The notes under the pieces were generated by a model. It saw nothing but the letters and a program-made list of their open reading frames with translations, made no database searches and had not been told where the DNA came from. 64,000 nucleotides of DNA, taken from the NCBI GenBank assembly GCA_025451235.1, contig JANWKT010000014.1, positions 62,001 through 126,000 on the forward strand. The letters run 5' to 3'. The position numbers were made by a program, and so were the translations under genes. This DNA comes from Flavobacteriales bacterium (lineage in GTDB: Bacteria > Bacteroidota > Bacteroidia > CAIKAF01). Below, piece by piece: positions 1 to 64,000 of the stretch (position 1 is the first letter of the stretch; the number at the start of each line of letters is the position of its first letter).

Positions 1-1
1 T

Positions 2-784
2 GTTTATCAGGCAATTGTCCTTGCCATCATAGAAGGTATTACTGAGTTTTTACCTATATCCTCCACGGGCCATATGATCATTGCTTCTAATGTAATGGGT
101 ATTGCATCTGATGATTATGTAAAAATGTTCACCGTCTCCATCCAATTCGGAGCCATATTTTCTGTTATTCTCCTGTATTGGAAAAGATTCTTTCAATCCA
201 CCCGATTCTATTTGAAATTATTCCTTGGTTTTTTACCCGCCGGGGTTGTTGGATTTTTGCTCAATGATTATGTAGATGCATTGCTTGAAAATGCGATCGT
301 AGTAGCCATTACTTTACTCGTTGGTGGGATCTTTCTGTTATTTGTAGATAAGGTTTTCAAAAAGAATGAAGGCTCGACTGAAACCGTAACCAATAAAAAA
401 GCGCTGGTCATTGGATTTTTCCAGGTGATCGCAATGATCCCAGGTATTTCCAGATCCGCTGCAACCATTGTGGGGGGGCTGACCCAGAAACTCAGCCGAA
501 AAACTGCTGCCGAGTTTTCGTTCTTTCTTGCCGTTCCTACCATGCTGGTGGTTACGGTGTATAAAACGTATAAGTATCATTCAAAGGTGGGGTTTTCTAC
601 TGATGATATTGGCATATTGGCACTTGGAAATGTAGTGGCTTTTGTGGTGGCCATTTTCGCCATTAAATTTTTTATTTCTTTTCTTACCAAATATGGGTTT
701 AAGATCTTTGGGTATTATCGAATTGCATTAGGTCTCGCCATTCTTATCCTCACCGGCTTAGGATATAAACTAGCAGTGGTATGA
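2..784 (+). CDS. uppP: Undecaprenyl-diphosphatase UppP (BacA), 5'-truncated by window edge
   Basis: Integral membrane phosphatase that converts undecaprenyl diphosphate to the monophosphate, recycling the lipid carrier for peptidoglycan and other envelope polymers. The reading frame is open from base 2, and the residues before the first internal ATG (base 74) form the family's first active-site motif ([14 protein letters not shown]), so the true start lies upstream of the window. The second motif, [10 protein letters not shown], is at about bases 440-469. The rest is a series of hydrophobic helices. The stop overlaps the truB start by four bases (ATGA), indicating translational coupling. The family call is secure; only the N-terminus is missing. 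Confidence 0.95.
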
Positions 785-1485
785 GGAACGACTGGAAATT
801 TGAAGAAGGAGAGATCCTCCTTTTTGATAAGCCATTTGATTGGAGCTCATTTGATGTGGTAAAAAAGATCCGATGGATGATCAAAAAAAATTTGGGAAAA
901 GATATCAAAGTAGGGCATGCCGGCACTTTGGACCCTTACGCAACCGGACTGTTGGTCTTATGTACAGGGAAGTCGACCAAAAAAATTGAAAGTATCCAGG
1001 ACCAGATCAAGGTGTATTCAGGTACAATGATACTTGGAGCCACAACCCCTTCTTATGATCTTGAATCTGAACCGGATACGCCTTATCCCATTGATCATAT
1101 CACAGATGAGCTGCTCGAAAAAACCATTCAAACCTTTATTGGAGTGCAGGACCAGGTCCCACCTATTTTCAGCGCCAAATTGATCAATGGTAAAAGGGCC
1201 TATGAGCTTGCCAGAAAAGGGGAGACCCCAGTGATGAACCCAAAGAAGATTGAGATATTGGAATTTATCGTAAAAAGAGTTAAGCCCGATGAGCTCAAGT
1301 TTAAGGTAACATGTACCAAAGGAACTTATATTCGCTCTTTGGCCCATGACTTGGGCAAAGCACTCGGGTCCGGGGCATATTTGGCCTCTTTACAACGAGA
1401 TGCTATTGGAGGGTATTTATTAGCAAATGCCTTTAGTATAGAGACATTCCGCGAATGTTTAGAAAAAACTTCCTTTCCCGCGTAA
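781..1485 (+). CDS. truB: tRNA pseudouridine(55) synthase TruB
   Basis: Isomerises U55 to pseudouridine in the T-loop of tRNAs. The catalytic motif [12 protein letters not shown] places the nucleophilic aspartate at residue 51. The family signatures [11 protein letters not shown] near the N-terminus and [13 protein letters not shown] near residue 180 are also present. At 234 residues it is at the short end for TruB and appears to lack a large C-terminal PUA extension, as is common in Bacteroidota. It starts inside the uppP stop codon (ATGA overlap), so the two are probably one transcript. An alternative identity is unlikely. Confidence 0.95.
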
Positions 1486-1491
1486 TTTTTG

Positions 1492-1499
1492 TACTTTTG
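1492..1499 (+). promoter_or_regulatory. Candidate -7 promoter element before queA
   Basis: The octamer TACTTTTG matches the Bacteroidota -7 consensus TAnnTTTG and lies 26 bases before the queA ATG, in the only gap between truB and queA. It suggests queA has its own start site in addition to any read-through from uppP-truB. Sequence match only. Confidence 0.5.
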
Positions 1500-1525
1500 C
1501 AACCCATTAAAATTCGCCTTACGGA

Positions 1526-2575
1526 ATGAAACTTTCACAGTTTAGATATAAAGAGCCGACAGAACTTATCGCACAGCAACCGGCAGCTGAAAGAGACAAA
1601 GCCCGCCTTATGGTGGTCAATCGCAAAACAGGTAAAATAGAACATAAAGTCTTTTCAGACATTATTAAATATTTTGACGACGGTGATGTAATGATCCTTA
1701 ACAATACCCGTGTTTTTCCTGCCCGCCTATATGGCAACAAGGAAAAAACAGGAGCAAAGATCGAAGTTTTCTTACTTCGTGAATTGGATCATGACAGCAA
1801 ACTCTGGGATGTATTGGTGGATCCGGCAAGAAAGATCAGGATCGGAAATAAATTATATTTTGGAGATAATGATATGTTAGTAGCCGAAGTAATCGACAAT
1901 ACTACTTCACGTGGTCGTACCCTTCGTTTTTTATATGATGGAGATGGAAATGATTTTCGTAAGCTATTGGATGAACTAGGTTATACACCCCTTCCTAAAT
2001 ACATCAAAAGAGAAGCAACACTGGATGACAGGGATCGCTATCAATCGATTTACGCTAAAGTGGAAGGAGCCGTAGCAGCACCTACCGGTGGTTTGCACTT
2101 CAGCAGAGAATTAATGAAAAGAATGGAGATCAAGGGTGTAAATTTTGTTGAACTTACTTTACATATTGGTCTGGGAGCTTTTCGCCCGGTGGAGGTGGAA
2201 GATCTTACCAAGCATAAAATGGATTCCGAAGAAGTAGATATACCGGAATCAATTATTAAAACCGTGAACAATGCCATTGACAAAAAGAGAAGAGTTTGCG
2301 CTGTAGATACTTCTGTGATCAGGGCCATTGAATCTTCTGTATCAACTGATGGCCATTTGAAGCCATATACCGGGTGGACCAATAAATTTATTTTTCCTCC
2401 GTACGATTTTAGCATTGCCAATTCTTTGATCACTAACTTCCATCGGTCCGAATCTACCTTGTTTATGATGGTAGCCGCTTTTGCAGGATTGGATCTTTTG
2501 CAGGAAGCCTATAAAGAGGCGATGAAAGAAAAATACCGTTTTCTATCCTATGGCGATGCCATGCTTATTTTATAA
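1526..2575 (+). CDS. queA: S-adenosylmethionine:tRNA ribosyltransferase-isomerase QueA
   Basis: Transfers and isomerises the ribosyl group of SAM onto 7-aminomethyl-7-deazaguanine in tRNA, giving epoxyqueuosine in the queuosine pathway. The 349-residue length is typical of the family. Signatures read directly include [12 protein letters not shown] near residue 55, [12 protein letters not shown] and [19 protein letters not shown] in the middle, and a C-terminal [20 protein letters not shown] block. The ATG follows a -7-like promoter element. It is 20 bases upstream of the acyl-CoA dehydrogenase start, so the two may be cotranscribed even though their functions are unrelated. Confidence 0.96.
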
Positions 2576-2595
2576 TCAACCAAAATATTAAGGTC

Positions 2596-3774
2596 ATGTA
2601 TGTAGATAAGTTTCAATTTCATGATTATTACCTGGTGGATGAGTTACTCACCGAGGAGCATAAACTGATCCGTGAAACCGTGCGGAATTGGGTAAAAAAA
2701 GATGTTTCCCCGATTATTGAAGATTATGCACAGCGATCTGAATTTCCAAATCAAATCATTCAAGGTTTGGCGGATGTAGGTGCTTTCGGACCTTATATCC
2801 CGCAGGAATATGGCGGAGCTGGACTCGACCAGATCTCTTATGGAATCATTATGATGGAGTTGGAAAGAGGGGATTCTGGGATACGCTCTACAGCATCTGT
2901 TCAATCCAGTTTGGTGATGTATCCAATCTATACTTTTGGTACGGAAGCACAAAAGAAAAAATATTTGCCTCAGTTAGCCACCGGTAAAATGATGGGATGT
3001 TTTGGATTGACTGAGCCTAACCATGGCTCTGATCCTAGCAGCATGATCACCAATATTAAAGATATGGGTGACCATTATATACTGAATGGTTCTAAAATGT
3101 GGATATCCAATGCTCCATTTGCAGACATTGCTGTTGTATGGGCCAAAGATGAAGAAGGAAAGATCCGCGGATTGGTGGTTGAAAGGGGAGACCCAGGATT
3201 TACCACACCCGAAACGCATAGTAAATGGTCGTTAAGAGCTTCTGCAACCGGAGAATTGGTATTCAACAATGTAAAAGTTCCTAAAGAAAATATTTTCCCA
3301 GATGTAAAGGGATTAAAGGGCCCACTGAGCTGTTTGAACTCTGCCCGTTATGGAATTTCCTGGGGAGCTATTGGCGCAGCCCTTGATTGCTATGATACTG
3401 CATTAAGATATTCCAAAGAAAGAATTCAATTCGGTAAACCTATTGGTTCTTTTCAGTTACAACAAAAAAAACTCGCTGAAATGATCACCGAGATCACCAA
3501 AGCACAACTGCTCACCTGGAGATTAGGTGTGTTGAAAAACGAAAACCGTGCTACACCCGCCCAGATCTCTATGGCCAAAAGGAACAATGTGAATATGGCT
3601 TTACAGATTGCCCGTGAAGCCAGGCAAATATTGGGTGCCATGGGAATTACCGGTGATTATAGTATCATGCGTCATATGATGAACCTTGAATCGGTAATTA
3701 CCTATGAGGGTACACATGATGTTCATTTGCTGATCACCGGTATGGATGTTACCGGAATTTCAGCTTTTTCTTGA
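2596..3774 (+). CDS. Acyl-CoA dehydrogenase, glutaryl-CoA dehydrogenase type
   Basis: Flavoenzyme of the acyl-CoA dehydrogenase superfamily (392 residues). The GCFGLTEPNHGSDPSS block, the arginine-containing IRSTASVQSSLVM segment before it, and YEGTHDVHLL near the C-terminus, which contains the predicted catalytic glutamate (E371), match the glutaryl-CoA dehydrogenase branch rather than short-chain or isovaleryl enzymes. The expected role is oxidative decarboxylation of glutaryl-CoA to crotonyl-CoA in lysine/tryptophan catabolism. In Bacteroidota this subfamily is often annotated only as acyl-CoA dehydrogenase. No other pathway genes are adjacent, so the exact substrate is inferred from motifs. 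Confidence 0.88.
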   Translation: MYVDKFQFHDYYLVDELLTEEHKLIRETVRNWVKKDVSPIIEDYAQRSEFPNQIIQGLADVGAFGPYIPQEYGGAGLDQISYGIIMMELERGDSGIRSTASVQSSLVMYPIYTFGTEAQKKKYLPQLATGKMMGCFGLTEPNHGSDPSSMITNIKDMGDHYILNGSKMWISNAPFADIAVVWAKDEEGKIRGLVVERGDPGFTTPETHSKWSLRASATGELVFNNVKVPKENIFPDVKGLKGPLSCLNSARYGISWGAIGAALDCYDTALRYSKERIQFGKPIGSFQLQQKKLAEMITEITKAQLLTWRLGVLKNENRATPAQISMAKRNNVNMALQIAREARQILGAMGITGDYSIMRHMMNLESVITYEGTHDVHLLITGMDVTGISAFS

Positions 3775-3794
3775 TATTGAACATATTTTACCGC

Positions 3795-3832
3795 ACCGAG
3801 CCCTGCTCTAGCAAGCCGAGGACTTACGAACA
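3795..3832. repeat. Intergenic ACCGAGCC...AAGCCGAG element, copy 1
   Basis: This GC-richer stretch stands out in an AT-rich spacer. It shares the blocks ACCGAGCC, AAGCCGAG and ACGAA, in the same order, with the spacer at 17293-17334. The second copy is a near-perfect hairpin; this one is more degenerate. Likely a dispersed intergenic palindromic element. Confidence 0.4.
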
Positions 3833-3890
3833 CATTTTAAAAATCAAAATAAAGTAAGTATTTTTACGTTAATAGTTAAAATGTGAGCCC

Positions 3891-4337
3891 ATGAAAAAAT
3901 CCATTTTTTCAATTCTGACCTTGGCAGTGATCCTCTTGAGTGGATGTGATCCAGCTGACCAGTATCCGATCTCCTTTAAAGTAAATGGCAGTACTACCTG
4001 GTATGCAAGTTCGGCTCCGGCCATTCTTTCTTCTGGTAAAATATATATAAATGCTAATAGTATTACGCAAGGACAGAATCCGGTTGCTTTTACACTGGGT
4101 CAATATGCAGCAGTGGATACATTTGATATAGACAGTGCAAATAATGCCTTTTTATACGGGGCCACTCTGGGTTCAGGTTATTATGCGAAATCTACCAATG
4201 TTGCTAAGATGATTGTAACAGAGTTCAACCCGGCTGACAAACATATTGTGGCCAATTTCTATGGATGGCTTTCCAATTCAAACAGAACAGATTCCGTGTT
4301 GATCACCGACGGTAAGTTCGATCTGCATTATCAATAA
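3891..4337 (+). CDS. Small lipoprotein of unknown function
   Basis: A 148-residue protein with a classic lipoprotein signal: MKK, a hydrophobic stretch, then the lipobox LLSGC with the lipidated cysteine at residue 19. The mature part begins CDPADQYP and is predicted to be mostly beta strand, with alternating polar and hydrophobic residues and conspicuous S/T/N content. I recognise no catalytic motif. It stands alone between a plus-strand dehydrogenase and a minus-strand FabH-like gene and has no obvious partner. The function is unknown; localisation to the envelope is well supported by the signal. Confidence 0.75.
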   Translation: MKKSIFSILTLAVILLSGCDPADQYPISFKVNGSTTWYASSAPAILSSGKIYINANSITQGQNPVAFTLGQYAAVDTFDIDSANNAFLYGATLGSGYYAKSTNVAKMIVTEFNPADKHIVANFYGWLSNSNRTDSVLITDGKFDLHYQ

Positions 4338-4341
4338 TTTA

Positions 4342-4371
4342 TTTGAAAGTTTGAAGTTTGAAGGTTTGATG
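4342..4371. repeat. Short degenerate heptad repeat (TTTGAAG units)
   Basis: Four tandem units of about 7 bp of the TTTGAAG/GTTTGAA type lie directly after the lipoprotein stop codon. The same kind of TTTGA/TTCAA heptad occurs at 41095-41180 and 48131-48246, where it is arranged as inverted pairs. Confidence 0.6.
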
Positions 4372-4396
4372 TTGTCCTTCCATCAAAATTGAAGAA

Positions 4397-4497
4397 TTAC
4401 TTTTCCATCAACATTGCGCCAGGCGCACCTTTACTTTTCCATCAACATTGCGTCAGGCGCACCATTATTTCTCCATTAACATTGCGCCGTAAGAATA
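4397..4497. repeat. 34-bp tandem triplication of the 3' end of the FabH-like gene
   Basis: The last codons of the minus-strand FabH-like gene, ending at 4465, are copied twice more downstream with a 34-bp period: blocks begin at about 4397, 4431 and 4465. On the minus strand each unit reads GCAATGTTGATGGAAAAGTAA or a close variant, so each copy carries the final M-L-M-E-K-stop string. Because 34 is not a multiple of three, the extra copies are not a simple in-frame extension. Confidence 0.8.
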
Positions 4498-5409
4498 CCC
4501 GCCACCAAAAACGATCGAAAGAATTTTATCTCCTTTTTTAAATTGATCCCAGGTTTCTGCGATCCCAATTCCAAAACCACAGCAACCGGTGTTACCATAT
4601 TTTTGAATGTTGGCGATTAATTTGGATTCAGGCAGTTTTAATTCATGAATAACATGCAATGAAATACGATGGTTGGCCTGGTGTGGGATATAGTAATCAA
4701 TTTCATCAACTGATAATTTGAACTTCTCCAACACCCTTCTGCTTTCTCTTTCCATATAAACACAGGCGTTGATGAAGACATCACGTCCATCAGCCATAGG
4801 GAAATCATGCTCAATCGGATGTAGATACACCGCTTTGGTTGCTTTGGGTGTATGTGCAGCGCCTCCTGTTGAAATATGTTTGATATGGAGATCTCCTTCT
4901 TTCATTTTTTCTTTGGAAATGGCAATTGCAACCGCTCCATCACCCCAAAGTGGACCTGAAATTTTATCATTCTCATCAAAATAACCTGAATTATGCTCAC
5001 TTCCCACAACCAAAGCACGGGTGGCTTTACCCAAAGAGAAATATCCTTCTACAATTTCTATTGCATTGAGTACTGAACTGCAGGCAGTAGATACATATAA
5101 TGTAGGAACATCTGCGATTTGCAAATAATGCTGTATTTGGTGACCTAAGGTGGCCACGGTATCATAAGGGGTGTAGGAAGCCCCGATAATTAAATCAAAA
5201 TTTTTCCCATCTTCTTTTAGTTGATTGAGCAGGTTCTTCACCGATTCAATGCCCATAGTATTGGCATTTTCCTCCGGCATAGCCACCCTTCTTTCCTCAA
5301 TCCCGGTCCTAGACCTTATCCAATCGTCCGTTATCCCGCATTTTTCAGTAAAATAACTGTTTGGCAGCACTTTGGAAGGAATATAACAAGCGACACCGTT
5401 GATGTACAT
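4465..5409 (-). CDS. 3-oxoacyl-ACP synthase III (FabH)-like protein
   Basis: Thiolase-fold ketoacyl-ACP synthase III homologue of 314 residues, about the usual length. The catalytic triad can be read: Cys110 in STACSSV, His243 in IPHQANHR and Asn273 in GNTGCCGFG. The last motif differs from the usual FabH NTSAAS, suggesting a specialised branch rather than the housekeeping FabH. No acyl carrier protein, fabD or plsX flanks it, so the acyl substrate cannot be inferred. It converges with the lipoprotein gene on its 3' side and is followed in the same direction by a duplicated copy of its own 3' end. Confidence 0.85.
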   Translation of the reverse strand: MYINGVACYIPSKVLPNSYFTEKCGITDDWIRSRTGIEERRVAMPEENANTMGIESVKNLLNQLKEDGKNFDLIIGASYTPYDTVATLGHQIQHYLQIADVPTLYVSTACSSVLNAIEIVEGYFSLGKATRALVVGSEHNSGYFDENDKISGPLWGDGAVAIAISKEKMKEGDLHIKHISTGGAAHTPKATKAVYLHPIEHDFPMADGRDVFINACVYMERESRRVLEKFKLSVDEIDYYIPHQANHRISLHVIHELKLPESKLIANIQKYGNTGCCGFGIGIAETWDQFKKGDKILSIVFGGGYSYGAMLMEK

Positions 5410-5486
5410 TAGCGGTTTTGGTTTTCTTTTGCGATGGTATCAAAAATTATACCTATTTGCAAATTTTTTGTTAATTCTAAATCAAA

Positions 5487-5511
5487 AAAAGCAAGTCTAT
5501 GACTTGCTTTT
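5487..5511. terminator. Intrinsic terminator downstream of hppA
   Basis: An 11-bp stem AAAAAGCAAGTC/GACTTGCTTTT with a three-base loop and flanking A and T tracts sits just after the pyrophosphatase stop on the minus strand. It should end hppA transcription before the FabH-like gene. Confidence 0.8.
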
Positions 5512-5520
5512 AAACTTTAC

Positions 5521-7857
5521 TTATTCTACTTCAGCCACTTCGGATCCAGGTCGATCTTTGATCCAGCCTTGAATGGGTTGGAAATCACTTTTATTAAGGA
5601 CCAATGCCTCATTGAATGAATTGAAAGGTTGTATGGTTTGGTGGATCTCGTTAGAAGGAAGCTGAATGGTAGGTTTTTTATCAGCCTTAGGTAGAATGGG
5701 TGCAATCACCAAACCAACCAGGCAAGTTAGCTTGATCAGAATATTCATCGAAGGGCCTGAAGTATCTTTAAATGGGTCACCTACAGTATCACCGGTAACT
5801 GCTGCTTTATGGGGTTCACTTCCTTTATAAAATTTCTGGCCGTCGATCTCAACCCCTTTTTCGAAAGATTTTTTAGCATTGTCCCAAGCTCCCCCAGCAT
5901 TGTTTTGGAAAAGGGCCCATAATACGCCGCTAACACAAACACCAGCCATATAAGCGCCCAATGACTCGGCCCCCATAGTAAATCCTATAATAATGGGACT
6001 GATGATCGTAATAGCTCCAGGCAACATCATTTCTTTGATGGCAGCTTTGGTGGAGATGGCTACACATTTTTCATAATCCGGTTTTCCGGTACCTTCTAAA
6101 ATTCCAGGGATCTCTCTGAACTGACGACGCACCTCATTTACCATTTGCATGGCTGCTTTACCTACAGAACTCATGGCCAATGCGGAGAATATAACAGGGA
6201 TCATTCCACCTACAAAAAGAGCGGCCAATACTTTGGCCTTATAAATATTGATACCGTCGATACCGGTAAAAGTAACATATGCAGCAAACAAAGCGAGGGC
6301 TGTAAGTGCAGCCGAGGCAATGGCAAAACCTTTACCAATGGCAGCTGTGGTATTACCTACGGTATCCAGTATATCTGTTTTTTCTCTTACCTCTTTGGGT
6401 AATTCACTCATTTCAGCAATTCCACCTGCGTTATCCGCGATCGGTCCGAATGCATCAATGGCCAATTGCATGGCAGTGGTAGCCATCATGGCGGAAGCTG
6501 CAATGGCTACACCGTAAAACCCTGCCAGGGCATAAGAACCCCAAATGGCTCCGGCAAAAAGAAGTACGGGCATAAAAGTGCTTTTCATTCCTAAGGATAA
6601 TCCGGCAATGATATTGGTAGCAGCTCCGGTTCCCGATTTTTGAACCACACCCAGTACCGGTTTCTTGCCCATTCCTGTATAAAATTCGGTGATGAAAGAA
6701 ATAACCCCACCTACAAACATTCCGACACATACCGCACCAAAGACCCTTAAAGAAGTAATTTCTACGATCCCTTCTCCAAAGAAGGTCATTTGCATGGTAT
6801 CAGGTAACATCCAATCGATCACGAAGTATACTGCTATTAAAGTAAGGATGATAGATCCCCAGTTCCCTTTATTCAGGGCTGCCTGTACTTTATTTTCATT
6901 GGCACCCTCATTATCTTTGATCTTTACGAACCAAAATCCTATCAGTGAAAATACAATTCCTAAACCTGCGATCAACATAGGTAGTATGATCGGGCCTATT
7001 CCTCCAAACTGATCATCAATTGCACCACCCATATCCCTGATGACATAATTACCCAGTACCATGGCCGCTAATACGGTAGCAACATAAGACCCAAAAAGGT
7101 CGGCTCCCATACCTGCTACGTCACCTACATTGTCACCCACATTGTCTGCAATGGTGGCCGGGTTACGTGGGTCATCTTCAGGAATGCCTGCCTCCACTTT
7201 TCCCACGAGGTCAGCACCCACATCAGCGGCTTTTGTATAGATACCTCCACCAACCCTTGCAAACAAGGCAATGGATTCAGCACCTAAAGAAAATCCTGCC
7301 AATGCTTCAAGCACCCTGGTCATCCCACTTACTCCTTGATGCGGATCCGTTGAGTCTCCCCAAATTCCGCCCATGAACATATTATATAGCAGGGCAAAAA
7401 GCATGCTTAAGCCTAAAACGGCCAATCCAGCTACTCCCATGCCCATCACGCTTCCGCCGGTAAAGGATACTTTGAGCGCTTTGCTCAAAGAAGTTTTAGC
7501 AGCTTGTGTGGTTCTCACATTTGCTTTGGTAGCTACACGCATCCCAATGAATCCGGCCAAAGCGCTGAAAAAAGCACCAATAACGAATGCTACGACTATG
7601 AACCAATGAGAATGGACAGATCTTATTCCATCGACGGTAGAGATGATACCTAATAATATACCGGCAATTACTACATATATGGCCAATACTCGATATTCTG
7701 CCTTTAAAAAAGCCATGGCACCTTGTGCAATGGCGTTGGCAATGCCTTTCATTTTGTCATCTCCGGCATCTTGTTTTCCTACCCAGACAAACTTGACAAA
7801 TGTGTAAATAAGCGCCAATACGCCAAAGAGAGGAAGAATGTATACAAGGTTCTGCAT
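5521..7857 (-). CDS. hppA: Membrane-bound cation-pumping pyrophosphatase (K+-dependent type)
   Basis: A 778-residue multi-helix pump that couples pyrophosphate hydrolysis to export of H+ and/or Na+. The PPi-binding motif [11 protein letters not shown] is at residues 212-222, followed by DNVGDNVGD near 238-246. In the diagnostic GNTTAA segment (501-506) the position that is lysine in K+-independent enzymes is alanine, with glycine three residues later, which is the K+-dependent signature. Whether it moves protons, sodium or both cannot be decided from what I checked. A -7 element lies at 7883-7890 and an intrinsic terminator at 5487-5511, so it is probably a single-gene unit. Confidence 0.95.
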
Positions 7858-7882
7858 AACTATGTTCTATTTTTCAGAGGCG

Positions 7883-7890
7883 CAAAAGTA
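7883..7890 (-). promoter_or_regulatory. Candidate -7 element for hppA
   Basis: The plus strand reads CAAAAGTA, i.e. TACTTTTG on the minus strand, 25 bases before the hppA ATG. A CAA (TTG on the minus strand) about 20 bases further upstream fits the -33 box. It lies back to back with the promoter of the HAD gene. Confidence 0.55.
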
Positions 7891-7943
7891 TCATTTTTGC
7901 TTAAAAAACCCAAAATCATTCAATCATTAAGTATAGTTTATAT

Positions 7944-7970
7944 TGGCTTAATACGTTAGTTGTACCTTTG
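7944..7970 (+). promoter_or_regulatory. Candidate promoter for the HAD phosphatase gene, very close to its ATG
   Basis: TTG (7944-7946), 16 nt and TACCTTTG (7963-7970) match the Bacteroidota promoter pattern. Only five bases separate the -7 box from the ATG at 7976, so the transcript would be leaderless or nearly so. Confidence 0.5.
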
Positions 7971-7975
7971 AATGC

Positions 7976-8608
7976 ATGAAATATGAAATAAAACATATCA
8001 TTTTTGATCTGGGAGGGGTGCTTCTAAATATTGATCTGGGCAGAATAACTACCGGTTTTGCTGAGATCATGCATAGAGATGACCATGCTATTCAGCGGGT
8101 GAAGCTGGAAATCATACCGGGTTACGAAACTGGGAAGATCTCCACCGATGAGTTTCTGGAATTATTGAGCACCTATCTCAAGAATGGCTATACGAAGGCT
8201 GATATCATTCGGATCTGGAACAGCATTATTCTCGATATGCCTGCCGAAAGATTGAAGATGTTGCAGGAACTTAAAAAGAACTATCATGTACATTTGTTGA
8301 GCAATATCAATGATCTCCATGCCAATTGCTTTGAAGAGAGCTTCAGGCAATGGTTCAATGAAGACCCTCGGAAATATTTCGACCGTTTCTTTTATTCACA
8401 TCAAATTGGGCGAAGAAAACCTGATGTAAGCACCTATGCCTGGGTTTTGGAGCAATTAAGTGCTGATCCCGAAAAGGCCATTTTTATTGACGATATGCCT
8501 GAAAATATTGAAGGCGCCAGAAATGCAGGGATCAACGCCTATCAGCTCATGAACCATAAAACCGATGTGATCCACCTGATCAAAGAACTCGGACTCATTG
8601 CTGCATAG
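7976..8608 (+). CDS. HAD-family hydrolase, YihX-like sugar phosphatase
   Basis: A 210-residue haloacid-dehalogenase-superfamily phosphatase. Motif I is IIFDLGGVL with the nucleophile at Asp11 and glycine in place of the usual second aspartate. Motif II is LLSNIND, motif III is RRKPDVSTY, and motif IV is IFIDDMPENIEGA. This arrangement (DLGGV, SN, KPD, DD..NI.GA) resembles the alpha-D-glucose-1-phosphatase YihX group. The cap region between motifs I and II is helical. Because motif I begins at residue 8, the start cannot be much further downstream than the annotated ATG. The physiological substrate is unknown. Confidence 0.85.
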   Translation: MKYEIKHIIFDLGGVLLNIDLGRITTGFAEIMHRDDHAIQRVKLEIIPGYETGKISTDEFLELLSTYLKNGYTKADIIRIWNSIILDMPAERLKMLQELKKNYHVHLLSNINDLHANCFEESFRQWFNEDPRKYFDRFFYSHQIGRRKPDVSTYAWVLEQLSADPEKAIFIDDMPENIEGARNAGINAYQLMNHKTDVIHLIKELGLIAA

Positions 8609-8615
8609 AAAAAGC

Positions 8616-8661
8616 GTTCCCTAAAAATAAGAAGAGGGAACCTCTTTCGAAGTCCCCTCTT
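8616..8661. terminator. Overlapping alternative hairpins between convergent genes
   Basis: Two mutually exclusive stems share bases: GTTCCCT (8616-8622) with AGGGAAC (8635-8641), and AAGAGGG (8632-8638) with CCCTCTT (8655-8661). They lie between the HAD gene and a convergent small gene, so the likely role is termination, though there is no clear T tract. Confidence 0.4.
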
Positions 8662-8708
8662 ACCTGCAGCGTTATGAGAAAAGAACGTGAATATGAATGA
8701 ATAGGTGG

Positions 8709-8945
8709 TTACTTTTTTCTTGTGCCTGGTTGAATAGCAAGCACAGGTTTACGACTAAAGACCAATTTCTTTTTTGACAGTTGAGGCGAGGTTGGATTTC
8801 CCTCTTGCATCACATCCGTTTTTTTCGAAATGGAAACATTTACTGCCTTTTTGTTCAACTTCATAGTAGGTGTTTTTTCTACCTGGGCTGATATCATGTT
8901 CCCAAACAAAAGCACCATCACCGATAAAAATAAAATGCGTTTCAT
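8709..8945 (-). CDS. Small secreted protein of unknown function
   Basis: A short gene of about 78 residues starting MKRILFLS, with a typical signal peptide ending near ISAQ (residue 21). The mature part is strongly basic (many K/R) and contains repeated T/S-K-K motifs but no recognisable domain. An ATG nine codons upstream is in frame but would put polar residues before the signal peptide, so the internal ATG is preferred. Such short basic secreted proteins are common orphans in Bacteroidota. It may be genuine but low in information; no partner gene is evident. Confidence 0.5.
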   Translation of the reverse strand: MKRILFLSVMVLLFGNMISAQVEKTPTMKLNKKAVNVSISKKTDVMQEGNPTSPQLSKKKLVFSRKPVLAIQPGTRKK

Positions 8946-9038
8946 ATACATTATTTTCAGAGCATAATGCAATGCCTATGCCAAAAAAAAGAAGCGTAGG
9001 AGATTTGCTAAAAATTAACGATTGTTAGGAAATGGAGA

Positions 9039-9401
9039 TCATTCCTTTACTCTTTCATTCTTTACAAGGGCTAGGTAATCATCTTCGAGGTTGAGATAGC
9101 CATATTCATAGCAGAAATAATAAGTGTTACCTGTTTTGGTTGTATATATACTTGTATAGAAACTAAAGTTAAATCCTTTCAGCACCAGCTTCTCTTTAGG
9201 GATCTTTGCTTTCCCATTTGGGGTAAGTTCTGCCAATATCCTTCTGTTGCGTCGCAAAATATTATTGATGTTCCTGACCAGGTTGTTGACATCCTTATTA
9301 AGTTTATTATTATAGTTATTCCGACAGAGATCATTACAAAATTTCTTGTCGACTCTTCCGATAAGTATTTCGCCGCAATCCAAACATATTTTGTCTGCCA
9401 T
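9039..9401 (-). CDS. Small putative zinc-ribbon protein
   Basis: About 120 residues, beginning MADKICLDCGE when the internal ATG is used; an ATG four codons earlier is possible. Two Cys pairs (CLDCG near the start and FCNDLC about 20 residues later) form a likely treble-clef or zinc-ribbon knuckle. A basic segment rich in Asn/Arg and a C-terminal half with aromatic residues follow. The pattern matches small uncharacterised Bacteroidota zinc-finger proteins; a role in nucleic-acid or protein binding is a guess. It is transcribed in the same direction as the methyltransferase-like gene upstream, with a 37-base gap. Confidence 0.6.
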   Translation of the reverse strand: MADKICLDCGEILIGRVDKKFCNDLCRNNYNNKLNKDVNNLVRNINNILRRNRRILAELTPNGKAKIPKEKLVLKGFNFSFYTSIYTTKTGNTYYFCYEYGYLNLEDDYLALVKNERVKE

Positions 9402-9438
9402 AAAACGGGGCAATTGGTAGGATGAAAGTACATAAAAA

Positions 9439-10119
9439 CTATTTTCTTACAACTAAAACACGATTATTTTCCTCTATCTCGTAAAAGGTTACTTCTGCTA
9501 TTTCATGGCCTTTTTTCCGGCGGAGAAATTCAAGTATACCATCAAACTTCGATTGCAGGCCGGTGTTGGAGATCATTATATTAAAGTAGATCCAGCCTCC
9601 CTGATCCAAGATATGGATCAACCGTTGAACGAAATCATTCGTGAGGAATGGATCCGGGACCAATTCATTGATGAAAATGTCAATACAGATCATGTCATAT
9701 ATAGCTGGAGAATTGTTGATATAATCAATCGCATCCATTTGAATGATATCTATCGGCTTATATTGATCAATATTGAACTCTAACTTAGCAATATCAATGA
9801 TTACAGGATCAATTTCAATAACCGTTATCGGAGCAATGGACCCATAATCTCTTCGTAAGATCTCCACAATGCTTCCACCTCCTAACCCTAACATCAATAC
9901 TTGTTGGGGAAGATGGTTCTTTAAATGGGATTTTTTAAATACTGCCTGAAAGACTTTGTGAAGGCTGCTATATGAATAATTGACCCGTTGTGTGTTGAGC
10001 ACTTTTCTTCCATTGACCAGGGCTATTGTCAGTTCTCCACTCAAGAGACTCTCGTATTTTTTTAATGGAATGTCCCAAAAATAGCTGGCCATCGATTTTA
10101 TAAGTCTCCCGGGCTTCAT
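9439..10119 (-). CDS. Spermidine-synthase-like methyltransferase-fold protein
   Basis: A Rossmann-fold protein of about 226 residues from the chosen ATG. The glycine-rich loop is LMLGLGGGSIVEIL, followed by VIEIDPVIIDIAK (acidic residue at the end of strand 2) and a MICIDIFI motif, as in spermidine synthase and related SAM-fold enzymes. The N-terminal beta hairpin (LTIALVNGRKVLNT) and the YSYSSLHKVF segment also fit the SpeE family. An in-frame ATG at 10221 would add 34 residues without family resemblance, so 10119 is preferred. No speD or other polyamine gene is adjacent; this branch may not make spermidine. Confidence 0.7.
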   Translation of the reverse strand: MKPGRLIKSMASYFWDIPLKKYESLLSGELTIALVNGRKVLNTQRVNYSYSSLHKVFQAVFKKSHLKNHLPQQVLMLGLGGGSIVEILRRDYGSIAPITVIEIDPVIIDIAKLEFNIDQYKPIDIIQMDAIDYINNSPAIYDMICIDIFINELVPDPFLTNDFVQRLIHILDQGGWIYFNIMISNTGLQSKFDGILEFLRRKKGHEIAEVTFYEIEENNRVLVVRK

Positions 10120-10263
10120 TTTTATGCTAGATGCAAAATAACTGTTAATTTTTATTTTTTTTCGACTTAAATCGGTGTAGTACTGGTGAAATAATAGGTT
10201 GAAAAACAGAAAATTAATCAAATATTGAAATTTTCCAAAATCAACCGGTCAATCTATATCGAT

Positions 10264-10292
10264 TTGGTAGTTCGAAAATATTTATACCTTTG
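10264..10292 (+). promoter_or_regulatory. Candidate promoter of a small untranslated transcript
   Basis: TTG (10264-10266), 18 nt and TACCTTTG (10285-10292) form a good Bacteroidota promoter. No plus-strand coding region follows before the terminator at 10352-10384. Confidence 0.55.
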
Positions 10293-10298
10293 CCCTAC

Positions 10299-10386
10299 AT
10301 TTTTACTAGAAATTATAAGAATTTATATAAAATCTTGATTTGGGTTGGTTTGAGATTACCCCTGCTTTCTGCGGGGGTTTTCTCAT
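10299..10386 (+). ncRNA. Candidate small RNA or terminated leader
   Basis: A stretch of about 88 bases between the promoter at 10264-10292 and a strong hairpin at 10352-10384 contains no ATG, and the downstream FKBP gene has its own promoter at 10437-10444. This is the arrangement expected of a small independent RNA, or of an attenuated leader of the FKBP gene. It does not resemble a tRNA or any riboswitch I know. Expression is untested. Confidence 0.35.
10352..10384 (+). terminator. Intrinsic terminator, plus-strand orientation
   Basis: CCCCTGC/GCGGGGG stem (10359-10365 with 10371-10377), extended by GAGA/TCTC outside, followed by a T-rich run. The T-rich side is only on the plus strand. 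Confidence 0.7.
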
Positions 10387-10436
10387 TTTATAGGGTTCAG
10401 ATGTAGGGGTGAAGGTTCGTAACTGTACATTATTAT

Positions 10437-10444
10437 TATATTTG
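10437..10444 (+). promoter_or_regulatory. Candidate -7 element for the FKBP gene
   Basis: TATATTTG is an exact match to TAnnTTTG, 19 bases before the ATG of the FKBP lipoprotein gene. No clear TTG box is visible at the expected upstream distance. Confidence 0.5.
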
Positions 10445-10463
10445 TGAAATTTAATTTTAGAAA

Positions 10464-11168
10464 ATGAAAAAATTATTGGTACTAACATTCGCAGCATCAG
10501 TTATGCTTGCCTGTGGTAATAAAAAAGAGGGTAAAGGAGATTATAAACTGGAAACCTTTGAACAGAAATTAAGTTATGCCGTGGGCTATGATGTAACCAG
10601 GTCTATCAAAAAAATGGACGTAAAACTGGATAAAGACCTGATGTACAAAGGAATTATAGATGCGCTTACCGATAGCGCCAGCAAGCCATTGATGACAAAT
10701 GAGGAAATGGAACTGGTTTTCCAGGAGCTCCAAAAAAGAAATATGGCCAATATGCAACAACAGCAGTCTGACCAGGCAGCTCCAAACAGAGCTAAAGGAC
10801 AGGAATTTGCTGCCAAACAAATGGCCGAGAACCCTGCAATGAAGCAAACCCCTTCAGGATTGGTATATTTAGCCATCAAAGAAGGATCGGGTAAAAAACC
10901 TGGAGCGGAAAGTGTAGTGGATGTGAATTATACCGGGATGTTGATAGATGGAACCATTTTCGACAAAACAGAAGGTAAACCTGCCACCTTTAAAGTAAAT
11001 GAGGTAATACCTGGATGGACAGAAGGATTACAAATGATGTCTGAAGGCGCCATTTATAAATTGATCATTCCGTCTGAACTTGCCTATGGTACCAATCCTC
11101 CTCCGGGAACTCCTATACAGCCAGGAAGTACACTTGTATTTGAAGTGGAGCTACTAAAAGTAAAATAG
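10464..11168 (+). CDS. FKBP-type peptidyl-prolyl cis-trans isomerase, lipoprotein
   Basis: A 234-residue periplasm-facing lipoprotein. The signal ends in the lipobox MLACG (Cys17). The N-terminal helical dimerisation segment (FKBP_N-like, about residues 30-110, with LSYAVGYDVTRSIK) is followed by a Q/A-rich linker and an FKBP catalytic domain (about 125-233). That domain contains VDVNYTGMLIDGTIFDKT, VIPGWTEGLQMM and IIPSELAYGT, which match the Mip/FkpA family. It probably acts as a folding catalyst for envelope proteins. It is flanked by its own promoter and a strong terminator, so it should be monocistronic. Confidence 0.92.
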   Translation: MKKLLVLTFAASVMLACGNKKEGKGDYKLETFEQKLSYAVGYDVTRSIKKMDVKLDKDLMYKGIIDALTDSASKPLMTNEEMELVFQELQKRNMANMQQQQSDQAAPNRAKGQEFAAKQMAENPAMKQTPSGLVYLAIKEGSGKKPGAESVVDVNYTGMLIDGTIFDKTEGKPATFKVNEVIPGWTEGLQMMSEGAIYKLIIPSELAYGTNPPPGTPIQPGSTLVFEVELLKVK

Positions 11169-11191
11169 AGATTTTAAGACATACAAATATT

Positions 11192-11224
11192 AAAAAAGCC
11201 CTCTTGCTAAAAGGGGGCTTTTTT
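11192..11224. terminator. Bidirectional intrinsic terminator between FKBP and glmM
   Basis: A 14-bp stem (11192-11205 with 11211-11224) of A6-GCCCTCTT and AAGGGGGC-T6, five-base loop. It lies at the junction of two convergent genes and overlaps the glmM stop codon by two bases. Confidence 0.85.
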
Positions 11225-12620
11225 ATTTGCCGATCACTTCCATTATTTTTTTCTTCATTTCAGTGGCCAGTTGATCTGCTTTTTCTGCAGAGTTTCCTTC
11301 TGTATATATTCTGATGATCGGTTCTGTATTGGATTTTCTTAAATGGATCCATCCGTCTTCCAAATCGATCTTTACCCCATCCACGGTATTGATTTGAGCA
11401 TGGTGATAGACAGCCTCCATTTTCTTCAGCAGATCATCTACATTTATTTTTTCGTTCAACTCAATCTTGTTTTTCGACATGAAATAAGCGGGTAACTGGC
11501 TTTTTATTTCGGTCATCTTTTTATTTTTTTCTGCATAATAGCTGAGGAAAATAGCAAGGCCTGCTAAAGCATCTCTGCCATAATGAAGATCAGGAACGAT
11601 GATCCCTCCATTCCCTTCACCACCGATAACGGCTTGGGTATCCTTCATTTTCTTTACCACATTCACTTCACCAACAGCAGCAGCTTCATATGAATATCCA
11701 TACTTTTTAGTAACATCGGCCAATGCCCTCGAAGAAGATAAGTTAGACACCGTATTCCCCCCTTTTCGGGATAATATATAATCAGCTACTGAAACAAGGG
11801 TGTATTCTTCTCCAAACATAGATCCATCTTCTGAAACAAAAGCCAATCGATCCACATCCGGATCAACCACAATGCCCAGGTTTGCTTTTTTATCTTTAAC
11901 CACCTGGGAAATTTCCTGAAGATGTTCGGCCAAAGGTTCTGGATTATGGGCAAAATTACCGGTGGGTTCGCAGTTGATTTGATAAACATTTGTTACACCC
12001 AGTTCTTTCAAAAGCAATGGAATCGCAATCCCACCAGTAGAGTTAACGGCATCTACAACTACTGATATATTGGCTTGTTGGATGGCCTGTTGATTGACAT
12101 AGGGGAGTTGAAGGATCTTATCGATATGCTCTGCTATGAATCCACCTACGTGCTCTGTAATTTTACCTATACGATCTACCTCTGCATATTGGAATTTGGC
12201 TTTTTCGGCTAGTTGGATCAGTTCTCTTCCCTCAGCATCAGAAATAAATTCCCCTTTTTCGTTGAGTAGTTTTAGTGCATTCCATTGTGCCGGGTTATGA
12301 CTTGCAGTTATGATGATTCCGCCTTGGGCTTTGAAATGGGTAACTGCCATTTCAACGGATGGCGTAGTTGACAACCCAAGATCGATCACATCTATTCCCA
12401 ATGCAATGATGGTATTTGAAACAAGACTGCTTACCAGAGAACCGGAGGTTCGGGCATCCCTGCCAATAATAATTTTGACAGATGGATGCTGTACTGATTT
12501 TTTTATAATATAGCTTCCATAGGCGGATGCAAAACTTACAATATCTACCGGAGTTAAATTATCTCCTGGCTGACCACCAATTGTACCGCGGATGCCAGAT
12601 ATGGATTTGATGAGTGTCAT
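11223..12620 (-). CDS. glmM: Phosphoglucosamine mutase (phosphohexomutase family)
   Basis: An alpha-D-phosphohexomutase of 465 residues. The phosphoserine loop TASHNP places the catalytic serine at residue 107. The metal-binding loop is DPDVDRLAF, the sugar-binding loop GGEGNGG, and the C-terminal phosphate-binding loop RKSNTEPIIR. This combination is what Bacteroidota GlmM/phosphomannomutase-type enzymes show. The likely role is glucosamine-6-P to glucosamine-1-P for UDP-GlcNAc, but phosphomannomutase activity cannot be excluded. It is not next to cdaA, which is a common partner in Firmicutes but lies 20 kb away here. Confidence 0.88.
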   Translation of the reverse strand: MTLIKSISGIRGTIGGQPGDNLTPVDIVSFASAYGSYIIKKSVQHPSVKIIIGRDARTSGSLVSSLVSNTIIALGIDVIDLGLSTTPSVEMAVTHFKAQGGIIITASHNPAQWNALKLLNEKGEFISDAEGRELIQLAEKAKFQYAEVDRIGKITEHVGGFIAEHIDKILQLPYVNQQAIQQANISVVVDAVNSTGGIAIPLLLKELGVTNVYQINCEPTGNFAHNPEPLAEHLQEISQVVKDKKANLGIVVDPDVDRLAFVSEDGSMFGEEYTLVSVADYILSRKGGNTVSNLSSSRALADVTKKYGYSYEAAAVGEVNVVKKMKDTQAVIGGEGNGGIIVPDLHYGRDALAGLAIFLSYYAEKNKKMTEIKSQLPAYFMSKNKIELNEKINVDDLLKKMEAVYHHAQINTVDGVKIDLEDGWIHLRKSNTEPIIRIYTEGNSAEKADQLATEMKKKIMEVIGK

Positions 12621-12726
12621 ACTACACGATCAGGGATTTTACAGCAAAGTAATGAATGTTATGAACTTAACCAGTGGCGGAATATATAATTATTTGAATA
12701 TAAGTACGTTGACTTTAACCCTTTTT

Positions 12727-12756
12727 TTGAAGTTTATAGAATTATTGCTATTTTTG
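12727..12756 (+). promoter_or_regulatory. Promoter of the T9SS protein gene at 12786
   Basis: TTG at 12727-12729, 19-nt spacer, TATTTTTG at 12749-12756. This is one of the cleanest -33/-7 pairs in the window, 29 bases before the ATG. Confidence 0.6.
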
Positions 12757-12785
12757 TAACTGTAATTAACACCAAATTTTATTTT

Positions 12786-13811
12786 ATGAGAAAAATAGCT
12801 TTACTCGGAGTAGGATTGTTTATGAGTTTTTCCTTAGCAAATGCTCAGGACACCCTGATTTTTGAAGATTTTAATGATACCATTATTGGTAGTGAATTAG
12901 ATGATTTTATTGATTTAAATTATCCAAATGCCATTGTAGGTGATACCATGTGGTATAGCTATGATGAGGACAACCTTCCGGATCAGAGTGGAGCAAGTCG
13001 CCCAGATAACTGGTACTTAGTGGGTGGTGGATTTTATGGAGCCGATACATTGGACATCTGCTTAATGTCAAGCAGCTGGACCTTGGATCCAAATCCGGTA
13101 AAAAACTGGTTCATATTGCCAGCTATCCAAATTACGGACGGTGCAAGTGCCTGGTTGAAATGGAAATCTGCCCCAAGACAAACCCCTTTGTACCTGGATG
13201 GTTATAAAATTTTGATCTCCACCGGAGACAATGACCTTCCATCGTTTACCAATACCGTATTTACTGCTGCGGAATATGAGACAGGAACAGAAAACAACGG
13301 AAACAATTATGCATTGTATACCTTCTCTTCCGGATGGGTTCATGGATTAGATGGAAATTATATTGACTGTACCGGATGTTTAGATGATCCAGATTCAGCA
13401 AGATTTATTGGTATCCAAAGACCAGACTCTATTAGCTTGGCTGCTTACGATAACCAGATGATCTATATTGCATTCCTGCATGAAACAGTGGATGACAACC
13501 TGATCAGCATTGACGATATTTTGGTAATTGAAAATACGGATATATTCTTTGATGTTGAGCAATTACCTGATTTTGCAGGTTCAGTTTATCCTAACCCTGC
13601 TTCTGATTATATCAATGTCACTTTTGATATTGAAACCTATCATAACGCAAGTGTACAAATGATGAATAACAGCGGACAAATCATTTATACGTCTCCGCTG
13701 ACAGAACAAAATCACAGGATCAGCCTTCAGAATGTGGCCAGCGGAGTTTACTATGTAAAACTTTTAGCTGACGAAGGTACGATGGTAAGAAAGATTGTGG
13801 TTACCAAATAA
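12786..13811 (+). CDS. T9SS-secreted protein with choice-of-anchor-type domain
   Basis: A 341-residue secreted protein. The signal peptide ends near LANAQ (residue 21). The central part resembles the choice-of-anchor J / cleaved-adhesin beta-sandwich: it begins with a FEDFND motif and contains a NWFILPAIQI strand and a conserved FIGIQRPDS-like segment. The last 75 residues form a T9SS type A sorting domain (VYPNPASDYI ... GVYYVKLLADEG ... RKIVVTK). It is expected to be exported by the type IX system and attached to or released from the surface. It has its own promoter and terminator. Substrate or ligand unknown. Confidence 0.88.
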   Translation: MRKIALLGVGLFMSFSLANAQDTLIFEDFNDTIIGSELDDFIDLNYPNAIVGDTMWYSYDEDNLPDQSGASRPDNWYLVGGGFYGADTLDICLMSSSWTLDPNPVKNWFILPAIQITDGASAWLKWKSAPRQTPLYLDGYKILISTGDNDLPSFTNTVFTAAEYETGTENNGNNYALYTFSSGWVHGLDGNYIDCTGCLDDPDSARFIGIQRPDSISLAAYDNQMIYIAFLHETVDDNLISIDDILVIENTDIFFDVEQLPDFAGSVYPNPASDYINVTFDIETYHNASVQMMNNSGQIIYTSPLTEQNHRISLQNVASGVYYVKLLADEGTMVRKIVVTK

Positions 13812-13835
13812 GCACTCGACCATATTTATATACAG

Positions 13836-13871
13836 AAGCCTCCTGACTACAGATCAGGAGGCTTTTTTTTT
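13836..13871 (+). terminator. Intrinsic terminator after the T9SS gene
   Basis: Perfect 11-bp stem AAGCCTCCTGA/TCAGGAGGCTT with a 7-base loop, followed by nine T residues. Confidence 0.92.
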
Positions 13872-13890
13872 ACCTGAAAGCGCCCAACGG

Positions 13891-13908
13891 TCCTGATAGG
13901 TATCGGGA
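13891..13908. repeat. TCCTGATAGGTATCGGGA palindrome
   Basis: An 18-base imperfect palindrome in the spacer before the TPR gene. It belongs to the same family as 54572-54589, 56914-56931 and 60059-60076. Confidence 0.55.
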
Positions 13909-14022
13909 ACATGCAAGGCGCCCATGGAATAAGCCCAAAAAAGGACAATAAAACCGCGTTAATCTTGTTTAAATCTTTTAATAAACCCCAGAAGGTGCAG
14001 AGCCCCAAAAATTGTATTTATC

Positions 14023-14030
14023 TATATTTG
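14023..14030 (+). promoter_or_regulatory. Candidate -7 element for the TPR-comA-aroE run
   Basis: TATATTTG, exact TAnnTTTG match, 24 bases before the TPR protein ATG. It is the only good promoter candidate before the five-gene run ending with aroE. Confidence 0.5.
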
Positions 14031-14054
14031 TGTTAGGTTTAAATTATTATTGGA

Positions 14055-15464
14055 ATGAGTGGCGATTTTGAACTGGAAAATAACGACGAAATCCAAGGGG
14101 AAGCTGCCCGATTTGAGTCGATGGTCAGAAAAAACGAATCTAAGTTTTATGATGTTGACCAGATACGCGACCTGATTGATCATTATCTTGGGAAAAATAG
14201 CCTGGCATGGGCCGAAAAAGCATTGGAATGGGGATTGAGGTTACATCCTAATTCTTCCGAATTAAAACTGGCCCGGGTAATTCTACTATATAAAAACAAT
14301 AAATTCAGGGAAGCTTTAAAATATATCAGGGAAATTGAGCATGTGGAAGAAGGGAATGCGGAGATACTTTTATATAAAGCTGAAATTTATTCTGAACTGG
14401 ATGAGCATACCAAAGCCATTGAAGCTTTTGAAGAGGCCATTAAATATGCCAACCACGAGGATCTATGTTATATCTATGTTGATATTAGCGCTGAACTGCA
14501 TATTGTTGGAGAAAATGAAAAGGCCCGGGATTATCTGAGAAAATCCATAGAATTAAATCCATACAATGACCTGGCGTATGTTGACCTTATCTTTTCATAC
14601 CAAATGGATGGATTTAGCGAAGAAGCTGCTACCTATTTTCAACAGCAGATAGATAAAGATCCGTACAATGAAAAAGCCTGGTATTTTTTAGGAGTTGCCC
14701 TCCAAGATATGGAGTTGGTGGAGAAGGCGATAGAGGCTTATGACTATGCAATTGTGATCAAGGAAGATTATGTAGAGGCTTATTTTCAGAAAGCATTTGC
14801 TTATAAAATTTTAGACTACCATAAAAACGCAATTCAGGTGTTGAAGGAAGCGCTGAGATTTGATATAGACAAACCCAGGTTATATTACGAAATTGGAGAA
14901 AGCTACGAAGAGTTGCATGAGTATGAAAAAGCCATTGAGAACTATCAGGAAGCGTTGAAGATTTATGAGGAATTCCCGGATGCGTGGATCGGTATTGGAA
15001 TTTGTTTAGGGGAATTAGGAAAGGGCAAAGAAGGACTTGAATATGTGAAAAAGGGATATAATATGGACCCGGATAACCTGCATTACCGTTTGATCTATGC
15101 AGATACCCTGGGCGATCAACGACATTTTGCGGATGCTGAACAGATCTATGAAAAACTGTCGGAAGATTATCCCAACATCAATGAAGTATGGCTTGACTAT
15201 TCTGAATTGTTTTATAAAATGGAGGACATGGACATGGCCATTAGCCATACTGCGGAAGGAATAAAGAACATACCGGATGATGTTTCCTTAAAATACCGCA
15301 TGGCCGGCTATTTGTATGAGGGTGGTTACCAGGAAGATGCAAAACAAATGTTGCATTCAGCCCTTGCGGAAAACAAGGAAAAGGTTACAGAATTCTATGA
15401 ATTTTTCCCCGTCCTTGAAAAAGATGCTAATATTGTAGCGATTATCAACCAATACCAAAACTAG
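14055..15464 (+). CDS. Tetratricopeptide repeat protein
   Basis: A 469-residue protein without a signal peptide or transmembrane segment, therefore probably cytoplasmic. From about residue 50 to 440 it consists of roughly a dozen 34-residue TPR units with the usual W/L-G-A-Y-A-P spacing (for example AWYFLGVALQDMELVEKAIEAY and RLYYEIGESYEELHEYEKAI, each shown here in part). It is very acidic. It lies four bases upstream of the ComA-like gene and probably heads that transcript. A protein-protein scaffold role is typical for the fold; the partner is unknown. Confidence 0.88.
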   Translation: MSGDFELENNDEIQGEAARFESMVRKNESKFYDVDQIRDLIDHYLGKNSLAWAEKALEWGLRLHPNSSELKLARVILLYKNNKFREALKYIREIEHVEEGNAEILLYKAEIYSELDEHTKAIEAFEEAIKYANHEDLCYIYVDISAELHIVGENEKARDYLRKSIELNPYNDLAYVDLIFSYQMDGFSEEAATYFQQQIDKDPYNEKAWYFLGVALQDMELVEKAIEAYDYAIVIKEDYVEAYFQKAFAYKILDYHKNAIQVLKEALRFDIDKPRLYYEIGESYEELHEYEKAIENYQEALKIYEEFPDAWIGIGICLGELGKGKEGLEYVKKGYNMDPDNLHYRLIYADTLGDQRHFADAEQIYEKLSEDYPNINEVWLDYSELFYKMEDMDMAISHTAEGIKNIPDDVSLKYRMAGYLYEGGYQEDAKQMLHSALAENKEKVTEFYEFFPVLEKDANIVAIINQYQN

Positions 15465-15468
15465 TCCA

Positions 15469-16293
15469 ATGATTGAATTACCTCATGTTCCTAAAAGAGG
15501 AGCAAAGCCCCGAAATAAAGGCATTACTATGGTCATGGACAAAGGCTTAAGTCTTCGTCAGGCTGAAGATATGATCAGTGCTTCTGGCCACCTCATAGAT
15601 TTTGTTAAACTTGGCTTTGGAACTTCTTATGTTTCCAGAAATGTAAACGATAAGCTGGCTTTATATAAAAGCGCTGGCATCAGGCCTTACCTGGGAGGAA
15701 CTTTTTTTGAAGCTTTTATGGTGAGAAATATGTTCGATGATTATCTCCGACTAGTAGTGGATAAATTGGGATTGGATGCCATGGAAGTTTCCGACGGATC
15801 TATTCGCATCGACCATGAAAGCAAATGTGGGTATATTTCTAAACTTTCACACCATGGAACTGTATTGAGTGAGGTAGGAAGTAAAGAAGCCGGAATTTTG
15901 ATCTCGCCTAACAAGTGGAAACAAATGATGCATGATGAATTACAAGCGGGTGCATGGAAAGTGATTGCCGAGGCACGAGAAAGCGGAAATGTGGGAATTT
16001 ACAGGCCCAGCGGAAAAGCACACGTAAGCCTGATCAACAAAATATTGAATAAGATCCCACAAGAAGATATTATCTGGGAAGCTCCTATTAAATCGCAACA
16101 GGTTTATTGGATAAAATTACTGGGAGCAGAAGTGAACCTGGGAAATATTGCTCCTGATGAGGTGATCCCTCTGGAAACTCTTCGGTTGGGATTAAGAGGG
16201 GATACTTTTTTTACTTTCCTTCCAAAAGAAATAGCCCAGGTATGGATACCCGAATACAAGGATGATGAAAAGGAAGAAAAAGAAGCTGTATAG
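15469..16293 (+). CDS. comA: Phosphosulfolactate synthase-like protein (ComA family)
   Basis: A 274-residue TIM-barrel protein matching the ComA/PF02679 family, which adds sulfite to phosphoenolpyruvate to give (2R)-phospho-3-sulfolactate, the first step of archaeal coenzyme M synthesis. Readable family blocks include KPRNKGITMVMDKG, IDFVKLGFGTSYV, GIRPYLGGTFFE, MEVSDGSI and a C-terminal GPE-like EVNLGNIAP region. The usual length is about 250, so it is complete. Bacteroidota do not make coenzyme M; in bacteria such genes have been linked to sulfolactate. The product here is inferred. It follows the TPR gene by four bases. Confidence 0.85.
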   Translation: MIELPHVPKRGAKPRNKGITMVMDKGLSLRQAEDMISASGHLIDFVKLGFGTSYVSRNVNDKLALYKSAGIRPYLGGTFFEAFMVRNMFDDYLRLVVDKLGLDAMEVSDGSIRIDHESKCGYISKLSHHGTVLSEVGSKEAGILISPNKWKQMMHDELQAGAWKVIAEARESGNVGIYRPSGKAHVSLINKILNKIPQEDIIWEAPIKSQQVYWIKLLGAEVNLGNIAPDEVIPLETLRLGLRGDTFFTFLPKEIAQVWIPEYKDDEKEEKEAV

Positions 16294-16313
16294 TATAATT
16301 AATACATAACCAA

Positions 16314-16628
16314 ATGAAAGAAGTGACCGTAACCGAACTGAAAGAAATGATGGATAACAAAGAGGATTTTCAGTTGATAGATGTTAGAGAGGAAATAGAA
16401 TTTGATCTCTGTAATTTAGGAGGAGAACTCATCCCTATGGGATCTATTATGGATAACCTGGATAAAATTTCGAAGGATAAGAAAGTAGTGGTGCATTGTA
16501 AAGCCGGGGGAAGAAGTGGCACCATTGTACAAATGCTCACCGCTCAAGGCTACGATAATTTATATAACCTCAAAGGTGGAATATTGGCCTGGTCTGACCA
16601 GATTGATCCTTCAGTTCCTAAATATTAA
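16314..16628 (+). CDS. Rhodanese-like domain protein
   Basis: A single-domain rhodanese of 104 residues. The active-site loop HCKAGGRSG places the persulfide-forming cysteine at residue 62, and the LIDVREEIEFD CH2A-like motif is near residue 21. Such proteins carry or transfer sulfane sulfur. Its position immediately after the sulfite-using ComA-like gene (20-base gap) makes a sulfur-handling partnership plausible but not demonstrated. No fusion or signal peptide. Confidence 0.9.
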   Translation: MKEVTVTELKEMMDNKEDFQLIDVREEIEFDLCNLGGELIPMGSIMDNLDKISKDKKVVVHCKAGGRSGTIVQMLTAQGYDNLYNLKGGILAWSDQIDPSVPKY

Positions 16629-16636
16629 GACGACTG

Positions 16637-17293
16637 ATGGATTTTCTTAAAAGTATTTTAGATTTTTTTCTCCATTTGGATGATCATTTAAAGGAAATGA
16701 TCGCTGATTATGGCCCTTGGATTTATTTGATCCTTTTCCTGATCATTTTTGTGGAAACAGGCTTGGTAGTTATGCCATTTTTACCTGGTGATTCCTTATT
16801 ATTTACTGCTGGCTTATTTGCAAGGGCTGGTGAATTGAATCTTGCCTTATTGCTATTCCTGCTTTTTATTGCAGCGGTGTTAGGAGATAATACCAATTAT
16901 TGGATTGGCAGAAAACTGGGATTAAAAGTGATGAAATGGAAGGTGAGGGGCAGGCCATTGGTGAAACAAAAGTACCTGGACAAAACCAACGAATTTTATG
17001 AGAAACATGGTACAAAGGCCATTATCATGGCCCGTTTTGTTCCCATTGTAAGAACCTTTGCTCCTTTTGTTGCTGGTATCGCCGAAATGAAATACCGCAG
17101 GTTTTTCTCTTATGACGTGTTAGGTGGGATTTTGTGGATTGGAGGTTTAACAACTGCAGGTTATCTTTTAGGAGAAGTGGATTTTATTAGAAATAATATT
17201 GATCTTGTATGTCTAGGAATTGTTTTGTTCTCAGTTTTGCCTATGGTATTTAAATTTGTTCAAGGCAGAATGCAGAAAAAATCGAAACCATGA
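16637..17293 (+). CDS. DedA family membrane protein
   Basis: A 218-residue polytopic membrane protein of the DedA/VTT (SNARE-associated) family. It carries the hallmark FVETGLVVMPFLPGDSLLF block near residue 40, a DNTNYWIGRKLG segment, and the ARFVPIVRTFAPFVAG motif near residue 135, which holds the conserved arginines. Family members act as phospholipid scramblases/flippases such as undecaprenyl-phosphate translocases. It starts eight bases after the rhodanese gene and is in the same run as aroE; the reason for the linkage is unclear. Confidence 0.93.
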   Translation: MDFLKSILDFFLHLDDHLKEMIADYGPWIYLILFLIIFVETGLVVMPFLPGDSLLFTAGLFARAGELNLALLLFLLFIAAVLGDNTNYWIGRKLGLKVMKWKVRGRPLVKQKYLDKTNEFYEKHGTKAIIMARFVPIVRTFAPFVAGIAEMKYRRFFSYDVLGGILWIGGLTTAGYLLGEVDFIRNNIDLVCLGIVLFSVLPMVFKFVQGRMQKKSKP

Positions 17294-17334
17294 ACCGAGC
17301 CGTCTCGGCTAAGCCGAGATGGCGAGCTCACGAA
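17293..17334. repeat. Intergenic ACCGAGCC...AAGCCGAG element, copy 2
   Basis: A GC-rich hairpin GCCGTCTCGGCT/AGCCGAGATGGC (17299-17323) between the DedA and aroE genes. It shares ordered blocks with 3795-3832. It could also act as a partial terminator inside the operon, but it has no T tract. Confidence 0.5.
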
Positions 17335-17357
17335 TTCAAAAATAAAAAATTAGAACT

Positions 17358-18086
17358 ATGAGTAAAAAATTCGGATTGATCGGTTATCCTTTGGATCATT
17401 CCTTCTCTCAAAAATATTTTACTGAGAAATTTGAAAAAGAGAAATTAAGTGATTGTAGTTATCACTTGTTTCCTATTCAAAACATATCAGAGCTGACGGA
17501 TATTTTAGCGCTGCATCCTGATCTGGTGGGATTGAATGTTACCATTCCCTATAAACAACAGGTTTTATCCTCGCTTCATTCAGTAGCCGGACTTCCGGAA
17601 GGATTAAATGCAAGTAATTGTATAAAAATAGTTGAAGGAAGATTGTTTGGATATAATACAGATACCATAGGTTTCGAAAAAAGTTTGGTCCCGCTTTTAA
17701 AAAAACAGCATACCAAGGCGCTTATATTTGGAGATGGTGGAAGCACTGTTGCCATTAAATATGTACTGAATAAGTTAAACGTCGAGGTTTTGGTGGTAAG
17801 CAGATCCAAGACTATGTTCAGTTATCAGGATATCACCCAATATTATATGGAAACGCATACCTTGTTAATCAATGCTACACCGGTAGGGATGTATCCTCAT
17901 ATCGATCAGGTCTTACCCATTCCGTTTGAATATATCACCCCGGAACATCTTTGTTATGACCTGATCTATAACCCATCCAAGACCCAGTTTTTAAAGAATG
18001 CAGAAGAAAAAGGGGCCACCATTAAAAACGGATTGGAAATGCTTGTCGAGCAGGCAGAAGCCAGCTGGACCATATGGAACAGTTAA
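17358..18086 (+). CDS. aroE: Shikimate dehydrogenase AroE
   Basis: NADP-dependent reduction of 3-dehydroshikimate to shikimate in aromatic amino acid synthesis. At 242 residues it is the compact Bacteroidota form. Substrate-site residues are visible: SxS-like DHSFS near residue 13, Lys66 in NVTIPYKQQ, NTDTIGF with the catalytic Asp, and the terminal NGLEMLVEQA block. The nucleotide loop is GDGGSTVAI rather than the usual GAGG, a minor variant. It closes the TPR-comA-rhodanese-dedA run, separated from dedA by a hairpin element. Confidence 0.93.
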   Translation: MSKKFGLIGYPLDHSFSQKYFTEKFEKEKLSDCSYHLFPIQNISELTDILALHPDLVGLNVTIPYKQQVLSSLHSVAGLPEGLNASNCIKIVEGRLFGYNTDTIGFEKSLVPLLKKQHTKALIFGDGGSTVAIKYVLNKLNVEVLVVSRSKTMFSYQDITQYYMETHTLLINATPVGMYPHIDQVLPIPFEYITPEHLCYDLIYNPSKTQFLKNAEEKGATIKNGLEMLVEQAEASWTIWNS

Positions 18087-18137
18087 GCGGATGGGCAGAT
18101 AATCACTATTATTTTTCGGGACTTCACTTTTTAAGAT

Positions 18138-18145
18138 TATTTTTG
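18138..18145 (+). promoter_or_regulatory. Candidate -7 element for the DUF2341 protein gene
   Basis: TATTTTTG matching TAnnTTTG, 23 bases before the ATG at 18169. Confidence 0.45.
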
Positions 18146-18168
18146 ATCAACTGTTAAATCCCGGTTAT

Positions 18169-20055
18169 ATGAAATATCTTTACCTATCCTGCATTTGTAT
18201 ATTATTCCTGTTAACAGGAACCCATTCAAATGCCCAATGTTTATCGAACTGGACCTATTCTTCTCCCATCACCATTACAAATTCAAACCCCACAGCCTTG
18301 GTAAATTTCCAGGTGAAGGTGGTTGTCAATACTTCATCATTGATCTCTGCAGGCCATATGCTTCCCGGTGGAGAAGATATCCGGTTCACGCAAGGAAACT
18401 GTTGTAACTTTTTATGCTATGCTATTGAAAGTGGGATGAATACCACAACCACTAATATCTGGATCAAGATTGATTCTATTCCCGCTAGTGGAAGCACCAT
18501 TATTGATATGAATTATGGAAATCCATCAGCTGTTGCAGGAGAAAATGCAGGTTGCACCTTTGATCTTTGGGAGCCTTTTGATAATGCGATCAATCATTTT
18601 GCGGTATCATGTGGTTCGGGAACTTATTCGGTAGCCGGAGGTATAGGTTCCATGTCGTGGTCAAGCCAACATATGGCCATTTCTGATATTACTTTTGATA
18701 TGGATACGGTGTATACTGCAGAAATGAAGGTGAATGCTGCTTCAGGCAACTGGCCGGGTATTAATTTCAGTGGGATAGGTGGGAGTGCACATTATGGTTA
18801 TAGCATGTTATTAGGTAGTGGGGTAAGAATAGGTAAATCAGGTACTTCTGCGCCCGATTATTGCAGGGGTGAAAATTGGGCTTCTACGGTGTATCCTCCT
18901 CCCATCTCTTCGGTTGGGATCTGGTCGATTACCTGGATCGCCACCGGAAGCATCACCGGGGATTTTCCTTTTACGGGAACTCTTACTTCAACAGATATTG
19001 AACATACACGCAACCAGGACATGAAAGTTTGTATTGGTGGAATTTCAAGTGGCACTGGCTCTATGGATATGGATTGGATCAGGGTAAGAAAATATGCTCC
19101 CTTGGTTCCTGGGTTTTCGGTAGGAGCGGAAGGTGGTTTAGCTTTTCAAACGGTTTCTTTGGGACCTGATACCAGCTTATGTGATATCAACAATCTTATC
19201 CTGGATGCCGGATCGGGATTTGTTTCATATACATGGAGTACCAGCGATATGACACAAACAACGACCGTTAATTCTCCCGGAACTTATTTTGTGAATGTAA
19301 TTGATGCCAGCAGTTGTCCATCTAGCGATACCATCACGGTTGCTGAGTTTCCACCCGTAAATGTGAACCTGGGAAGTGATCAGTCTATTTGTCCCGGTGA
19401 TACCTTGATATTGGATGCAGGTGCAGGATTTACTAATTATTCCTGGTCATCAGGCGGAAATGCTCAATTGGAAAATGCAACCGATTCTGCGGATTATATA
19501 GTTGATGTGATAGATGCAAACGGATGTGCCGGCTCCGATACGATCACTGTGAGTGTATTTCCACAGCCTACTGCAGCATTTACCTTTAATTCAGTTTCTT
19601 TAGCGACTACTTTTACCAATACGTCTACCGGAGGAAATACTTATTTCTGGGATTTTGATGATGGTAATACATCAACAGCCATGGACACCGTTCATGTTTT
19701 CTCTACACCCGGTACCTATAATGTTTGCTTAACGGTTACCAACACCGATGGATGTACCGATATCAGCTGTTCAAGTGTAACGGTAACGAATACAAGTGTG
19801 GAAAATGAACTGGAGAATGCAGGCATTACGCTTTATCCGAACCCGGCCAGCGATCATATCTGGATCAATACCTTAACTGAAGTGGAGAATGCAGAAGTAA
19901 AATTGATAGATGTTTCCGGAAGAACATTGTTTGTACGGAAATTCAAAACCCTCGATAACCAGGTATTGGATATAACAGGATACAGTGCAGGCATGTATGT
20001 GGTAGAGATCGTATCCGGAATGAATACTTATTATTCTTCGATCATCATAAAATAG
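18169..20055 (+). CDS. Large T9SS-secreted protein with DUF2341, Ig-like and PKD domains
   Basis: A 628-residue secreted protein. In order: a signal peptide ending near SNAQC (residue 23); a DUF2341-like domain (about 30-140) with the expected VNFQVKVVV and WIKIDSIPASG segments; a concanavalin-like sandwich (about 140-320); two Ig-like repeats of about 65 residues (LGPDTSLC..., LGSDQSICPGD...); a PKD domain (about 470-540, with FWDFDDGN and the FSTPGTYNVCLTV strand); and a T9SS type A C-terminal domain (LYPNPASDHI ... GMYVVEIVSG). Expected to be cell-surface or extracellular. Target carbohydrate or protein unknown. Confidence 0.88.
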   Translation: MKYLYLSCICILFLLTGTHSNAQCLSNWTYSSPITITNSNPTALVNFQVKVVVNTSSLISAGHMLPGGEDIRFTQGNCCNFLCYAIESGMNTTTTNIWIKIDSIPASGSTIIDMNYGNPSAVAGENAGCTFDLWEPFDNAINHFAVSCGSGTYSVAGGIGSMSWSSQHMAISDITFDMDTVYTAEMKVNAASGNWPGINFSGIGGSAHYGYSMLLGSGVRIGKSGTSAPDYCRGENWASTVYPPPISSVGIWSITWIATGSITGDFPFTGTLTSTDIEHTRNQDMKVCIGGISSGTGSMDMDWIRVRKYAPLVPGFSVGAEGGLAFQTVSLGPDTSLCDINNLILDAGSGFVSYTWSTSDMTQTTTVNSPGTYFVNVIDASSCPSSDTITVAEFPPVNVNLGSDQSICPGDTLILDAGAGFTNYSWSSGGNAQLENATDSADYIVDVIDANGCAGSDTITVSVFPQPTAAFTFNSVSLATTFTNTSTGGNTYFWDFDDGNTSTAMDTVHVFSTPGTYNVCLTVTNTDGCTDISCSSVTVTNTSVENELENAGITLYPNPASDHIWINTLTEVENAEVKLIDVSGRTLFVRKFKTLDNQVLDITGYSAGMYVVEIVSGMNTYYSSIIIK

Positions 20056-20101
20056 ACGGAGTAATAAGAAATAGAAATTTGGACGAAGGAATATTGTTCA
20101 A

Positions 20102-20356
20102 TTAAAACAACTCTTCGACTTTTATATGCTGAAGGTATTTATCGTAGACATAATCGTTTTCGGGGCAGGTGATCCAATAGATCTGGTTAGTGGCCATAGA
20201 TCTTCCTACTTCCACATAAAAATCCCTTAACTCAAAAAGCTCTACATTATAGGTGAGATGACGACGGCGGGTAATATAATTGCCCTTTTCTTCAACGATC
20301 TTATATTTAAGAGCCAGAGGAAGGTTTTGGTATTTTTCTTTATTAAGCCCGTACAT
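20102..20356 (-). CDS. Small conserved-looking hypothetical protein
   Basis: An 84-residue soluble protein without a signal peptide, in the gap between a secreted-protein gene and uvrB and transcribed against both. Composition is balanced, aromatic and charged (YGLNKEKYQNLP, RDFYVEVGRSMATNQ), as for a genuine folded domain rather than a random frame. Its pattern of alternating strands resembles small uncharacterised Bacteroidota proteins, but I recognise no named family. The divergent spacing to uvrB is 77 bases. Confidence 0.6.
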   Translation of the reverse strand: MYGLNKEKYQNLPLALKYKIVEEKGNYITRRRHLTYNVELFELRDFYVEVGRSMATNQIYWITCPENDYVYDKYLQHIKVEELF

Positions 20357-20433
20357 ACTATATGCAAATAAACGGCATTTATGCTAATTTTACAAGGAAA
20401 TTCCGGGATAATTGATGGCCCGGGTCCATTTAT

Positions 20434-22467
20434 ATGATATTTAAATTAGAAGCACCCTTCGAACCAACCGGTGATCAGCCGGATGCCATTGTCCAACTGG
20501 TGAAGGGTCTGGAGTCTCAAACCCCTTTCCAGACGCTCCTGGGAGCTACCGGTACAGGGAAAACTTTTACCGTTGCCAATGTGGTGGAGAAGGTACAAAA
20601 ACCAACCCTCGTCTTAAGCCATAACAAGACCCTGGCGGCGCAATTATATGGTGAGTTCAAACAATTCTTCCCTCAGAATGCGGTAGAATACTTCGTTTCA
20701 TATTACGATTATTATCAACCCGAAGCATATATACCCTCTTCAGATACCTATATAGAAAAAGATCTAAGTGTAAACGAAGAAATTGAAAAACTGAGATTAA
20801 GCACCACCTCTGCTTTGCTCTCCGGAAGAAGGGATATATTGGTAGTAGCATCCGTATCCTGCATTTATGGTATGGGAAATCCTGCGGATTTTTATGAGCA
20901 GACGGTAAGAATAAAAAAGGGAGATGTGATCAGCAGGAACCGGTTTTTATACAAATTGATAGAAGCACTGTATTACCGGACCGAAACAGAATTCAAAAGA
21001 GGGACTTTTAGAGTGGTGGGTGATTCTGTAGATATATTCCTGGCTTATGCAGACAATGCTGTTCGTATTATGTTCTGGGGAGATGAGATAGAAACCATTG
21101 AACTGATCGATCCTTATTCAGGAAAGACCATTCAGCCCTTGGAAAATTTTGTGATCAACCCTGCCAATCTTTTTGTAACCACCAAAGAGCGTTTAAAGAA
21201 TGCCATCGTACATATACAAGATGATATGGTGAAGCAGGTAGATTTTTTTAAGAACAATGGAAAGCCACTCGAAGCAAAAAGATTGGAACAACGAGTGGAA
21301 CATGATATGGAAATGATCAAGGAATTGGGTTATTGCAGTGGAATAGAAAACTATTCCAGGTATTTTGATGGAAGAAATGCCGGTTCTCGACCTTTTTGCT
21401 TATTGGATTATTTTCCTGAAGATTGGTTATTGGTGATTGATGAAAGTCATGTAACCATGCCCCAGCTCCATGCCATGTACAATGGAGACCGATTAAGAAA
21501 GACCAACCTGGTAGATTATGGTTTCAGACTTCCGGCTGCGTTGGATAACCGTCCGTTGAAATTTGAGGAGTTCGAAGGAATGTTGAACCAGGTGATCTAT
21601 GTGAGTGCAACTCCCGGTGATTATGAATTACAACAAAGTGAAGGAGTTTTTGTGGAACAAGTGATCCGCCCTACAGGCTTACTGGATCCATTGATCGAAG
21701 TAAGGCCCAGTGCCAACCAGATCGATGATCTCCTGGATGAAATACAAAAAAGGGTAGGGAAGGATGAACGGGTATTGGTAACTACCTTGACCAAGCGAAT
21801 GGCCGAAGAGCTGAATAAATATATGCAAAAGTTGCATATCCGTTGCCGGTATATCCATAGCGAAGTGGATACACTGGAGCGGGTGGAAATATTGCGTGAC
21901 CTGAGGCTGGGGATCTTTGATGTATTGATCGGGGTAAATTTATTGCGAGAAGGGTTGGACCTTCCCGAAGTTTCACTGGTGGCGATTTTAGATGCAGACA
22001 AAGAAGGATTTTTACGGAACCAGCGGTCGCTGATCCAAACTATAGGCCGTGCAGCGCGTAACGTAAATGGGTTAGTTATTATGTATGCAGATAAGATCAC
22101 AGCAAGCATGGCAAAGGCCATCGAGGAAACGGAAAGAAGACGTGAAAAACAGATCGCTTATAATGTAAAACATGGATTGGTACCGAAAGCCTTGGTAAAA
22201 AGCAAGGATGAGATCTTGCGGCAGACCCAGGTAGCAGGTAAAAAATTCGGTGACCGTTCCAAAGAATATATTGAGCCGGATGAGATCAGCATGGCAGCAG
22301 AGGAAAAAGTAAATTACCGCAACAAAGCGGATGTGCAAAAACTCATTGACAGAACCCGCAAGCAAATGGAATCTGCAGCCAAGGACCTGGATTTTATTGA
22401 AGCTGCCCGTTTAAGGGATGAATTGTTTGAGTTGCAGAAGCTGCTCGATGATTTTAAGAGGAATTAG
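20434..22467 (+). CDS. uvrB: Excinuclease ABC subunit UvrB
   Basis: DNA helicase-like damage-verification subunit of nucleotide excision repair, 677 residues (normal length). The Q-motif-like PTGDQPDAI is at the N-terminus. Walker A GATGTGKT is near residue 39. The damage-probing beta hairpin YYDYYQPEAYIPSSDTYIEK is near 92-111. The DESH box (VIDESHV), helicase motifs V-VI (GVNLLREGLDLPE, QTIGRAARN) and the C-terminal UVR domain (AAKDLDFIEAARLRDEL) are all present. No defects seen. Confidence 0.98.
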   Translation: MIFKLEAPFEPTGDQPDAIVQLVKGLESQTPFQTLLGATGTGKTFTVANVVEKVQKPTLVLSHNKTLAAQLYGEFKQFFPQNAVEYFVSYYDYYQPEAYIPSSDTYIEKDLSVNEEIEKLRLSTTSALLSGRRDILVVASVSCIYGMGNPADFYEQTVRIKKGDVISRNRFLYKLIEALYYRTETEFKRGTFRVVGDSVDIFLAYADNAVRIMFWGDEIETIELIDPYSGKTIQPLENFVINPANLFVTTKERLKNAIVHIQDDMVKQVDFFKNNGKPLEAKRLEQRVEHDMEMIKELGYCSGIENYSRYFDGRNAGSRPFCLLDYFPEDWLLVIDESHVTMPQLHAMYNGDRLRKTNLVDYGFRLPAALDNRPLKFEEFEGMLNQVIYVSATPGDYELQQSEGVFVEQVIRPTGLLDPLIEVRPSANQIDDLLDEIQKRVGKDERVLVTTLTKRMAEELNKYMQKLHIRCRYIHSEVDTLERVEILRDLRLGIFDVLIGVNLLREGLDLPEVSLVAILDADKEGFLRNQRSLIQTIGRAARNVNGLVIMYADKITASMAKAIEETERRREKQIAYNVKHGLVPKALVKSKDEILRQTQVAGKKFGDRSKEYIEPDEISMAAEEKVNYRNKADVQKLIDRTRKQMESAAKDLDFIEAARLRDELFELQKLLDDFKRN

Positions 22468-22488
22468 CATTCATAAAGGAATATCGCT

Positions 22489-22980
22489 TCAATGCTTACC
22501 GGTAAATTCGTAATAGAGTGTAAAATGAGCTTTTTCGGTTGAATCTGTTTCTATATTTTCGATGGACCAAGGAAATTTACTCCAAACCAATCCCCGGTAT
22601 ACCTCTGGCAAAGGCGAAGGGCTGAAGGTTACACATCCTCTCATAATAGGGACTTCCATTTGTAGATCTTTCTGTTCATCAAATATCTTTTTGGCGGCTT
22701 CCAAATCCACCTCTAACAATGCCTGGAAAGCATAAGCCCGGATCACTCCATTGGTATGATGACAAAACCTAACCAATTGTTTTTTAGTAGCCAGTTCCTT
22801 GAATTTCAAATAATGTGGCCATTGGTAACCAGGCAATCCTATTCCGATGATTTGTGATTCATGTCTTTTACCGGCAATGAGCTTTTTTACATATACATGG
22901 ACATTTTCTTGTTGTGCATGGCAACTAAAAAAAGAAAATGTCATAAAAAATAAAGCAATCTGTAATTTTTTAGCCCTCAT
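22489..22980 (-). CDS. Exported hypothetical protein
   Basis: A 163-residue protein with an N-terminal signal (hydrophobic LFFMTFSFFSCHAQQ); cleavage after HA-Q or lipidation at Cys are both possible. The mature part contains a helix-rich stretch with NGVIRAYAFQALLEVD, which resembles a HEAT-like repeat, and a conserved-looking cysteine near MRGCVTF. No enzymatic motif seen. It is the first of a minus-strand run of small exported genes. The stop converges on uvrB with a 21-base gap and no clear terminator. Confidence 0.65.
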   Translation of the reverse strand: MRAKKLQIALFFMTFSFFSCHAQQENVHVYVKKLIAGKRHESQIIGIGLPGYQWPHYLKFKELATKKQLVRFCHHTNGVIRAYAFQALLEVDLEAAKKIFDEQKDLQMEVPIMRGCVTFSPSPLPEVYRGLVWSKFPWSIENIETDSTEKAHFTLYYEFTGKH

Positions 22981-22997
22981 GGTTTAAATATATAAAA

Positions 22998-23026
22998 AAA
23001 AGCCCCCTCGGTTAAAGAGGAGGCTT
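22998..23026 (-). terminator. Intrinsic terminator downstream of the VOC gene
   Basis: AAAAGCC-C-CCTC/GAGG-A-GGCTTTT hairpin flanked by A/T tracts, 20 bases after the VOC-protein stop on the minus strand, and therefore upstream of the exported protein at 22489. Confidence 0.75.
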
Positions 23027-23048
23027 TTATAACGTAAAATTTTCAATT

Positions 23049-23435
23049 TTAGTTTTGAGCGTGCAAGGCCATTTTATTGCCTTCGGTATCGATAAAGAAT
23101 GCCATTACGCCAATCTCCGGAGAAATTTCGGTTCTTGGCATGACCACTTTTCCACCTGCAGTTTCAATCCTGTCAATAACCGTTTGAATGTTTGGGTTGG
23201 CATTCAAGTAAATAATAGCTCCATCCTGTGATGGTTTATGAAATTCACTTTGTACCAAAGCGCCATGTGCTTTTCCACTTCCTGGTTCAGAAGGGAATCC
23301 ACTCATTTTCATTCCCATCATTTCAGGATAGTCTTCCATCTGGCAGTTAAAAACTGATTCGTAGAATTTTTTTGCACGTGGCAGATCTACAGCTGGGATC
23401 TCAAACCAATTGATTGAGTTTACATTTTTGTCCAT
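23049..23435 (-). CDS. VOC (glyoxalase/bleomycin-resistance) superfamily protein
   Basis: A single 128-residue vicinal-oxygen-chelate fold. It begins with the typical NSINWFEIPAVDLPRAKKFYE segment and ends with EIGVMAFFIDTEGNKMALH, which carries the usual C-terminal Glu/His metal ligands. The central ANPNIQTVIDRIETAGGKVV helix-strand matches the family. Most similar in style to uncharacterised VOC proteins with predicted glyoxalase-like or dioxygenase-like roles. No substrate can be assigned. Isolated by a terminator on its 3' side. Confidence 0.9.
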   Translation of the reverse strand: MDKNVNSINWFEIPAVDLPRAKKFYESVFNCQMEDYPEMMGMKMSGFPSEPGSGKAHGALVQSEFHKPSQDGAIIYLNANPNIQTVIDRIETAGGKVVMPRTEISPEIGVMAFFIDTEGNKMALHAQN

Positions 23436-23543
23436 AATAGTAATTGTTTGATTTTTGTTGTTAAGTTTTTTGTCAATTGTATGGTGACAAATTAGAACTT
23501 AATTGGAGAATCCAAAAAAAAAGAATGTAAATAAATGGTAAAA

Positions 23544-24491
23544 TTATTTAATCCTGTCATGCACCCGCTGTGGAATGCTCCCCTCTTTGTTTTTTTCCGT
23601 CATCAACGCAACATATTGTAAATAAGGTTTTTTGGCATTCTCCAGCTTTCCCTTATCAAACAATGCATCCCCCAGTTGCAGGTAGGGTCCTGATAATTTA
23701 GGGTAGATCTTGTTGATATGCGAATTGACCTCAATGCTTTTATCCAGGGAGTCGGCCTTGTATAAAAAATACCCATAATTACCCAACCATTTACCGATAG
23801 AATCCTGGTAGGCAGTAAGGTTATAATCTTCGAGGGATTTCACGTAGGATTTTTCATCTTGAGGATCTTCATTGATAGTGGTGAAAATAAAAAACAAATA
23901 ATAAAAGTTGAGTGCATCAGCTATATAACCTGCTGCGTCGGCAAACTTTTTTTGTTTACTTTGGATCAAACCCAATTGGTTGGCTTTTGAAAATAATTCC
24001 ATGGCCACTGCACCTTCATCCAGATAGGAGGAGGGGTATTGAACCGAATTATAATGATCCACCGCTTCTTTTATATTTCCATTTTTAAATGCTTCTTCAG
24101 CGGCTTCTATTTCTTCCCAACTCGGATCGAAATGATCTGTTTTCTGCAAGACAAGTTTCTTACCATCCCAGGAATAATACCAGAGAAATGTAGTAGCCTT
24201 CCAGGGTGCACGGGTGGAGAACACGATCATTTGATCTTCATATACAGCATTCATATCAGGCATTCCATAAGCACCCTCCAGGTCACCCGTCTTGGCCAAT
24301 ACTTTGAATTTTCCTTTGTCCAAGGGATAGCCAAAAGCAGCATACTCTGAAGTATCTGAAAAAATAAAACCGATCTTCTCCACTTTTTTAGGAAGTAGTT
24401 CGGAGGGAATATTTTCAACTTCTATAAAAAGACTTTGTGTATAGGATAGAACAGGGAAGCAAAATAAAAGGATGCTGACAATCTTATTCAT
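23544..24491 (-). CDS. Exported TPR-like hypothetical protein, paralogue A
   Basis: A 315-residue protein with a signal peptide (LLFCFPVLSYTQ). The N-terminal half has a beta-rich region; the C-terminal half has TPR-like helices (KEAVDHYNSVQY, GPYLQLGDALFDKGK). It is clearly homologous along its length to the adjacent gene 24484-25458: shared ELLP...GFI, the Y-Y/N-WD-KKL strand, the DP..E.A...EAA...G.I.EA..HYN block, and the ending SIPQRVHDR versus SLIPPHVTER. The start overlaps the upstream gene's stop by 8 bases. Probably a tandem duplication; function unknown. Confidence 0.75.
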   Translation of the reverse strand: MNKIVSILLFCFPVLSYTQSLFIEVENIPSELLPKKVEKIGFIFSDTSEYAAFGYPLDKGKFKVLAKTGDLEGAYGMPDMNAVYEDQMIVFSTRAPWKATTFLWYYSWDGKKLVLQKTDHFDPSWEEIEAAEEAFKNGNIKEAVDHYNSVQYPSSYLDEGAVAMELFSKANQLGLIQSKQKKFADAAGYIADALNFYYLFFIFTTINEDPQDEKSYVKSLEDYNLTAYQDSIGKWLGNYGYFLYKADSLDKSIEVNSHINKIYPKLSGPYLQLGDALFDKGKLENAKKPYLQYVALMTEKNKEGSIPQRVHDRIK

Positions 24492-25458
24492 CTTCAGGCT
24501 TTATTTTTGGCTTTTTGCTAAGTCTTTCCGTAACATGGGGTGGAATGAGTGATTCGTTTCCCTTATTTGTCATCAAGGCCTGGTACTTATCATAAAACGG
24601 AAGGGCTTCTTCTTCTTTTTTTAGATCGTATAAAGCATCCCCTCTTACCAGATAAGCTTCAGGCATTTTAGGATAACAACGGTTTACGAAAGAAGCAATG
24701 TTGATGGCTTTTTCCAATGAATCGGCCTTGTATAAAAACAAAGCATAGTTGGCAATCCATGGACCTAAAGAATCTGCCTGCTTCTGATCGAAACTGGCCA
24801 TGACAATTTTATTGTAAGCAAATTCATCTTCTGCATCGAGCAATGATTTATTCAGATGGTAGACAAAGGCTCCATCCATATCTTCGACTGCTTCCTTATA
24901 GCTGCTGGCTTTAAATGCTTCCATTCCAAGGTAATGGGCAACCCCCAAAATATTAAAAGCAGTTTTTGCTTCTGTAGAAGCCGGTACATATTTTATCTTG
25001 TTATAATGTTCGGATGCTTCCCGGATCTCTCCTTTTCTTAAAGCCGCCTCTCCATCACGTGCCGCCTCCTGGCTGGGATCGATGGTCTCGCTTTCAAGAA
25101 AGGTAAGTTTTTTACTGTCCCAATTATAATAATTAAAGGTTTGAAGGTCTTTATATTTTACATGCGACCAAAAGAAAATGGTATCGTTTCTGAAAAATGC
25201 TTTGAGGTCGACCCCTTTAAAATCGTTGTATTCACTTCCAAATTTAGCAATGATCTTATAGTTCAATTCGCTGATCTCATAACCAAAACCAACCGGCTGA
25301 TTATTTTCGTTGGCAGTAATGAATCCTAATTCGGATGCTCCCGGTGGTAACATTTCTTCAGGTAAACTATCGACCAATATAATACCTGTATAAGTTACCT
25401 TTTGGGAAAAAAGGTGGAAGGAGCAAGAAACCAGTATAAAAGCCAGTATTTTCTTCAT
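24484..25458 (-). CDS. Exported TPR-like hypothetical protein, paralogue B
   Basis: About 324 residues from the ATG giving MKKILAFILVSCSFHLFSQ, a normal signal peptide; an in-frame ATG six codons upstream is less likely. It has the same architecture as the neighbouring paralogue: an N-terminal beta region, then TPR-like repeats with the EASEHYNKIKY and AYLVRGDALYDLKKEEEA motifs. The stop codon is inside the start of paralogue A, so translation is likely coupled. No known functional domain beyond TPR. Might be periplasmic or outer-membrane-associated. Confidence 0.75.
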   Translation of the reverse strand: MKKILAFILVSCSFHLFSQKVTYTGIILVDSLPEEMLPPGASELGFITANENNQPVGFGYEISELNYKIIAKFGSEYNDFKGVDLKAFFRNDTIFFWSHVKYKDLQTFNYYNWDSKKLTFLESETIDPSQEAARDGEAALRKGEIREASEHYNKIKYVPASTEAKTAFNILGVAHYLGMEAFKASSYKEAVEDMDGAFVYHLNKSLLDAEDEFAYNKIVMASFDQKQADSLGPWIANYALFLYKADSLEKAINIASFVNRCYPKMPEAYLVRGDALYDLKKEEEALPFYDKYQALMTNKGNESLIPPHVTERLSKKPKIKPEDE

Positions 25459-25485
25459 ACATCCAAATACATGCAATAAATGTAC

Positions 25486-26004
25486 CTAATTTTTTGCTGT
25501 ATAGTTACAACGGTAATAGGGTTCAATAGGCCTTAACCTGCTGCCCCAATACAATATTTGATCATCCTTGGGAACCATGAGCTCCTTTTGTTGCTGGCTG
25601 AGGATGGTGGGGTCCAGTTTTTCATATTCCAAACCTTCACCATTTGCAGAATAATAGACAAAATGGTCTTTTACCCAGGTGGTCACGTATTCATACATGG
25701 AGTTGTTGGGATTCCAGGCAAAAATGCAATCCCCTTGTTCAGAAAAAAGACTGCGGTTCAGGGCAATGATGGGGTTGTTGGGATCCATGATATTTCCGTA
25801 GATCAATATAAATTTCCCATTTTCATATTGGATCATATCGGGACACTGAAATGCATATACAGGAAGGTACCAATTGCTATCCAGCACTGTATCGGGTATT
25901 ATTTCTGCGGATCCCTTTAAGATCCAGAGACCTTCCTGAGGTCTTTGTCCCAAAATGCAGAACCCATTTACCAGAAAAAAAACAAGAAAGCCGGTTAGTT
26001 TCAT
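25486..26004 (-). CDS. Exported hypothetical protein
   Basis: A 172-residue protein with a signal peptide ending near FCILGQ. It is rich in aromatic residues, Asn and Pro, and beta strands seem likely (FILIYGNIMDPNNPI, HFVYYSANGEGLEY). No recognised family. It is tightly packed: the start base overlaps the upstream gene's stop (26004), and 27 bases separate it from paralogue B, so it probably belongs to the same transcript. Role unknown. Confidence 0.65.
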   Translation of the reverse strand: MKLTGFLVFFLVNGFCILGQRPQEGLWILKGSAEIIPDTVLDSNWYLPVYAFQCPDMIQYENGKFILIYGNIMDPNNPIIALNRSLFSEQGDCIFAWNPNNSMYEYVTTWVKDHFVYYSANGEGLEYEKLDPTILSQQQKELMVPKDDQILYWGSRLRPIEPYYRCNYTAKN

Positions 26005-26555
26005 TAATAATTCATGATTTGTTTGGAGTCAATCTTCACAGTGTCTGATAGGGTGTAAATATACAAACAATCGCAATGATGGTCAAAACTAATGTCATTG
26101 GGGTTATAACTTTGGATCGTGGTAATTTTATGCATAATAGGTAACCAGCTGTTCCGAACTTTTACACTCAACATAGGATCCAACCAACTCTCATCGTAAA
26201 TATAAACGGTGGCATTGGCATTTTCGTACGTGTATTTTTTTACATAACGGGGAGAAAACAAAGGATCCATTACGATGAACCAGGTAAATAGAAGGCCCAC
26301 CACGATCCCTGCTAATGAAAACATACAAAGACTGCTATCGAAAAGCCAATCGGTCCACCGGGCTTTTTTCTTGTAGTTTTTATGGATCACGGTAAAAACC
26401 ATGATGATAAAAAGTACAGAAATATATCCATAAACGATGATAAATACCCCTTTCAACACTATTCGCCAGCTGGGAATATATTCAGGAAGAGTAAAGAGTA
26501 TACATACGATCTGCAAAAAGAGTATAATAAATAAAAGGCGAATAACTCTTTTCAT
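26004..26555 (-). CDS. Hypothetical membrane protein
   Basis: About 183 residues from the internal ATG (MKRVIRLLFI). This start avoids overlap with the next gene upstream and places a transmembrane helix at the N-terminus; an ATG 20 codons upstream is also in frame. Three hydrophobic segments (residues about 4-20, 28-50, 72-95) are followed by an extracytoplasmic C-terminal half with possible beta structure (NATVYIYDES, DCLYIYTLSD). No family recognised. It overlaps the adjacent exported gene by one base, consistent with one operon. Confidence 0.65.
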   Translation of the reverse strand: MKRVIRLLFIILFLQIVCILFTLPEYIPSWRIVLKGVFIIVYGYISVLFIIMVFTVIHKNYKKKARWTDWLFDSSLCMFSLAGIVVGLLFTWFIVMDPLFSPRYVKKYTYENANATVYIYDESWLDPMLSVKVRNSWLPIMHKITTIQSYNPNDISFDHHCDCLYIYTLSDTVKIDSKQIMNY

Positions 26556-26593
26556 CGGATGGTTTATTTTCAAATATAGTGTTTTTTGGAAAG

Positions 26594-27343
26594 CTAGTAA
26601 AACGCTAGTCCCCATTCTTCCATCAGCTTTTTAAATTCGTTTTCGGTTATAATTTTTGAATTATGCCTGAATACTCTTTCTATGTTACCATCAATCAATT
26701 TAAAATCGCAATTAAGTGTTTCATCCAAACGTCCTTTTTCTTTGTGATAGAACAAATCATATTCACCGGCCCATGCACCTGAATCATCCAAGTAAACGTA
26801 TTTGGAATCATAATAGTATCTGCTGCCGGTAGCTGAGGGGTTGATCCAAAGCTGGGTATTTGTGGAACCATTATCGGACAAACAAAAGTCCTCCGGCATA
26901 AGTACCAGACCTTTTTCTTCTCTTACCTTGTTATATTTTTTACCGAAAGGCTGGTTGGCGTTATCCTCTTTGCAATCCGGTTTGGAATAATAGGTATAGT
27001 CGTTATTTGTTTTCGAATCATACCCGTTTTCAGTTTCATAAAGAATGATTGAAAACATGGATATGATCAAAATTCCGGTGGCAAATACAAAGCTAAAGTT
27101 GATAGTGTTGGCCCATTTTTTCAATATGACTAGAGATGGACTATCACCAGTTGATAAGGGATTGTGTAAACGTATAAGCCCCAATGCTATTCCACCAGGA
27201 TAATCTTTTCCGAGTTTTTCTTCTGGGCTCAGGGAGTGATATTTTTTGATAAAAACCTGGATATTAAGAACGATGCGGGCAATTAAAATCACCAGCCATG
27301 AGACGGGAATAAAAACTCGCAGATCGTAAAATAGCTCAAGCAT
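26594..27343 (-). CDS. Hypothetical membrane protein
   Basis: A 249-residue protein with two likely transmembrane helices (about residues 12-32 and 88-108) separated by a loop containing LGKDYPGGIALGLIRLHNP, and a C-terminal soluble part of about 130 residues ending with an EWGLAFY motif. No recognised domain. It heads the tight minus-strand run of orphan exported/membrane genes; upstream of it is only the tRNA-like remnant and then the ABC permease gene. The order suggests a lineage-specific insertion; function unknown. Confidence 0.65.
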   Translation of the reverse strand: MLELFYDLRVFIPVSWLVILIARIVLNIQVFIKKYHSLSPEEKLGKDYPGGIALGLIRLHNPLSTGDSPSLVILKKWANTINFSFVFATGILIISMFSIILYETENGYDSKTNNDYTYYSKPDCKEDNANQPFGKKYNKVREEKGLVLMPEDFCLSDNGSTNTQLWINPSATGSRYYYDSKYVYLDDSGAWAGEYDLFYHKEKGRLDETLNCDFKLIDGNIERVFRHNSKIITENEFKKLMEEWGLAFY

Positions 27344-27396
27344 ATGTTAGTATAAAAATAAGAAATTAGATACAGCAGATAGCCCGGTGGTGAGTG

Positions 27397-27435
27397 GAAC
27401 GAGTTCTGGCCCTGCGGGAATCGAACTAGGCGCCC
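27397..27435 (-). pseudogene. tRNA 3'-half-like remnant
   Basis: On the minus strand this reads as a T-loop-like GTTCGATTC (bases 27418-27426) followed by CCCGC and AGGGCCA, the order of a tRNA T-arm and acceptor 3' strand. The left side of the T stem does not pair and there is no 5' half, which would lie in the ABC permease gene. It may be a decayed tRNA or an attachment-site footprint. Confidence 0.3.
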
Positions 27436-27441
27436 CAAACA

Positions 27442-28503
27442 TCAACCCTTCAACCTTACTCTTGGGTCTACCACCGCATATAAAAAATCAACGATGATAT
27501 TGAGCAAAACAAATAGGCAGGTGATGGTGATTACAGATCCCATGACTACCGGGTAATCCAGTTTTTGTAAACCTTCGACCAAAATTTTTCCTATGCCTTG
27601 CCACCCGAAAATATATTCTACAAATACGGCTCCCGCCAACATACCCCCTAGCCATCCCGAAATAGCAGTGATGAGTGGATTGGCAATATTGATGAGCGTA
27701 TGCCTGAATAAGATCTTACCGGGGGGCAACCCTTTGGCTTTGGCGGTGCGGATAAAATCCATTTGCTGAATTTCCAACACATTGTTCCTGGTTAGTTGAG
27801 CAATTACGGAAAGCGGACGAATGCCTAAAGTGAATGCAGGCAAAATTAAATTGCGAATGGATAAATATTTTTCTCCAGTGTACTCATCCACATAATATAA
27901 ACTTCCCCAAGTTGGCAAACCTGTGATATGATGTAATACGTAGCCAAGCAACCAACTGATCAGGATAGCAGCAAAAAAAGAAGGCAATGCCATTCCACCT
28001 GAAGCAAGAAAAATAATGCTCCGGTCGATAAAAGAATTTTGATGGCGTGCCGCTACCATACCGAGGAGAACTCCGATAAAGGTGGCAAAAATAATAGCGG
28101 TGACAGCCAACACAATGGTACCCGGCATAGCATTGGAAATGATCTGTCCGACGGAGCGGTCGGTTTGAAAACTTTTTCCAAGATAGGGCCATTTGATCAT
28201 CCATGTTTTTTGGGATGTAGTAAAGACTTTTATTCCCCTACGATTGATCTCTTGAGGATAAACAGAGATCACCGAAAGATCATTGGCGTAGTATAATACT
28301 TGTTTCCATACCGGCTGATCGAGATGATAGGCTTTTTTTATTTCGTCAACGGTTTTCTGATCCGTGTTCTGCCCAGTCATTTCATAAACAGCTTTGCCAT
28401 CGGTATTGATAAAGCTGAAAAAGATAAACGAGAGTGTAAATACTACACTGAGAATGATGATGAGCCCATATAATGATTTCTTAAGTATGTAGCTCAGATT
28501 CAT
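27442..28503 (-). CDS. ABC transporter permease, DppB/OppB type
   Basis: A 353-residue inner-membrane permease with six predicted helices. It carries the binding-protein-dependent transport signature around residues 260-310 (LINIANPLITAISGWLGG, AGAVFVEYIFGWQGIG), typical of dipeptide/oligopeptide/nickel-uptake permeases (DppB). The N-terminal periplasmic segment between helices 1 and 2 is unusually long, about 110 residues. No solute-binding protein, second permease or ATPase lies next to it, so it looks orphaned. Its substrate is not assignable. The 3' end abuts the tRNA-like remnant. Confidence 0.85.
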   Translation of the reverse strand: MNLSYILKKSLYGLIIILSVVFTLSFIFFSFINTDGKAVYEMTGQNTDQKTVDEIKKAYHLDQPVWKQVLYYANDLSVISVYPQEINRRGIKVFTTSQKTWMIKWPYLGKSFQTDRSVGQIISNAMPGTIVLAVTAIIFATFIGVLLGMVAARHQNSFIDRSIIFLASGGMALPSFFAAILISWLLGYVLHHITGLPTWGSLYYVDEYTGEKYLSIRNLILPAFTLGIRPLSVIAQLTRNNVLEIQQMDFIRTAKAKGLPPGKILFRHTLINIANPLITAISGWLGGMLAGAVFVEYIFGWQGIGKILVEGLQKLDYPVVMGSVITITCLFVLLNIIVDFLYAVVDPRVRLKG

Positions 28504-28510
28504 ACATCAT

Positions 28511-29944
28511 TTATTTCAAATATTTCTTCTGTAGTTTTTCAACCGTAGGGAAATCGTTATAATGCCATTTATCGATCACTACTCCATCTTTGATCAATAC
28601 CAAGCCAGGATTAGAGCGAAGAATGGTCTTCAATGCTTTTTCATCATTCTGGTAGATAGGGAACATGATATTATGGTCATGCCTGAATTTATCAATTTTA
28701 TCAGAGGTAGAAGCTGACCCCCCCAGCATAAATATCTTGTTCTTGATACAATAATCTGTAAGCTGCTGGATCTTATCCATGTTTTTGGTGGAAGTCTTTT
28801 CTACATTGTAACCCACCCAAAGGAAAGTATATCCCTTATTGTTTTTAACGGAGTCAGCCATTTGCATACCTGTTTCCGGATCTTCCAATCTGAAATCTTT
28901 GATTTTTGCTTCTATGGCAGGTTTGATGATCTTTTTATCCTGTTTATAGAAAGTATGGGTTGCTTCGAATGTACTATCGAACCAACTCCATTCTTTGGTA
29001 GAATGACGCACTTCTTCACAGGTAATGTTATTTAAATATACCATTTCCACTTCGGCTTGTTCGGCTACAGATATAAGTTGTTCCCGAATATTGTTGCCTG
29101 GAGCCCAAGGTCTATAATCTTTTAAAGGCATATGTTTGGTACCATACAGTGTAAAGAAGGTGCAGGAGAGGAGGATCGCCAATGTTGTAACATATGGCTG
29201 GAATTTGGAATCGGAGAATTTCCCAGAAACCAGTTTGGCCAGCATAAATGCTCCCAGGAAAATAGCGGGGAACCACCATTTGAACTGAATAACAATGAGG
29301 ATGATCATGAGAGCAACTGATCCAACGGCTACTGCTATTTCATGTTTGGTGAGCTTGCTTCCTTTGATCTTTCGGTTCCAAATGAATAGTGGAACGATGA
29401 ACACTAATAGAATAATATCTTTCCAGAAGGTTTGCCAGGGTTTGAGTACCAGGGCATCTCCAAAGCATCCACAATCGGTTACTTTATCGTATTGGGCCGA
29501 GTAAAAAGTGAGGAAGGCAAAGAAGACGGTCATTCCCAATATAGACCAGGTGGCGAACCGCATATTGATGCCAAAAAGGATGAGAAGACCTAAGGCTATC
29601 TCCAATGCGCATATAAAAATGGATAGCTGGAAGGCATGGTCGTGAAAATATTTGAATGTCCGGAGTAAGAACTTTTTAAAGCCGCTTAATTGCTCCTTAG
29701 GGATTTCCTGGTATTCGTATTGTTTATCGAATTTTAGTTTGGTAAAACAGGGGGAGGCCTTAATGTCCTCCGGAACTTCTGCTTGTTTTTCTATCTTTTT
29801 TGATCCAACATCCTGGCTGAAAACCTCGAAATATTCTTCTAATTTATATCCTGTTCCGTAGGGGTCATTGGCTTTTACAAGTCCGGAGAGAACAAAAATG
29901 GTTCCAACTATGATTCTGCAAATGGTTATAAATGTTAGCTTCAT
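28511..29944 (-). CDS. DoxX-like membrane protein with thioredoxin-like C-terminus
   Basis: A 477-residue protein. The N-terminal half has several transmembrane helices and the DoxX/MauE-like motif SGLVKANDPYGTGYK near residue 20, plus a KVTDCGCFGDAL motif (CGCFGD) near residue 155. The C-terminal 120 residues look like a thioredoxin-fold domain (PGLVLIKDGVVIDKWH, then a helix ending LQKKYLK) but lack a CXXC pair. This corresponds, from memory, to the Bacteroidota BT_3928-type family. A role in redox or respiratory-chain maturation is suggested by the DoxX relationship only. Eight-base gap to the ABC permease. Confidence 0.75.
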   Translation of the reverse strand: MKLTFITICRIIVGTIFVLSGLVKANDPYGTGYKLEEYFEVFSQDVGSKKIEKQAEVPEDIKASPCFTKLKFDKQYEYQEIPKEQLSGFKKFLLRTFKYFHDHAFQLSIFICALEIALGLLILFGINMRFATWSILGMTVFFAFLTFYSAQYDKVTDCGCFGDALVLKPWQTFWKDIILLVFIVPLFIWNRKIKGSKLTKHEIAVAVGSVALMIILIVIQFKWWFPAIFLGAFMLAKLVSGKFSDSKFQPYVTTLAILLSCTFFTLYGTKHMPLKDYRPWAPGNNIREQLISVAEQAEVEMVYLNNITCEEVRHSTKEWSWFDSTFEATHTFYKQDKKIIKPAIEAKIKDFRLEDPETGMQMADSVKNNKGYTFLWVGYNVEKTSTKNMDKIQQLTDYCIKNKIFMLGGSASTSDKIDKFRHDHNIMFPIYQNDEKALKTILRSNPGLVLIKDGVVIDKWHYNDFPTVEKLQKKYLK

Positions 29945-30024
29945 AAAAGGTAGATGTGATTATAGTTTCAAAAGTAATTGAGAAAGATATGGATTGGATT
30001 AAATTTAACAGAATTAACAAAACA

Positions 30025-30576
30025 CTATGCTTCCGACATTTTGATCAAAGCAAATACGCAATAGTTGATCATATCGTAATAGTTGGATTCTATGCCTTCG
30101 GAAGCAATGGTTTTTCCGCGGTTATCCTCAATCTGTTTGATCCGCATGATCCTTACCAACATCATATCGGTAAATGAACTGGTCCTCATATCACGCCAAG
30201 CTTCTCCATAATCATGGTTTTTGGCTTCCATCAGCTCTCTGGCATGATTGACATGTTTTGAATAATGTTTTTCAGCTTCTTCAACCGGTAGTTCCATCCG
30301 GTTGTCATTGGTCAGGTCCAGCTGGATCAGGGAGATCACACAATAGTTAAGAATCCCTATAAACTCGCCTTTGATATCGTCCTGGACCTTCTGGGTCCCT
30401 TTATCCTCAATGGTGCGTATACGTTGAGCTTTGATAAAGATCTGATCGGTGAGGGAAGAAGGTCGGAGTATCCTCCAGGAGGTTCCGTAATCCTTCATTT
30501 TTTTCATGAATATATCTTTGCATATCTTTATAGCCGCATCATATTGCACCAAAGTATTATTCATTGAATTGATCAA
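30025..30576 (-). CDS. DUF1599 domain protein
   Basis: A 183-residue protein built from two similar halves. Each carries a KxxDYGxxWRxxRxSSxTD motif: KMKDYGTSWRILRPSSLTD near residue 27 and KNHDYGEAWRDMRTSSFTD near residue 118. Both are followed by an I/V-E-D block and a YxxINYCV helix. This is the DUF1599 duplication, a family restricted largely to Bacteroidota. It is divergent from folP with 11 bases between the start codons, a conserved neighbourhood. Predicted soluble; enzymatic activity unknown, though the all-helical motif set recalls MazG-like nucleotide pyrophosphohydrolases. Confidence 0.9.
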   Translation of the reverse strand: MINSMNNTLVQYDAAIKICKDIFMKKMKDYGTSWRILRPSSLTDQIFIKAQRIRTIEDKGTQKVQDDIKGEFIGILNYCVISLIQLDLTNDNRMELPVEEAEKHYSKHVNHARELMEAKNHDYGEAWRDMRTSSFTDMMLVRIMRIKQIEDNRGKTIASEGIESNYYDMINYCVFALIKMSEA

Positions 30577-30587
30577 TTATTGCCCGA

Positions 30588-31451
30588 ATGTCGCAAATTA
30601 GCCCCAAATTACCAACTGCTCTAAGGTCTGGCCCAAGGTCATTGGCCATGAACAGGCCCTTGGTGATGGGGATCTTGAATTTAACGCCAGATTCCTTTTT
30701 TGATGGAGGAAAATATGCTTTATCTGAAGCAGTGGCAGTGAACAGGGTGAAGGAAATGGTACTCCAGGGGGCCGATATGATCGATATAGGCGCCGCTTCT
30801 TCAAGACCAGGGGCGGAGCTGATAGATCCAATAGTCGAACAGGAAAGGATCCTTCCTTTTTTTACCATTATACGAAAAACCTTTCCTGAATTGTGGATCT
30901 CTATTGATACTTACCATTCTTCCACAGCTCATATTTGTTTGAAAGAAGGGGCCGATATGATCAACGATATTTCAGGAGGAAGGATTGATCCCCGCATTTT
31001 CCATGTAGTTGCAGAATTTCAATGTCCCTATATTCTCATGCATATGCAGGGTACTCCAGGGAATATGCAAAAAGACCCCCACTATGAAAATGTAACCGAA
31101 GAGATCATCTCTTTTTTTATAGAAAGAATTTCTGCTTTGGAACATGCAGGGGTAAAAGATATTTTATTGGATCCGGGTTTTGGTTTTGGCAAATCAGTAG
31201 ACCATAACTTTGAAATTCTTAAGAATTTGAATACCTTTAAAGAAAGATGTAAGCTTCCGGTATTGGTGGGCATCAGCAGAAAATCGATGATCAATAAAAT
31301 AATTGGCACCAAACCGGAAGAAGCATTGAATGGTACTACTGCAGTTCATATGCTGGCCCTGCTTAACGGAGCTTCTGTTTTAAGGGTACATGATGTGAAA
31401 GAAGCCAAAGAAACCATTCAATTATTTGAAAAATATAAATCTCTGAGCTAA
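30588..31451 (+). CDS. folP: Dihydropteroate synthase FolP
   Basis: Condenses p-aminobenzoate with the pterin diphosphate in folate synthesis. A 287-residue TIM barrel with every signature in place: MGILNLTPDSFFDGG near residue 27, DIGAASSRPGA near 66, NDISGG, ILMHMQGTP, DPGFGFGKS near 200, GISRKSMI and the terminal VLRVHDV. It is the target site of sulfonamides in this family, and no unusual insertions near the pterin or sulfonamide loops are apparent. The stop codon abuts the cdaA start (no spacer), so the two are coupled. Confidence 0.97.
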   Translation: MSQISPKLPTALRSGPRSLAMNRPLVMGILNLTPDSFFDGGKYALSEAVAVNRVKEMVLQGADMIDIGAASSRPGAELIDPIVEQERILPFFTIIRKTFPELWISIDTYHSSTAHICLKEGADMINDISGGRIDPRIFHVVAEFQCPYILMHMQGTPGNMQKDPHYENVTEEIISFFIERISALEHAGVKDILLDPGFGFGKSVDHNFEILKNLNTFKERCKLPVLVGISRKSMINKIIGTKPEEALNGTTAVHMLALLNGASVLRVHDVKEAKETIQLFEKYKSLS

Positions 31452-32240
31452 TTGGTGTGGCCGGTTAACATACAATGGATCGACGTAATTGATATATTAT
31501 TGGTTACCCTGTTGATCTATTATCTCTATCAATTGATCAAAGGTACCGCAGCACTCAATATATTCTTCGGCATTATTATCATTTATATTTTATACCTGCT
31601 GGTGGATGCTTTACAGATGCGACTCTTATCGAAGATAGTTGGTCAATTTATTGGGCTGGGCGTGTTGGCGATGGTAGTTGTTTTTCAGCAGGAGATCAGA
31701 AGGTTCTTGTTACTTGTAGGTACTACCTGGCTCAATAGCCGGTTCGGCTTTCTAAAGAAAATAGTGCCCTCTAAATTGGTGGGTTCACAACAGCACGCAT
31801 TGGATACTAAAGAACTTGAATTGGCGTTAAATGATTTGTTAAAGACTCAAACAGGAGCCCTTATCGTGATTTTGAAGAACTCAGAACTCAAATATTACCT
31901 CAAAAGCGGGGTTCTCTTGCAGGCTAGGCTTTCCAGTCAGTTGCTACAGAATATATTTTTTAAAAACAGTCCATTACATGATGGAGCTGCCATTATTAAG
32001 GGCAGCAAGATCTTGGGTGCCCGGTGCATTCTTCCTTTGACCGAAAAGACCGATTTTCCTGAGAATCTTGGCCTCCGGCATAGGGCCGCTGCAGGCGTTA
32101 CTGAATTTTCTGACGCCATAGCTATTGCTATTTCGGAACAATTTCAGCAAATTAGTATAGCATTTCAGGGAAACCTGGAAAGCAACCTTACAGTACCTGA
32201 GGTAATGAAAAAATTGAACGAATACCTAAAAAAAGACTAA
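31452..32240 (+). CDS. cdaA: Diadenylate cyclase CdaA (DisA_N domain)
   Basis: Membrane-bound cyclase making cyclic di-AMP from two ATP. The 262 residues comprise three N-terminal transmembrane helices (about 8-90) and a DAC domain with the catalytic LHDGAAIIKGSKI and RHRAAAGVTE motifs. The start is non-canonical: TTG at 31452 directly after the folP stop, or GTG at 31455, with no nearby ATG. The usual cdaR (YbbR) partner is absent. Its stop overlaps the following T9SS gene by one base (TAATG). The pairing folP-cdaA is typical of Bacteroidota. Confidence 0.95.
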   Translation: MVWPVNIQWIDVIDILLVTLLIYYLYQLIKGTAALNIFFGIIIIYILYLLVDALQMRLLSKIVGQFIGLGVLAMVVVFQQEIRRFLLLVGTTWLNSRFGFLKKIVPSKLVGSQQHALDTKELELALNDLLKTQTGALIVILKNSELKYYLKSGVLLQARLSSQLLQNIFFKNSPLHDGAAIIKGSKILGARCILPLTEKTDFPENLGLRHRAAAGVTEFSDAIAIAISEQFQQISIAFQGNLESNLTVPEVMKKLNEYLKKD

Positions 32241-33112
32241 TGCAAAAACGTATCCTAGCCATAGTGCTCTTCCTTCTCCCTTTATGGACCTATTCACAAA
32301 ATTTTATCGAAAGTTTTGAGGATGTGCCCAGTCTTTTCAGCAATGGATGGGTACAGGTGAATAATAGTTCTCCTTTGGGTTCAGGCACCTGGGCACAGGA
32401 TAATGGCAATTTTACGGCCCCTTTCGGGACCTCGAATTCAAGCATCGTGGTAGGTTATACCAGCATTAATGCAGGCCAGTCGGGCGATATTTCCAATTGG
32501 CTCATTACACCGTCTATTAGCTTTACGGAAGGAGATTCGATTTGTTTTTATACCCGGTCATTCCAGAATGCTGCATATCCCGATCGGCTTGAAGTGCGAT
32601 TGAACAGAAACAATACAACGGATGTAGGTAGTTCTACCACCTCTGTAGGAGATTTTGATACCACTTTACTGGTGATCAATCCCACTCTTTCACATACCAC
32701 CGGAGGATATCCGATGATATGGAAAAGATTTGGTTGCAGGATCAGCGGAATTTCACCATCTACCCCGTGCAGGATCGGCTTAAGATATTTTGTAACGGAT
32801 GGGGGAGAAACGGGAGCCAATAGTTCCACCATTGGTATTGACCATTTTGAATATAAAACTGTGTTTACAGGGATTGAAAATGATGTGCCTTTATATGCTT
32901 ATATCACTTTGGCCAATAGCCTTGTAAATATCGAAGTTCCGGATGCGGTGAATCCTTTTTCGGTAGAATTGATAGATATTTCCGGCAAGATTTTATCCGA
33001 TGGCACTTATGAAAAATCCGCAGCGATCGAATTGTATAATTACCGGAGCGGAGTTTATTTTGTAAAGATCATGTATGAAGGAAAGTACCTGATCAAGAAA
33101 ATTTCTTTTTAA
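32240..33112 (+). CDS. T9SS-secreted choice-of-anchor protein
   Basis: A 290-residue exported protein with a signal peptide ending near TYSQN (residue 20). The beta-sandwich domain begins FIESFEDVPSLFSNGW and contains NWLITPSISF, both typical of the choice-of-anchor J / cleaved-adhesin domain. The final 70 residues look like a T9SS type A sorting domain (FSVELIDISGKIL, SGVYFVKIMYEGKY, IKKISF), with a weak start compared with the copies at 12786 and 18169. Its ATG overlaps the cdaA stop, implying cotranslation with an unrelated cytoplasmic-membrane enzyme. Ligand unknown. Confidence 0.85.
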   Translation: MQKRILAIVLFLLPLWTYSQNFIESFEDVPSLFSNGWVQVNNSSPLGSGTWAQDNGNFTAPFGTSNSSIVVGYTSINAGQSGDISNWLITPSISFTEGDSICFYTRSFQNAAYPDRLEVRLNRNNTTDVGSSTTSVGDFDTTLLVINPTLSHTTGGYPMIWKRFGCRISGISPSTPCRIGLRYFVTDGGETGANSSTIGIDHFEYKTVFTGIENDVPLYAYITLANSLVNIEVPDAVNPFSVELIDISGKILSDGTYEKSAAIELYNYRSGVYFVKIMYEGKYLIKKISF

Positions 33113-33326
33113 AGCCCTGGTGCATTTGATCGAATAGTTGCATTACCTCCTGCTGAAAGTTTTCATCACAAATCTTTTTTACAGCATCCACATCAGGAGC
33201 CATTTCTTTGGTGAATTTATATACTTGTTCGTACGGTCCTGCTTCGAACTTTAAAATAAACTTTTCATTCATATACATAATGGCGATGTACATGGTAGGA
33301 TGGTAGATGGTGTCGAGTGTTCTCAT
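33093..33326 (-). CDS. Small hypothetical protein
   Basis: A 77-residue soluble acidic protein, starting MRTLDTIYHP, with a central beta hairpin (YIAIMYMNEKFILKFEAG) and a C-terminal helix (CDENFQQEVMQLFDQM). It overlaps the 3' end of the convergent T9SS gene by 20 bases. No family recognised; the amphipathic pattern makes it look like a real small gene, possibly conserved in Bacteroidota. Confidence 0.55.
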   Translation of the reverse strand: MRTLDTIYHPTMYIAIMYMNEKFILKFEAGPYEQVYKFTKEMAPDVDAVKKICDENFQQEVMQLFDQMHQGFKKKFS

Positions 33327-33361
33327 AGTTTGGTAACCGATTATTGGTTGATTAGTTACTA

Positions 33362-33517
33362 GGGCGCCGTTTCCCGCTTTTCGCTATATCTTTTTATTGC
33401 TGCCACGAAGGTTATTTGATAGCCGTTTGTAGAGACGGGCAATTGCCCGTCTTTGCTACCTTCTGGTAAGATAATTGGTGGCAACAATAAAAAGGATACC
33501 GCTCCAATCGGGGCGCT
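33362..33517. repeat. Large nested palindromic element
   Basis: Outer arms TCTTTTTATTGCTGCCAC (33389-33406) and GTGGCAACAATAAAAAGG (33478-33495) are near-perfect inverted copies, extended outward by GGCGCC.../...GGGGCGC. Inside lies a second perfect palindrome, AGACGGGCAATTGCCCGTCT (33432-33451), with GAAGGT/ACCTTC between the two. The overall form is that of a mobile or regulatory palindromic intergenic repeat. It separates the small hypothetical gene and the maf gene. Confidence 0.75.
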
Positions 33518-33518
33518 T

Positions 33519-34109
33519 TTATTCACAATATTTTTTTAAACGTTTATACAATTCATTCACCGGCAATCCCATTACATTAAAAAAACAGCCTTCTATTTTT
33601 TGTATCCCTACATAACCTATCCATTCCTGTACTCCATAGCTGCCTGCTTTGTCATAGGGTTGGCATTTTTCTATATAATATTCAATTTCTTCATCCGAAA
33701 GGGGATTGAAATAAACATCTGTGCTACAAACAAAACTATCTTGTCCTTTGCGGGTAGTAATACATACACCCGTATACACGGTATGCATATTCCCACTGAG
33801 CGTCCTGATCATATCCATGGCTTCTTTTTTATCAGCCGGTTTATTCAGAATGGTATGGTTAACCGATACGATGGTATCCGCAGTGATCACTAAACTATTC
33901 TTTTCAGCAATGATGGATTCAAAACACGCACCTTTTTTATTCGCGATTGAAGTGGCAATAAGATCAGGAGGTAGATTTGAATCAAAATCTTCATCCGTAG
34001 GGATCACCATTATTTCAAAATCAATGCCCATGCCTTCCAGCAGGCTTTTCCTTCGGGGAGATTGGGAGCCCAAAATAATGGGGTAAGTGATATTTAATGG
34101 ATGACGCAT
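33519..34109 (-). CDS. Maf-like nucleoside triphosphate pyrophosphatase
   Basis: House-cleaning pyrophosphatase that hydrolyses non-canonical nucleotides such as dTTP/UTP analogues. The 196-residue length is normal. Signatures are the N-terminal LGSQSPRRKSLLEGM, then ITADTIVSV, NKPADKKEAMDMIRTLSG and DKAGSYGVQEW near the C-terminus, the usual Maf blocks. Which of the Maf/YhdE or YceF substrate classes it belongs to is not clear. Four bases separate it from the UbiA gene upstream. A large palindromic element lies just downstream of its stop. Confidence 0.93.
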   Translation of the reverse strand: MRHPLNITYPIILGSQSPRRKSLLEGMGIDFEIMVIPTDEDFDSNLPPDLIATSIANKKGACFESIIAEKNSLVITADTIVSVNHTILNKPADKKEAMDMIRTLSGNMHTVYTGVCITTRKGQDSFVCSTDVYFNPLSDEEIEYYIEKCQPYDKAGSYGVQEWIGYVGIQKIEGCFFNVMGLPVNELYKRLKKYCE

Positions 34110-34113
34110 GATT

Positions 34114-34983
34114 TTACAAAGATAAAAAGAGATAGATAACCAGGCAGCCTAACATACCGGCTTTTACAATTCGGGTAGCTCTGATATATTTTGAAGGATG
34201 ATTGATCACCAAACAAATGGCTGAGGCGATGGTGACCGCAAAGGTAAAAACACCATAGTAAAGAAAAGGGATCATAAAGTAAGTATGCCGGCTGAACATG
34301 AGATAATTACTGGCGATCAAACCTGTTATGCACAAGAGAATAATTAGCAAAGCAATCCATTTATCCTGGAGGAATTGAGCAATGGTTTTAAACCGTGCAA
34401 AGGAGTCTCCTTTGCGATCTTCAGCATCCTTTATTATTTCTCTTACCAGCGTAGTTATAAAAGCGAAACAGGCGAGTAATTCAATATGAATGGCTTTAAA
34501 TCCGGCTTCAAAATAAATGATACGGGAGGATATAATAAAATCAACACCAATAAAGATCAGTGAGGTCAATAGAGCAATGGTAATGTTTCCTATGAGAGGA
34601 AGCTTTTTTAAAAACAGGTTATAAGCAAGGAGCAGAACCAGGGATACTAAGCTTACCAACAAAAAATAATAAGAAAAGTTGGAAGAAATGCACGCCCATA
34701 GGGTAACGAGTATTAAAAATACCATGAGGTAATAAGCGGTTTTCTTATTCCTGCCCCCTATAAATATATTTTTTTTCTTGTTTTCCTTGTCTTGTTTGAT
34801 ATCCCAAAGGTCATTTGTAATATTACCAATGGCAGCTACTGAGGTGCAAGCAATTCCCCAGAGAATAAATTCAAAGTATGCGCTCCAATCTTCTATATTA
34901 AAATGAGGAAGAATGATAACTAAAATGCTGAACCAAATAATAAGGAGGTTTTTCCATCGGATGGTATGGAGCCAATTGATCAT
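34114..34983 (-). CDS. UbiA-family prenyltransferase
   Basis: A 289-residue membrane protein of the UbiA superfamily with about eight to nine transmembrane helices. The prenyl-diphosphate/Mg-binding motifs are NDLWDIKQDKENKK near residue 56 and DAEDRKGDSF near residue 187, the standard NDxxDxxxD and DxxxD pair. Bacteroidota copies next to maf are commonly labelled as geranylgeranylglycerol-phosphate geranylgeranyltransferase-like, but the acceptor cannot be told from the sequence. It is coupled by a 4-base overlap (ATGA) to the upstream beta-repeat gene and precedes maf by four bases. Confidence 0.9.
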   Translation of the reverse strand: MINWLHTIRWKNLLIIWFSILVIILPHFNIEDWSAYFEFILWGIACTSVAAIGNITNDLWDIKQDKENKKKNIFIGGRNKKTAYYLMVFLILVTLWACISSNFSYYFLLVSLVSLVLLLAYNLFLKKLPLIGNITIALLTSLIFIGVDFIISSRIIYFEAGFKAIHIELLACFAFITTLVREIIKDAEDRKGDSFARFKTIAQFLQDKWIALLIILLCITGLIASNYLMFSRHTYFMIPFLYYGVFTFAVTIASAICLVINHPSKYIRATRIVKAGMLGCLVIYLFLSL

Positions 34984-35756
34984 GGAATGCTCAACATATC
35001 GTCCAGCTCATCCGCCACTTTATCAAGATACATTTTAATAGGCGTGTCACGCAATGGGATCTTTACCGGAATATCCATCACGATGGGGATCTGACCTTCG
35101 ATGGGCATGGTTGTAGTAAACGAAACGATGGCTTGTTGACGTATAGGTAATCTTAAGGGTATTTTCTGATTCATCGGAACGGTCATTTTAATGGCCACCC
35201 TCATTTTATCGCGGATGGGCAGTTGTACCCTCATATTGGCGGTGATCGGTAGGAGTTCCGGAAATTCAATGTATACAGGTTGTTCCAGCGGAATGGTGGC
35301 CTCAATTGGGACGTCGATCGGAAAACCTTTTCCTAATAAGGTCATCCGAAACTTTTGATTGATAGGGATCTCGGTAAACAATAACATCTTCACCCTTTTA
35401 TGAATCGCAAAGTTGGTATCAATATCTATGTTCTGGTTAATGTTTAGGTTGATAGGTACATCTATGCTATCTCTCACCGGAATATTTGCCTGTATGAGAA
35501 CAGAATCATTTACCACCATATCAATGTTTACCGGGATGCTTCTTGTAATGGTTACTTCCGTTTTTAAAGGAATGGTTTGTTCAACATGAACAACGTAATC
35601 TATATATTGTTCACCTAACTCCCTCAGGTATCCGGATGCATTCGTTAATCTTTTTTCGGCCTTAGCTTTAATACTGAGCAGAATTCCGATGGTTGTACCC
35701 ATCATGATAAAAAGTACAATATTCAATGCTATGGAAATCTTTTGAAACCTCGACAT
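34980..35756 (-). CDS. Single-pass membrane protein with repeated IP-rich beta motif
   Basis: A 258-residue protein with one N-terminal transmembrane helix (about residues 9-28), a short coiled stretch, then about 180 residues made of alternating hydrophobic residues punctuated every 15-20 residues by IP(L/I/V) (for example TIPLKTEVTI, NIPVRDSIDVPI, TIPLEQPVYIEF, TVPMNQKIPLRL). This predicts an elongated periplasmic beta structure. I recognise no named family. It overlaps the UbiA gene by four bases, so the three genes with maf form one operon. Lipid handling is possible but speculative. Confidence 0.7.
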   Translation of the reverse strand: MSRFQKISIALNIVLFIMMGTTIGILLSIKAKAEKRLTNASGYLRELGEQYIDYVVHVEQTIPLKTEVTITRSIPVNIDMVVNDSVLIQANIPVRDSIDVPINLNINQNIDIDTNFAIHKRVKMLLFTEIPINQKFRMTLLGKGFPIDVPIEATIPLEQPVYIEFPELLPITANMRVQLPIRDKMRVAIKMTVPMNQKIPLRLPIRQQAIVSFTTTMPIEGQIPIVMDIPVKIPLRDTPIKMYLDKVADELDDMLSIP

Positions 35757-35818
35757 AATTTAGTTGTCCAGCTTATGCCGGCCCCTAAAGGTAATAGAAT
35801 TAATAAATAAGATTTTAG

Positions 35819-38800
35819 TTATGGCTGAAATTCAAGATAACCCGTCCTTACATCAGATGCGTCACCATACAGGTCAACCACATAGTAATAAGTCCCTGAC
35901 GGTAAATATCCATTCCCCAAGCTCATGCCTGAATTGGATCTTCCATCCCAGTCGTTGTTATACGGAAGGGCGTAATAAACTTCGTTACCCCAACGATTAA
36001 ATACTTTAACTACTGCTTGAGGGAAATTATTTATTCCTTGAATGATCCAGGTATCATTTTTACCATCTCCATTAGGTGTTAACAACTGTGTAACAACCAC
36101 GTTGGGCACCAAACAAACAATAGGAACTGTTAAAGTTTGTGTACATCCATTTGCGTCAGTAGCTTCAACTGTATAAATACCATCTGCAATATTGGTGAGT
36201 ATAGGATTTGTGCCTGTAGTTCCACTGGTCCATAAATAACTCATGGTTAAACTGGAAGTTGTACTCACGGTTAAAGAACCATTGTTTTGTCCGCAATCAT
36301 TGGGCACCACAGACACTACATATACCGAGAAGGTATCCATGGCAACGGAAATGCTATCCGTATAAGTAACACCACAACTGGTAACATCTACCGCATATAT
36401 ATTGGTTTGAGCAACGGTGATCGTAGGAGTTGTTGCACCAGTAGACCATAAATAGGTGGAATATACATTCGTTGCATCCAGCAATAGATTTTGAATACTA
36501 CAGATAACGGTATCAGGTCCAAGATTGACTACCGGGATCGGATAATAATTGACTACTGCACTGTCCCTAGTGGTACAACCATTCTCTGTAATATCCACCC
36601 AAACCGTATCGGCAGTTGGAATAGAAACAGAGTTACTAGTTGCACCGGTAGACCATAAGGTGGTGCCTAAGGTGGCAGGTGCAAAGAGCGTAATAGGGGC
36701 ATTGAAGCATCCTGTTGTATCCGGGCCGATGTTAACCACTGGATTTGGATTTACTGTAATGGTAAAAAACGCGGTATCAGGGCAGCCGGCAAAATCGGCA
36801 GTGACCAAATAATAATTCGTATTGGTAGCCGGGGATAATGAGATCGAATCGGCTGTGGTTGGTCCCTGACTCCATGTATAGGTATAAGGAGCCGTTCCCC
36901 CTGAACCATTTCCGTACAAGGTAGTACTTGAACCGGCACAAATGGTCGTACTTCCTGTAAAGGCGGAGGTAGGCGTAGAACCAAAGGTGATTACCACCGA
37001 ATCCCTGGTGGTGCATCCGTTAATGGTAACATCTACCCAATAGGTACCGGAGACGGCTACATTAATGGTTTGACTTGAAGCACTTGTTGACCAGTTAAAA
37101 CCAGCTCCTGCATTTTGTGCATCCAAGGTTACAAAAGGAACCGCTCCATTACAAACACCGCTATCTGGCCCAAGGTCAACAATGGGTAATGGGAATACAT
37201 TTATCAGCTGCGTACTTGTATTAGTGCATCCGAAGGATTCTGTAACTGTGACGGTATAAGTAGTATTGATCACCGGAGAAACATTGATACTATTGCCTGT
37301 TCCCAATCCGGCTGCCCATAAATATGTATATGGGCCGGTCCCTCCGCTGGGGACTGCAGTTAAAATGGTATTTTCTCCTATGCAGATCGAATCATCTCCG
37401 ACTATATTGATCGTTGGAGGAGTACTAATTCCTAAAATAATACTATCTCGGGTAACACATCCATTGGTGTTCACATCCACCCAATAGGTTCCTGAGGTAG
37501 CCGCATTAATAGTAGCTGTAGTGGCGGATGTACTCCATACATAGATGCCTCCTGTGGTAGTAGCATCCAACAATACAGGACCTCCGTTACATACGGTGTC
37601 GTTCGGACCAATGTTTACCACCGGATAATTAAATACATTTACTAACTGCGTATTTGTATTAGTACATCCGAAGGATTCTGTTACGGTTACCGTATAAGTA
37701 GTATTGATCACCGGCGAAACATTGATGCTGTTGCCTGTTCCCAGTCCACCTGCCCATAAATAAGTATATGGGCCGACCCCTCCGCTCGGGACTGCCGTTA
37801 AAATAGTATTCTGTCCTATGCATATCGAATCATCTCCAACAATGTTGATCGTTGGTCCGGTGCTTATGCCCAGAATAATGCTATCCCTGGTGGTGCACCC
37901 ATTGGTGGTAACATCCACCCAATAAGTTCCAGTGGTAGCCGCATTGATCGTTGCAGTTGTGGCTGAAGTGCTCCATGCGTAAGTGGCACCGGCAGTAGTT
38001 GCATTTAGCAGCACAGGTCCGCCGTTGCATACTGTATCATTGGGTCCAATATTTACTACAGGATATGGGAATACGGTTATTCGAATGGTGTCGGTGGCTG
38101 TGCATCCTAACCCATCCGTAACGGTGACCGTATAAGTAGTGGTTGTTGGTGGAGTAACCACCTCGGACGCGGATGGAGTGGGTAATGCCGGGTTCCAGCT
38201 ATAACTAAGTCCTCCAATATTGTTAGCGGTATTTACATTTAAGGTGGTCGATTGTCCTATACATAGCAAGCTATCTGCAGTCGTAATGGCTGTGGTGATC
38301 TGGTCAACAGTAATATTGATCGTATCAATGGCAAAATTACATGCTGCTGGAGATAAGTTCGCCGTTACAATAATTTGCACGTTTGTATTAGTAAAGTTTA
38401 CATTGGCAGTCGTATCCGTTGGGCCGGGCGGGGTTACAAACGTTCCACCGGTAATGCTCCATGTATAATTGGTGATGCCAGGTATTGGATTGAAGAAATA
38501 AGGAACATTGGAAGTATTTCTACATACCTGGGTAGCTCCGGTAATTTCTTTATTGGGTAAAAAGTTAGTGCATCGGCAAGTTAATAAGGAAGCCGGGGTG
38601 GTAGAACTATAAGCATTGGTGATCATGTTAACCGGTGTAGCACTTGAAGTAGCCCCAGTAGTTGCTGATAAGATAGATGCAGTAACGTTTGTAAAGGTAG
38701 GAGTGATTGTTGTTTCATTACAACCTCCGCTATAACCGTTTGCATCGGTTGCGATCACATACTGATCATTAAAACTTCCTGCAGGTGATACCGGAGGATC

Positions 38801-39997
38801 ACACCAACCAGCAAAATAATATCCACCTCCTGTTAATCTTAGACCCACCGATCTTCCTTCATCATTTCCAGCTCCTCCATAACATTTTCCCCAGGTAAAT
38901 GCACCGGCGGAACTTATTTTCACTGCCATTACATCACTGCCTCCTGCTCCAAAACTACTGGTAGTTCCCACTACGATATAACTTCCATCGGCCAATTGTT
39001 TAGCTTTAAATGCCCTGTCATCACCTGCACCTCCTATGGCCCTTGCCCATGTTACATTCAATGCAGCATCTATTTTTATCAATAACATATCATTTCCACC
39101 AGCTCCAAAACTATTGGTAAAGCCTACCATTAGGTATCCATTATCAGCTGTTTTAATGTATGAATTGGCCTCGTCAGATCCATTACCACCGAATGTTTTA
39201 TAGGCGGTTAGCGTTAATGCCGGAGAAGGCAAAGGAGCAAATGTCATTCTTGCCAGTACAAAATTCCTTCCTGCCCCACCTCCAATGGCATCAGAAAATC
39301 CAAACATGGAATAACTGGTAGGGGATTCTTCAATAAAATCTTTTCCAGAGTCGTTATTGTTACCAGGTAAGTTCGCTCCAAAAACAATATCACATACCAT
39401 GGCATCACCGGTTTGGTTGTAAAGGGTAAGTGCCATATCACGGTCACCAGCAACCCTATAATCCTCTACCCATCCGATAGTTCCAAAAGTAGTTCCGGGA
39501 ATTAAACTAGGGCTTACCTGTTTTGAAACAAAAGCTTCATCATCGATAACAGCACCCACGTTTTTACCAAAATTTTCGAAAAATGCAGGTACGCCTGCAG
39601 AACTGAATTTCTGAATATACCAGTCATCCTGGTACGTGGCTATATAGGTTTTTCCACCTACGATATATCCTCCGTCGGAAGTTAAATTGATCGATCTTCC
39701 TTCTTCTCTCAGGTTAATAACACCTTGGGTACGGCTCCAGGTGATCTGTCCCAGCGCATCGCATTTATTCACATAAATATCTTTGTTATCCTCAAATCCA
39801 TTACCACCGGCCCCTGTGGTTCCATAAGAAACGGTACTTCCCACGATGATATATCCTCCGTCAGCAGTGGACAAAAGGTCTTCAGCCCTGTCTCCCCCTG
39901 TTCCTCCATAAGTTTTCTGAAAGGTAAGCTGAGCAAAACCGGATCCTGATAGTAAACAAAAAAATAGCCCGAAAACTAAGGTAGGTTTATTCAACAT
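35819..39997 (-). CDS. Giant cell-surface protein with gliding-motility (CHU_C/T9SS type B) C-terminus
   Basis: A 1392-residue secreted protein. A signal peptide (LSGSGFAQ) is followed by five or more repeats of the SADGGYIIVG...GGAGDD type (about residues 30-420), suggesting a propeller-like surface domain. Then come about seven Ig-like/PKD-like beta repeats (PNDTVCNGGPVLL..., GDDSICIGxNTIL...) to residue 1280, and a C-terminal CHU_C domain with LLTPNGDGKNDTWII, FNRWGNEVYY and GTYYYVVDL. Two 146-residue units inside are near identical (bases 37194-38069). Expected at the surface via T9SS; ligand unknown. Confidence 0.88.
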   Translation of the reverse strand: MLNKPTLVFGLFFCLLSGSGFAQLTFQKTYGGTGGDRAEDLLSTADGGYIIVGSTVSYGTTGAGGNGFEDNKDIYVNKCDALGQITWSRTQGVINLREEGRSINLTSDGGYIVGGKTYIATYQDDWYIQKFSSAGVPAFFENFGKNVGAVIDDEAFVSKQVSPSLIPGTTFGTIGWVEDYRVAGDRDMALTLYNQTGDAMVCDIVFGANLPGNNNDSGKDFIEESPTSYSMFGFSDAIGGGAGRNFVLARMTFAPLPSPALTLTAYKTFGGNGSDEANSYIKTADNGYLMVGFTNSFGAGGNDMLLIKIDAALNVTWARAIGGAGDDRAFKAKQLADGSYIVVGTTSSFGAGGSDVMAVKISSAGAFTWGKCYGGAGNDEGRSVGLRLTGGGYYFAGWCDPPVSPAGSFNDQYVIATDANGYSGGCNETTITPTFTNVTASILSATTGATSSATPVNMITNAYSSTTPASLLTCRCTNFLPNKEITGATQVCRNTSNVPYFFNPIPGITNYTWSITGGTFVTPPGPTDTTANVNFTNTNVQIIVTANLSPAACNFAIDTINITVDQITTAITTADSLLCIGQSTTLNVNTANNIGGLSYSWNPALPTPSASEVVTPPTTTTYTVTVTDGLGCTATDTIRITVFPYPVVNIGPNDTVCNGGPVLLNATTAGATYAWSTSATTATINAATTGTYWVDVTTNGCTTRDSIILGISTGPTINIVGDDSICIGQNTILTAVPSGGVGPYTYLWAGGLGTGNSINVSPVINTTYTVTVTESFGCTNTNTQLVNVFNYPVVNIGPNDTVCNGGPVLLDATTTGGIYVWSTSATTATINAATSGTYWVDVNTNGCVTRDSIILGISTPPTINIVGDDSICIGENTILTAVPSGGTGPYTYLWAAGLGTGNSINVSPVINTTYTVTVTESFGCTNTSTQLINVFPLPIVDLGPDSGVCNGAVPFVTLDAQNAGAGFNWSTSASSQTINVAVSGTYWVDVTINGCTTRDSVVITFGSTPTSAFTGSTTICAGSSTTLYGNGSGGTAPYTYTWSQGPTTADSISLSPATNTNYYLVTADFAGCPDTAFFTITVNPNPVVNIGPDTTGCFNAPITLFAPATLGTTLWSTGATSNSVSIPTADTVWVDITENGCTTRDSAVVNYYPIPVVNLGPDTVICSIQNLLLDATNVYSTYLWSTGATTPTITVAQTNIYAVDVTSCGVTYTDSISVAMDTFSVYVVSVVPNDCGQNNGSLTVSTTSSLTMSYLWTSGTTGTNPILTNIADGIYTVEATDANGCTQTLTVPIVCLVPNVVVTQLLTPNGDGKNDTWIIQGINNFPQAVVKVFNRWGNEVYYALPYNNDWDGRSNSGMSLGNGYLPSGTYYYVVDLYGDASDVRTGYLEFQP
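37194..38069. repeat. Two near-identical 438-bp direct repeats within the CHU_C protein gene
   Basis: The segments 37194-37631 and 37632-38069 are almost the same at the DNA level, encoding 146-residue units that differ at only a few positions. The unit length is a multiple of three, so copy number can change without frameshift. Confidence 0.85.
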
Positions 39998-40030
39998 AGT
40001 GCACTTGTAACATACAATATTAGCAATAAT

Positions 40031-41089
40031 TTATAAGTTTTTCAACCCATGCCCGGTTAATGGTACCAATACCTTTTTACTAGACGTTTTTGGAATGGCT
40101 GCCGTTGCAACCGCCGATGTTAATTCCACAAAGTATCCCTTGCGATGTAAAGATTGATGCTCCTTTAGTATATCTTCCTCATTTACAGTGTAATAATTCC
40201 CTTTGGTTAGACGCTGGATCTGGTGGATCAGGTTCTTTCTAACCGGGTTTTTTACTCCAATTCCTTCTGCCACCGTAGGTTGAAAATTCAAACCTACATC
40301 TTTGGATAGGGAAGGACAGTTTTGTGCCTGGGCTATCGATAATCGGGGGATTTCCTTCAATAAACCGGCAGATACCAATTCCGAAAAACCAATATAAGCC
40401 CCAATGATTAATGTGCCGTTGCCCACCGGAAATATGATCTCTTCGGGCATGTCTTTGCATTGCTCCCATACTTCGTAAGCAAAAGTTTTGGTCCCTTCAA
40501 AAAAGAAAGGATTATAAGAATGACTTGCATAATAGGTTTTGGTTGCTGCTTTTTTTGCTGCCTCTGCCACATCTTCACGGGTCCCTTCTATTTCGATCAC
40601 ATGGGCTCCATAACCTTTCATTTGTTTTATTTTGGCAGGAGAAGCTTGTGATGATACATAGATCTCCGCTTCTATTCCGGCTTTGGCTGCATAAGCAGCA
40701 ATAGCACAGCCCGCATTGCCCGAGGAATCCTCAACTATCTTCTCAATCCCCAACTCTTTTATTTTGCTTAGGAGAACAGTTGCCCCGCGATCTTTATAAG
40801 ATCCTGTAGGAAATAAAAACTCCAATTTTAAACTCACCTCCTGATCATTCCATTTCTCCTTTACCACCGGTGTACTTCCTTCACCAAAGCTGACGATATT
40901 TTTTACATCAAAAACAGGGATCTGTTGTCTAAATTTCCATAGGCCCTGATAATGATGATCCGTGTAAAAAAGAAATTTTTTATCAAAGGGTGATTGTATT
41001 TCCAGCAACTCACCATCCTCCCCGATCCATATTTTTTCATCTATCGGATAGTTCTTGGTGGATGTTTTTAATGACCAGAGTTCTTTCAT
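40031..41089 (-). CDS. PLP-dependent enzyme, threonine-synthase-like
   Basis: A fold-type II PLP enzyme of about 352 residues from the chosen ATG (MKELWSL). The lysine motif PTGSYKDRG (PLP Lys about residue 99), the SSGNAG phosphate loop and VGNGTLIIGAY match the threonine-synthase/cysteate-synthase branch. The N-terminal region has the order of a threonine-synthase zinc ribbon but no cysteines. It could make threonine, cysteate or another phospho-amino-acid product. An upstream in-frame TTG lies within a repeat and is rejected. Downstream are unrelated genes; a hairpin repeat separates it from the SDR gene. Confidence 0.75.
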   Translation of the reverse strand: MKELWSLKTSTKNYPIDEKIWIGEDGELLEIQSPFDKKFLFYTDHHYQGLWKFRQQIPVFDVKNIVSFGEGSTPVVKEKWNDQEVSLKLEFLFPTGSYKDRGATVLLSKIKELGIEKIVEDSSGNAGCAIAAYAAKAGIEAEIYVSSQASPAKIKQMKGYGAHVIEIEGTREDVAEAAKKAATKTYYASHSYNPFFFEGTKTFAYEVWEQCKDMPEEIIFPVGNGTLIIGAYIGFSELVSAGLLKEIPRLSIAQAQNCPSLSKDVGLNFQPTVAEGIGVKNPVRKNLIHQIQRLTKGNYYTVNEEDILKEHQSLHRKGYFVELTSAVATAAIPKTSSKKVLVPLTGHGLKNL

Positions 41090-41094
41090 TTTAT

Positions 41095-41180
41095 TGTTCA
41101 AGAGGTTCAATGGTTCAAAGGGTTCAAGAGGCTCAAGGTCCTTAAACTTTGAACCCTTTGAACTTCTTGAACCTTGAACA
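41095..41180. repeat. Inverted TTCAA heptad-type hairpin repeat
   Basis: The spacer is almost entirely TTCAA-containing units of 7-9 bases (left arm 41095-41137) facing their reverse complements (right arm 41143-41179). The core GTTCAAAGGGTTCAA at 41113-41127 is exactly inverted at 41149-41163. It may be a strong transcript-stabilising hairpin or a mobile repeat. Confidence 0.8.
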
Positions 41181-41181
41181 T

Positions 41182-42018
41182 TTATATTTTCGTCATTTCC
41201 TTACTCATTTTCCAAAGCTCCACAGCTGCCGTATGATCATTTGAAACTTTCGAAGAAGGAGCTTCTTTACATTTGGCAAAATATTTTCCCGTTACATTTT
41301 CTACTTCAGGTGAAGTAGCCAAATACAAAGTGGTTTGGGCCCCTTTTTCCTCACTAATCCCTACGATGGCCGCATATAAATTCCAAAAAAATCCACCTAC
41401 CAGGTTGGTATTCTTGGTGCCGATCTTTGTTTGTACAACTCCAGGGTGCAAGCAGTTCACAGTTATCTGGTGTTCCTGTAGTTCTTTGGCCAGATATTTT
41501 GTAAATAAAACATTATAGAGTTTCGAATTCTCGTAAGCCCACAGTACTTTATATTTCTTTTTCATGTGAATATCCTCAGGATTCCATCTTCCGCCTAAAT
41601 GAGAATCACTCGAAACATTCACGATCCTCGCAGGACTTGATTTTTTTATTTTATCCAATAACATATTGGTAATAATAAAATGGGAGAGATGATTGGTCGC
41701 CAATGTTTTTTCATAGCCTTCTTCGGTTTCCTGTCTTTTATAGTATACACATCCTGCATTATTGATGAGGAGATGTAAATCCGTATAGTTAGCATCAAAT
41801 TCTTTGGCGATCCTTCTGGCATCTTCCATTACTGAAAGATCACCCAATAAATAATGGATATTTGGATTAGCCGTTTCCTTTTTAATTTCCTCCACACAGG
41901 CGATGGTTTTTTCTTTGTTTCTTCCCACAATCACCACTTGATAATTCTGTTTGGCCAAGGTAACTGCAGTTACTTTTCCAATACCGGCAGTTGCGCCGGT
42001 GATCAATGCTGTTTTCAT
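41182..42018 (-). CDS. Short-chain dehydrogenase/reductase (retinol-dehydrogenase-like)
   Basis: A 278-residue SDR with the classical N-terminal cofactor motif TGATAGIGK, the structural NNAG block near residue 88, and the catalytic YENSK (Tyr-x-x-x-Lys) preceded by the NVSSDSH serine. Length and the C-terminal extension resemble the retinol-dehydrogenase/WW-domain-oxidoreductase-like group of SDRs. The position next to the MaoC-like hydratase suggests a lipid or fatty-acid substrate, but no substrate can be assigned. The TIM of spacing (45 bases) permits cotranscription with the gene at 42064. Confidence 0.88.
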   Translation of the reverse strand: MKTALITGATAGIGKVTAVTLAKQNYQVVIVGRNKEKTIACVEEIKKETANPNIHYLLGDLSVMEDARRIAKEFDANYTDLHLLINNAGCVYYKRQETEEGYEKTLATNHLSHFIITNMLLDKIKKSSPARIVNVSSDSHLGGRWNPEDIHMKKKYKVLWAYENSKLYNVLFTKYLAKELQEHQITVNCLHPGVVQTKIGTKNTNLVGGFFWNLYAAIVGISEEKGAQTTLYLATSPEVENVTGKYFAKCKEAPSSKVSNDHTAAVELWKMSKEMTKI

Positions 42019-42063
42019 AATTACTCGTTCAATTTAGTTTTTTTATTCATACTTGTAGTCTCA

Positions 42064-42510
42064 TCACAACTCCGGATAATGTAATACAATGAGATCTAAA
42101 TATTGCAATAATTCATTTTTATCATTGGTAAATTCAAAATACCAATGAACAACGGTAAAACCTCTTTCGGGTTTTGGATCAATTTTTTTGATATGTAATT
42201 TACAATGTGACCTTGTATTGGTATATACGGGTCGTTCGAGCATCCAGTTGCTGATACCTTTGCCGGCAAATACAGTATGCTTAAACCGTGGGACCCATTC
42301 CCGGTTATAGAATAGATGGAATAAATGTGGCCCACTAGCGATCAAACCTTTAAAATGTGATTTCTCTGCCACTTCTTTATCAATATGAAAAGGCATAGGA
42401 TCATATTGAGTAGCAAATTTGATGATTTCTTCATCGTTCAATACCACTGAGCCAAAATCTATGATCTGGTTTTCCCGGAGGGAAGAAATATTGGTGGGAA
42501 GTATTTCCAT
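42064..42510 (-). CDS. MaoC-like (R)-hydratase family protein
   Basis: A 148-residue hot-dog-fold protein. The FATQYDPMPFHID motif near residue 33 holds the catalytic Asp/His pair of (R)-specific enoyl-CoA hydratases, followed by FKGLIASGPHLFHLFY. It is probably a dehydratase or hydratase acting on acyl-CoA or acyl-ACP; the partner SDR gene may act in the same pathway. It follows the POT1 gene by 3 bases (42510 to 42514). Confidence 0.88.
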   Translation of the reverse strand: MEILPTNISSLRENQIIDFGSVVLNDEEIIKFATQYDPMPFHIDKEVAEKSHFKGLIASGPHLFHLFYNREWVPRFKHTVFAGKGISNWMLERPVYTNTRSHCKLHIKKIDPKPERGFTVVHWYFEFTNDKNELLQYLDLIVLHYPEL

Positions 42511-42513
42511 TGA

Positions 42514-44187
42514 TTAAGCTGAATATTCTTTGAAAACTTTATTAAGCCATCGGAGCATCAATATAATCACCAAGGCCGCAACAGTAAGTAGAGCAAAATT
42601 TACCCAAAAGAAGTTTGCTTTGTCCTCATAAGAATCCCACAAACTTGATAGGACTCCACTCAGTTTATTTCCGATAGATGTAGCTAAGAACCATCCACCC
42701 ATCATTAACGACGTAATTCTTGGAGGGCTTAGCTTGGATACCAATGATAATCCCATGGGACTTAAAAACAGTTCTCCTATGGTAATTACTCCATACGACA
42801 TAATAAACCACCATGCCGACGCCTTTACGGCCCCATTTCCACAAACTTTTACAGCAGCCACCATTACCAATGTTGACAGTGCTGTAATGACCACTCCCCA
42901 GGCAATTTTAATTGGGGTGGAGGGTTCTCTTCCTCTTCTTCCCAGGAAAGCAAAGAAAGCAACTACCAAAGGAGTTAATAAGATCACCCAACCTGGATTG
43001 ACAGATTGAAATAAGCTGGTACTAAACACATACAATTTTTCTCCCTCCTTTGGCCATTTCTCCTTGGGTAGATTTTTTAAATAAGGATGATGAGTGATCT
43101 CCTGGACAACCTTTCCATTTTCATCTTTTGTTACTCTAAACTGGGCATCATACTTTGGAAAAGTATCCAACTCTGTAGTTATTGTTTTTGATAAATACAA
43201 CACATTACATGTGGGAACGATGGCAGCGGGTATTTCTCTGTCCTGGAATTTGTCGGCCCAATTATTTAAAGTGGAGCCATTTTGTTTAAAAACCGCCCAA
43301 AAAGCAACCACTACTGCAAATATGATGAGCATAGCTCCTATAGGTTTCTTTTCCTCGGTCTTTGCTCTAAAAAATAAGCTTCCGTAAAACAGAACAACAG
43401 GAATACAGCCAAATAAAAAAGCATCCGTAGAATTTGATCCAACCAAGGGCCGAACTGGATGTCCTATAAGTTTAGAAACCATCATGGGCCAATAATAGCC
43501 GATCAAACCAAAAATAATAGAAGGTAACAAAATGAAGCCGAAAATTTTTACGGTAGACATATCACCCTGTTTGGCCGGTTTAAGCACATCCACATCTTTA
43601 TAATGTTTGTTGCCCAATAAAAAAACGATGATTCCAATAAACATTCCAATGCCTGCAGTGAGGAATGCATAGCTCCAACCCAGCCAATTTTCCATGGCAG
43701 CGCCAAAAAAATTACAGATGAAGGCACCTACATTGATACCCATATAAAATATATTGTATCCTGCATCTTTTCTGGCTTTGAATTCTGGTTTGGTATACAA
43801 TGCTCCTAAAAGGGTAGAAATATTGGGCTTAAAAAACCCATTTCCCATAATCACCAAAAACATGGCTATGTATAAATAGTTGATGCCAGGTACCGCCATT
43901 AAGCAATAGCCTATCCCCATCAATATACCACCTGCAATGATGGATTTTCGATACCCAAAAATTCTATCAGCCAATAATCCGCCTAAGAATGGAGTAAGAA
44001 AAACAAAGGCAATAAAAGTTCCGTACAGATCGGATGCCTCGGACTCTGTCATTCCATATCCATCTTTTACATCCTTTAAGTATAAGGTGAATATTCCAAT
44101 CATTAAATAATATCCAAACCTTTCCCACATTTCTGATAAAAACAGAAAAGGTAATCCGGTGGGATGTTTTCTTGTGGATGCGTTCAT
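42514..44187 (-). CDS. POT-family peptide transporter 1
   Basis: Proton-coupled oligopeptide transporter of 557 residues. The signature EMWERFGYYLM (the ExxER motif) is near residue 15 and YNIFYMGINVGAF near 144. About 12-14 helices. A hydrophilic insert of about 110 residues (roughly 320-430) lies between predicted helices 7 and 8 and should be periplasmic. It is the first of three tandem paralogues in the same orientation. It should import di- and tripeptides. The 3' neighbour begins three bases after its stop. Confidence 0.93.
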   Translation of the reverse strand: MNASTRKHPTGLPFLFLSEMWERFGYYLMIGIFTLYLKDVKDGYGMTESEASDLYGTFIAFVFLTPFLGGLLADRIFGYRKSIIAGGILMGIGYCLMAVPGINYLYIAMFLVIMGNGFFKPNISTLLGALYTKPEFKARKDAGYNIFYMGINVGAFICNFFGAAMENWLGWSYAFLTAGIGMFIGIIVFLLGNKHYKDVDVLKPAKQGDMSTVKIFGFILLPSIIFGLIGYYWPMMVSKLIGHPVRPLVGSNSTDAFLFGCIPVVLFYGSLFFRAKTEEKKPIGAMLIIFAVVVAFWAVFKQNGSTLNNWADKFQDREIPAAIVPTCNVLYLSKTITTELDTFPKYDAQFRVTKDENGKVVQEITHHPYLKNLPKEKWPKEGEKLYVFSTSLFQSVNPGWVILLTPLVVAFFAFLGRRGREPSTPIKIAWGVVITALSTLVMVAAVKVCGNGAVKASAWWFIMSYGVITIGELFLSPMGLSLVSKLSPPRITSLMMGGWFLATSIGNKLSGVLSSLWDSYEDKANFFWVNFALLTVAALVIILMLRWLNKVFKEYSA

Positions 44188-44205
44188 AGAGTAAATGTAA
44201 AAAAA

Positions 44206-44225
44206 AGCAACTCAAAGAGGTTGCT
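44206..44225 (-). terminator. Intrinsic terminator after POT transporter 2
   Basis: On the minus strand a hairpin AGCAAC/GTTGCT (44220-44225 with 44206-44211) is followed by seven T residues (44199-44205), 35 bases after the stop codon at 44260. Confidence 0.6.
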
Positions 44226-44259
44226 CTTAAAAGTTTATTTAGGACATATGCCCTGTTAT

Positions 44260-46131
44260 TTATTTTTCGCCCTGCATTAATTTTCTGATCAATGGAGTAA
44301 TCAATAGTAAAACTATTCCTGCAATCAATGCAAACCAAGCCAATTGCTTATATCCATTTGTGTACGAAATAAGTTTTTCCAGATTGGATACCTGTTCAAC
44401 AGAATAAATGGTTCTGTCTTCCATTCCATATTTATGAAGGCTGGTGTCTTTGGCATTACTAAATGCCGTTATTTCCGAAATAAAGACTTTTCCAGAATTA
44501 ACCATTTCCATCGAGGATGATTCGGCAATCAAAGAGGATTGTACAACTGCTGCCTTGGTAGATTGACCGCGGACCACTATTTTCCTCAGGTCCGCATAAT
44601 GAATAAATTCTTTAGGAAATTTTTTTGCATTGTCAATTGATTCCTGGGTAAACTCTGTTTTTGCTTCTTTTGGATGTGCAATTTGACCATATATTGTCAC
44701 CTGCTGGCTATCAATAGTTTCTTCAGTGATCATGAAATTAAAACTATTGTAGTCCTTTGGTACCATTGCTTCCACCGATTTGGTCTCAACCGTCATATTT
44801 GCTCCTAAGATCCCGGCAGCGTATTGGCCATAGGCACTTGCCAAAAACCACATGCCCATCATTAATCCCTGCATTTTATAGGGAGATAACTTGGTCATGA
44901 GGGATAGACCTATGGGAGATAAACATAACTCACCCAAGGTAATAATTAAATACGCCGCGGTAAAAATATCCAGAGAGGTCATACCATCTGAATCAGAGAA
45001 GTCGATGGTTATAAAAAATACATAAAACGCCAATGCAAGAAATAAAAATCCCAATCCAAATTTCACACCTGAATTAGGTTCCAATTTCTTTTTGTTGAGC
45101 CAAAGCCATAGGATCCCAATCAATGGGCTAAAAATGATCACAAAAATGGAATTTGAGGAATTATTCACCATGTTTGGATCTATATGAAATGTTCCAAGAA
45201 AATTGTCCTGGAGATTGTAATATGCGAACAAACTAAGTGAGCCTCCGCTTTGTTCAAAAAATGCCCAGAAAATAATGGAGAAAACAATGAAGATCAATGC
45301 TGCGATCAATTTTTTAATCTCTACCCACGAATATTTTCGCATTTCTATGACCAGAAAAACACATACAACCGGACCAATGATATACATGAACAGGTCGGTA
45401 TATTTTGTATTCGTTACCATTTGCAATATGAGTGGAATGGTAATCAACGACCCGATATAAGTGCTTATTTCTAAGGTGCGTTTTTTCGAAATAGACATTT
45501 CAGGTTTCAGTGGAGATAAACCAATGGGCCCTAAGGTTTTTTTGGTGAAAATGAAGATGATCAAGCTAATGGTCATTACAACACCCGTAGCGCCGAAAGC
45601 CAAACTCCATGAATGGTTTTTGCCCAATCCTATCATGATAATTCCTCCCAAAAATGCACCGAGGTTGATGCCAGAGTAGAATAATCCGAAACCGGCATCT
45701 CTTCTAGGATCCCCATCTTTATAAAGGGCTCCCACCATTGTGGAGATATTGGGTTTAAAAAAACCGGTACCGATAATATTAAAGCAAATGCCCAGGTAGA
45801 AAAATTCTTTTGGTGATACAGCAATGATAAAACTTCCTACGATCATTAACAGGCCACCCCAAAACAACGACTTTCTGAATCCGAGAATTTTATCGGCAAA
45901 TAAACCTCCTACAAAAGTGAATGCGTAAACAAATGCTTGTATAGCCCCGTACCGAAGATTGGCTGATTTTTCGTCGATGGCCAATTGTGAAACCATGAAC
46001 ACAACCAGCATTCCCCTCATTCCATAGAAACAAAACCTTTCCCACATTTCAGACAAGAACAAATACCAAAGTTGCCTTGGATATTTGCCCTTAAAATTCT
46101 GTATACTGGCTAATTGCTCTTCTGGAGTCAA
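44260..46131 (-). CDS. POT-family peptide transporter 2
   Basis: A 623-residue proton-coupled peptide transporter with EMWERFCFYGM near residue 30 and LFYSGINLGAF near 151. Compared with canonical bacterial POTs (about 450-500) it is much longer, because a roughly 130-residue hydrophilic stretch (about 450-590, with many K/E/S/T) lies just before the last helix, on the periplasmic side. Sits 31 bases from POT3 and has a terminator directly downstream, so POT3 and POT2 may be cotranscribed while POT1 has its own start. Substrate inferred as di/tripeptides. Confidence 0.93.
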   Translation of the reverse strand: MTPEEQLASIQNFKGKYPRQLWYLFLSEMWERFCFYGMRGMLVVFMVSQLAIDEKSANLRYGAIQAFVYAFTFVGGLFADKILGFRKSLFWGGLLMIVGSFIIAVSPKEFFYLGICFNIIGTGFFKPNISTMVGALYKDGDPRRDAGFGLFYSGINLGAFLGGIIMIGLGKNHSWSLAFGATGVVMTISLIIFIFTKKTLGPIGLSPLKPEMSISKKRTLEISTYIGSLITIPLILQMVTNTKYTDLFMYIIGPVVCVFLVIEMRKYSWVEIKKLIAALIFIVFSIIFWAFFEQSGGSLSLFAYYNLQDNFLGTFHIDPNMVNNSSNSIFVIIFSPLIGILWLWLNKKKLEPNSGVKFGLGFLFLALAFYVFFITIDFSDSDGMTSLDIFTAAYLIITLGELCLSPIGLSLMTKLSPYKMQGLMMGMWFLASAYGQYAAGILGANMTVETKSVEAMVPKDYNSFNFMITEETIDSQQVTIYGQIAHPKEAKTEFTQESIDNAKKFPKEFIHYADLRKIVVRGQSTKAAVVQSSLIAESSSMEMVNSGKVFISEITAFSNAKDTSLHKYGMEDRTIYSVEQVSNLEKLISYTNGYKQLAWFALIAGIVLLLITPLIRKLMQGEK

Positions 46132-46162
46132 AGTATAAGTTTTGAGGTTAGTTACACCGGTT

Positions 46163-48061
46163 TTATCTTACTCCGTGCATCATTTTTTTCAACAAAGGAG
46201 TTAATAGAAATAAAACCACCGATGCTGCACCGCAGAGAACTACAAACACCATAAAGAACTCGAACAGGTTATGGATGGTTTGTCCGCCAAATTTCGGATA
46301 CTTCACAGTAACAATTTGCTGATCTGCGATGAGCTTAAATTCGTCAGGAGTAAAGGTGGTATCCTGGGCTTTATAAGTATTTACAAAAACGGCACCTTTT
46401 TTTTCTGCTTCCGACTTTTCGTTATTCATTTTAACGATATTCTCGTATTTTTCTTTGAAGTTCAGGTTATTTTCTTTCGCCTTTTTCTGATCGATCTTAC
46501 CCACTTTCATTTGAGCAAGATAAAATAACTCTTCACCTGTTGCCTGCTTTCCATCGAGAATAGCCTGAAGATCTATATTCTTTTTTGTTGCTTCTATATA
46601 TTTTTCACTTGTAGGTGGAAGGATAGAACCCAACGTTCCTGCTAATGCATAACCGGAAGCATTGGAAAGAAAAAATACACCGTAAAGCAAGGAGGCAAAT
46701 CTTTTAGGTGAAAGTTTCCCCACAAGTGATAAGCCGATGGGAGACAAACAAAGTTCTCCAAGAGTTTGTATAAAATAAAGTAAGATGAGCCATTTAATGG
46801 CTAGCAATCCGTTGGTGCCAAGATATTTTACATTGTAAGCGATGATAAAATAACTAATGGCAATCAACAATAATCCTATTGCCTGCTTAACCGGTGAAAG
46901 TGGTTCTTTCCCTCTTTTTCTCAAGGAGTCCCATAACATACTAAAAGGGATAGCAAGAATGACAACAAACAGGCCATTAAAGATCTGTACCATCGAAGGA
47001 GGCATGTTCCAGCCAAATATGTTCCGGTCGGTTTGGTTATCTGCAATAAAGGTGAGTGAAGAACCCGCTTGTTCGAATGCCGCCCAAAAGAAAATAATGA
47101 AAAAAGAAACGATATATATAACCCATATTCTTTGCCGTTCAACTTTGGTTAAACTCTTATCAGATAAAATAAGCCCTGCCAATGTTAAACCGCTTGAATA
47201 AATAAGGGAATAAATAACATTTTGACCTAACAAAAAGAACATGGTACAACCCAAACCGAGGAAAGCAAATATCGAAATGATCAATGATTTTGTAGTAAAC
47301 TTTGCTTTTTGTGCTTCACCTTCTTCAAATTGTGAACCATCGCTTTTAGAAGGGAGACCTCCCAAAGGTTTGCCGTCTGGGGTAACAACGTATTTGTTTT
47401 TGAGAGCTAGAAAGATCAGGGAGCCCAAGATCATTGCAAGTCCCGCTGCTAAAAATCCCCATTTGAAAGCATGTATATCTCTTACTTGCTCAATTCCCTT
47501 AACCCCATTCCGAACAACTTCTACAGAATTCGTAACGTCGCCAATCAAGGGACAAAAATATTGACTCAGTAAAGCCCCTATATTAATACCCATGTAGAAA
47601 ATGGTAAAGGCTGAATCTAGTTTGCTTTTATTTTCTTTTGGGTATAGGCTACCCACCATACTTGAAATATTTGGTTTGAAAAAACCATTTCCGAAAACGA
47701 TCACTCCTAAGGCAACCCACATCAAAGTCTTGGCAAGTTCTAAATTGGATGCAAATACGCTTGCACTGGTGAATAGGAGCAATTGGCCAATGGCCATTAA
47801 TGTTCCACCTAATAAAATACAATTTCTGTTGCCTAAAAATCTATCTGAAATGAAACCACCCAGCATTGGGGTTAAATAGCACAACCCAAGAAAGCCTCCG
47901 TATATTAAGGATGCCTCGGCATTACCAAACATTAATGAATTAACCATGAACAAGGTAAGAATGGCTCTCATTCCGTAGAAGTTGAATCTTTCCCACATTT
48001 CTGTTCCAAAGAGGACCCAAAGGCCCTTAGGATGTCCCTTTTTTGCAGCTATTTCATTCAT
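46163..48061 (-). CDS. POT-family peptide transporter 3
   Basis: A 632-residue member of the same family, with EMWERFNFYGM near residue 21 and IFYMGINIGAL near 149. It carries the same type of extended hydrophilic insert before the last helix (about 480-595, rich in K/E/N), though its sequence is unrelated to that of POT2. It is the upstream gene of the tandem trio. The intergenic space upstream contains several repeat hairpins and the 3' end of the DPP4 gene, in the same orientation. Likely di/tripeptide uptake. Confidence 0.93.
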   Translation of the reverse strand: MNEIAAKKGHPKGLWVLFGTEMWERFNFYGMRAILTLFMVNSLMFGNAEASLIYGGFLGLCYLTPMLGGFISDRFLGNRNCILLGGTLMAIGQLLLFTSASVFASNLELAKTLMWVALGVIVFGNGFFKPNISSMVGSLYPKENKSKLDSAFTIFYMGINIGALLSQYFCPLIGDVTNSVEVVRNGVKGIEQVRDIHAFKWGFLAAGLAMILGSLIFLALKNKYVVTPDGKPLGGLPSKSDGSQFEEGEAQKAKFTTKSLIISIFAFLGLGCTMFFLLGQNVIYSLIYSSGLTLAGLILSDKSLTKVERQRIWVIYIVSFFIIFFWAAFEQAGSSLTFIADNQTDRNIFGWNMPPSMVQIFNGLFVVILAIPFSMLWDSLRKRGKEPLSPVKQAIGLLLIAISYFIIAYNVKYLGTNGLLAIKWLILLYFIQTLGELCLSPIGLSLVGKLSPKRFASLLYGVFFLSNASGYALAGTLGSILPPTSEKYIEATKKNIDLQAILDGKQATGEELFYLAQMKVGKIDQKKAKENNLNFKEKYENIVKMNNEKSEAEKKGAVFVNTYKAQDTTFTPDEFKLIADQQIVTVKYPKFGGQTIHNLFEFFMVFVVLCGAASVVLFLLTPLLKKMMHGVR

Positions 48062-48115
48062 AGTATAGTTTTTTATGTTCTGCTAATGTATAAAATGTTT
48101 TCATACAACCAATTC

Positions 48116-48130
48116 GCAGCCGTTGGCTGC
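48116..48130. repeat. Perfect GCAGCC/GGCTGC hairpin upstream of POT3
   Basis: GCAGCC-GTT-GGCTGC, a 6-bp stem with a three-base loop, opens the 368-bp gene-free spacer upstream of POT3 (48062-48429). No clear TAnnTTTG element was seen in that spacer on the minus strand. Confidence 0.5.
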
Positions 48131-48246
48131 AAGGTTTGAGGTTTGAGGTTCGAAGTTTGACCTCGGATTTTTAGCAGGGGGTTGGAGGCTCTGAAGTTGT
48201 TAAAACGGTTGTCAAACCTCAAATTTTCGAACATCAAACCATCAAG
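48131..48246. repeat. Inverted heptad repeat (GGTTTGA units)
   Basis: The left arm (48131-48162) is a run of 7-base units AGGTTTG, AGGTTTG, AGGTTCG, AAGTTTG. The right arm (48212-48246) is the reverse-complement run CAAACCT, CAAATTT, TCGAACA, TCAAACC. They could fold into a long imperfect hairpin. It belongs to the same class as 41095-41180 and 48345-48431. Confidence 0.75.
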
Positions 48247-48344
48247 ATAGCCCGGCCTTTGCAGTTATTGACCATCGAAAGCTTGTCGATATTATGTAGA
48301 TATCTTTGAGGATCAAATGACTTGATCGCCCATTAAAATGGTGA

Positions 48345-48431
48345 TTGGTAACCTGTAATTGGTAACCTGTAACCAGTAATCCTTCTTGGGTTATTTCCCA
48401 GTTGCTAATTACCGATTACCATTTACCAATT
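48345..48431. repeat. Inverted heptad repeat (TGGTAAC units)
   Basis: The left arm (48345-48380) splits into exact 7-base units TGGTAAC, CTGTAAT, TGGTAAC, CTGTAAC, CAGTAAT. The right arm (48404-48431) contains the complementary ATTACC/GATTACC/TTTACC runs. It differs in unit sequence from its neighbour at 48131-48246 but has the same period and inverted layout. The right arm touches the DPP4 stop codon. Confidence 0.75.
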
Positions 48432-50559
48432 ATAAATTCGTTTTGATAAAATTGGTCATCTTGGTGTATAAATGGATGCGTGTATTGCCTCCATATATTC
48501 CATGGTTTTTATCAGGATAAATAAACAGGTCGAACTGCTTATTCGATTTGACCATGGCATTGATGAGTTCGGCTGAATTTTGCCAATGTACATTGTCGTC
48601 AGCTGTGCCATGCACCAATAAGAAATTTCCTTTTAACTGATCGGCATAGGCGGTGGGGGCATTGGCATCATATCCCGTAGGATTTGATTCTTTGGTACCC
48701 ATATACCTTTCTGTATAAATGCTATCATAGAATTTCCAATTGCTTACCGGAGCAACGGCAATGGCAGTTTTAAATACCTCTGCACCACGTGTAATGCATA
48801 AACTGGTCATATACCCTCCATAACTCCAACCAAAAATCCCTATCCTGGTTTTATCAACATACCCCAACGTTCCTAAATATTTAGCTGCATCGATCTGGTC
48901 ATCCACTTCCAGTTTACCCAATTGTTTATAGGTAACTGTTCTGAAATCGCGACCACGTGCCCCTGTTCCACGGTTATCCACACAGGCGATCATATAACCT
49001 TGCTGTGCCAGCATCTGGAACCAAATATAATTAGGTCCCTGCCATTCGTCTATTACTTCCTGCGAACCAGGACCTCCATAAACATACATGAAAACAGGAT
49101 ACTTCTTTTTCGGATTGAAATCGGCGGGCTTGATCATATATCCGTTCAGTACTGTTCCTTCTGAATTTTTAAAAGTGAAAAATTCAGGGGCATTGATCCC
49201 GGTAGCTTTTAACCGATCATTCACGGCAGAATTATCTACCAGCTTTCTTACTTCGGTTCCGGCGATATCATACAAAGTAATATTTGCTGGAGTCGCTAAT
49301 GTAGAATGGGTAACAATATAATATTGAAAATTGTTGGTAAACTCAACCCGGTTCACTCCTTTGTTCTTCGTTAGCTTGGTCTTATTTTGTCCATCCAATG
49401 AAATAGAATAAGCATGCCTTTCCATCGGTGAAACTTCGGCGGATTCATAATAAATAACATTTTTTGTTTCGTCCACTCCATATACATCGGTTACATCCCA
49501 ATTGCCAGTGGTGATCTGGGTCATTAATTTACCCGTTTGATCATATCGGTAAAGATGATTGTATCCATCTCTTTCACTGAGCCAGATAAAACCACCATCT
49601 TTTAGCACTCTCATATGGTCATTGATCTCCAGATAGCATGGAGCTGTTTCCTGCAGCCATAATGATACGGTAAATTTGGCCGCGTTTACCTTGTTGATCT
49701 TTAAATCATTTTGTAACCTGTTCATGGTATAAACCAATAGGTCTCCTGCACCAGCCCATTTGATCCTGGGAACGTATTCGTATTCCGGAAGCCCACTTAC
49801 CTTTTTCGATTTCTTTGCTTTGACATCATAAATATGAACGGTTACCACCGAATTTTTTTCCCCTACTTTAGGATACTTGAATTCATAATCATGTGGGTAT
49901 AACTCCCCTTCGAACATAGCCATTTCAAATTTGGGTACAGAAGTTTCATCAAACCTTACAAAAGCAATTTTTTTACCATCTGGACTCCACTCGAATGCTC
50001 TTACCAATACCAATTCCTCTTCGTATACCCAATCCCCTTGACCATTGATGATGGTATTGATTTTACCATCCTTGGTTGCTTGTGTTTCTTTTTGGGTAGC
50101 CAGGTCATAAATAAAAATATTGTTATCGGCCACATAAGCCACCTGGGTAGCAGCAGGATTAAATGTAGCACTCATGATCTTGTTATGCTTGGGTAAAGAA
50201 GTAACTTTTTGGGTTGCTACATCATATACATGGTAATATCCTTTGCTGGAATGCCTATATATTTGTTCGCTTTCGGTGCTGATAAGAATTTTTGATTCAT
50301 CCTCACTAAAACTATAATCGTCAACTTCCAAAGCTCCGAAAGTAAATTCACCTACTTTATTTCCTGTTTTATAGTCGTACTTAATTACGCCTGTTTTTTC
50401 CTGAACCGTGTAGTTGAGACCATCATTCATTGAATTAAGACCGTAGAGAGATTTAGGATAATAATCACGGCTTTTCCAAATATCTTCAAGGGTGATGCTC
50501 TTTTGAGCGAAGGTGGTTTGAACAATTATAAAGCCAATGAGTACCGCAAGTTTTTTCAT
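48430..50559 (-). CDS. Dipeptidyl peptidase IV-type S9 peptidase
   Basis: A 709-residue exported serine peptidase with a signal peptide ending near TTFAQ. The beta-propeller contains the YEEEL motif (Glu-Glu pair that holds the substrate amino terminus, near residue 180). The alpha/beta-hydrolase domain carries the triad Ser579 (GWSYGG), Asp654 (HGTADDNV) and His686 (DKNHGI). All diagnostic DPP4 elements are present. It should release N-terminal X-Pro/X-Ala dipeptides in the periplasm. Placement upstream of three POT transporters in the same orientation strongly suggests a peptide-use locus. Confidence 0.95.
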   Translation of the reverse strand: MKKLAVLIGFIIVQTTFAQKSITLEDIWKSRDYYPKSLYGLNSMNDGLNYTVQEKTGVIKYDYKTGNKVGEFTFGALEVDDYSFSEDESKILISTESEQIYRHSSKGYYHVYDVATQKVTSLPKHNKIMSATFNPAATQVAYVADNNIFIYDLATQKETQATKDGKINTIINGQGDWVYEEELVLVRAFEWSPDGKKIAFVRFDETSVPKFEMAMFEGELYPHDYEFKYPKVGEKNSVVTVHIYDVKAKKSKKVSGLPEYEYVPRIKWAGAGDLLVYTMNRLQNDLKINKVNAAKFTVSLWLQETAPCYLEINDHMRVLKDGGFIWLSERDGYNHLYRYDQTGKLMTQITTGNWDVTDVYGVDETKNVIYYESAEVSPMERHAYSISLDGQNKTKLTKNKGVNRVEFTNNFQYYIVTHSTLATPANITLYDIAGTEVRKLVDNSAVNDRLKATGINAPEFFTFKNSEGTVLNGYMIKPADFNPKKKYPVFMYVYGGPGSQEVIDEWQGPNYIWFQMLAQQGYMIACVDNRGTGARGRDFRTVTYKQLGKLEVDDQIDAAKYLGTLGYVDKTRIGIFGWSYGGYMTSLCITRGAEVFKTAIAVAPVSNWKFYDSIYTERYMGTKESNPTGYDANAPTAYADQLKGNFLLVHGTADDNVHWQNSAELINAMVKSNKQFDLFIYPDKNHGIYGGNTRIHLYTKMTNFIKTNL

Positions 50560-50689
50560 GGTGAATCGTTTAGTGAGTTACGAAAATAACATATATATAG
50601 ATATATGGCATTTTAACAACTGCAAAAAACCCTTAAAATGGGGTGGAGGTGTGGCCTAGGCTCGCATCCCTGTTGGTCTTTCTTTCCCT

Positions 50690-50790
50690 CTTTCCGCGTG
50701 GTAATTAGTTCCCACGGATTCGCTTTGCACCTCATCTGAAATCTGCGGGAACTATAAACCTGCTAAGCCTAGCGCAGCAGGAAAACTCAC
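50690..50790. repeat. Structured spacer between DPP4 and the GIN-barrel gene
   Basis: The roughly 300-bp gap (50560-50858) holds an imperfect hairpin GTTCCCACGGAT/ATCTGCGGGAAC (50708-50719 with 50740-50751) and a perfect CCTGCT/AGCAGG hairpin (50759-50781), both GC-richer than the surroundings. No open reading frame is supported here. Confidence 0.55.
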
Positions 50791-50802
50791 AATCAAAAAA
50801 CA

Positions 50803-50829
50803 AAAGACCCCCATCAGAAGGAGGTCTTT
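50803..50829 (-). terminator. Intrinsic terminator downstream of the GIN-barrel gene
   Basis: AAAGACC-cCC/GG-aGGTCTTT hairpin with a 7-base loop and flanking A/T tracts, about 30 bases after the GIN-barrel stop on the minus strand. Confidence 0.7.
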
Positions 50830-50858
50830 GCTGTAATAAAACACCACGAAAAATAGCG

Positions 50859-52319
50859 TTACCAGCTAAGCAAGGTTACACCCAGCGTAAAAGGATACAG
50901 ATTTGGGTTCTGACCCCGGAACATAGGTGTAAACTGATAACTGGCATATATGCTGAAGAACGAATATTTAATGCGGACCATAGCCGTTGCTGTAAAAGTC
51001 TCGAGGTTAAAATCATCGAATTTTTCCTCTTTTACATCATAACTATTTTCGGTATAGGTAATCCTGCTGCTGCTTCCTGTTTTAATTCCACCCACTACTC
51101 CGAAGGTAAAATTGAATTGCTGGCGATGTCTGGCTGTTTTTTTGGTTCTGAGGTTAAAGAAAATAGGAATATTAAAATATTGAACGGCTAACCTGCTGCG
51201 ATTGATGCTATGCAAGCTATCAGTAGTGGCTATAATAGGTGTAGTAAAGGTTTGACCTGGATAATCGTCCGCTTCCTCCAGCATTATTTTTTGAGCAAAT
51301 GCATAATGCTGAAAATCCCAGCCCATTCCTGTAACAATATTGAATACATTTTTTATCAGGTTGAACCTCCATTCGAAAAAATTCAATCTTACATGTGCAT
51401 TCCTTCCATAATTCATTTCCATAAAATTATAATCTCCCTGTGGTTGGAGATCAAATCCATTGCTCATATCTACCAAACCATCTACACCTAGGTCAAGTCC
51501 CATCCAAACCAGGTCCTGGTGCATTCTTCCTCCACCGAACATATCACGTGGACTTGCCGCAAATCTTTTTTTGCGTTTCTTGTCTGTACTATCATTGTCA
51601 TTGTAGTTATAATTATAGTTGTAATTATAATTATATGTTTTATCAGGATTGTATTGTCTTACGTCGGACTCACCGGAGGTATTAACGTTGATTTTTGCTG
51701 GGACTGATTTATAGTATACATCGGAGGCACCTGAAGCCACCACGTTTAATTCATCACTCACATCAACGGTAGCATCGCTGGCTCCTGAAAGAGTTAGGTT
51801 CATGGTTTTTGCTGGAAACTCAAGCAACCTTAATTCGGAGCTTCCTGAGGCGACCCCCATTACATGAGTGGCAGATCCTGTGAGCTTGATACTTGAAGCA
51901 CCGGTGGCAGTGAGATTTGCTTTTTCGGCAATAATATTGCCTTTTAATTCACTGCTTCCACTTACAGCAATATTGATATCCGGGATGGAAAACTCATCAT
52001 TGATCTTTACATCGCTTGCACCGGTTACCGTAATGTTTTTTAAGTTATTGGTGTAGATCTCGATCACACAGTTCTCCAATTGGTAATTTCCTTTACCAGG
52101 AGTAATGGAAGTCCCGTTTGGACCAGGGGTAACAACAACTGCCTCCGGATTAAATTTTTCTCCTTTGATAATCACTTTGGCCTGATCCGATTTATATATG
52201 ACCACAGGGATACTGGTATTTATGGATAGGTTTTCCGTAGAAGTAATTGGGATCTCGGTTTGGGCCTGAAGAAGGATGTTACTTATGAGTACAATAAAAA
52301 ATAAGGTATACTTTTTCAT
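50859..52319 (-). CDS. GIN-domain (DUF2807) protein fused to outer-membrane beta-barrel
   Basis: A 486-residue exported protein (signal ending near LLQAQ). Residues about 40-215 form a right-handed-beta GIN-like region with repeated ASD/ASS/SGSSEL motifs (TGASDVKIN, SGSSELKGN, TGASSIKLT, SGASDATVD). A YN-repeat linker (about 227-241) follows, then a basic stretch, then a C-terminal beta-barrel-like region to the end (aromatic belts, terminal PFTLGVTLLSW, ending in W). A GIN domain fused to a barrel in one chain is unusual. It is under the ECF sigma/anti-sigma genes just upstream. Role unknown; envelope stress is possible. Confidence 0.8.
   Translation of the reverse strand: MKKYTLFFIVLISNILLQAQTEIPITSTENLSINTSIPVVIYKSDQAKVIIKGEKFNPEAVVVTPGPNGTSITPGKGNYQLENCVIEIYTNNLKNITVTGASDVKINDEFSIPDINIAVSGSSELKGNIIAEKANLTATGASSIKLTGSATHVMGVASGSSELRLLEFPAKTMNLTLSGASDATVDVSDELNVVASGASDVYYKSVPAKINVNTSGESDVRQYNPDKTYNYNYNYNYNYNDNDSTDKKRKKRFAASPRDMFGGGRMHQDLVWMGLDLGVDGLVDMSNGFDLQPQGDYNFMEMNYGRNAHVRLNFFEWRFNLIKNVFNIVTGMGWDFQHYAFAQKIMLEEADDYPGQTFTTPIIATTDSLHSINRSRLAVQYFNIPIFFNLRTKKTARHRQQFNFTFGVVGGIKTGSSSRITYTENSYDVKEEKFDDFNLETFTATAMVRIKYSFFSIYASYQFTPMFRGQNPNLYPFTLGVTLLSW
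51599..51640. repeat. Tyr-Asn codon repeat (microsatellite-like) in the GIN-barrel gene
   Basis: A run of alternating TAT/TAC and AAT/AAC codons on the minus strand encodes a (YN) repeat of about seven units. The run sits at the linker between the GIN region and the barrel. It could vary in length by slippage; six-base steps would keep the frame. Confidence 0.7.
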
Positions 52320-52364
52320 GTTCTTTGTTTTGAGTATGACGGACTGCTAACTTAAATGTTACAA

Positions 52365-53387
52365 TTAATTTCTGCTTTTTGCAGAAAAAATAGGGGAGGT
52401 GAACTTTACCCTTTTGGATTTACCGTTTTCATCTCTATCGACCTTTAATACCCATTTATCCTCTTCCTGGTTGTTCTTGAACACCGAGAAGGTGGCATTT
52501 ACATAATCCTCAATATAGGTTTGATCACCGGAGAATATTTTATTGAACAATCCTTTTTTCCTAGGACCATTTTCAGCCAATTCTTCTTGGATAGCTGGCT
52601 CGCTGTGCTCAATGGAAGGAATGGGTTGGAGGGCAAGCTCTACCGTTCTTTGAGGATTGATGTTTTCGTGTACCTGAACAGTTTTTACAGATACCATTTC
52701 AACGGGAGTGGATCTTTCTTGATGTGCTTTTGGGCCTTCACTATTTTTGATCAACTCTTTTTGAGGGTTCAGGTGGTTGTTGGTAAACTGGTTGTTATTG
52801 ATCTCCGGAGCATTATTTTTTATAGCGGTCTTATTTATTTCAATTCGGTGGGTACTGATGAAGGCAGATGCATTGGAGGAGTCGGATGGCCAAAGGACCC
52901 ATACACCCACTAATAATAAAATCGCTACCGCCGCCGACATGGGCCAATAGAAAGGAACTGCAGGGCGTGATCTTTTGATGAGATCTTTTTTATATGGATA
53001 TTGAATCGATGGATCAGCTAACAATTTTGTGGAAGCGTAAATATCAAATTCATTCTTCAAGGCGGGATTGATTGATAAGAATGATTGAAGCTCCGTTTGC
53101 TCCGCAGAGCTTAATAAACCTTCTATATTACCAATAAAATATTCCGTAAAATTATTTTGGTGGATATGTGGGGTAGGGGTAATCACTATTTGTAGCTGGT
53201 CTTTTGAATACAACTCTACATTCTCAGGTTCTAAAGAAAATTCTTCCAGTTCATCTAAATAGGTATCCAGCAAAGTAGGATGTTGCTGTAAAAAAACTTC
53301 AGCAGCATGCATATCCTCAGCATTCAAGGAAGCCTCGATATAGGCTTCTATCCATTCTTTATAATTATGTATGCTGCAATTGATCAT
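52365..53387 (-). CDS. Putative anti-sigma factor
   Basis: A 340-residue protein with a single transmembrane helix (about residues 148-166), an N-terminal cytoplasmic region of about 140 residues and a periplasmic C-terminal region rich in E/P/N. The N-terminal part has helix-rich repeats like those of ECF anti-sigma domains (EAYIEASLNAED, LLSSAEQTELQSFL) but no zinc-binding His/Cys motif. Its start overlaps the sigma factor stop by 4 bases (ATGA). Context gives the call; the sequence alone would be a membrane protein of unknown function. Confidence 0.7.
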   Translation of the reverse strand: MINCSIHNYKEWIEAYIEASLNAEDMHAAEVFLQQHPTLLDTYLDELEEFSLEPENVELYSKDQLQIVITPTPHIHQNNFTEYFIGNIEGLLSSAEQTELQSFLSINPALKNEFDIYASTKLLADPSIQYPYKKDLIKRSRPAVPFYWPMSAAVAILLLVGVWVLWPSDSSNASAFISTHRIEINKTAIKNNAPEINNNQFTNNHLNPQKELIKNSEGPKAHQERSTPVEMVSVKTVQVHENINPQRTVELALQPIPSIEHSEPAIQEELAENGPRKKGLFNKIFSGDQTYIEDYVNATFSVFKNNQEEDKWVLKVDRDENGKSKRVKFTSPIFSAKSRN

Positions 53388-53869
53388 CCTAATACGGTTG
53401 CTAAACTTCCTATATAATTTTTTAAACTTACCCTTGCCCGGAATATATATACCTTTACCTGGCTTTCACCCAGGCCGGTAATTTCCCCAATTTCTTCATA
53501 ACTATATCCTTCATAATCTCTGAGGATAACCACCGTTTTTTGTATTTCCGGCAATGTATTCAACGCTTTATGCAATAATTCCTGAAGATCAGGATTAGGC
53601 ATTTGTGTGCTGCTGGTTTGAGTCGGTATTGATTCGATAAAATCCAGTCTTTTATTTTTTCTCTTCTTATCGATCATGGTATTATATGCTGCAGTGAACA
53701 AATATGATTTTGCTTTTTCCCCATCAACTGTTTCCCTTTTGATCCATAATTTTTCAAAGCAATCCTGTACAATGTCTTTGGCTGTTTCTGCATCGGCAAA
53801 CTTGAGCATGAAACGATAAAGCCCATCGGCATAAGTTTTTACTGAAAAATTATACTCTTCGAGGGTCAA
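53384..53869 (-). CDS. ECF-type RNA polymerase sigma factor
   Basis: A 161-residue sigma-70 family regulator. Region 2 (about residues 20-80) contains FADAETAKDIVQDCFEKLW and AYNTMIDKKRKNKR; region 4 (about 105-155) contains TLPEIQKTVVILRDYEGYSYEEIGEITGL with the helix-turn-helix. Size and organisation fit Bacteroidota ECF sigma factors of the FecI-like/ECF group. It is translationally coupled to the membrane anti-sigma protein, and the GIN-barrel gene follows, so it probably controls that operon in response to an envelope signal. Confidence 0.93.
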   Translation of the reverse strand: MTLEEYNFSVKTYADGLYRFMLKFADAETAKDIVQDCFEKLWIKRETVDGEKAKSYLFTAAYNTMIDKKRKNKRLDFIESIPTQTSSTQMPNPDLQELLHKALNTLPEIQKTVVILRDYEGYSYEEIGEITGLGESQVKVYIFRARVSLKNYIGSLATVLG

Positions 53870-53931
53870 TCCAGCGGGTTTTAAAGGTGAGACGAATATC
53901 TATGGTTAAAGTTACAGACTTGGCTAAAATA

Positions 53932-53966
53932 AAAAAGCCACCCCAACGCTTCGGTCAGGATGGCTT
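53932..53966 (-). terminator. Intrinsic terminator between OmpH/Skp and the ECF sigma gene
   Basis: Imperfect stem GCCA...TGGC (53937-53940 with 53961-53964), extended by flanking AA/TT and C-rich/G-rich sides, with an A-rich tract on the plus-strand left side that would be a T tract on the minus strand. It lies downstream of the Skp/OmpH gene. Confidence 0.6.
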
Positions 53967-53984
53967 GAAGATCAATATTTTAGC

Positions 53985-54515
53985 CTACTTAGGGACGGTT
54001 GCATTTTCAGGTATTCCCATTTTCTTGCGAATATCCTTGGTAATATCATCAGCCGGGTCTTTATATAAAATAACTTGTTGACTGAGGTCAAAAACATAGT
54101 TCAATTGCTTTTCCTTGGCCACATCGTTGATGGCTGTCTGCACCTTATCGATCAATGGTTTCATGAGAAGGTTTTGTTTTTCGATCAACTGCTGCTCAAT
54201 AAGTCCTTGAAATTTCTGAATGAGCTGCTGCTTTTGCATGATCTCGTCATCCTTATAATCGATCATGGATTGTGAAGCACCTTCTTTTACAAGTTTATCG
54301 CGATCGGCTAACAGCTTTTCGTATTCTTTCAACATGATATTATACTCATCAGTGAGGGTTACCTGAAATGAATCCAATACCGTTTGAACTCTTTTTAATT
54401 CCGGCATCAGCACAAGTATTTCTGAAGTGTTTACATAACCGAATTTTGATTGAGCAGTTGCATTGTTCACAGTGAATCCTATGATGGCAACAATAAGGAC
54501 AATTAGTTTTTTCAT
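53985..54515 (-). CDS. OmpH/Skp-family periplasmic chaperone
   Basis: A 176-residue protein from the ATG giving MKKLIVLIVAIIGFTVNN, with a signal peptide ending at ATAQ. The mature part begins KFGYVNTSEILVLMPE, the classic Skp/OmpH start, followed by a long coiled-coil (about 35-120, many K/E/L/Q) and a short C-terminal strand region. Such chaperones escort outer-membrane proteins across the periplasm. An ATG nine codons upstream would add polar residues before the signal, so 54515 is preferred. One copy here; Bacteroidota usually have more elsewhere. Confidence 0.88.
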   Translation of the reverse strand: MKKLIVLIVAIIGFTVNNATAQSKFGYVNTSEILVLMPELKRVQTVLDSFQVTLTDEYNIMLKEYEKLLADRDKLVKEGASQSMIDYKDDEIMQKQQLIQKFQGLIEQQLIEKQNLLMKPLIDKVQTAINDVAKEKQLNYVFDLSQQVILYKDPADDITKDIRKKMGIPENATVPK

Positions 54516-54571
54516 TATTTTATTTATAAAAATGGTTTGCAAAGATAGTTTTTTTTTAAGATCTAAGACTG

Positions 54572-54594
54572 CCCTGATAACTATCAGGGTTTTT
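54572..54594. repeat. CCCTGATAACTATCAGGG palindrome with T tract
   Basis: Perfect CCCTGAT/ATCAGGG hairpin followed on the plus strand by five T residues, with outer TCTAAG/CTTAGA arms. No plus-strand gene feeds into it, so it is more likely one of the recurring palindromes (see 13891, 56914, 60059) than a functional terminator for a plus-strand gene. Confidence 0.55.
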
Positions 54595-54634
54595 AAGACT
54601 TAGACATAAGAACCTTTTAGTCCTGAATCCTGCG

Positions 54635-55333
54635 TCATTCGCTCTTACTAAAAATATTCCAATACTTCTGGTTGGGAGGAGGGGCTGTAATGATCACCTC
54701 TTCTTTTTGTACGGGATGGATAAACATTAGTTGCCTGGCATGTAAACAAATGGATTTATCATCATTCCCCCTTTTATCACCATACTTTACATCTCCTACA
54801 ATAGGACATTGAATGGATGATAGCTGTACCCTTATCTGGTGATGCCGACCGGTTACCGGTTTGACCTCAAGCAATGTATAATTATCGCCCTGGTTCAATA
54901 CCTGGTATTCCAGTTCACATCGTAATCCTCCAGAAGTATTTTCTTTTACTGTAAATGAACGATTGTCTTTCTCATTCTTTTTCAAATAGTGTACCAAAGT
55001 TCCACTTGGCTTCCCTGGATTGCCTCTAACAACCGCCCAATATATCTTCTGAATGTTCCTTTCGCGGAATTGCTCATTCATTCTACTTAGCGCTTTGCTC
55101 GTTTTTGCAAAAAGAACGATGCCACTAACAGGCCTGTCGAGTCTGTGTATTACCCCGCAAAAAACGTTGCCTGGCTTTTGATATTTTTCTTTGAGGAACT
55201 CCTTGTAATGCTCTGATAACGGGATGTCCCCGGTTTTGTCACCCTGAACAATCTGCGATGGTAATTTATTAATTCCCAACAAATGGTTGTCCTCGTAAAT
55301 AACCTGTTCCTCTAATTGTTTAAACCCAAACAT
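54635..55333 (-). CDS. RluA-family pseudouridine synthase
   Basis: A 232-residue RNA pseudouridine synthase of the RluA branch without an N-terminal S4 domain. The catalytic motif HRLDRPVSGIVLFAKT puts the nucleophilic aspartate at residue 66. The following RNIQKIYWAVVRG and TGRHHQIRVQL blocks are typical. Length resembles small RluA/TruC-like enzymes, which modify either 23S rRNA or tRNA; the exact target is not readable from the sequence. Isolated gene between the OmpH gene and an MFS transporter in the opposite direction. Confidence 0.92.
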   Translation of the reverse strand: MFGFKQLEEQVIYEDNHLLGINKLPSQIVQGDKTGDIPLSEHYKEFLKEKYQKPGNVFCGVIHRLDRPVSGIVLFAKTSKALSRMNEQFRERNIQKIYWAVVRGNPGKPSGTLVHYLKKNEKDNRSFTVKENTSGGLRCELEYQVLNQGDNYTLLEVKPVTGRHHQIRVQLSSIQCPIVGDVKYGDKRGNDDKSICLHARQLMFIHPVQKEEVIITAPPPNQKYWNIFSKSE

Positions 55334-55481
55334 ATAAATGGTGAAACTGAATAAAAATTGCGATCGGATACAAAGTTAATTTAAACCTTAATACTTTTTA
55401 AGAATTTAAATGTGGAAAAACTTCTGATTTCTCCCTTTATGGAGGGATAAGTCCTCTTTTTAATTTTTTACCTTCGCGTCT

Positions 55482-56687
55482 ATGTATCATAACCGGCAAG
55501 CGGCCATGCCCGTTTTATTCCTCACTATTTTTATTGACCTGTTGGGTTTCGGAATTGTATTTCCTATTCTGCCCAATTATGCCAGGGAAATAGGGATTGA
55601 TGAAGCGTTGATAGGGTTCTTTGTTTTTGCGTTTGCCATTACTCAATTTTGGGCCACTCCATTCTGGGGATCTTTAAGCGATAAAATAGGCAGAAGGCCT
55701 GTTATCCTGATAAGTACCATCATTAATACCATTGCTTACTTTTCTTTTGGATTTGCTAATTCATTTGCGCTGATCATTATTTCACGGATATTATCGGGAT
55801 TTGGAAGTGGAAATATTTCAGCTGCACAGGCCTATATTGTAGACATCACTCCCCCTGAAAAAAGGGCGAAAAGCATGGGAATGATAGGGGCTGCATTCGG
55901 GCTTGGATTTATATTTGGCCCCCCTTTGGGAGGGCTGATAAAAACCTATCTGGGAATGGAATACGTTGGTTTTTTAACTTCTGCCTTATGCTTGTTGAAT
56001 TTTGTGCTCGCCTATTTTATTTTACCTGAATCATTGCAGGTCAAAGATGCTAAACGACCGCTTCAATTGATCCCTTTTATTCCTATTTTCAAAGCCATCG
56101 CAAAAAAAGGGACCAATATTGTTTTGGGGATAGGATTTATTTATACCATGGCATTTTTTATGTTCAACATTACTGCCAATATGATATGGAAGGATAAATT
56201 CAATTTCTCCGACCTGGGGATTGCATATGTATTTTCTTTTATAGGAATATGCACGGTCATTACCCAGCTTTTATTGGTCGGATGGTTTAGCAGGCGTTTC
56301 AAGGAGATTACTTTACTTTCTGTGGGTACATTATTGGTTGGCCTAAGTTTGCTAGCCTTGTGTTTGGTGCCGGCAGACCATTTTATTCCCTACGAGCTTA
56401 TTATTCTCGCGGTGCTTTCCGTGGCCAATGGAATGGTAAGGCCTACCTGCCTATCGGTCTTAAGTAAACTTACTCCGAGGAACGAACAAGGACAAGCCAT
56501 GGGAGTTTTTCATTCAGTGGGATCTGTGGCCATGGGCATAGGACCTTTACTGGCGGCACCCCTTTATTCATGGGGATGGCAACTGTATATACCTTATACG
56601 GTTGGCGGTATTCTTTTGATCGCTAATGTTTTGATTATCTTTAGGTTGAAGATTTTTTTGGGGCAAAAAAACCCCTCGTTGGTTTAA
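55482..56687 (+). CDS. MFS transporter, TetA/drug-exporter-like (DHA1)
   Basis: A 401-residue 12-helix major facilitator. Loop 2-3 carries motif A (GSLSDKIGRRPV, near residue 65), and the motif C-like GAAFGLGFIFGPPLGG follows near residue 141, which indicates an antiporter of the DHA1 group (tetracycline/multidrug exporters). The second half keeps the weaker internal copy of motif A. The substrate cannot be told. Transcribed toward the ribosomal genes but separated from rpsL by 276 bp with a separate promoter. Confidence 0.9.
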   Translation: MYHNRQAAMPVLFLTIFIDLLGFGIVFPILPNYAREIGIDEALIGFFVFAFAITQFWATPFWGSLSDKIGRRPVILISTIINTIAYFSFGFANSFALIIISRILSGFGSGNISAAQAYIVDITPPEKRAKSMGMIGAAFGLGFIFGPPLGGLIKTYLGMEYVGFLTSALCLLNFVLAYFILPESLQVKDAKRPLQLIPFIPIFKAIAKKGTNIVLGIGFIYTMAFFMFNITANMIWKDKFNFSDLGIAYVFSFIGICTVITQLLLVGWFSRRFKEITLLSVGTLLVGLSLLALCLVPADHFIPYELIILAVLSVANGMVRPTCLSVLSKLTPRNEQGQAMGVFHSVGSVAMGIGPLLAAPLYSWGWQLYIPYTVGGILLIANVLIIFRLKIFLGQKNPSLV

Positions 56688-56861
56688 GGGAACCGGCGGT
56701 AAGGTGGCAGGGCATAAAATACTTAGTACACTTCCTGCAAAACAAAAAAAATAATATACCCAGCATTTTTTTAATTATTTGATTATCAATATATTATAAA
56801 AAAACATCGAAAAGCTTTTCCTTCCAAAGCCATATGTCTAAAGCCTAATGTCTTTTTCCCA

Positions 56862-56892
56862 TTGTAATTGTTGAAAAATAATTGCACCTTTG
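56862..56892 (+). promoter_or_regulatory. Candidate rpsL promoter
   Basis: TTG at 56862-56864, 20 nt, then CACCTTTG at 56885-56892, one mismatch to TAnnTTTG. It stands about 70 bases before the rpsL ATG, giving a structured leader. Confidence 0.45.
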
Positions 56893-56896
56893 CAAC

Positions 56897-56931
56897 CCCA
56901 AAATAGGGGAAACTCCTGATGGTTATCAGGG
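56897..56931 (+). promoter_or_regulatory. Two-hairpin rpsL leader
   Basis: Downstream of the candidate promoter come CCCC-AAAATA-GGGG (56897-56910) and TCCTGAT-GGTT-ATCAGGG (56914-56931), two compact hairpins. They could be a ribosomal-protein regulatory site, but the second also belongs to the CCTGAT/ATCAGG palindrome family seen elsewhere in this window. Function unproven. Confidence 0.4.
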
Positions 56932-56963
56932 TGATTGAAAAATTAATTTAGAAGAAAAAAAGA

Positions 56964-57368
56964 ATGCCAACAATTCAGCAACTAGTAAGAAAAGGCCGTA
57001 CTGCGGTAGAGTACAAATCTAAATCGCAGGCCTTAACTTCATGTCCGCAACGCCGTGGCGTATGTACAAGGGTGTATACAACAACCCCTAAAAAACCTAA
57101 CTCAGCTTTACGTAAAGTAGCTAAAGTAAGGTTAACCAATGGTAATGAGATCATCGCCTATATTCCAGGTGAAGGTCATAACCTGCAGGAACACAGTATC
57201 GTTTTGGTACGTGGCGGCAGGGTGAAAGACTTGCCAGGTGTACGTTACCATATCGTTCGTGGAGCATTGGACACTGCCGGAGTAGACGGGCGTCGTCAAA
57301 GAAGAAGTAAATACGGAGCAAAAAAACCAAAAGGTGGTGCTCCAGCTTCAACCGGTAAAAAGAAATAA
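56964..57368 (+). CDS. rpsL: 30S ribosomal protein S12
   Basis: Essential small-subunit protein at the decoding site, 134 residues. Diagnostic blocks include [18 protein letters not shown] and the [18 protein letters not shown] loop. The lysines of both loops have the wild-type residues at the positions associated with streptomycin response. A C-terminal basic tail ([17 protein letters not shown]) is longer than in E. coli, as usual in Bacteroidota. First gene of the str operon, followed by rpsG and fusA; tufA does not follow. Confidence 0.98.
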
Positions 57369-57400
57369 TTGAATTTATTTAAAAACTTAAAAAACGCGTC

Positions 57401-57871
57401 ATGAGAAAATCGAGACCAAAGAAAAGGATCATACTACCTGATCCAAAGTTCAATGATACGTTGGTTACAAAATTTGTAAACAACTTAATGTATGATGGTA
57501 AAAAAGGTACTTCATACGAGATTTTTTACGATTCATTAGAGATCGTTGAAAAAAGAGTAGCAGACAATGCTCCTTTGGATGTTTTCAAAAAAGCATTGGA
57601 GAACGTAACACCAGCTGTGGAAGTAAGAAGCCGCCGCGTAGGGGGTGCTACTTTCCAGATCCCTCAGGAGATCCGTCCAGCCCGCCGTTTGGCTTTGGGC
57701 ATGAAATGGATGATCGTTGCTGCACGTAAACGTAATGATAAATCAATGGCCCAGAAATTAGCCAATGAGGTGGTAGCAGCTTTTAATAATGAAGGCGGAG
57801 CTTTCAAAAAGAAAGAAGATACACATAGAATGGCAGAAGCTAACAAAGCATTCTCTCATTTTAGATTCTAA
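57401..57871 (+). CDS. rpsG: 30S ribosomal protein S7
   Basis: A 156-residue 16S-binding protein that nucleates assembly of the small-subunit head. The family signatures [22 protein letters not shown] (seen in part), [13 protein letters not shown] and [14 protein letters not shown] are present, and the length is standard. It lies 32 bases after rpsL and 38 before fusA in the conserved str operon order. No anomalies seen. Confidence 0.98.
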
Positions 57872-57909
57872 TTATTTCAACAATCACATTATAAAGACAA
57901 GATAAATTT

Positions 57910-60015
57910 ATGTCACGCGACTTAAAATATACGAGAAATATAGGTATTGCTGCCCACATCGATGCCGGTAAAACCACCACCACCGAGCGTATCCTTTATT
58001 ATGCAGGTGTGAATCATAAAATTGGTGAGGTGCATGATGGTGCTGCAACTATGGACTGGATGGTACAGGAACAGGAAAGAGGTATCACCATTACTTCTGC
58101 TGCTACTACTGTATTCTGGAAATATAAAGGAGATAATTACCATATCAATATTATTGATACTCCGGGTCACGTGGACTTTACCGTTGAGGTAAACCGTTCA
58201 TTGCGTGTATTGGACGGATTGGTATTTTTATTTTCGGCAGTTGACGGGGTTGAGCCGCAATCGGAAACTAACTGGCGTTTGGCCAATAACTACAATGTAA
58301 CCCGTTTGGGATTTGTAAATAAAATGGACCGTGCCGGTGCCGACTTCTTGAACGTGTGCAAGCAGGTAAAAGAAATGTTAGGTTCAAATGCCGTTCCTTT
58401 ACAAATACCTATTGGTGCTGAAGACGATTTTAAAGGGGTGGTAGATTTGATCAACTTCCGTGGTATTGAATGGAATGAAGCTGACAAAGGAATGACCTTT
58501 AAAGAGATCCCCATTCCGGAGGACCTGGTAGAAGAGGCCAAAGAATACCGTGAAAAACTATTGGAATCGATCGCTGAGTTTGATGATAAATTGATGGAGA
58601 AATTCTTCGAAGATTCAAGCTCTATAACCGAGGCTGAAATACTAACTGCTTTACGCAAAGCGACATTGTCGGGCAAGATTGTTCCGATGTTATGCGGCTC
58701 ATCTTTCAAAAACAAGGGTGTACAAACCATGCTGGATTATGTGATGGAGTTATTACCATCTCCTATGGACCAGGAAGGTATTATTGGTACCAATCCTGAT
58801 ACGGGAGAAGAAACCATTAGAAAACCATCGGAAACGGAGCCTTTTGCAGCATTGGCATTTAAGATCGCTACCGATCCTTTTGTGGGTCGTTTATGTTTTA
58901 TCCGTGCATACTCAGGTAAATTGGATGCGGGATCCTATGTATATAATACCCGTACCGAAAATAAAGAGCGTATTTCACGTATCTTCCAGATGCATGCCAA
59001 TAAACAAAATGCCATTGAATGTATTACTGCCGGTGACATTGGTGCAGTGGTAGGTTTTAAGGATATTAAAACAGGAGATACACTGTGTGACGAGAAGCAT
59101 AAAATTGTTTTGGAATCAATGGATTTCCCTGATCCAGTAATCGGATTGGCCATTGAACCTAAAACCCAGGCTGACTTGGATAAATTGGGGATGTCGTTGG
59201 CTAAATTGGCCGAAGAGGACCCAACTTTCCGTGTACATACCGATGAAGAAACAGGTCAAACCGTTGTAAGCGGAATGGGTGAGCTTCACTTAGAGATCAT
59301 TCTTGATAGGTTGAAAAGAGAATTTAAGGTGGAATGTAACCAGGGTGCTCCTCAGGTTGCCTTTAAAGAAACCATCAATAATAAAGTATCGCACCGTGAA
59401 GTGTATAAAAAACAAACGGGTGGTCGTGGTAAATTTGCTGATATTCAGTTTACCATTGAACCGGGTGATAAAGAGAAAACAGGATTGGAGTTTGTTGATA
59501 ACGTAAAAGGAGGTAATATTCCACGTGAATTTATTCCATCTGTTCAAAAAGGATTTGCTTCAGCTATGCAAAACGGGGTATTGGCCGGCTTCCCGGTTAC
59601 TTCATTAAAAGTAACCTTGTTGGATGGTTCGTACCACGCAGTTGACTCGGATGCATTGTCGTTTGAGATCTGTGCCAAGATTGCTTACCGTGAGTCTATG
59701 GTAAAATGTAATCCTGTATTATTGGAGCCGATCATGAAAATTGAAGTGATCACTCCTGAAGAAAATATGGGGGATATTGTAGGTGACTTGAATAAGCGTC
59801 GCGGACAGATTGAAGGAATGGATAGCAGAGGGAATGCCCGTGTGGTAAAAGCAAAAGTTCCACTGAGCGAAATGTTTGGTTATGTAACCCAGTTACGTAC
59901 CATGTCATCCGGTCGTGCAACCTCTACTATGGAGTTCTCTCATTACGAACCTGCACCAAGGAACGTACAGGAAGAAGTGGTAGCCAAAGCCAAAGGCAAA
60001 AAAGTGAATGCTTAA
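57910..60015 (+). CDS. fusA: Elongation factor G
   Basis: Translocase GTPase of 701 residues. The G domain carries G1 AHIDAGKT, G3 DTPGHVDF and G4 NKMDRAGAD. Domains II-V follow in normal order, with the GMGELHLEI block of domain III, the [16 protein letters not shown] segment of domain IV and [17 protein letters not shown] in domain V. This is the standard housekeeping paralogue. It ends the str operon and is followed by two terminators. Confidence 0.98.
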
Positions 60016-60017
60016 TT

Positions 60018-60036
60018 AAAACGTACGATCGTTTTA
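60018..60036 (+). terminator. First terminator-like hairpin after fusA
   Basis: AAAACG/CGTTTT palindrome of 18-19 bases immediately after the fusA stop, weaker than the next one. Confidence 0.45.
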
Positions 60037-60048
60037 AAAATATAGTTT

Positions 60049-60092
60049 ACGACGGACATCCCGATAGCTATCGGGAGTCCGTCGTTCCTTTT
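60049..60092 (+). terminator. Strong terminator after fusA
   Basis: ACGACGGAC (60049-60057) pairs perfectly with GTCCGTCGT (60077-60085) around the TCCCGATAGCTATCGGGA core (60059-60076), then CCTTTTT. Stem of 18 bp in total with one bulge. The core is the palindrome family found at 13891, 54572 and 56914. Confidence 0.85.
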
Positions 60093-60117
60093 TATACGAA
60101 TTTGATTTATTCAATAT

Positions 60118-60846
60118 ATGAGAGTTGCACAATTTATAGGCCAATCCGGATTTACATCCCGTCAAAAGGCAAAACAGCTGATCGATGAAAAAAGGGTTAC
60201 GGTTAATGGGAAACAAGCGACACAAAGCACCAAACTCAATGAAGGTGATATTGTATTGGTGGATGGGGAGAATGTGATGGCTGGAGGCAAGCTCATTGAA
60301 AAAACGAAAATGCAAGCAACAGGTGAAGCTACATACATAGCTTATAACAAACCGGCGGGAATTATTTGCACAACTGAAAAAATTGAAGGAAATATTATTG
60401 ATGCGATTGATCATCCTGAAAAAATATTACCGGTTGGACGTTTGGATAAAGATTCAGAAGGGTTGATCATTCTTACGAACGTGGGTAAGATAATAGATAG
60501 GATCATCAATCCTAAATATCACCATGAGAAAGAGTATGTAGTAACCTTAAATTTACCGTTAAGCAATGCATTTATTAAAGCAGTTAAGGAGGGCATGGAT
60601 ATTGGAGGAGAAAAAACGGAACCTTGTGAAATACAAATTGAGCCAGGAGCAAAACGGGTTTTCAGAATTAAATTAAAACAAGGAATTAACCGGCAGATCA
60701 GAAGAATGTGCAATAAATTCGGTTATCAGGTGATCAAGCTGCAAAGGGTCCGAATTTTGAATATTCAATTGGGTAAATTGAAGCCCAGTGAATGGAGGTA
60801 TTTAACGGAGGATGAGCTGAGTGAGCTTTTGGCCCTGATACATTAA
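60118..60846 (+). CDS. rluF: 23S rRNA pseudouridine synthase RluF-like
   Basis: A 242-residue RsuA/RluB/RluF-type pseudouridine synthase. The N-terminal S4 RNA-binding domain (RVAQFIGQSGFTSRQKAKQL) spans residues 1-50. The catalytic motif GRLDKDSEGLIILTN places the nucleophilic Asp at residue 110. The C-terminal INRQIRRMCNKFGYQV and PSEWRYLTEDEL blocks match the RluF subgroup. It probably makes pseudouridine 2604 in 23S rRNA. Isolated by the terminators of the str operon on one side and the RRNH gene cluster on the other. Confidence 0.92.
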   Translation: MRVAQFIGQSGFTSRQKAKQLIDEKRVTVNGKQATQSTKLNEGDIVLVDGENVMAGGKLIEKTKMQATGEATYIAYNKPAGIICTTEKIEGNIIDAIDHPEKILPVGRLDKDSEGLIILTNVGKIIDRIINPKYHHEKEYVVTLNLPLSNAFIKAVKEGMDIGGEKTEPCEIQIEPGAKRVFRIKLKQGINRQIRRMCNKFGYQVIKLQRVRILNIQLGKLKPSEWRYLTEDELSELLALIH

Positions 60847-60971
60847 TGATTTTCTTCAGGACGTTTGGACCATTTTTGCTTTCTGGACAAAACGAGAACA
60901 TACCTTCTCCTTTTAAATCAACCATGTCACTTGTGCCCTTTGTAGCAGTGATGCAGATTTATTTTCACAGA

Positions 60972-61072
60972 TTTTTCAATTAACACTTAATAAGATTTAG
61001 CACTTTCTTCTTAACCCGGATTCATTGATCCAGGACTGCAATCTTTCAACCTTTGCTTCAAACAATATCAAT
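60972..61072. repeat. Duplicated leader, copy 1
   Basis: The 100 bases before the first RRNH gene are repeated at 61912-62014 before the desaturase. Shared blocks: TTAACAC-TAATAAGATTT, TTCTTCTTAACCC, TTCATTGAT and CAACCTTTGCTT. It includes a promoter-like TTG-N20-AACCTTTG. Confidence 0.85.
61025..61055 (+). promoter_or_regulatory. Candidate promoter in leader copy 1
   Basis: TTG at 61025-61027, 20 nt, then AACCTTTG at 61048-61055, one mismatch to TAnnTTTG, 17 bases before the RRNH gene's ATG. Conserved in the second leader copy at 61966-61996. Confidence 0.5.
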
Positions 61073-61681
61073 ATGAAAAAGCTCATCGTATTTTCTTTCC
61101 TGGTTTTTTTAACCACCATCGCAACCATTGCCCAAAGACGAAATCATCAACCACGGGTAAGAGTCAACATCCAGAACAATGGAGAACAAAAAGTATCCCA
61201 ACCTGAGTCCCAACCGACAGCATTATTCTCCGATTCATTAATGACGAATGAAGTGAACCCGTCAATGGTGAAGGACTTGCCTATAGAGGTAATAGATTCA
61301 AGCCCTGATAAGCCCATACTAAAAGAAAGCGATACCACTTTTCAACGTGTGCTTAAAAGCAAAAAAATGCCTAAAGAAAAAAACGTACCGAAAATTTTGA
61401 AGCAAAATCTTCCGAATACTAATCAGGATTTAATAGGACGGAATGTGAATAGAGTGGAGAAAAAAGATTTTAACTGGTTACTTTTCTTATTGATCACTTT
61501 GATATCCATTTTGGTCGCTGGGATCATTTTTTTTATTTTGAGTATTACTACTACTGTTTCTGTGGGATTGATAGAGCCGTTCTTAGCGATGGGCATCTCA
61601 TTAATAGTTGTAGGGCTTGTAGGTGGTTCTATTTTTTATTTTTTCGCGGCGGTTTGTGGCTCCTTGGGTATTTGTGGATAG
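61073..61681 (+). CDS. Small exported RRNH-family membrane-anchored protein 1
   Basis: About 203 residues starting MKKLIVFS, with a signal peptide ending near TIAQ (residue 21), directly followed by RRNHQPRVRVNIQ. The middle is polar (S/K/E-rich). The C-terminal 70 residues hold two to three hydrophobic helices (ITLISILVAGIIFFILS, then a second pair). The RRNH...VxVNIQ motif is shared with the proteins at 63052 and 63674 and the remnant at 61685. The ATG at 61073 matches the duplicated-leader boundary. No known domain; function unknown. Confidence 0.75.
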   Translation: MKKLIVFSFLVFLTTIATIAQRRNHQPRVRVNIQNNGEQKVSQPESQPTALFSDSLMTNEVNPSMVKDLPIEVIDSSPDKPILKESDTTFQRVLKSKKMPKEKNVPKILKQNLPNTNQDLIGRNVNRVEKKDFNWLLFLLITLISILVAGIIFFILSITTTVSVGLIEPFLAMGISLIVVGLVGGSIFYFFAAVCGSLGICG

Positions 61682-61684
61682 GAT

Positions 61685-61882
61685 ATGAAATGAACTATTT
61701 TTTTTATTGTTTCTTCTTTCTACTTCATCGGTAGCAGGGCTGCGACGGAACCATCAGAGCAAGTAAAAGTTAAAATTACGTCATGTGATATTGGGTGTCC
61801 TCTTGTCCTGATTCACTTGCGTATGATCGTTCGAGAGATGGTGCTTGTGTGGCAGCTGTTACCGTTTACTAAGAAAAAGTAA
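61685..61882 (+). pseudogene. Decayed RRNH-family gene
   Basis: Between RRNH gene 1 and the duplicated leader, the DNA translates in pieces as LFFLLFLLSTSSVAG, then LRRNHQSK (stop), then, one base shifted, VKVKITS. This is the same order as a signal peptide followed by RRNHxxxVxVxI in the intact family members. A further frameshift separates the nearby ATG (61685) from the hydrophobic part. It looks like a recently decayed family copy with at least two frameshifts. Not a functional gene. Confidence 0.6.
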
Positions 61883-61911
61883 CGTTCTTGAAACGATTTT
61901 ACACGTTTGTA

Positions 61912-62014
61912 TTTTTTCAGTTAACACATAATAAGATTTGGTTTTTTCTTCTTAACCCAGGTTCATTGATTGATGCCTTCAAACTCTCAACCTTTGCTTT
62001 CAAATAATTCATGT
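61912..62014. repeat. Duplicated leader, copy 2
   Basis: Copy of 60972-61072, here before the desaturase gene, with the same blocks and the same promoter-like TTG-N20-AACCTTTG at 61966-61996. The ATG at 62015 occupies the equivalent position to 61073. The reading frames of the two leaders are not the same, so the shared region is noncoding. Confidence 0.85.
61966..61996 (+). promoter_or_regulatory. Candidate promoter for the desaturase gene
   Basis: TTG at 61966-61968, 20 nt, then AACCTTTG at 61989-61996, 18 bases before the desaturase ATG. Identical spacing to 61025-61055. Confidence 0.5.
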
Positions 62015-62998
62015 ATGAAAAAACGACCAGAATTCACGTATGTGGAAACAGGAGAACCACACGCTATCAGGCGAAGAGAGATCCTGACTAAATATCCTCA
62101 GATCAGAAAGCTATTTGGTTACGACCGGAGACAAGCTCTTGTAACCATATTGGTGATCCTTGCTCAATTGACCCTTGCTTATTTTATTCCACGTTTATTT
62201 CCATCAGTGAGTCCTTTGGGAAAATGGACATTGGTCATTCTATCTGCCTTATTTATTGGTTCGATATTGAACCATTGGTTGTCTATGGCCATTCATGAAA
62301 CAGCACATAACCTCATGTTCAAAAAGAAAATAAACAATCAGATCCTGGCCATATTAGCCAACATTCCGTTGTTGGCTCCTTTTGCCATGAGTTTTCATCG
62401 TTATCATTTGAATCACCATCAACATTTGGGAGTGGATGAAAAAGACCGGGATCTACCACATACCTGTGAAGCCAAATGCATAGATAATAAACCTGTATTA
62501 AAAGGAACCTGGCTCATCTTCAACCATTTTTTTTACCTGATCAGAGGTGTCACCTTCGCCAAGAAGCCCAACAAGCCTGAATTGATTAACCTGGTGGTTA
62601 TTATTGCGACCACTCTTTTAATTGTTATCACCATGGGCTGTGCAAGCACTATGTATCTGTGGCTTTCAACCGTGATCGGATTAAGCTTTCATCCGGTAGC
62701 TGCACATTTCATTCACGAACATTATACTTTCTCACCGGGGCAGGAAACCTTTAGTTATTATGGTCCATTAAATAAAGTAACTTTTAATGTTGGGTATCAT
62801 AACGAACACCATGATTTTATGAACATACCTGGGAGCAGAGTACCTAAAGTAAAAGAAATGGCTCCTGAATATTACGAGAAACTGGTGAGCCATCAATCAT
62901 GGACATGTGTATTGGTTGAATTCGTGTTCAGAAAGGATATGGGTTTAAAGAGCAGGATAGTGAGAACGCAGGAGGACTTTGATAAGTACAAGCACTAA
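62015..62998 (+). CDS. Sphingolipid delta-4 desaturase (DEGS1/DES1)-like protein
   Basis: A 327-residue membrane desaturase. It opens with the family's N-terminal signature (FTYVETGEPHAIRRREIL near residues 7-24). Three histidine boxes follow: HETAH at 94-98, HLNHH at 131-135 and HNEHH at 262-266, with HFIHEHY near 231-237. YYGPLNKVTFNVGYHNEHHD and the closing APEYYEKL region match the eukaryotic dihydroceramide delta-4 desaturases as I recall them. It should add a 4,5 double bond to a long-chain base or ceramide. Upstream in-frame ATGs exist (61970) but the duplicated leader supports 62015. A 53-base gap follows to the next RRNH gene. Confidence 0.88.
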   Translation: MKKRPEFTYVETGEPHAIRRREILTKYPQIRKLFGYDRRQALVTILVILAQLTLAYFIPRLFPSVSPLGKWTLVILSALFIGSILNHWLSMAIHETAHNLMFKKKINNQILAILANIPLLAPFAMSFHRYHLNHHQHLGVDEKDRDLPHTCEAKCIDNKPVLKGTWLIFNHFFYLIRGVTFAKKPNKPELINLVVIIATTLLIVITMGCASTMYLWLSTVIGLSFHPVAAHFIHEHYTFSPGQETFSYYGPLNKVTFNVGYHNEHHDFMNIPGSRVPKVKEMAPEYYEKLVSHQSWTCVLVEFVFRKDMGLKSRIVRTQEDFDKYKH

Positions 62999-63051
62999 TT
63001 CACAACATTGATTAAATAACGATTCATTCTATACTAAACAAAATTTTTAAA

Positions 63052-63648
63052 ATGAAAATTACATTATTCCTTTTGATTGTACTTTCTGCTCTGCCGGTTG
63101 TAGCGCAGCGACGTAACCACCATCTACGGGTAAAAGTGAATATCCAAGCCCAGACACCAAATTCCCTGAATGGGGATACGAATACCCTTGAAGTTGCTGT
63201 GACCGAGTCTATGATTGCGCAGCCGGTATTACCTGTTGGCTACCTTGATTCAACAAATCAAAATTTCACAAGCATTGCTTCTGGTCCCGAGGTTTTTACC
63301 ACTTCAAAAAGGTTTCAGTATCCTGCATCCGAAGTGGATACTAAAAATGTGGCCGATAGAAAAACGCCATTTCAGATATTGTCGCTGGTTCCTGCAAAAA
63401 GCTTGCACAGAGCACCGCAACAAATCATGGATATAAAAAAAGTGAACACATTCGGTGATGCTTTGCTGATGGTATTGCTCATCCTGGCGTCATTGTTTGT
63501 CATCGCTGGAATAGTGTTTCTTTTATTGGTTACCTGTGCCGGGTTTTTAGGGGTTTATATATCGTTGATGTATGCTTTTATAGGGACTGCCTTGTCCACA
63601 GCTCTGGCAGCCTTTGTTGTTTATTTTATAGTGCTTGCCACTACTTAA
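63052..63648 (+). CDS. Small exported RRNH-family membrane-anchored protein 2
   Basis: A 198-residue protein with the same plan as the gene at 61073: signal peptide ending at PVVAQ (residue 19), then RRNHHLRVKVNIQ, a polar middle (about 35-125), and three hydrophobic C-terminal segments (VLLILASLFVIAGIVFLLL and two more). The C-termini of the two genes are similar in hydropathy but not in sequence. It probably follows the desaturase in one transcript; no clear promoter lies in the 53-base gap. Function unknown. Confidence 0.75.
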   Translation: MKITLFLLIVLSALPVVAQRRNHHLRVKVNIQAQTPNSLNGDTNTLEVAVTESMIAQPVLPVGYLDSTNQNFTSIASGPEVFTTSKRFQYPASEVDTKNVADRKTPFQILSLVPAKSLHRAPQQIMDIKKVNTFGDALLMVLLILASLFVIAGIVFLLLVTCAGFLGVYISLMYAFIGTALSTALAAFVVYFIVLATT

Positions 63649-63673
63649 TATAAATGAATTAAAAATAATTTTT

Positions 63674-64000
63674 ATGATGAATAAAATTAAAATAAGTTTT
63701 GTCCTTTGTATGTCCATTCTTTTGGTAAGCCAGAACTATGCACAAACTCAATTCTATAAACTACCAAGAGTAAGGGTTGATAAAACCCATCATACAGAAA
63801 ATGAAGTAAAGAACACTCCATCGATCAGCCTCAGGAAGGATAAAAAAACAGTTAGTAGCGTTCAATTTTCTGTAGCCCCTAAAGATTCACTCATCCATGA
63901 AATAAAAGAAGCAGTTGTTTTGCAGGAAGTCGATAGATCGGATCCTGATAAATTATTGGTGAAACCCATTAATAGCAAACGCAAAAATACAGTGGATGGA
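63674..64000 (+). CDS. RRNH-type exported protein 3, cut by window end
   Basis: Open reading frame from ATG at 63674 to the last base (109 codons). Signal peptide ending near NYAQ (residue 24), then a PRVRVDK motif equivalent to RVRVNIQ, and a polar region including DPDKLLVKP, which resembles SPDKPILK in the first family member. The anchor region lies beyond the window. It follows the preceding RRNH gene by 25 bases and is probably cotranscribed. Function unknown. Confidence 0.7.
   Translation, partial: MMNKIKISFVLCMSILLVSQNYAQTQFYKLPRVRVDKTHHTENEVKNTPSISLRKDKKTVSSVQFSVAPKDSLIHEIKEAVVLQEVDRSDPDKLLVKPINSKRKNTVDG

Follow-up and report, generated by a model that had tools for sequence, protein, structure and literature searches.

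The window (the whole 64,000-nucleotide stretch of DNA that was analysed) ends within a gene cluster lying between fusA and rpsJ. The cluster holds four intact genes of what is here called the RRNH family (R1 to R4), a desaturase gene, two similar leader sequences and, directly after R1, a short decayed relative of R2 (Table 1). The two genes are 14 kb apart (window position 60016 to L009:14027), and the interval also carries a gene for an IS1-type transposase (L009:10901-11782, PF03400). In 10 of the 17 genomes compared, no more than about 200 bases separate the end of fusA from that of rpsJ; G002 has them on different contigs, rpsJ of G001 was unmatched, and in four genomes only one part was matched. 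The desaturase scores 85.9 bits against PF00487 (cut-off 29.7) and 57.1 bits against PF08557 (cut-off 23), a combination that identifies it as a putative sphingolipid Delta4-desaturase (DES). The best of its relatives at the 26 loci recovered in a scan of genome contigs, found in Aureispira-type and other MAGs, are 50-52% identical, and there is no close sister. RRNH genes were seen beside such foreign desaturases neither in four contexts (L096, L053, L054, L055) nor in a profile search of 101 records, where the best other match had an E value of 0.85 (L098).

Table 1. Features of the RRNH/desaturase cluster and of the second box locus (positions without prefix are those of the window)
Feature	Position	Strand	Basis
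Leader 1, predicted promoter of R1	60972-61058	+	83% identical to leader 2 over 87 bp; composite box
Leader 1, palindrome TTAACC-CG-GATTCA	61011-61024		
Leader 1, TTG followed by 20-base spacer	61025-61027		
Leader 1, -7-like AACCTTTG	61048-61055		
R1, intact RRNH-family gene, 202 aa	61073-61681	+	ORF, alignment, family match E 7e-45
Remnant, 5' fragment of R2-like gene	61685-61777	+	Peptides, frameshift-tolerant and DNA alignment
Spacer	61778-61912	none	No family likeness, Rfam match or terminator-like site
Leader 2, predicted promoter of desaturase	61913-61999	+	87-bp identity to leader 1; composite box
Leader 2, palindrome TTAACC-CA-GGTTCA	61952-61965		
Leader 2, TTG followed by 20-base spacer	61966-61968		
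Leader 2, -7-like AACCTTTG	61989-61996		
Desaturase, 327 aa, FA_desaturase and Lipid_DES	62015-62998	+	PF00487, PF08557 over cut-off
R2, intact RRNH-family gene, 198 aa, closest to remnant	63052-63648	+	ORF, alignments
R3, intact family gene, running past window end	63677-64000 (L009:3678-4298)	+	Alignment
R4, family gene after R3, beyond window	L009:4312-4962		Alignment
Crp-like protein gene, C17	L010:8245-8826 (G000:C17:230244-230825)		PF00027, 30.8 bits (cut-off 27.5)
Second box locus of this genome, C17	L010:5361-15817		Box sites, domain matches

The RRNH family was defined from 14 proteins of about 200 aa overall. At the N-terminus a signal peptide precedes the motif [RK]xx[HY].PR[IV]KV (R-x-x-H..PR-[IV]-K-V); in R1 the signal peptide is followed by RRNHQPRVRV, a linker and a hydrophobic C-terminal region. 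R1-R4 and two genes at C17 have in common a signal peptide or lipoprotein signal, the RRNH..PRVKV motif, a variable linker and a hydrophobic C-terminus. With signal peptides and membrane spans assigned by eye, the family would consist of small envelope proteins, probably with two membrane spans; no Pfam or NCBIfam model scored over its cut-off in the six members scanned. A search of 40 genomes with the 14-member profile gave 18 matches in this genome (G000) and 13 in G001, which belongs to the same genus and is 77% complete. The other 38 genomes had 0-4 matches each, those in some other families being weak (E 1e-8 to 2e-4), and only 13 of the 40 had any. By these counts the family is copy-rich and expanded in this genus. 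R1 and R2 share 23% protein identity, and a tree built from 30 members of the family does not group R1-R4 together (4 changes; such a clade in 0% of bootstrap trees), although all four are flagged as long branches, so that the branching order among them is unreliable. Given the low R1-R2 identity and the ungrouped long branches, the tandem array is apparently not of recent origin. Elsewhere, pairs of RRNH-family genes adjoin a phosphoglycerate mutase-like gene (assigned by eye; L014:7277-9405, L011:4724-6960), a conserved neighbourhood seen in both G004 and G001.

The remnant starts 3 bases past the R1 stop codon (61679-61681) with an ATG in frame 1, which meets a TGA (61691-61693) straight after Met-Lys. 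LFFLLFLLSTSSVAG and LRRNHQSK follow, contiguous and both in frame 2, which is closed by a TAA at 61764-61766, while VKVKITS is read in frame 1, as the ATG is. There is thus a +1 shift within the signal-peptide part and a -1 shift after RRNHQ. All three peptides had been reported to occur in order and in different frames; they are present, but the first two share one frame and only VKVKITS differs. The supported sequence comprises 93 bp, equivalent to about the first 31 codons of R2, and displays the signal peptide and motif of the family across the two frameshifts. The linker and hydrophobic C-terminal region are absent, the remaining ~500 bases of an R2-like gene are missing, and the remnant is therefore a fragment rather than a member gene. 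Relative to the intact homologue it carries the disabling lesions of a pseudogene (the TGA at 61691, the +1 and -1 shifts, and truncation), and no promoter box belongs to it.

A decayed copy extending over 61685-61882 had been proposed, of which only the part up to 61777 is supported. The sequence from 61778 to 61912 shows no similarity to the RRNH family at the DNA or protein level: its scores against residues 36 to the end of R1-R4 were reached by 48 to 193 of 200 shuffles. When the 124 bases from 61778 were searched against the genome, only the sequence itself and chance-level matches were returned, the nearest other being 28 bases long (E 0.038). A Kazal-domain remnant in 61778-61882, suggested by cysteines seen by eye in two frames, was rejected; the genome has no Kazal_2 match over cut-off, its single match (E 0.0087) lying elsewhere and under the cut-off.

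Similarity of the remnant to the family was assessed by a frameshift-tolerant alignment of 61681-61912 against family N-termini, with 1000 dinucleotide shuffles as the control. The score against R2 was 60 (shuffle mean 21.5, maximum 40), against R1 53 (shuffle maximum 37) and against R4 38, none of which was reached by any of the 1000 shuffles. Against R3 it was 21, a value reached by 786 of 1000 shuffles, i.e. no similarity. Aligning the frames with the intact members, the check that had been suggested, thus gives likeness above chance for R1, R2 and R4 and none for R3. With intact genes excluded and both strands considered, the remnant is the top-scoring place in the window for both R1 and R2, the next unrelated places scoring 40 and 41, respectively. 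Among 18 family N-termini compared (15 from this genome, 3 from other genomes), R2 was best and R1 second. At the DNA level, the alignment to R2 scores 60, above the maximum of 42 in 500 shuffles, and contains 63 identical positions, 28 differences and 2 gap columns (63/91, or 69% identity). The DNA scores for R1 (35.5) and the C17b copy (35.0) were reached by 5 and 0 of 500 shuffles, and those for R3, R4 and C17a by 93, 26 and 107.

The weakness of the comparison is that the remnant has only 31 codons, half of which encode a hydrophobic, low-complexity signal peptide, and a chance likeness built from a hydrophobic stretch and a basic tetrapeptide has to be considered. On the core (QRRNH...VKVNI) alone, R2 scores 34, the same as one chance place, and R4 does no better than chance places; 1 of 1000 shuffles reaches the R4 score. 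The case therefore rests on the core and signal peptide together, and for these no shuffle reaches the result for R1, R2 or R4, the DNA similarity to R2 exceeds all 500 shuffles, and the parts lie in the expected order on the expected strand within a cluster of family genes. Coincidence is accordingly judged extremely improbable. Scarcely more credible is that assembly or base-calling errors mask an intact gene. One of the shifts is near a homopolymer (a run of eight T), but a few single-base errors cannot produce two shifts, an in-frame TGA and a loss of ~500 bases before leader 2. By its lesions and alignments, the remnant is a true but ordinary pseudogene fragment, about half as long as had been claimed. 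In its frameshifts, stops and truncation beside intact paralogues it resembles, and is no different in kind from, any bacterial pseudogene of a paralogous family; the one difference concerns the family itself, of which the six members scanned match no Pfam or NCBIfam model over cut-off.

The remnant does sit between the two duplicated leaders, as the earlier note stated. Its placing between two functional copies holds upstream, where R1 is adjacent, but downstream come leader 2 and the desaturase, and only then R2. The explanation favoured here, jointly with the promoter and regulator reading given below and at a probability of roughly 0.8, is that the remnant is a dead piece from the 5' end of a gene like R1 or R2. 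As it is most akin to R2, an older order of R1 followed by an R2-like gene is suggested, and the ancestral gene was probably once the second cistron of such an operon. The body of the gene would have been lost as the leader 2-desaturase unit came in, or by plain deletion, and any transcript of what is left would form the end of the R1 message. Since the gene body was not found, however, a complete gene may never have existed here. It could have been born dead, by partial duplication of the 5' end of R2 as the leader 2-desaturase unit settled between R1 and R2. This would be a variant of the favoured explanation and is compatible with it. The nearest copy, R2, stands directly after the desaturase and no trace of a gene body exists in 61778-61912, but no direct repeat marks the end of a duplication (with the settings used, a search of 56000-64000 returned only the leader pair), and 69% DNA identity to R2 makes the event old either way; an origin by partial duplication is considered possible rather than probable.

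Two further claims, that the decay is recent and that it is direct evidence of family birth and death, were not upheld. The former lacks support, given that the fragment matches its nearest copy at 69% of the aligned DNA positions, that R1 and R2 are distant and that R1-R4 are long separate branches. For the latter, a sister genome with an intact orthologue had been proposed as the test, and none was found: G001, the sole genome of the same genus compared, has no RRNH/desaturase cluster at its fusA locus. There, the gene downstream of fusA belongs to the beta-lactamase family and has a secretion tail; the next two are 67% and 65% identical to the pair that follows the cluster here. With the cluster absent from this site, there is no orthologue with which the remnant can be compared. 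This absence does not argue against decay.

Leaders 1 and 2 share a composite pattern, TTAACC-N2-GGTTCA followed by TTG-N20-nnnnTTTG. Transcription is predicted to start near 61060 for leader 1 and near 62001 for leader 2, leaving 13-14 bases ahead of the start codons of R1 (61073) and the desaturase. From the fixed 20-base spacing between TTG and the -7-like box, and with the start sites being predicted, the palindrome would be centred at about -42.5. Crp/Fnr proteins act as class II activators from about this place, a class II operator being a palindromic site centred near -41.5. By this predicted architecture the leaders read as duplicated promoters of the Bacteroidota type with an operator-like box, and neither gene remnants nor transcribed leaders. 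That they are instead RNA elements (a riboswitch or attenuator) might be argued from their conservation over 87 bp, which goes beyond the box alone. Such an element would have only the 13-14 bases between predicted start and ATG to occupy, no Rfam match was found up to E 1 (60500-63200), and the part common to the C17, G002 and G077 examples described below is just the palindrome at its fixed spacing to the -7 box, so this alternative is regarded as very unlikely. General scans of 60840-63060 were uninformative, giving 10 promoter-like sites of the sigma-70 type where shuffles gave 6.5 +- 2.5, and 2 terminator-like sites where they gave 1.7 +- 1.3.

The box is highly restricted in distribution. 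Across the genome (4.28 Mb) there are eight sites that differ from TTCTTAACCCAGGTTCAT at no more than 2 positions, two at the present locus and six in one C17 stretch; allowing 3 mismatches adds seven sites, two of them in the same stretch, against three for a backward control pattern. Behind each of the seven promoter-proximal boxes come TTG, a 20-base spacer and a -7-like box, which reads nnnnTTTG except in one promoter, where ATTG replaces TTTG. They front R1, the desaturase at 62015 and five genes or gene pairs at C17: a second desaturase, an FAD-dependent oxidase, an RRNH-family lipoprotein pair, a TonB receptor and a lipoprotein of 69 residues (the last assigned by eye). In three of the C17 promoters the box is doubled by another lying exactly 31 bp upstream of it, a distance of about three helical turns. 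In 100 genomes, the composite pattern box-N24-TTTG, which was derived from G000, has nine matches in three genomes (seven in G000 and one each in G002 and G077), and the control pattern none. The C17 stretch as a whole carries genes for a desaturase, an FAD oxidase, the Crp-like protein, two RRNH-family lipoproteins, a TonB receptor, a secreted esterase and a small lipoprotein. Two of its boxes (L010:15468-15546) lie back to back on opposite strands, with a third 31 bp on, and the minus-strand one (C17:237470) faces no obvious gene.

The likeliest regulator of the box promoters would be the Crp-like protein encoded at C17. It has a cyclic-nucleotide-binding-like domain (PF00027, 30.8 bits here and 36.3 bits in the G002 orthologue), and its helix-turn-helix is a sub-threshold match (HTH_3, 15.4 bits, E 0.019, cut-off 23). 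The best matches to the regulator (E up to 1e-38) occur in five genomes, G000, G025, G002, G089 and G077. Composite boxes are present in three of these five and in 0 of 95 others (2 of 4 against 0 of 95 when G000 is left out). In G002, G077 and G025 the regulator orthologue (63%, 39% and 63% identity) has a box immediately on its 3' side, which in G002 precedes a gene of the NAD-dependent epimerase family and in G077 a YiaAB-domain gene. The G025 box has one mismatch and is without TTTG at the right distance. Of 30 loci scanned, 4 had a box with no more than one mismatch, G000 itself among them. The box could belong to some other regulator, since this genome has further Crp-like genes (C7, C14) and the two relatives in G089 (55% and 47%) have nothing better than 4 mismatches nearby, but the association with the orthologue in three other genomes (families f1, f11, f53), and the confinement of composite boxes to genomes with the best regulator matches, make this unlikely. 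Weaker boxes (TTAACATAGGTTCA and similar) were seen 3' of more distant Crp-like genes (L167:2081, L176:2078, L168:1373), hinting that the operator type may be older than this genus. A desaturase gene is found near the G002 regulator, and on two Aureispira-type MAG contigs a Crp-like gene (L054:1262-1846, L055:11144-11719) comes directly after a relative of the 62015 desaturase.

If the Crp-like protein is indeed the regulator, leader 1 would drive R1 together with the dead fragment, leader 2 would drive an operon of the desaturase, R2, R3 and R4, and both would switch together with the C17 genes. The putative binding sites would then delimit a Crp-type regulon of two desaturases (one sphingolipid Delta4-type), a TonB receptor and RRNH-family proteins. 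At a guess from these targets, the signal sensed may relate to membrane lipid or the envelope. The fuller proposal, held to be about as likely as not, is that this is one joint programme of lipid desaturases, TonB receptor and RRNH proteins under one regulator and a -42.5 operator; the RRNH proteins would then take part in the remodelling of membrane lipids, and the fragment would be a component that the programme has lost. No such Crp-type regulon was met in the literature searched. The fragment alone adds just another decayed paralogue. The promoters beside it are of more value: they offer a first functional lead for an unnamed family of envelope proteins, namely likely co-regulation with lipid desaturases, as well as a candidate regulator-operator pair in a Bacteroidota-type bacterium.

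The promoters and the putative regulator can be set beside known systems. In the excerpt of PMC9723704 drawn on here, sigma-A promoters of Flavobacterium have a -7 consensus TAnnTTTG at -12 to -5. The -7 boxes of G000 are alike, agreeing at five of the six fixed positions in six of the seven promoters and at four in the seventh; every one therefore differs at one or two fixed bases, and the 20-base spacer to TTG is a further difference from the promoters as given in that excerpt. The Crp protein of Bacteroides thetaiotaomicron (BT4338), according to the portion of PMC3878776 used, recognises wwwTATGTTnTAnAACATAwww at sugar genes. It is likewise a Crp-family protein of the Bacteroidota with a palindromic operator, identified by comparative genomics, and a site beside its own gene (PMC3878776). 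By comparison with that portion, the candidate operator in the present case is TTAACC-N2-GGTTCA, the genes behind it are those for desaturases, a TonB receptor and RRNH-family proteins, and the box near the regulator gene is on its 3' side.
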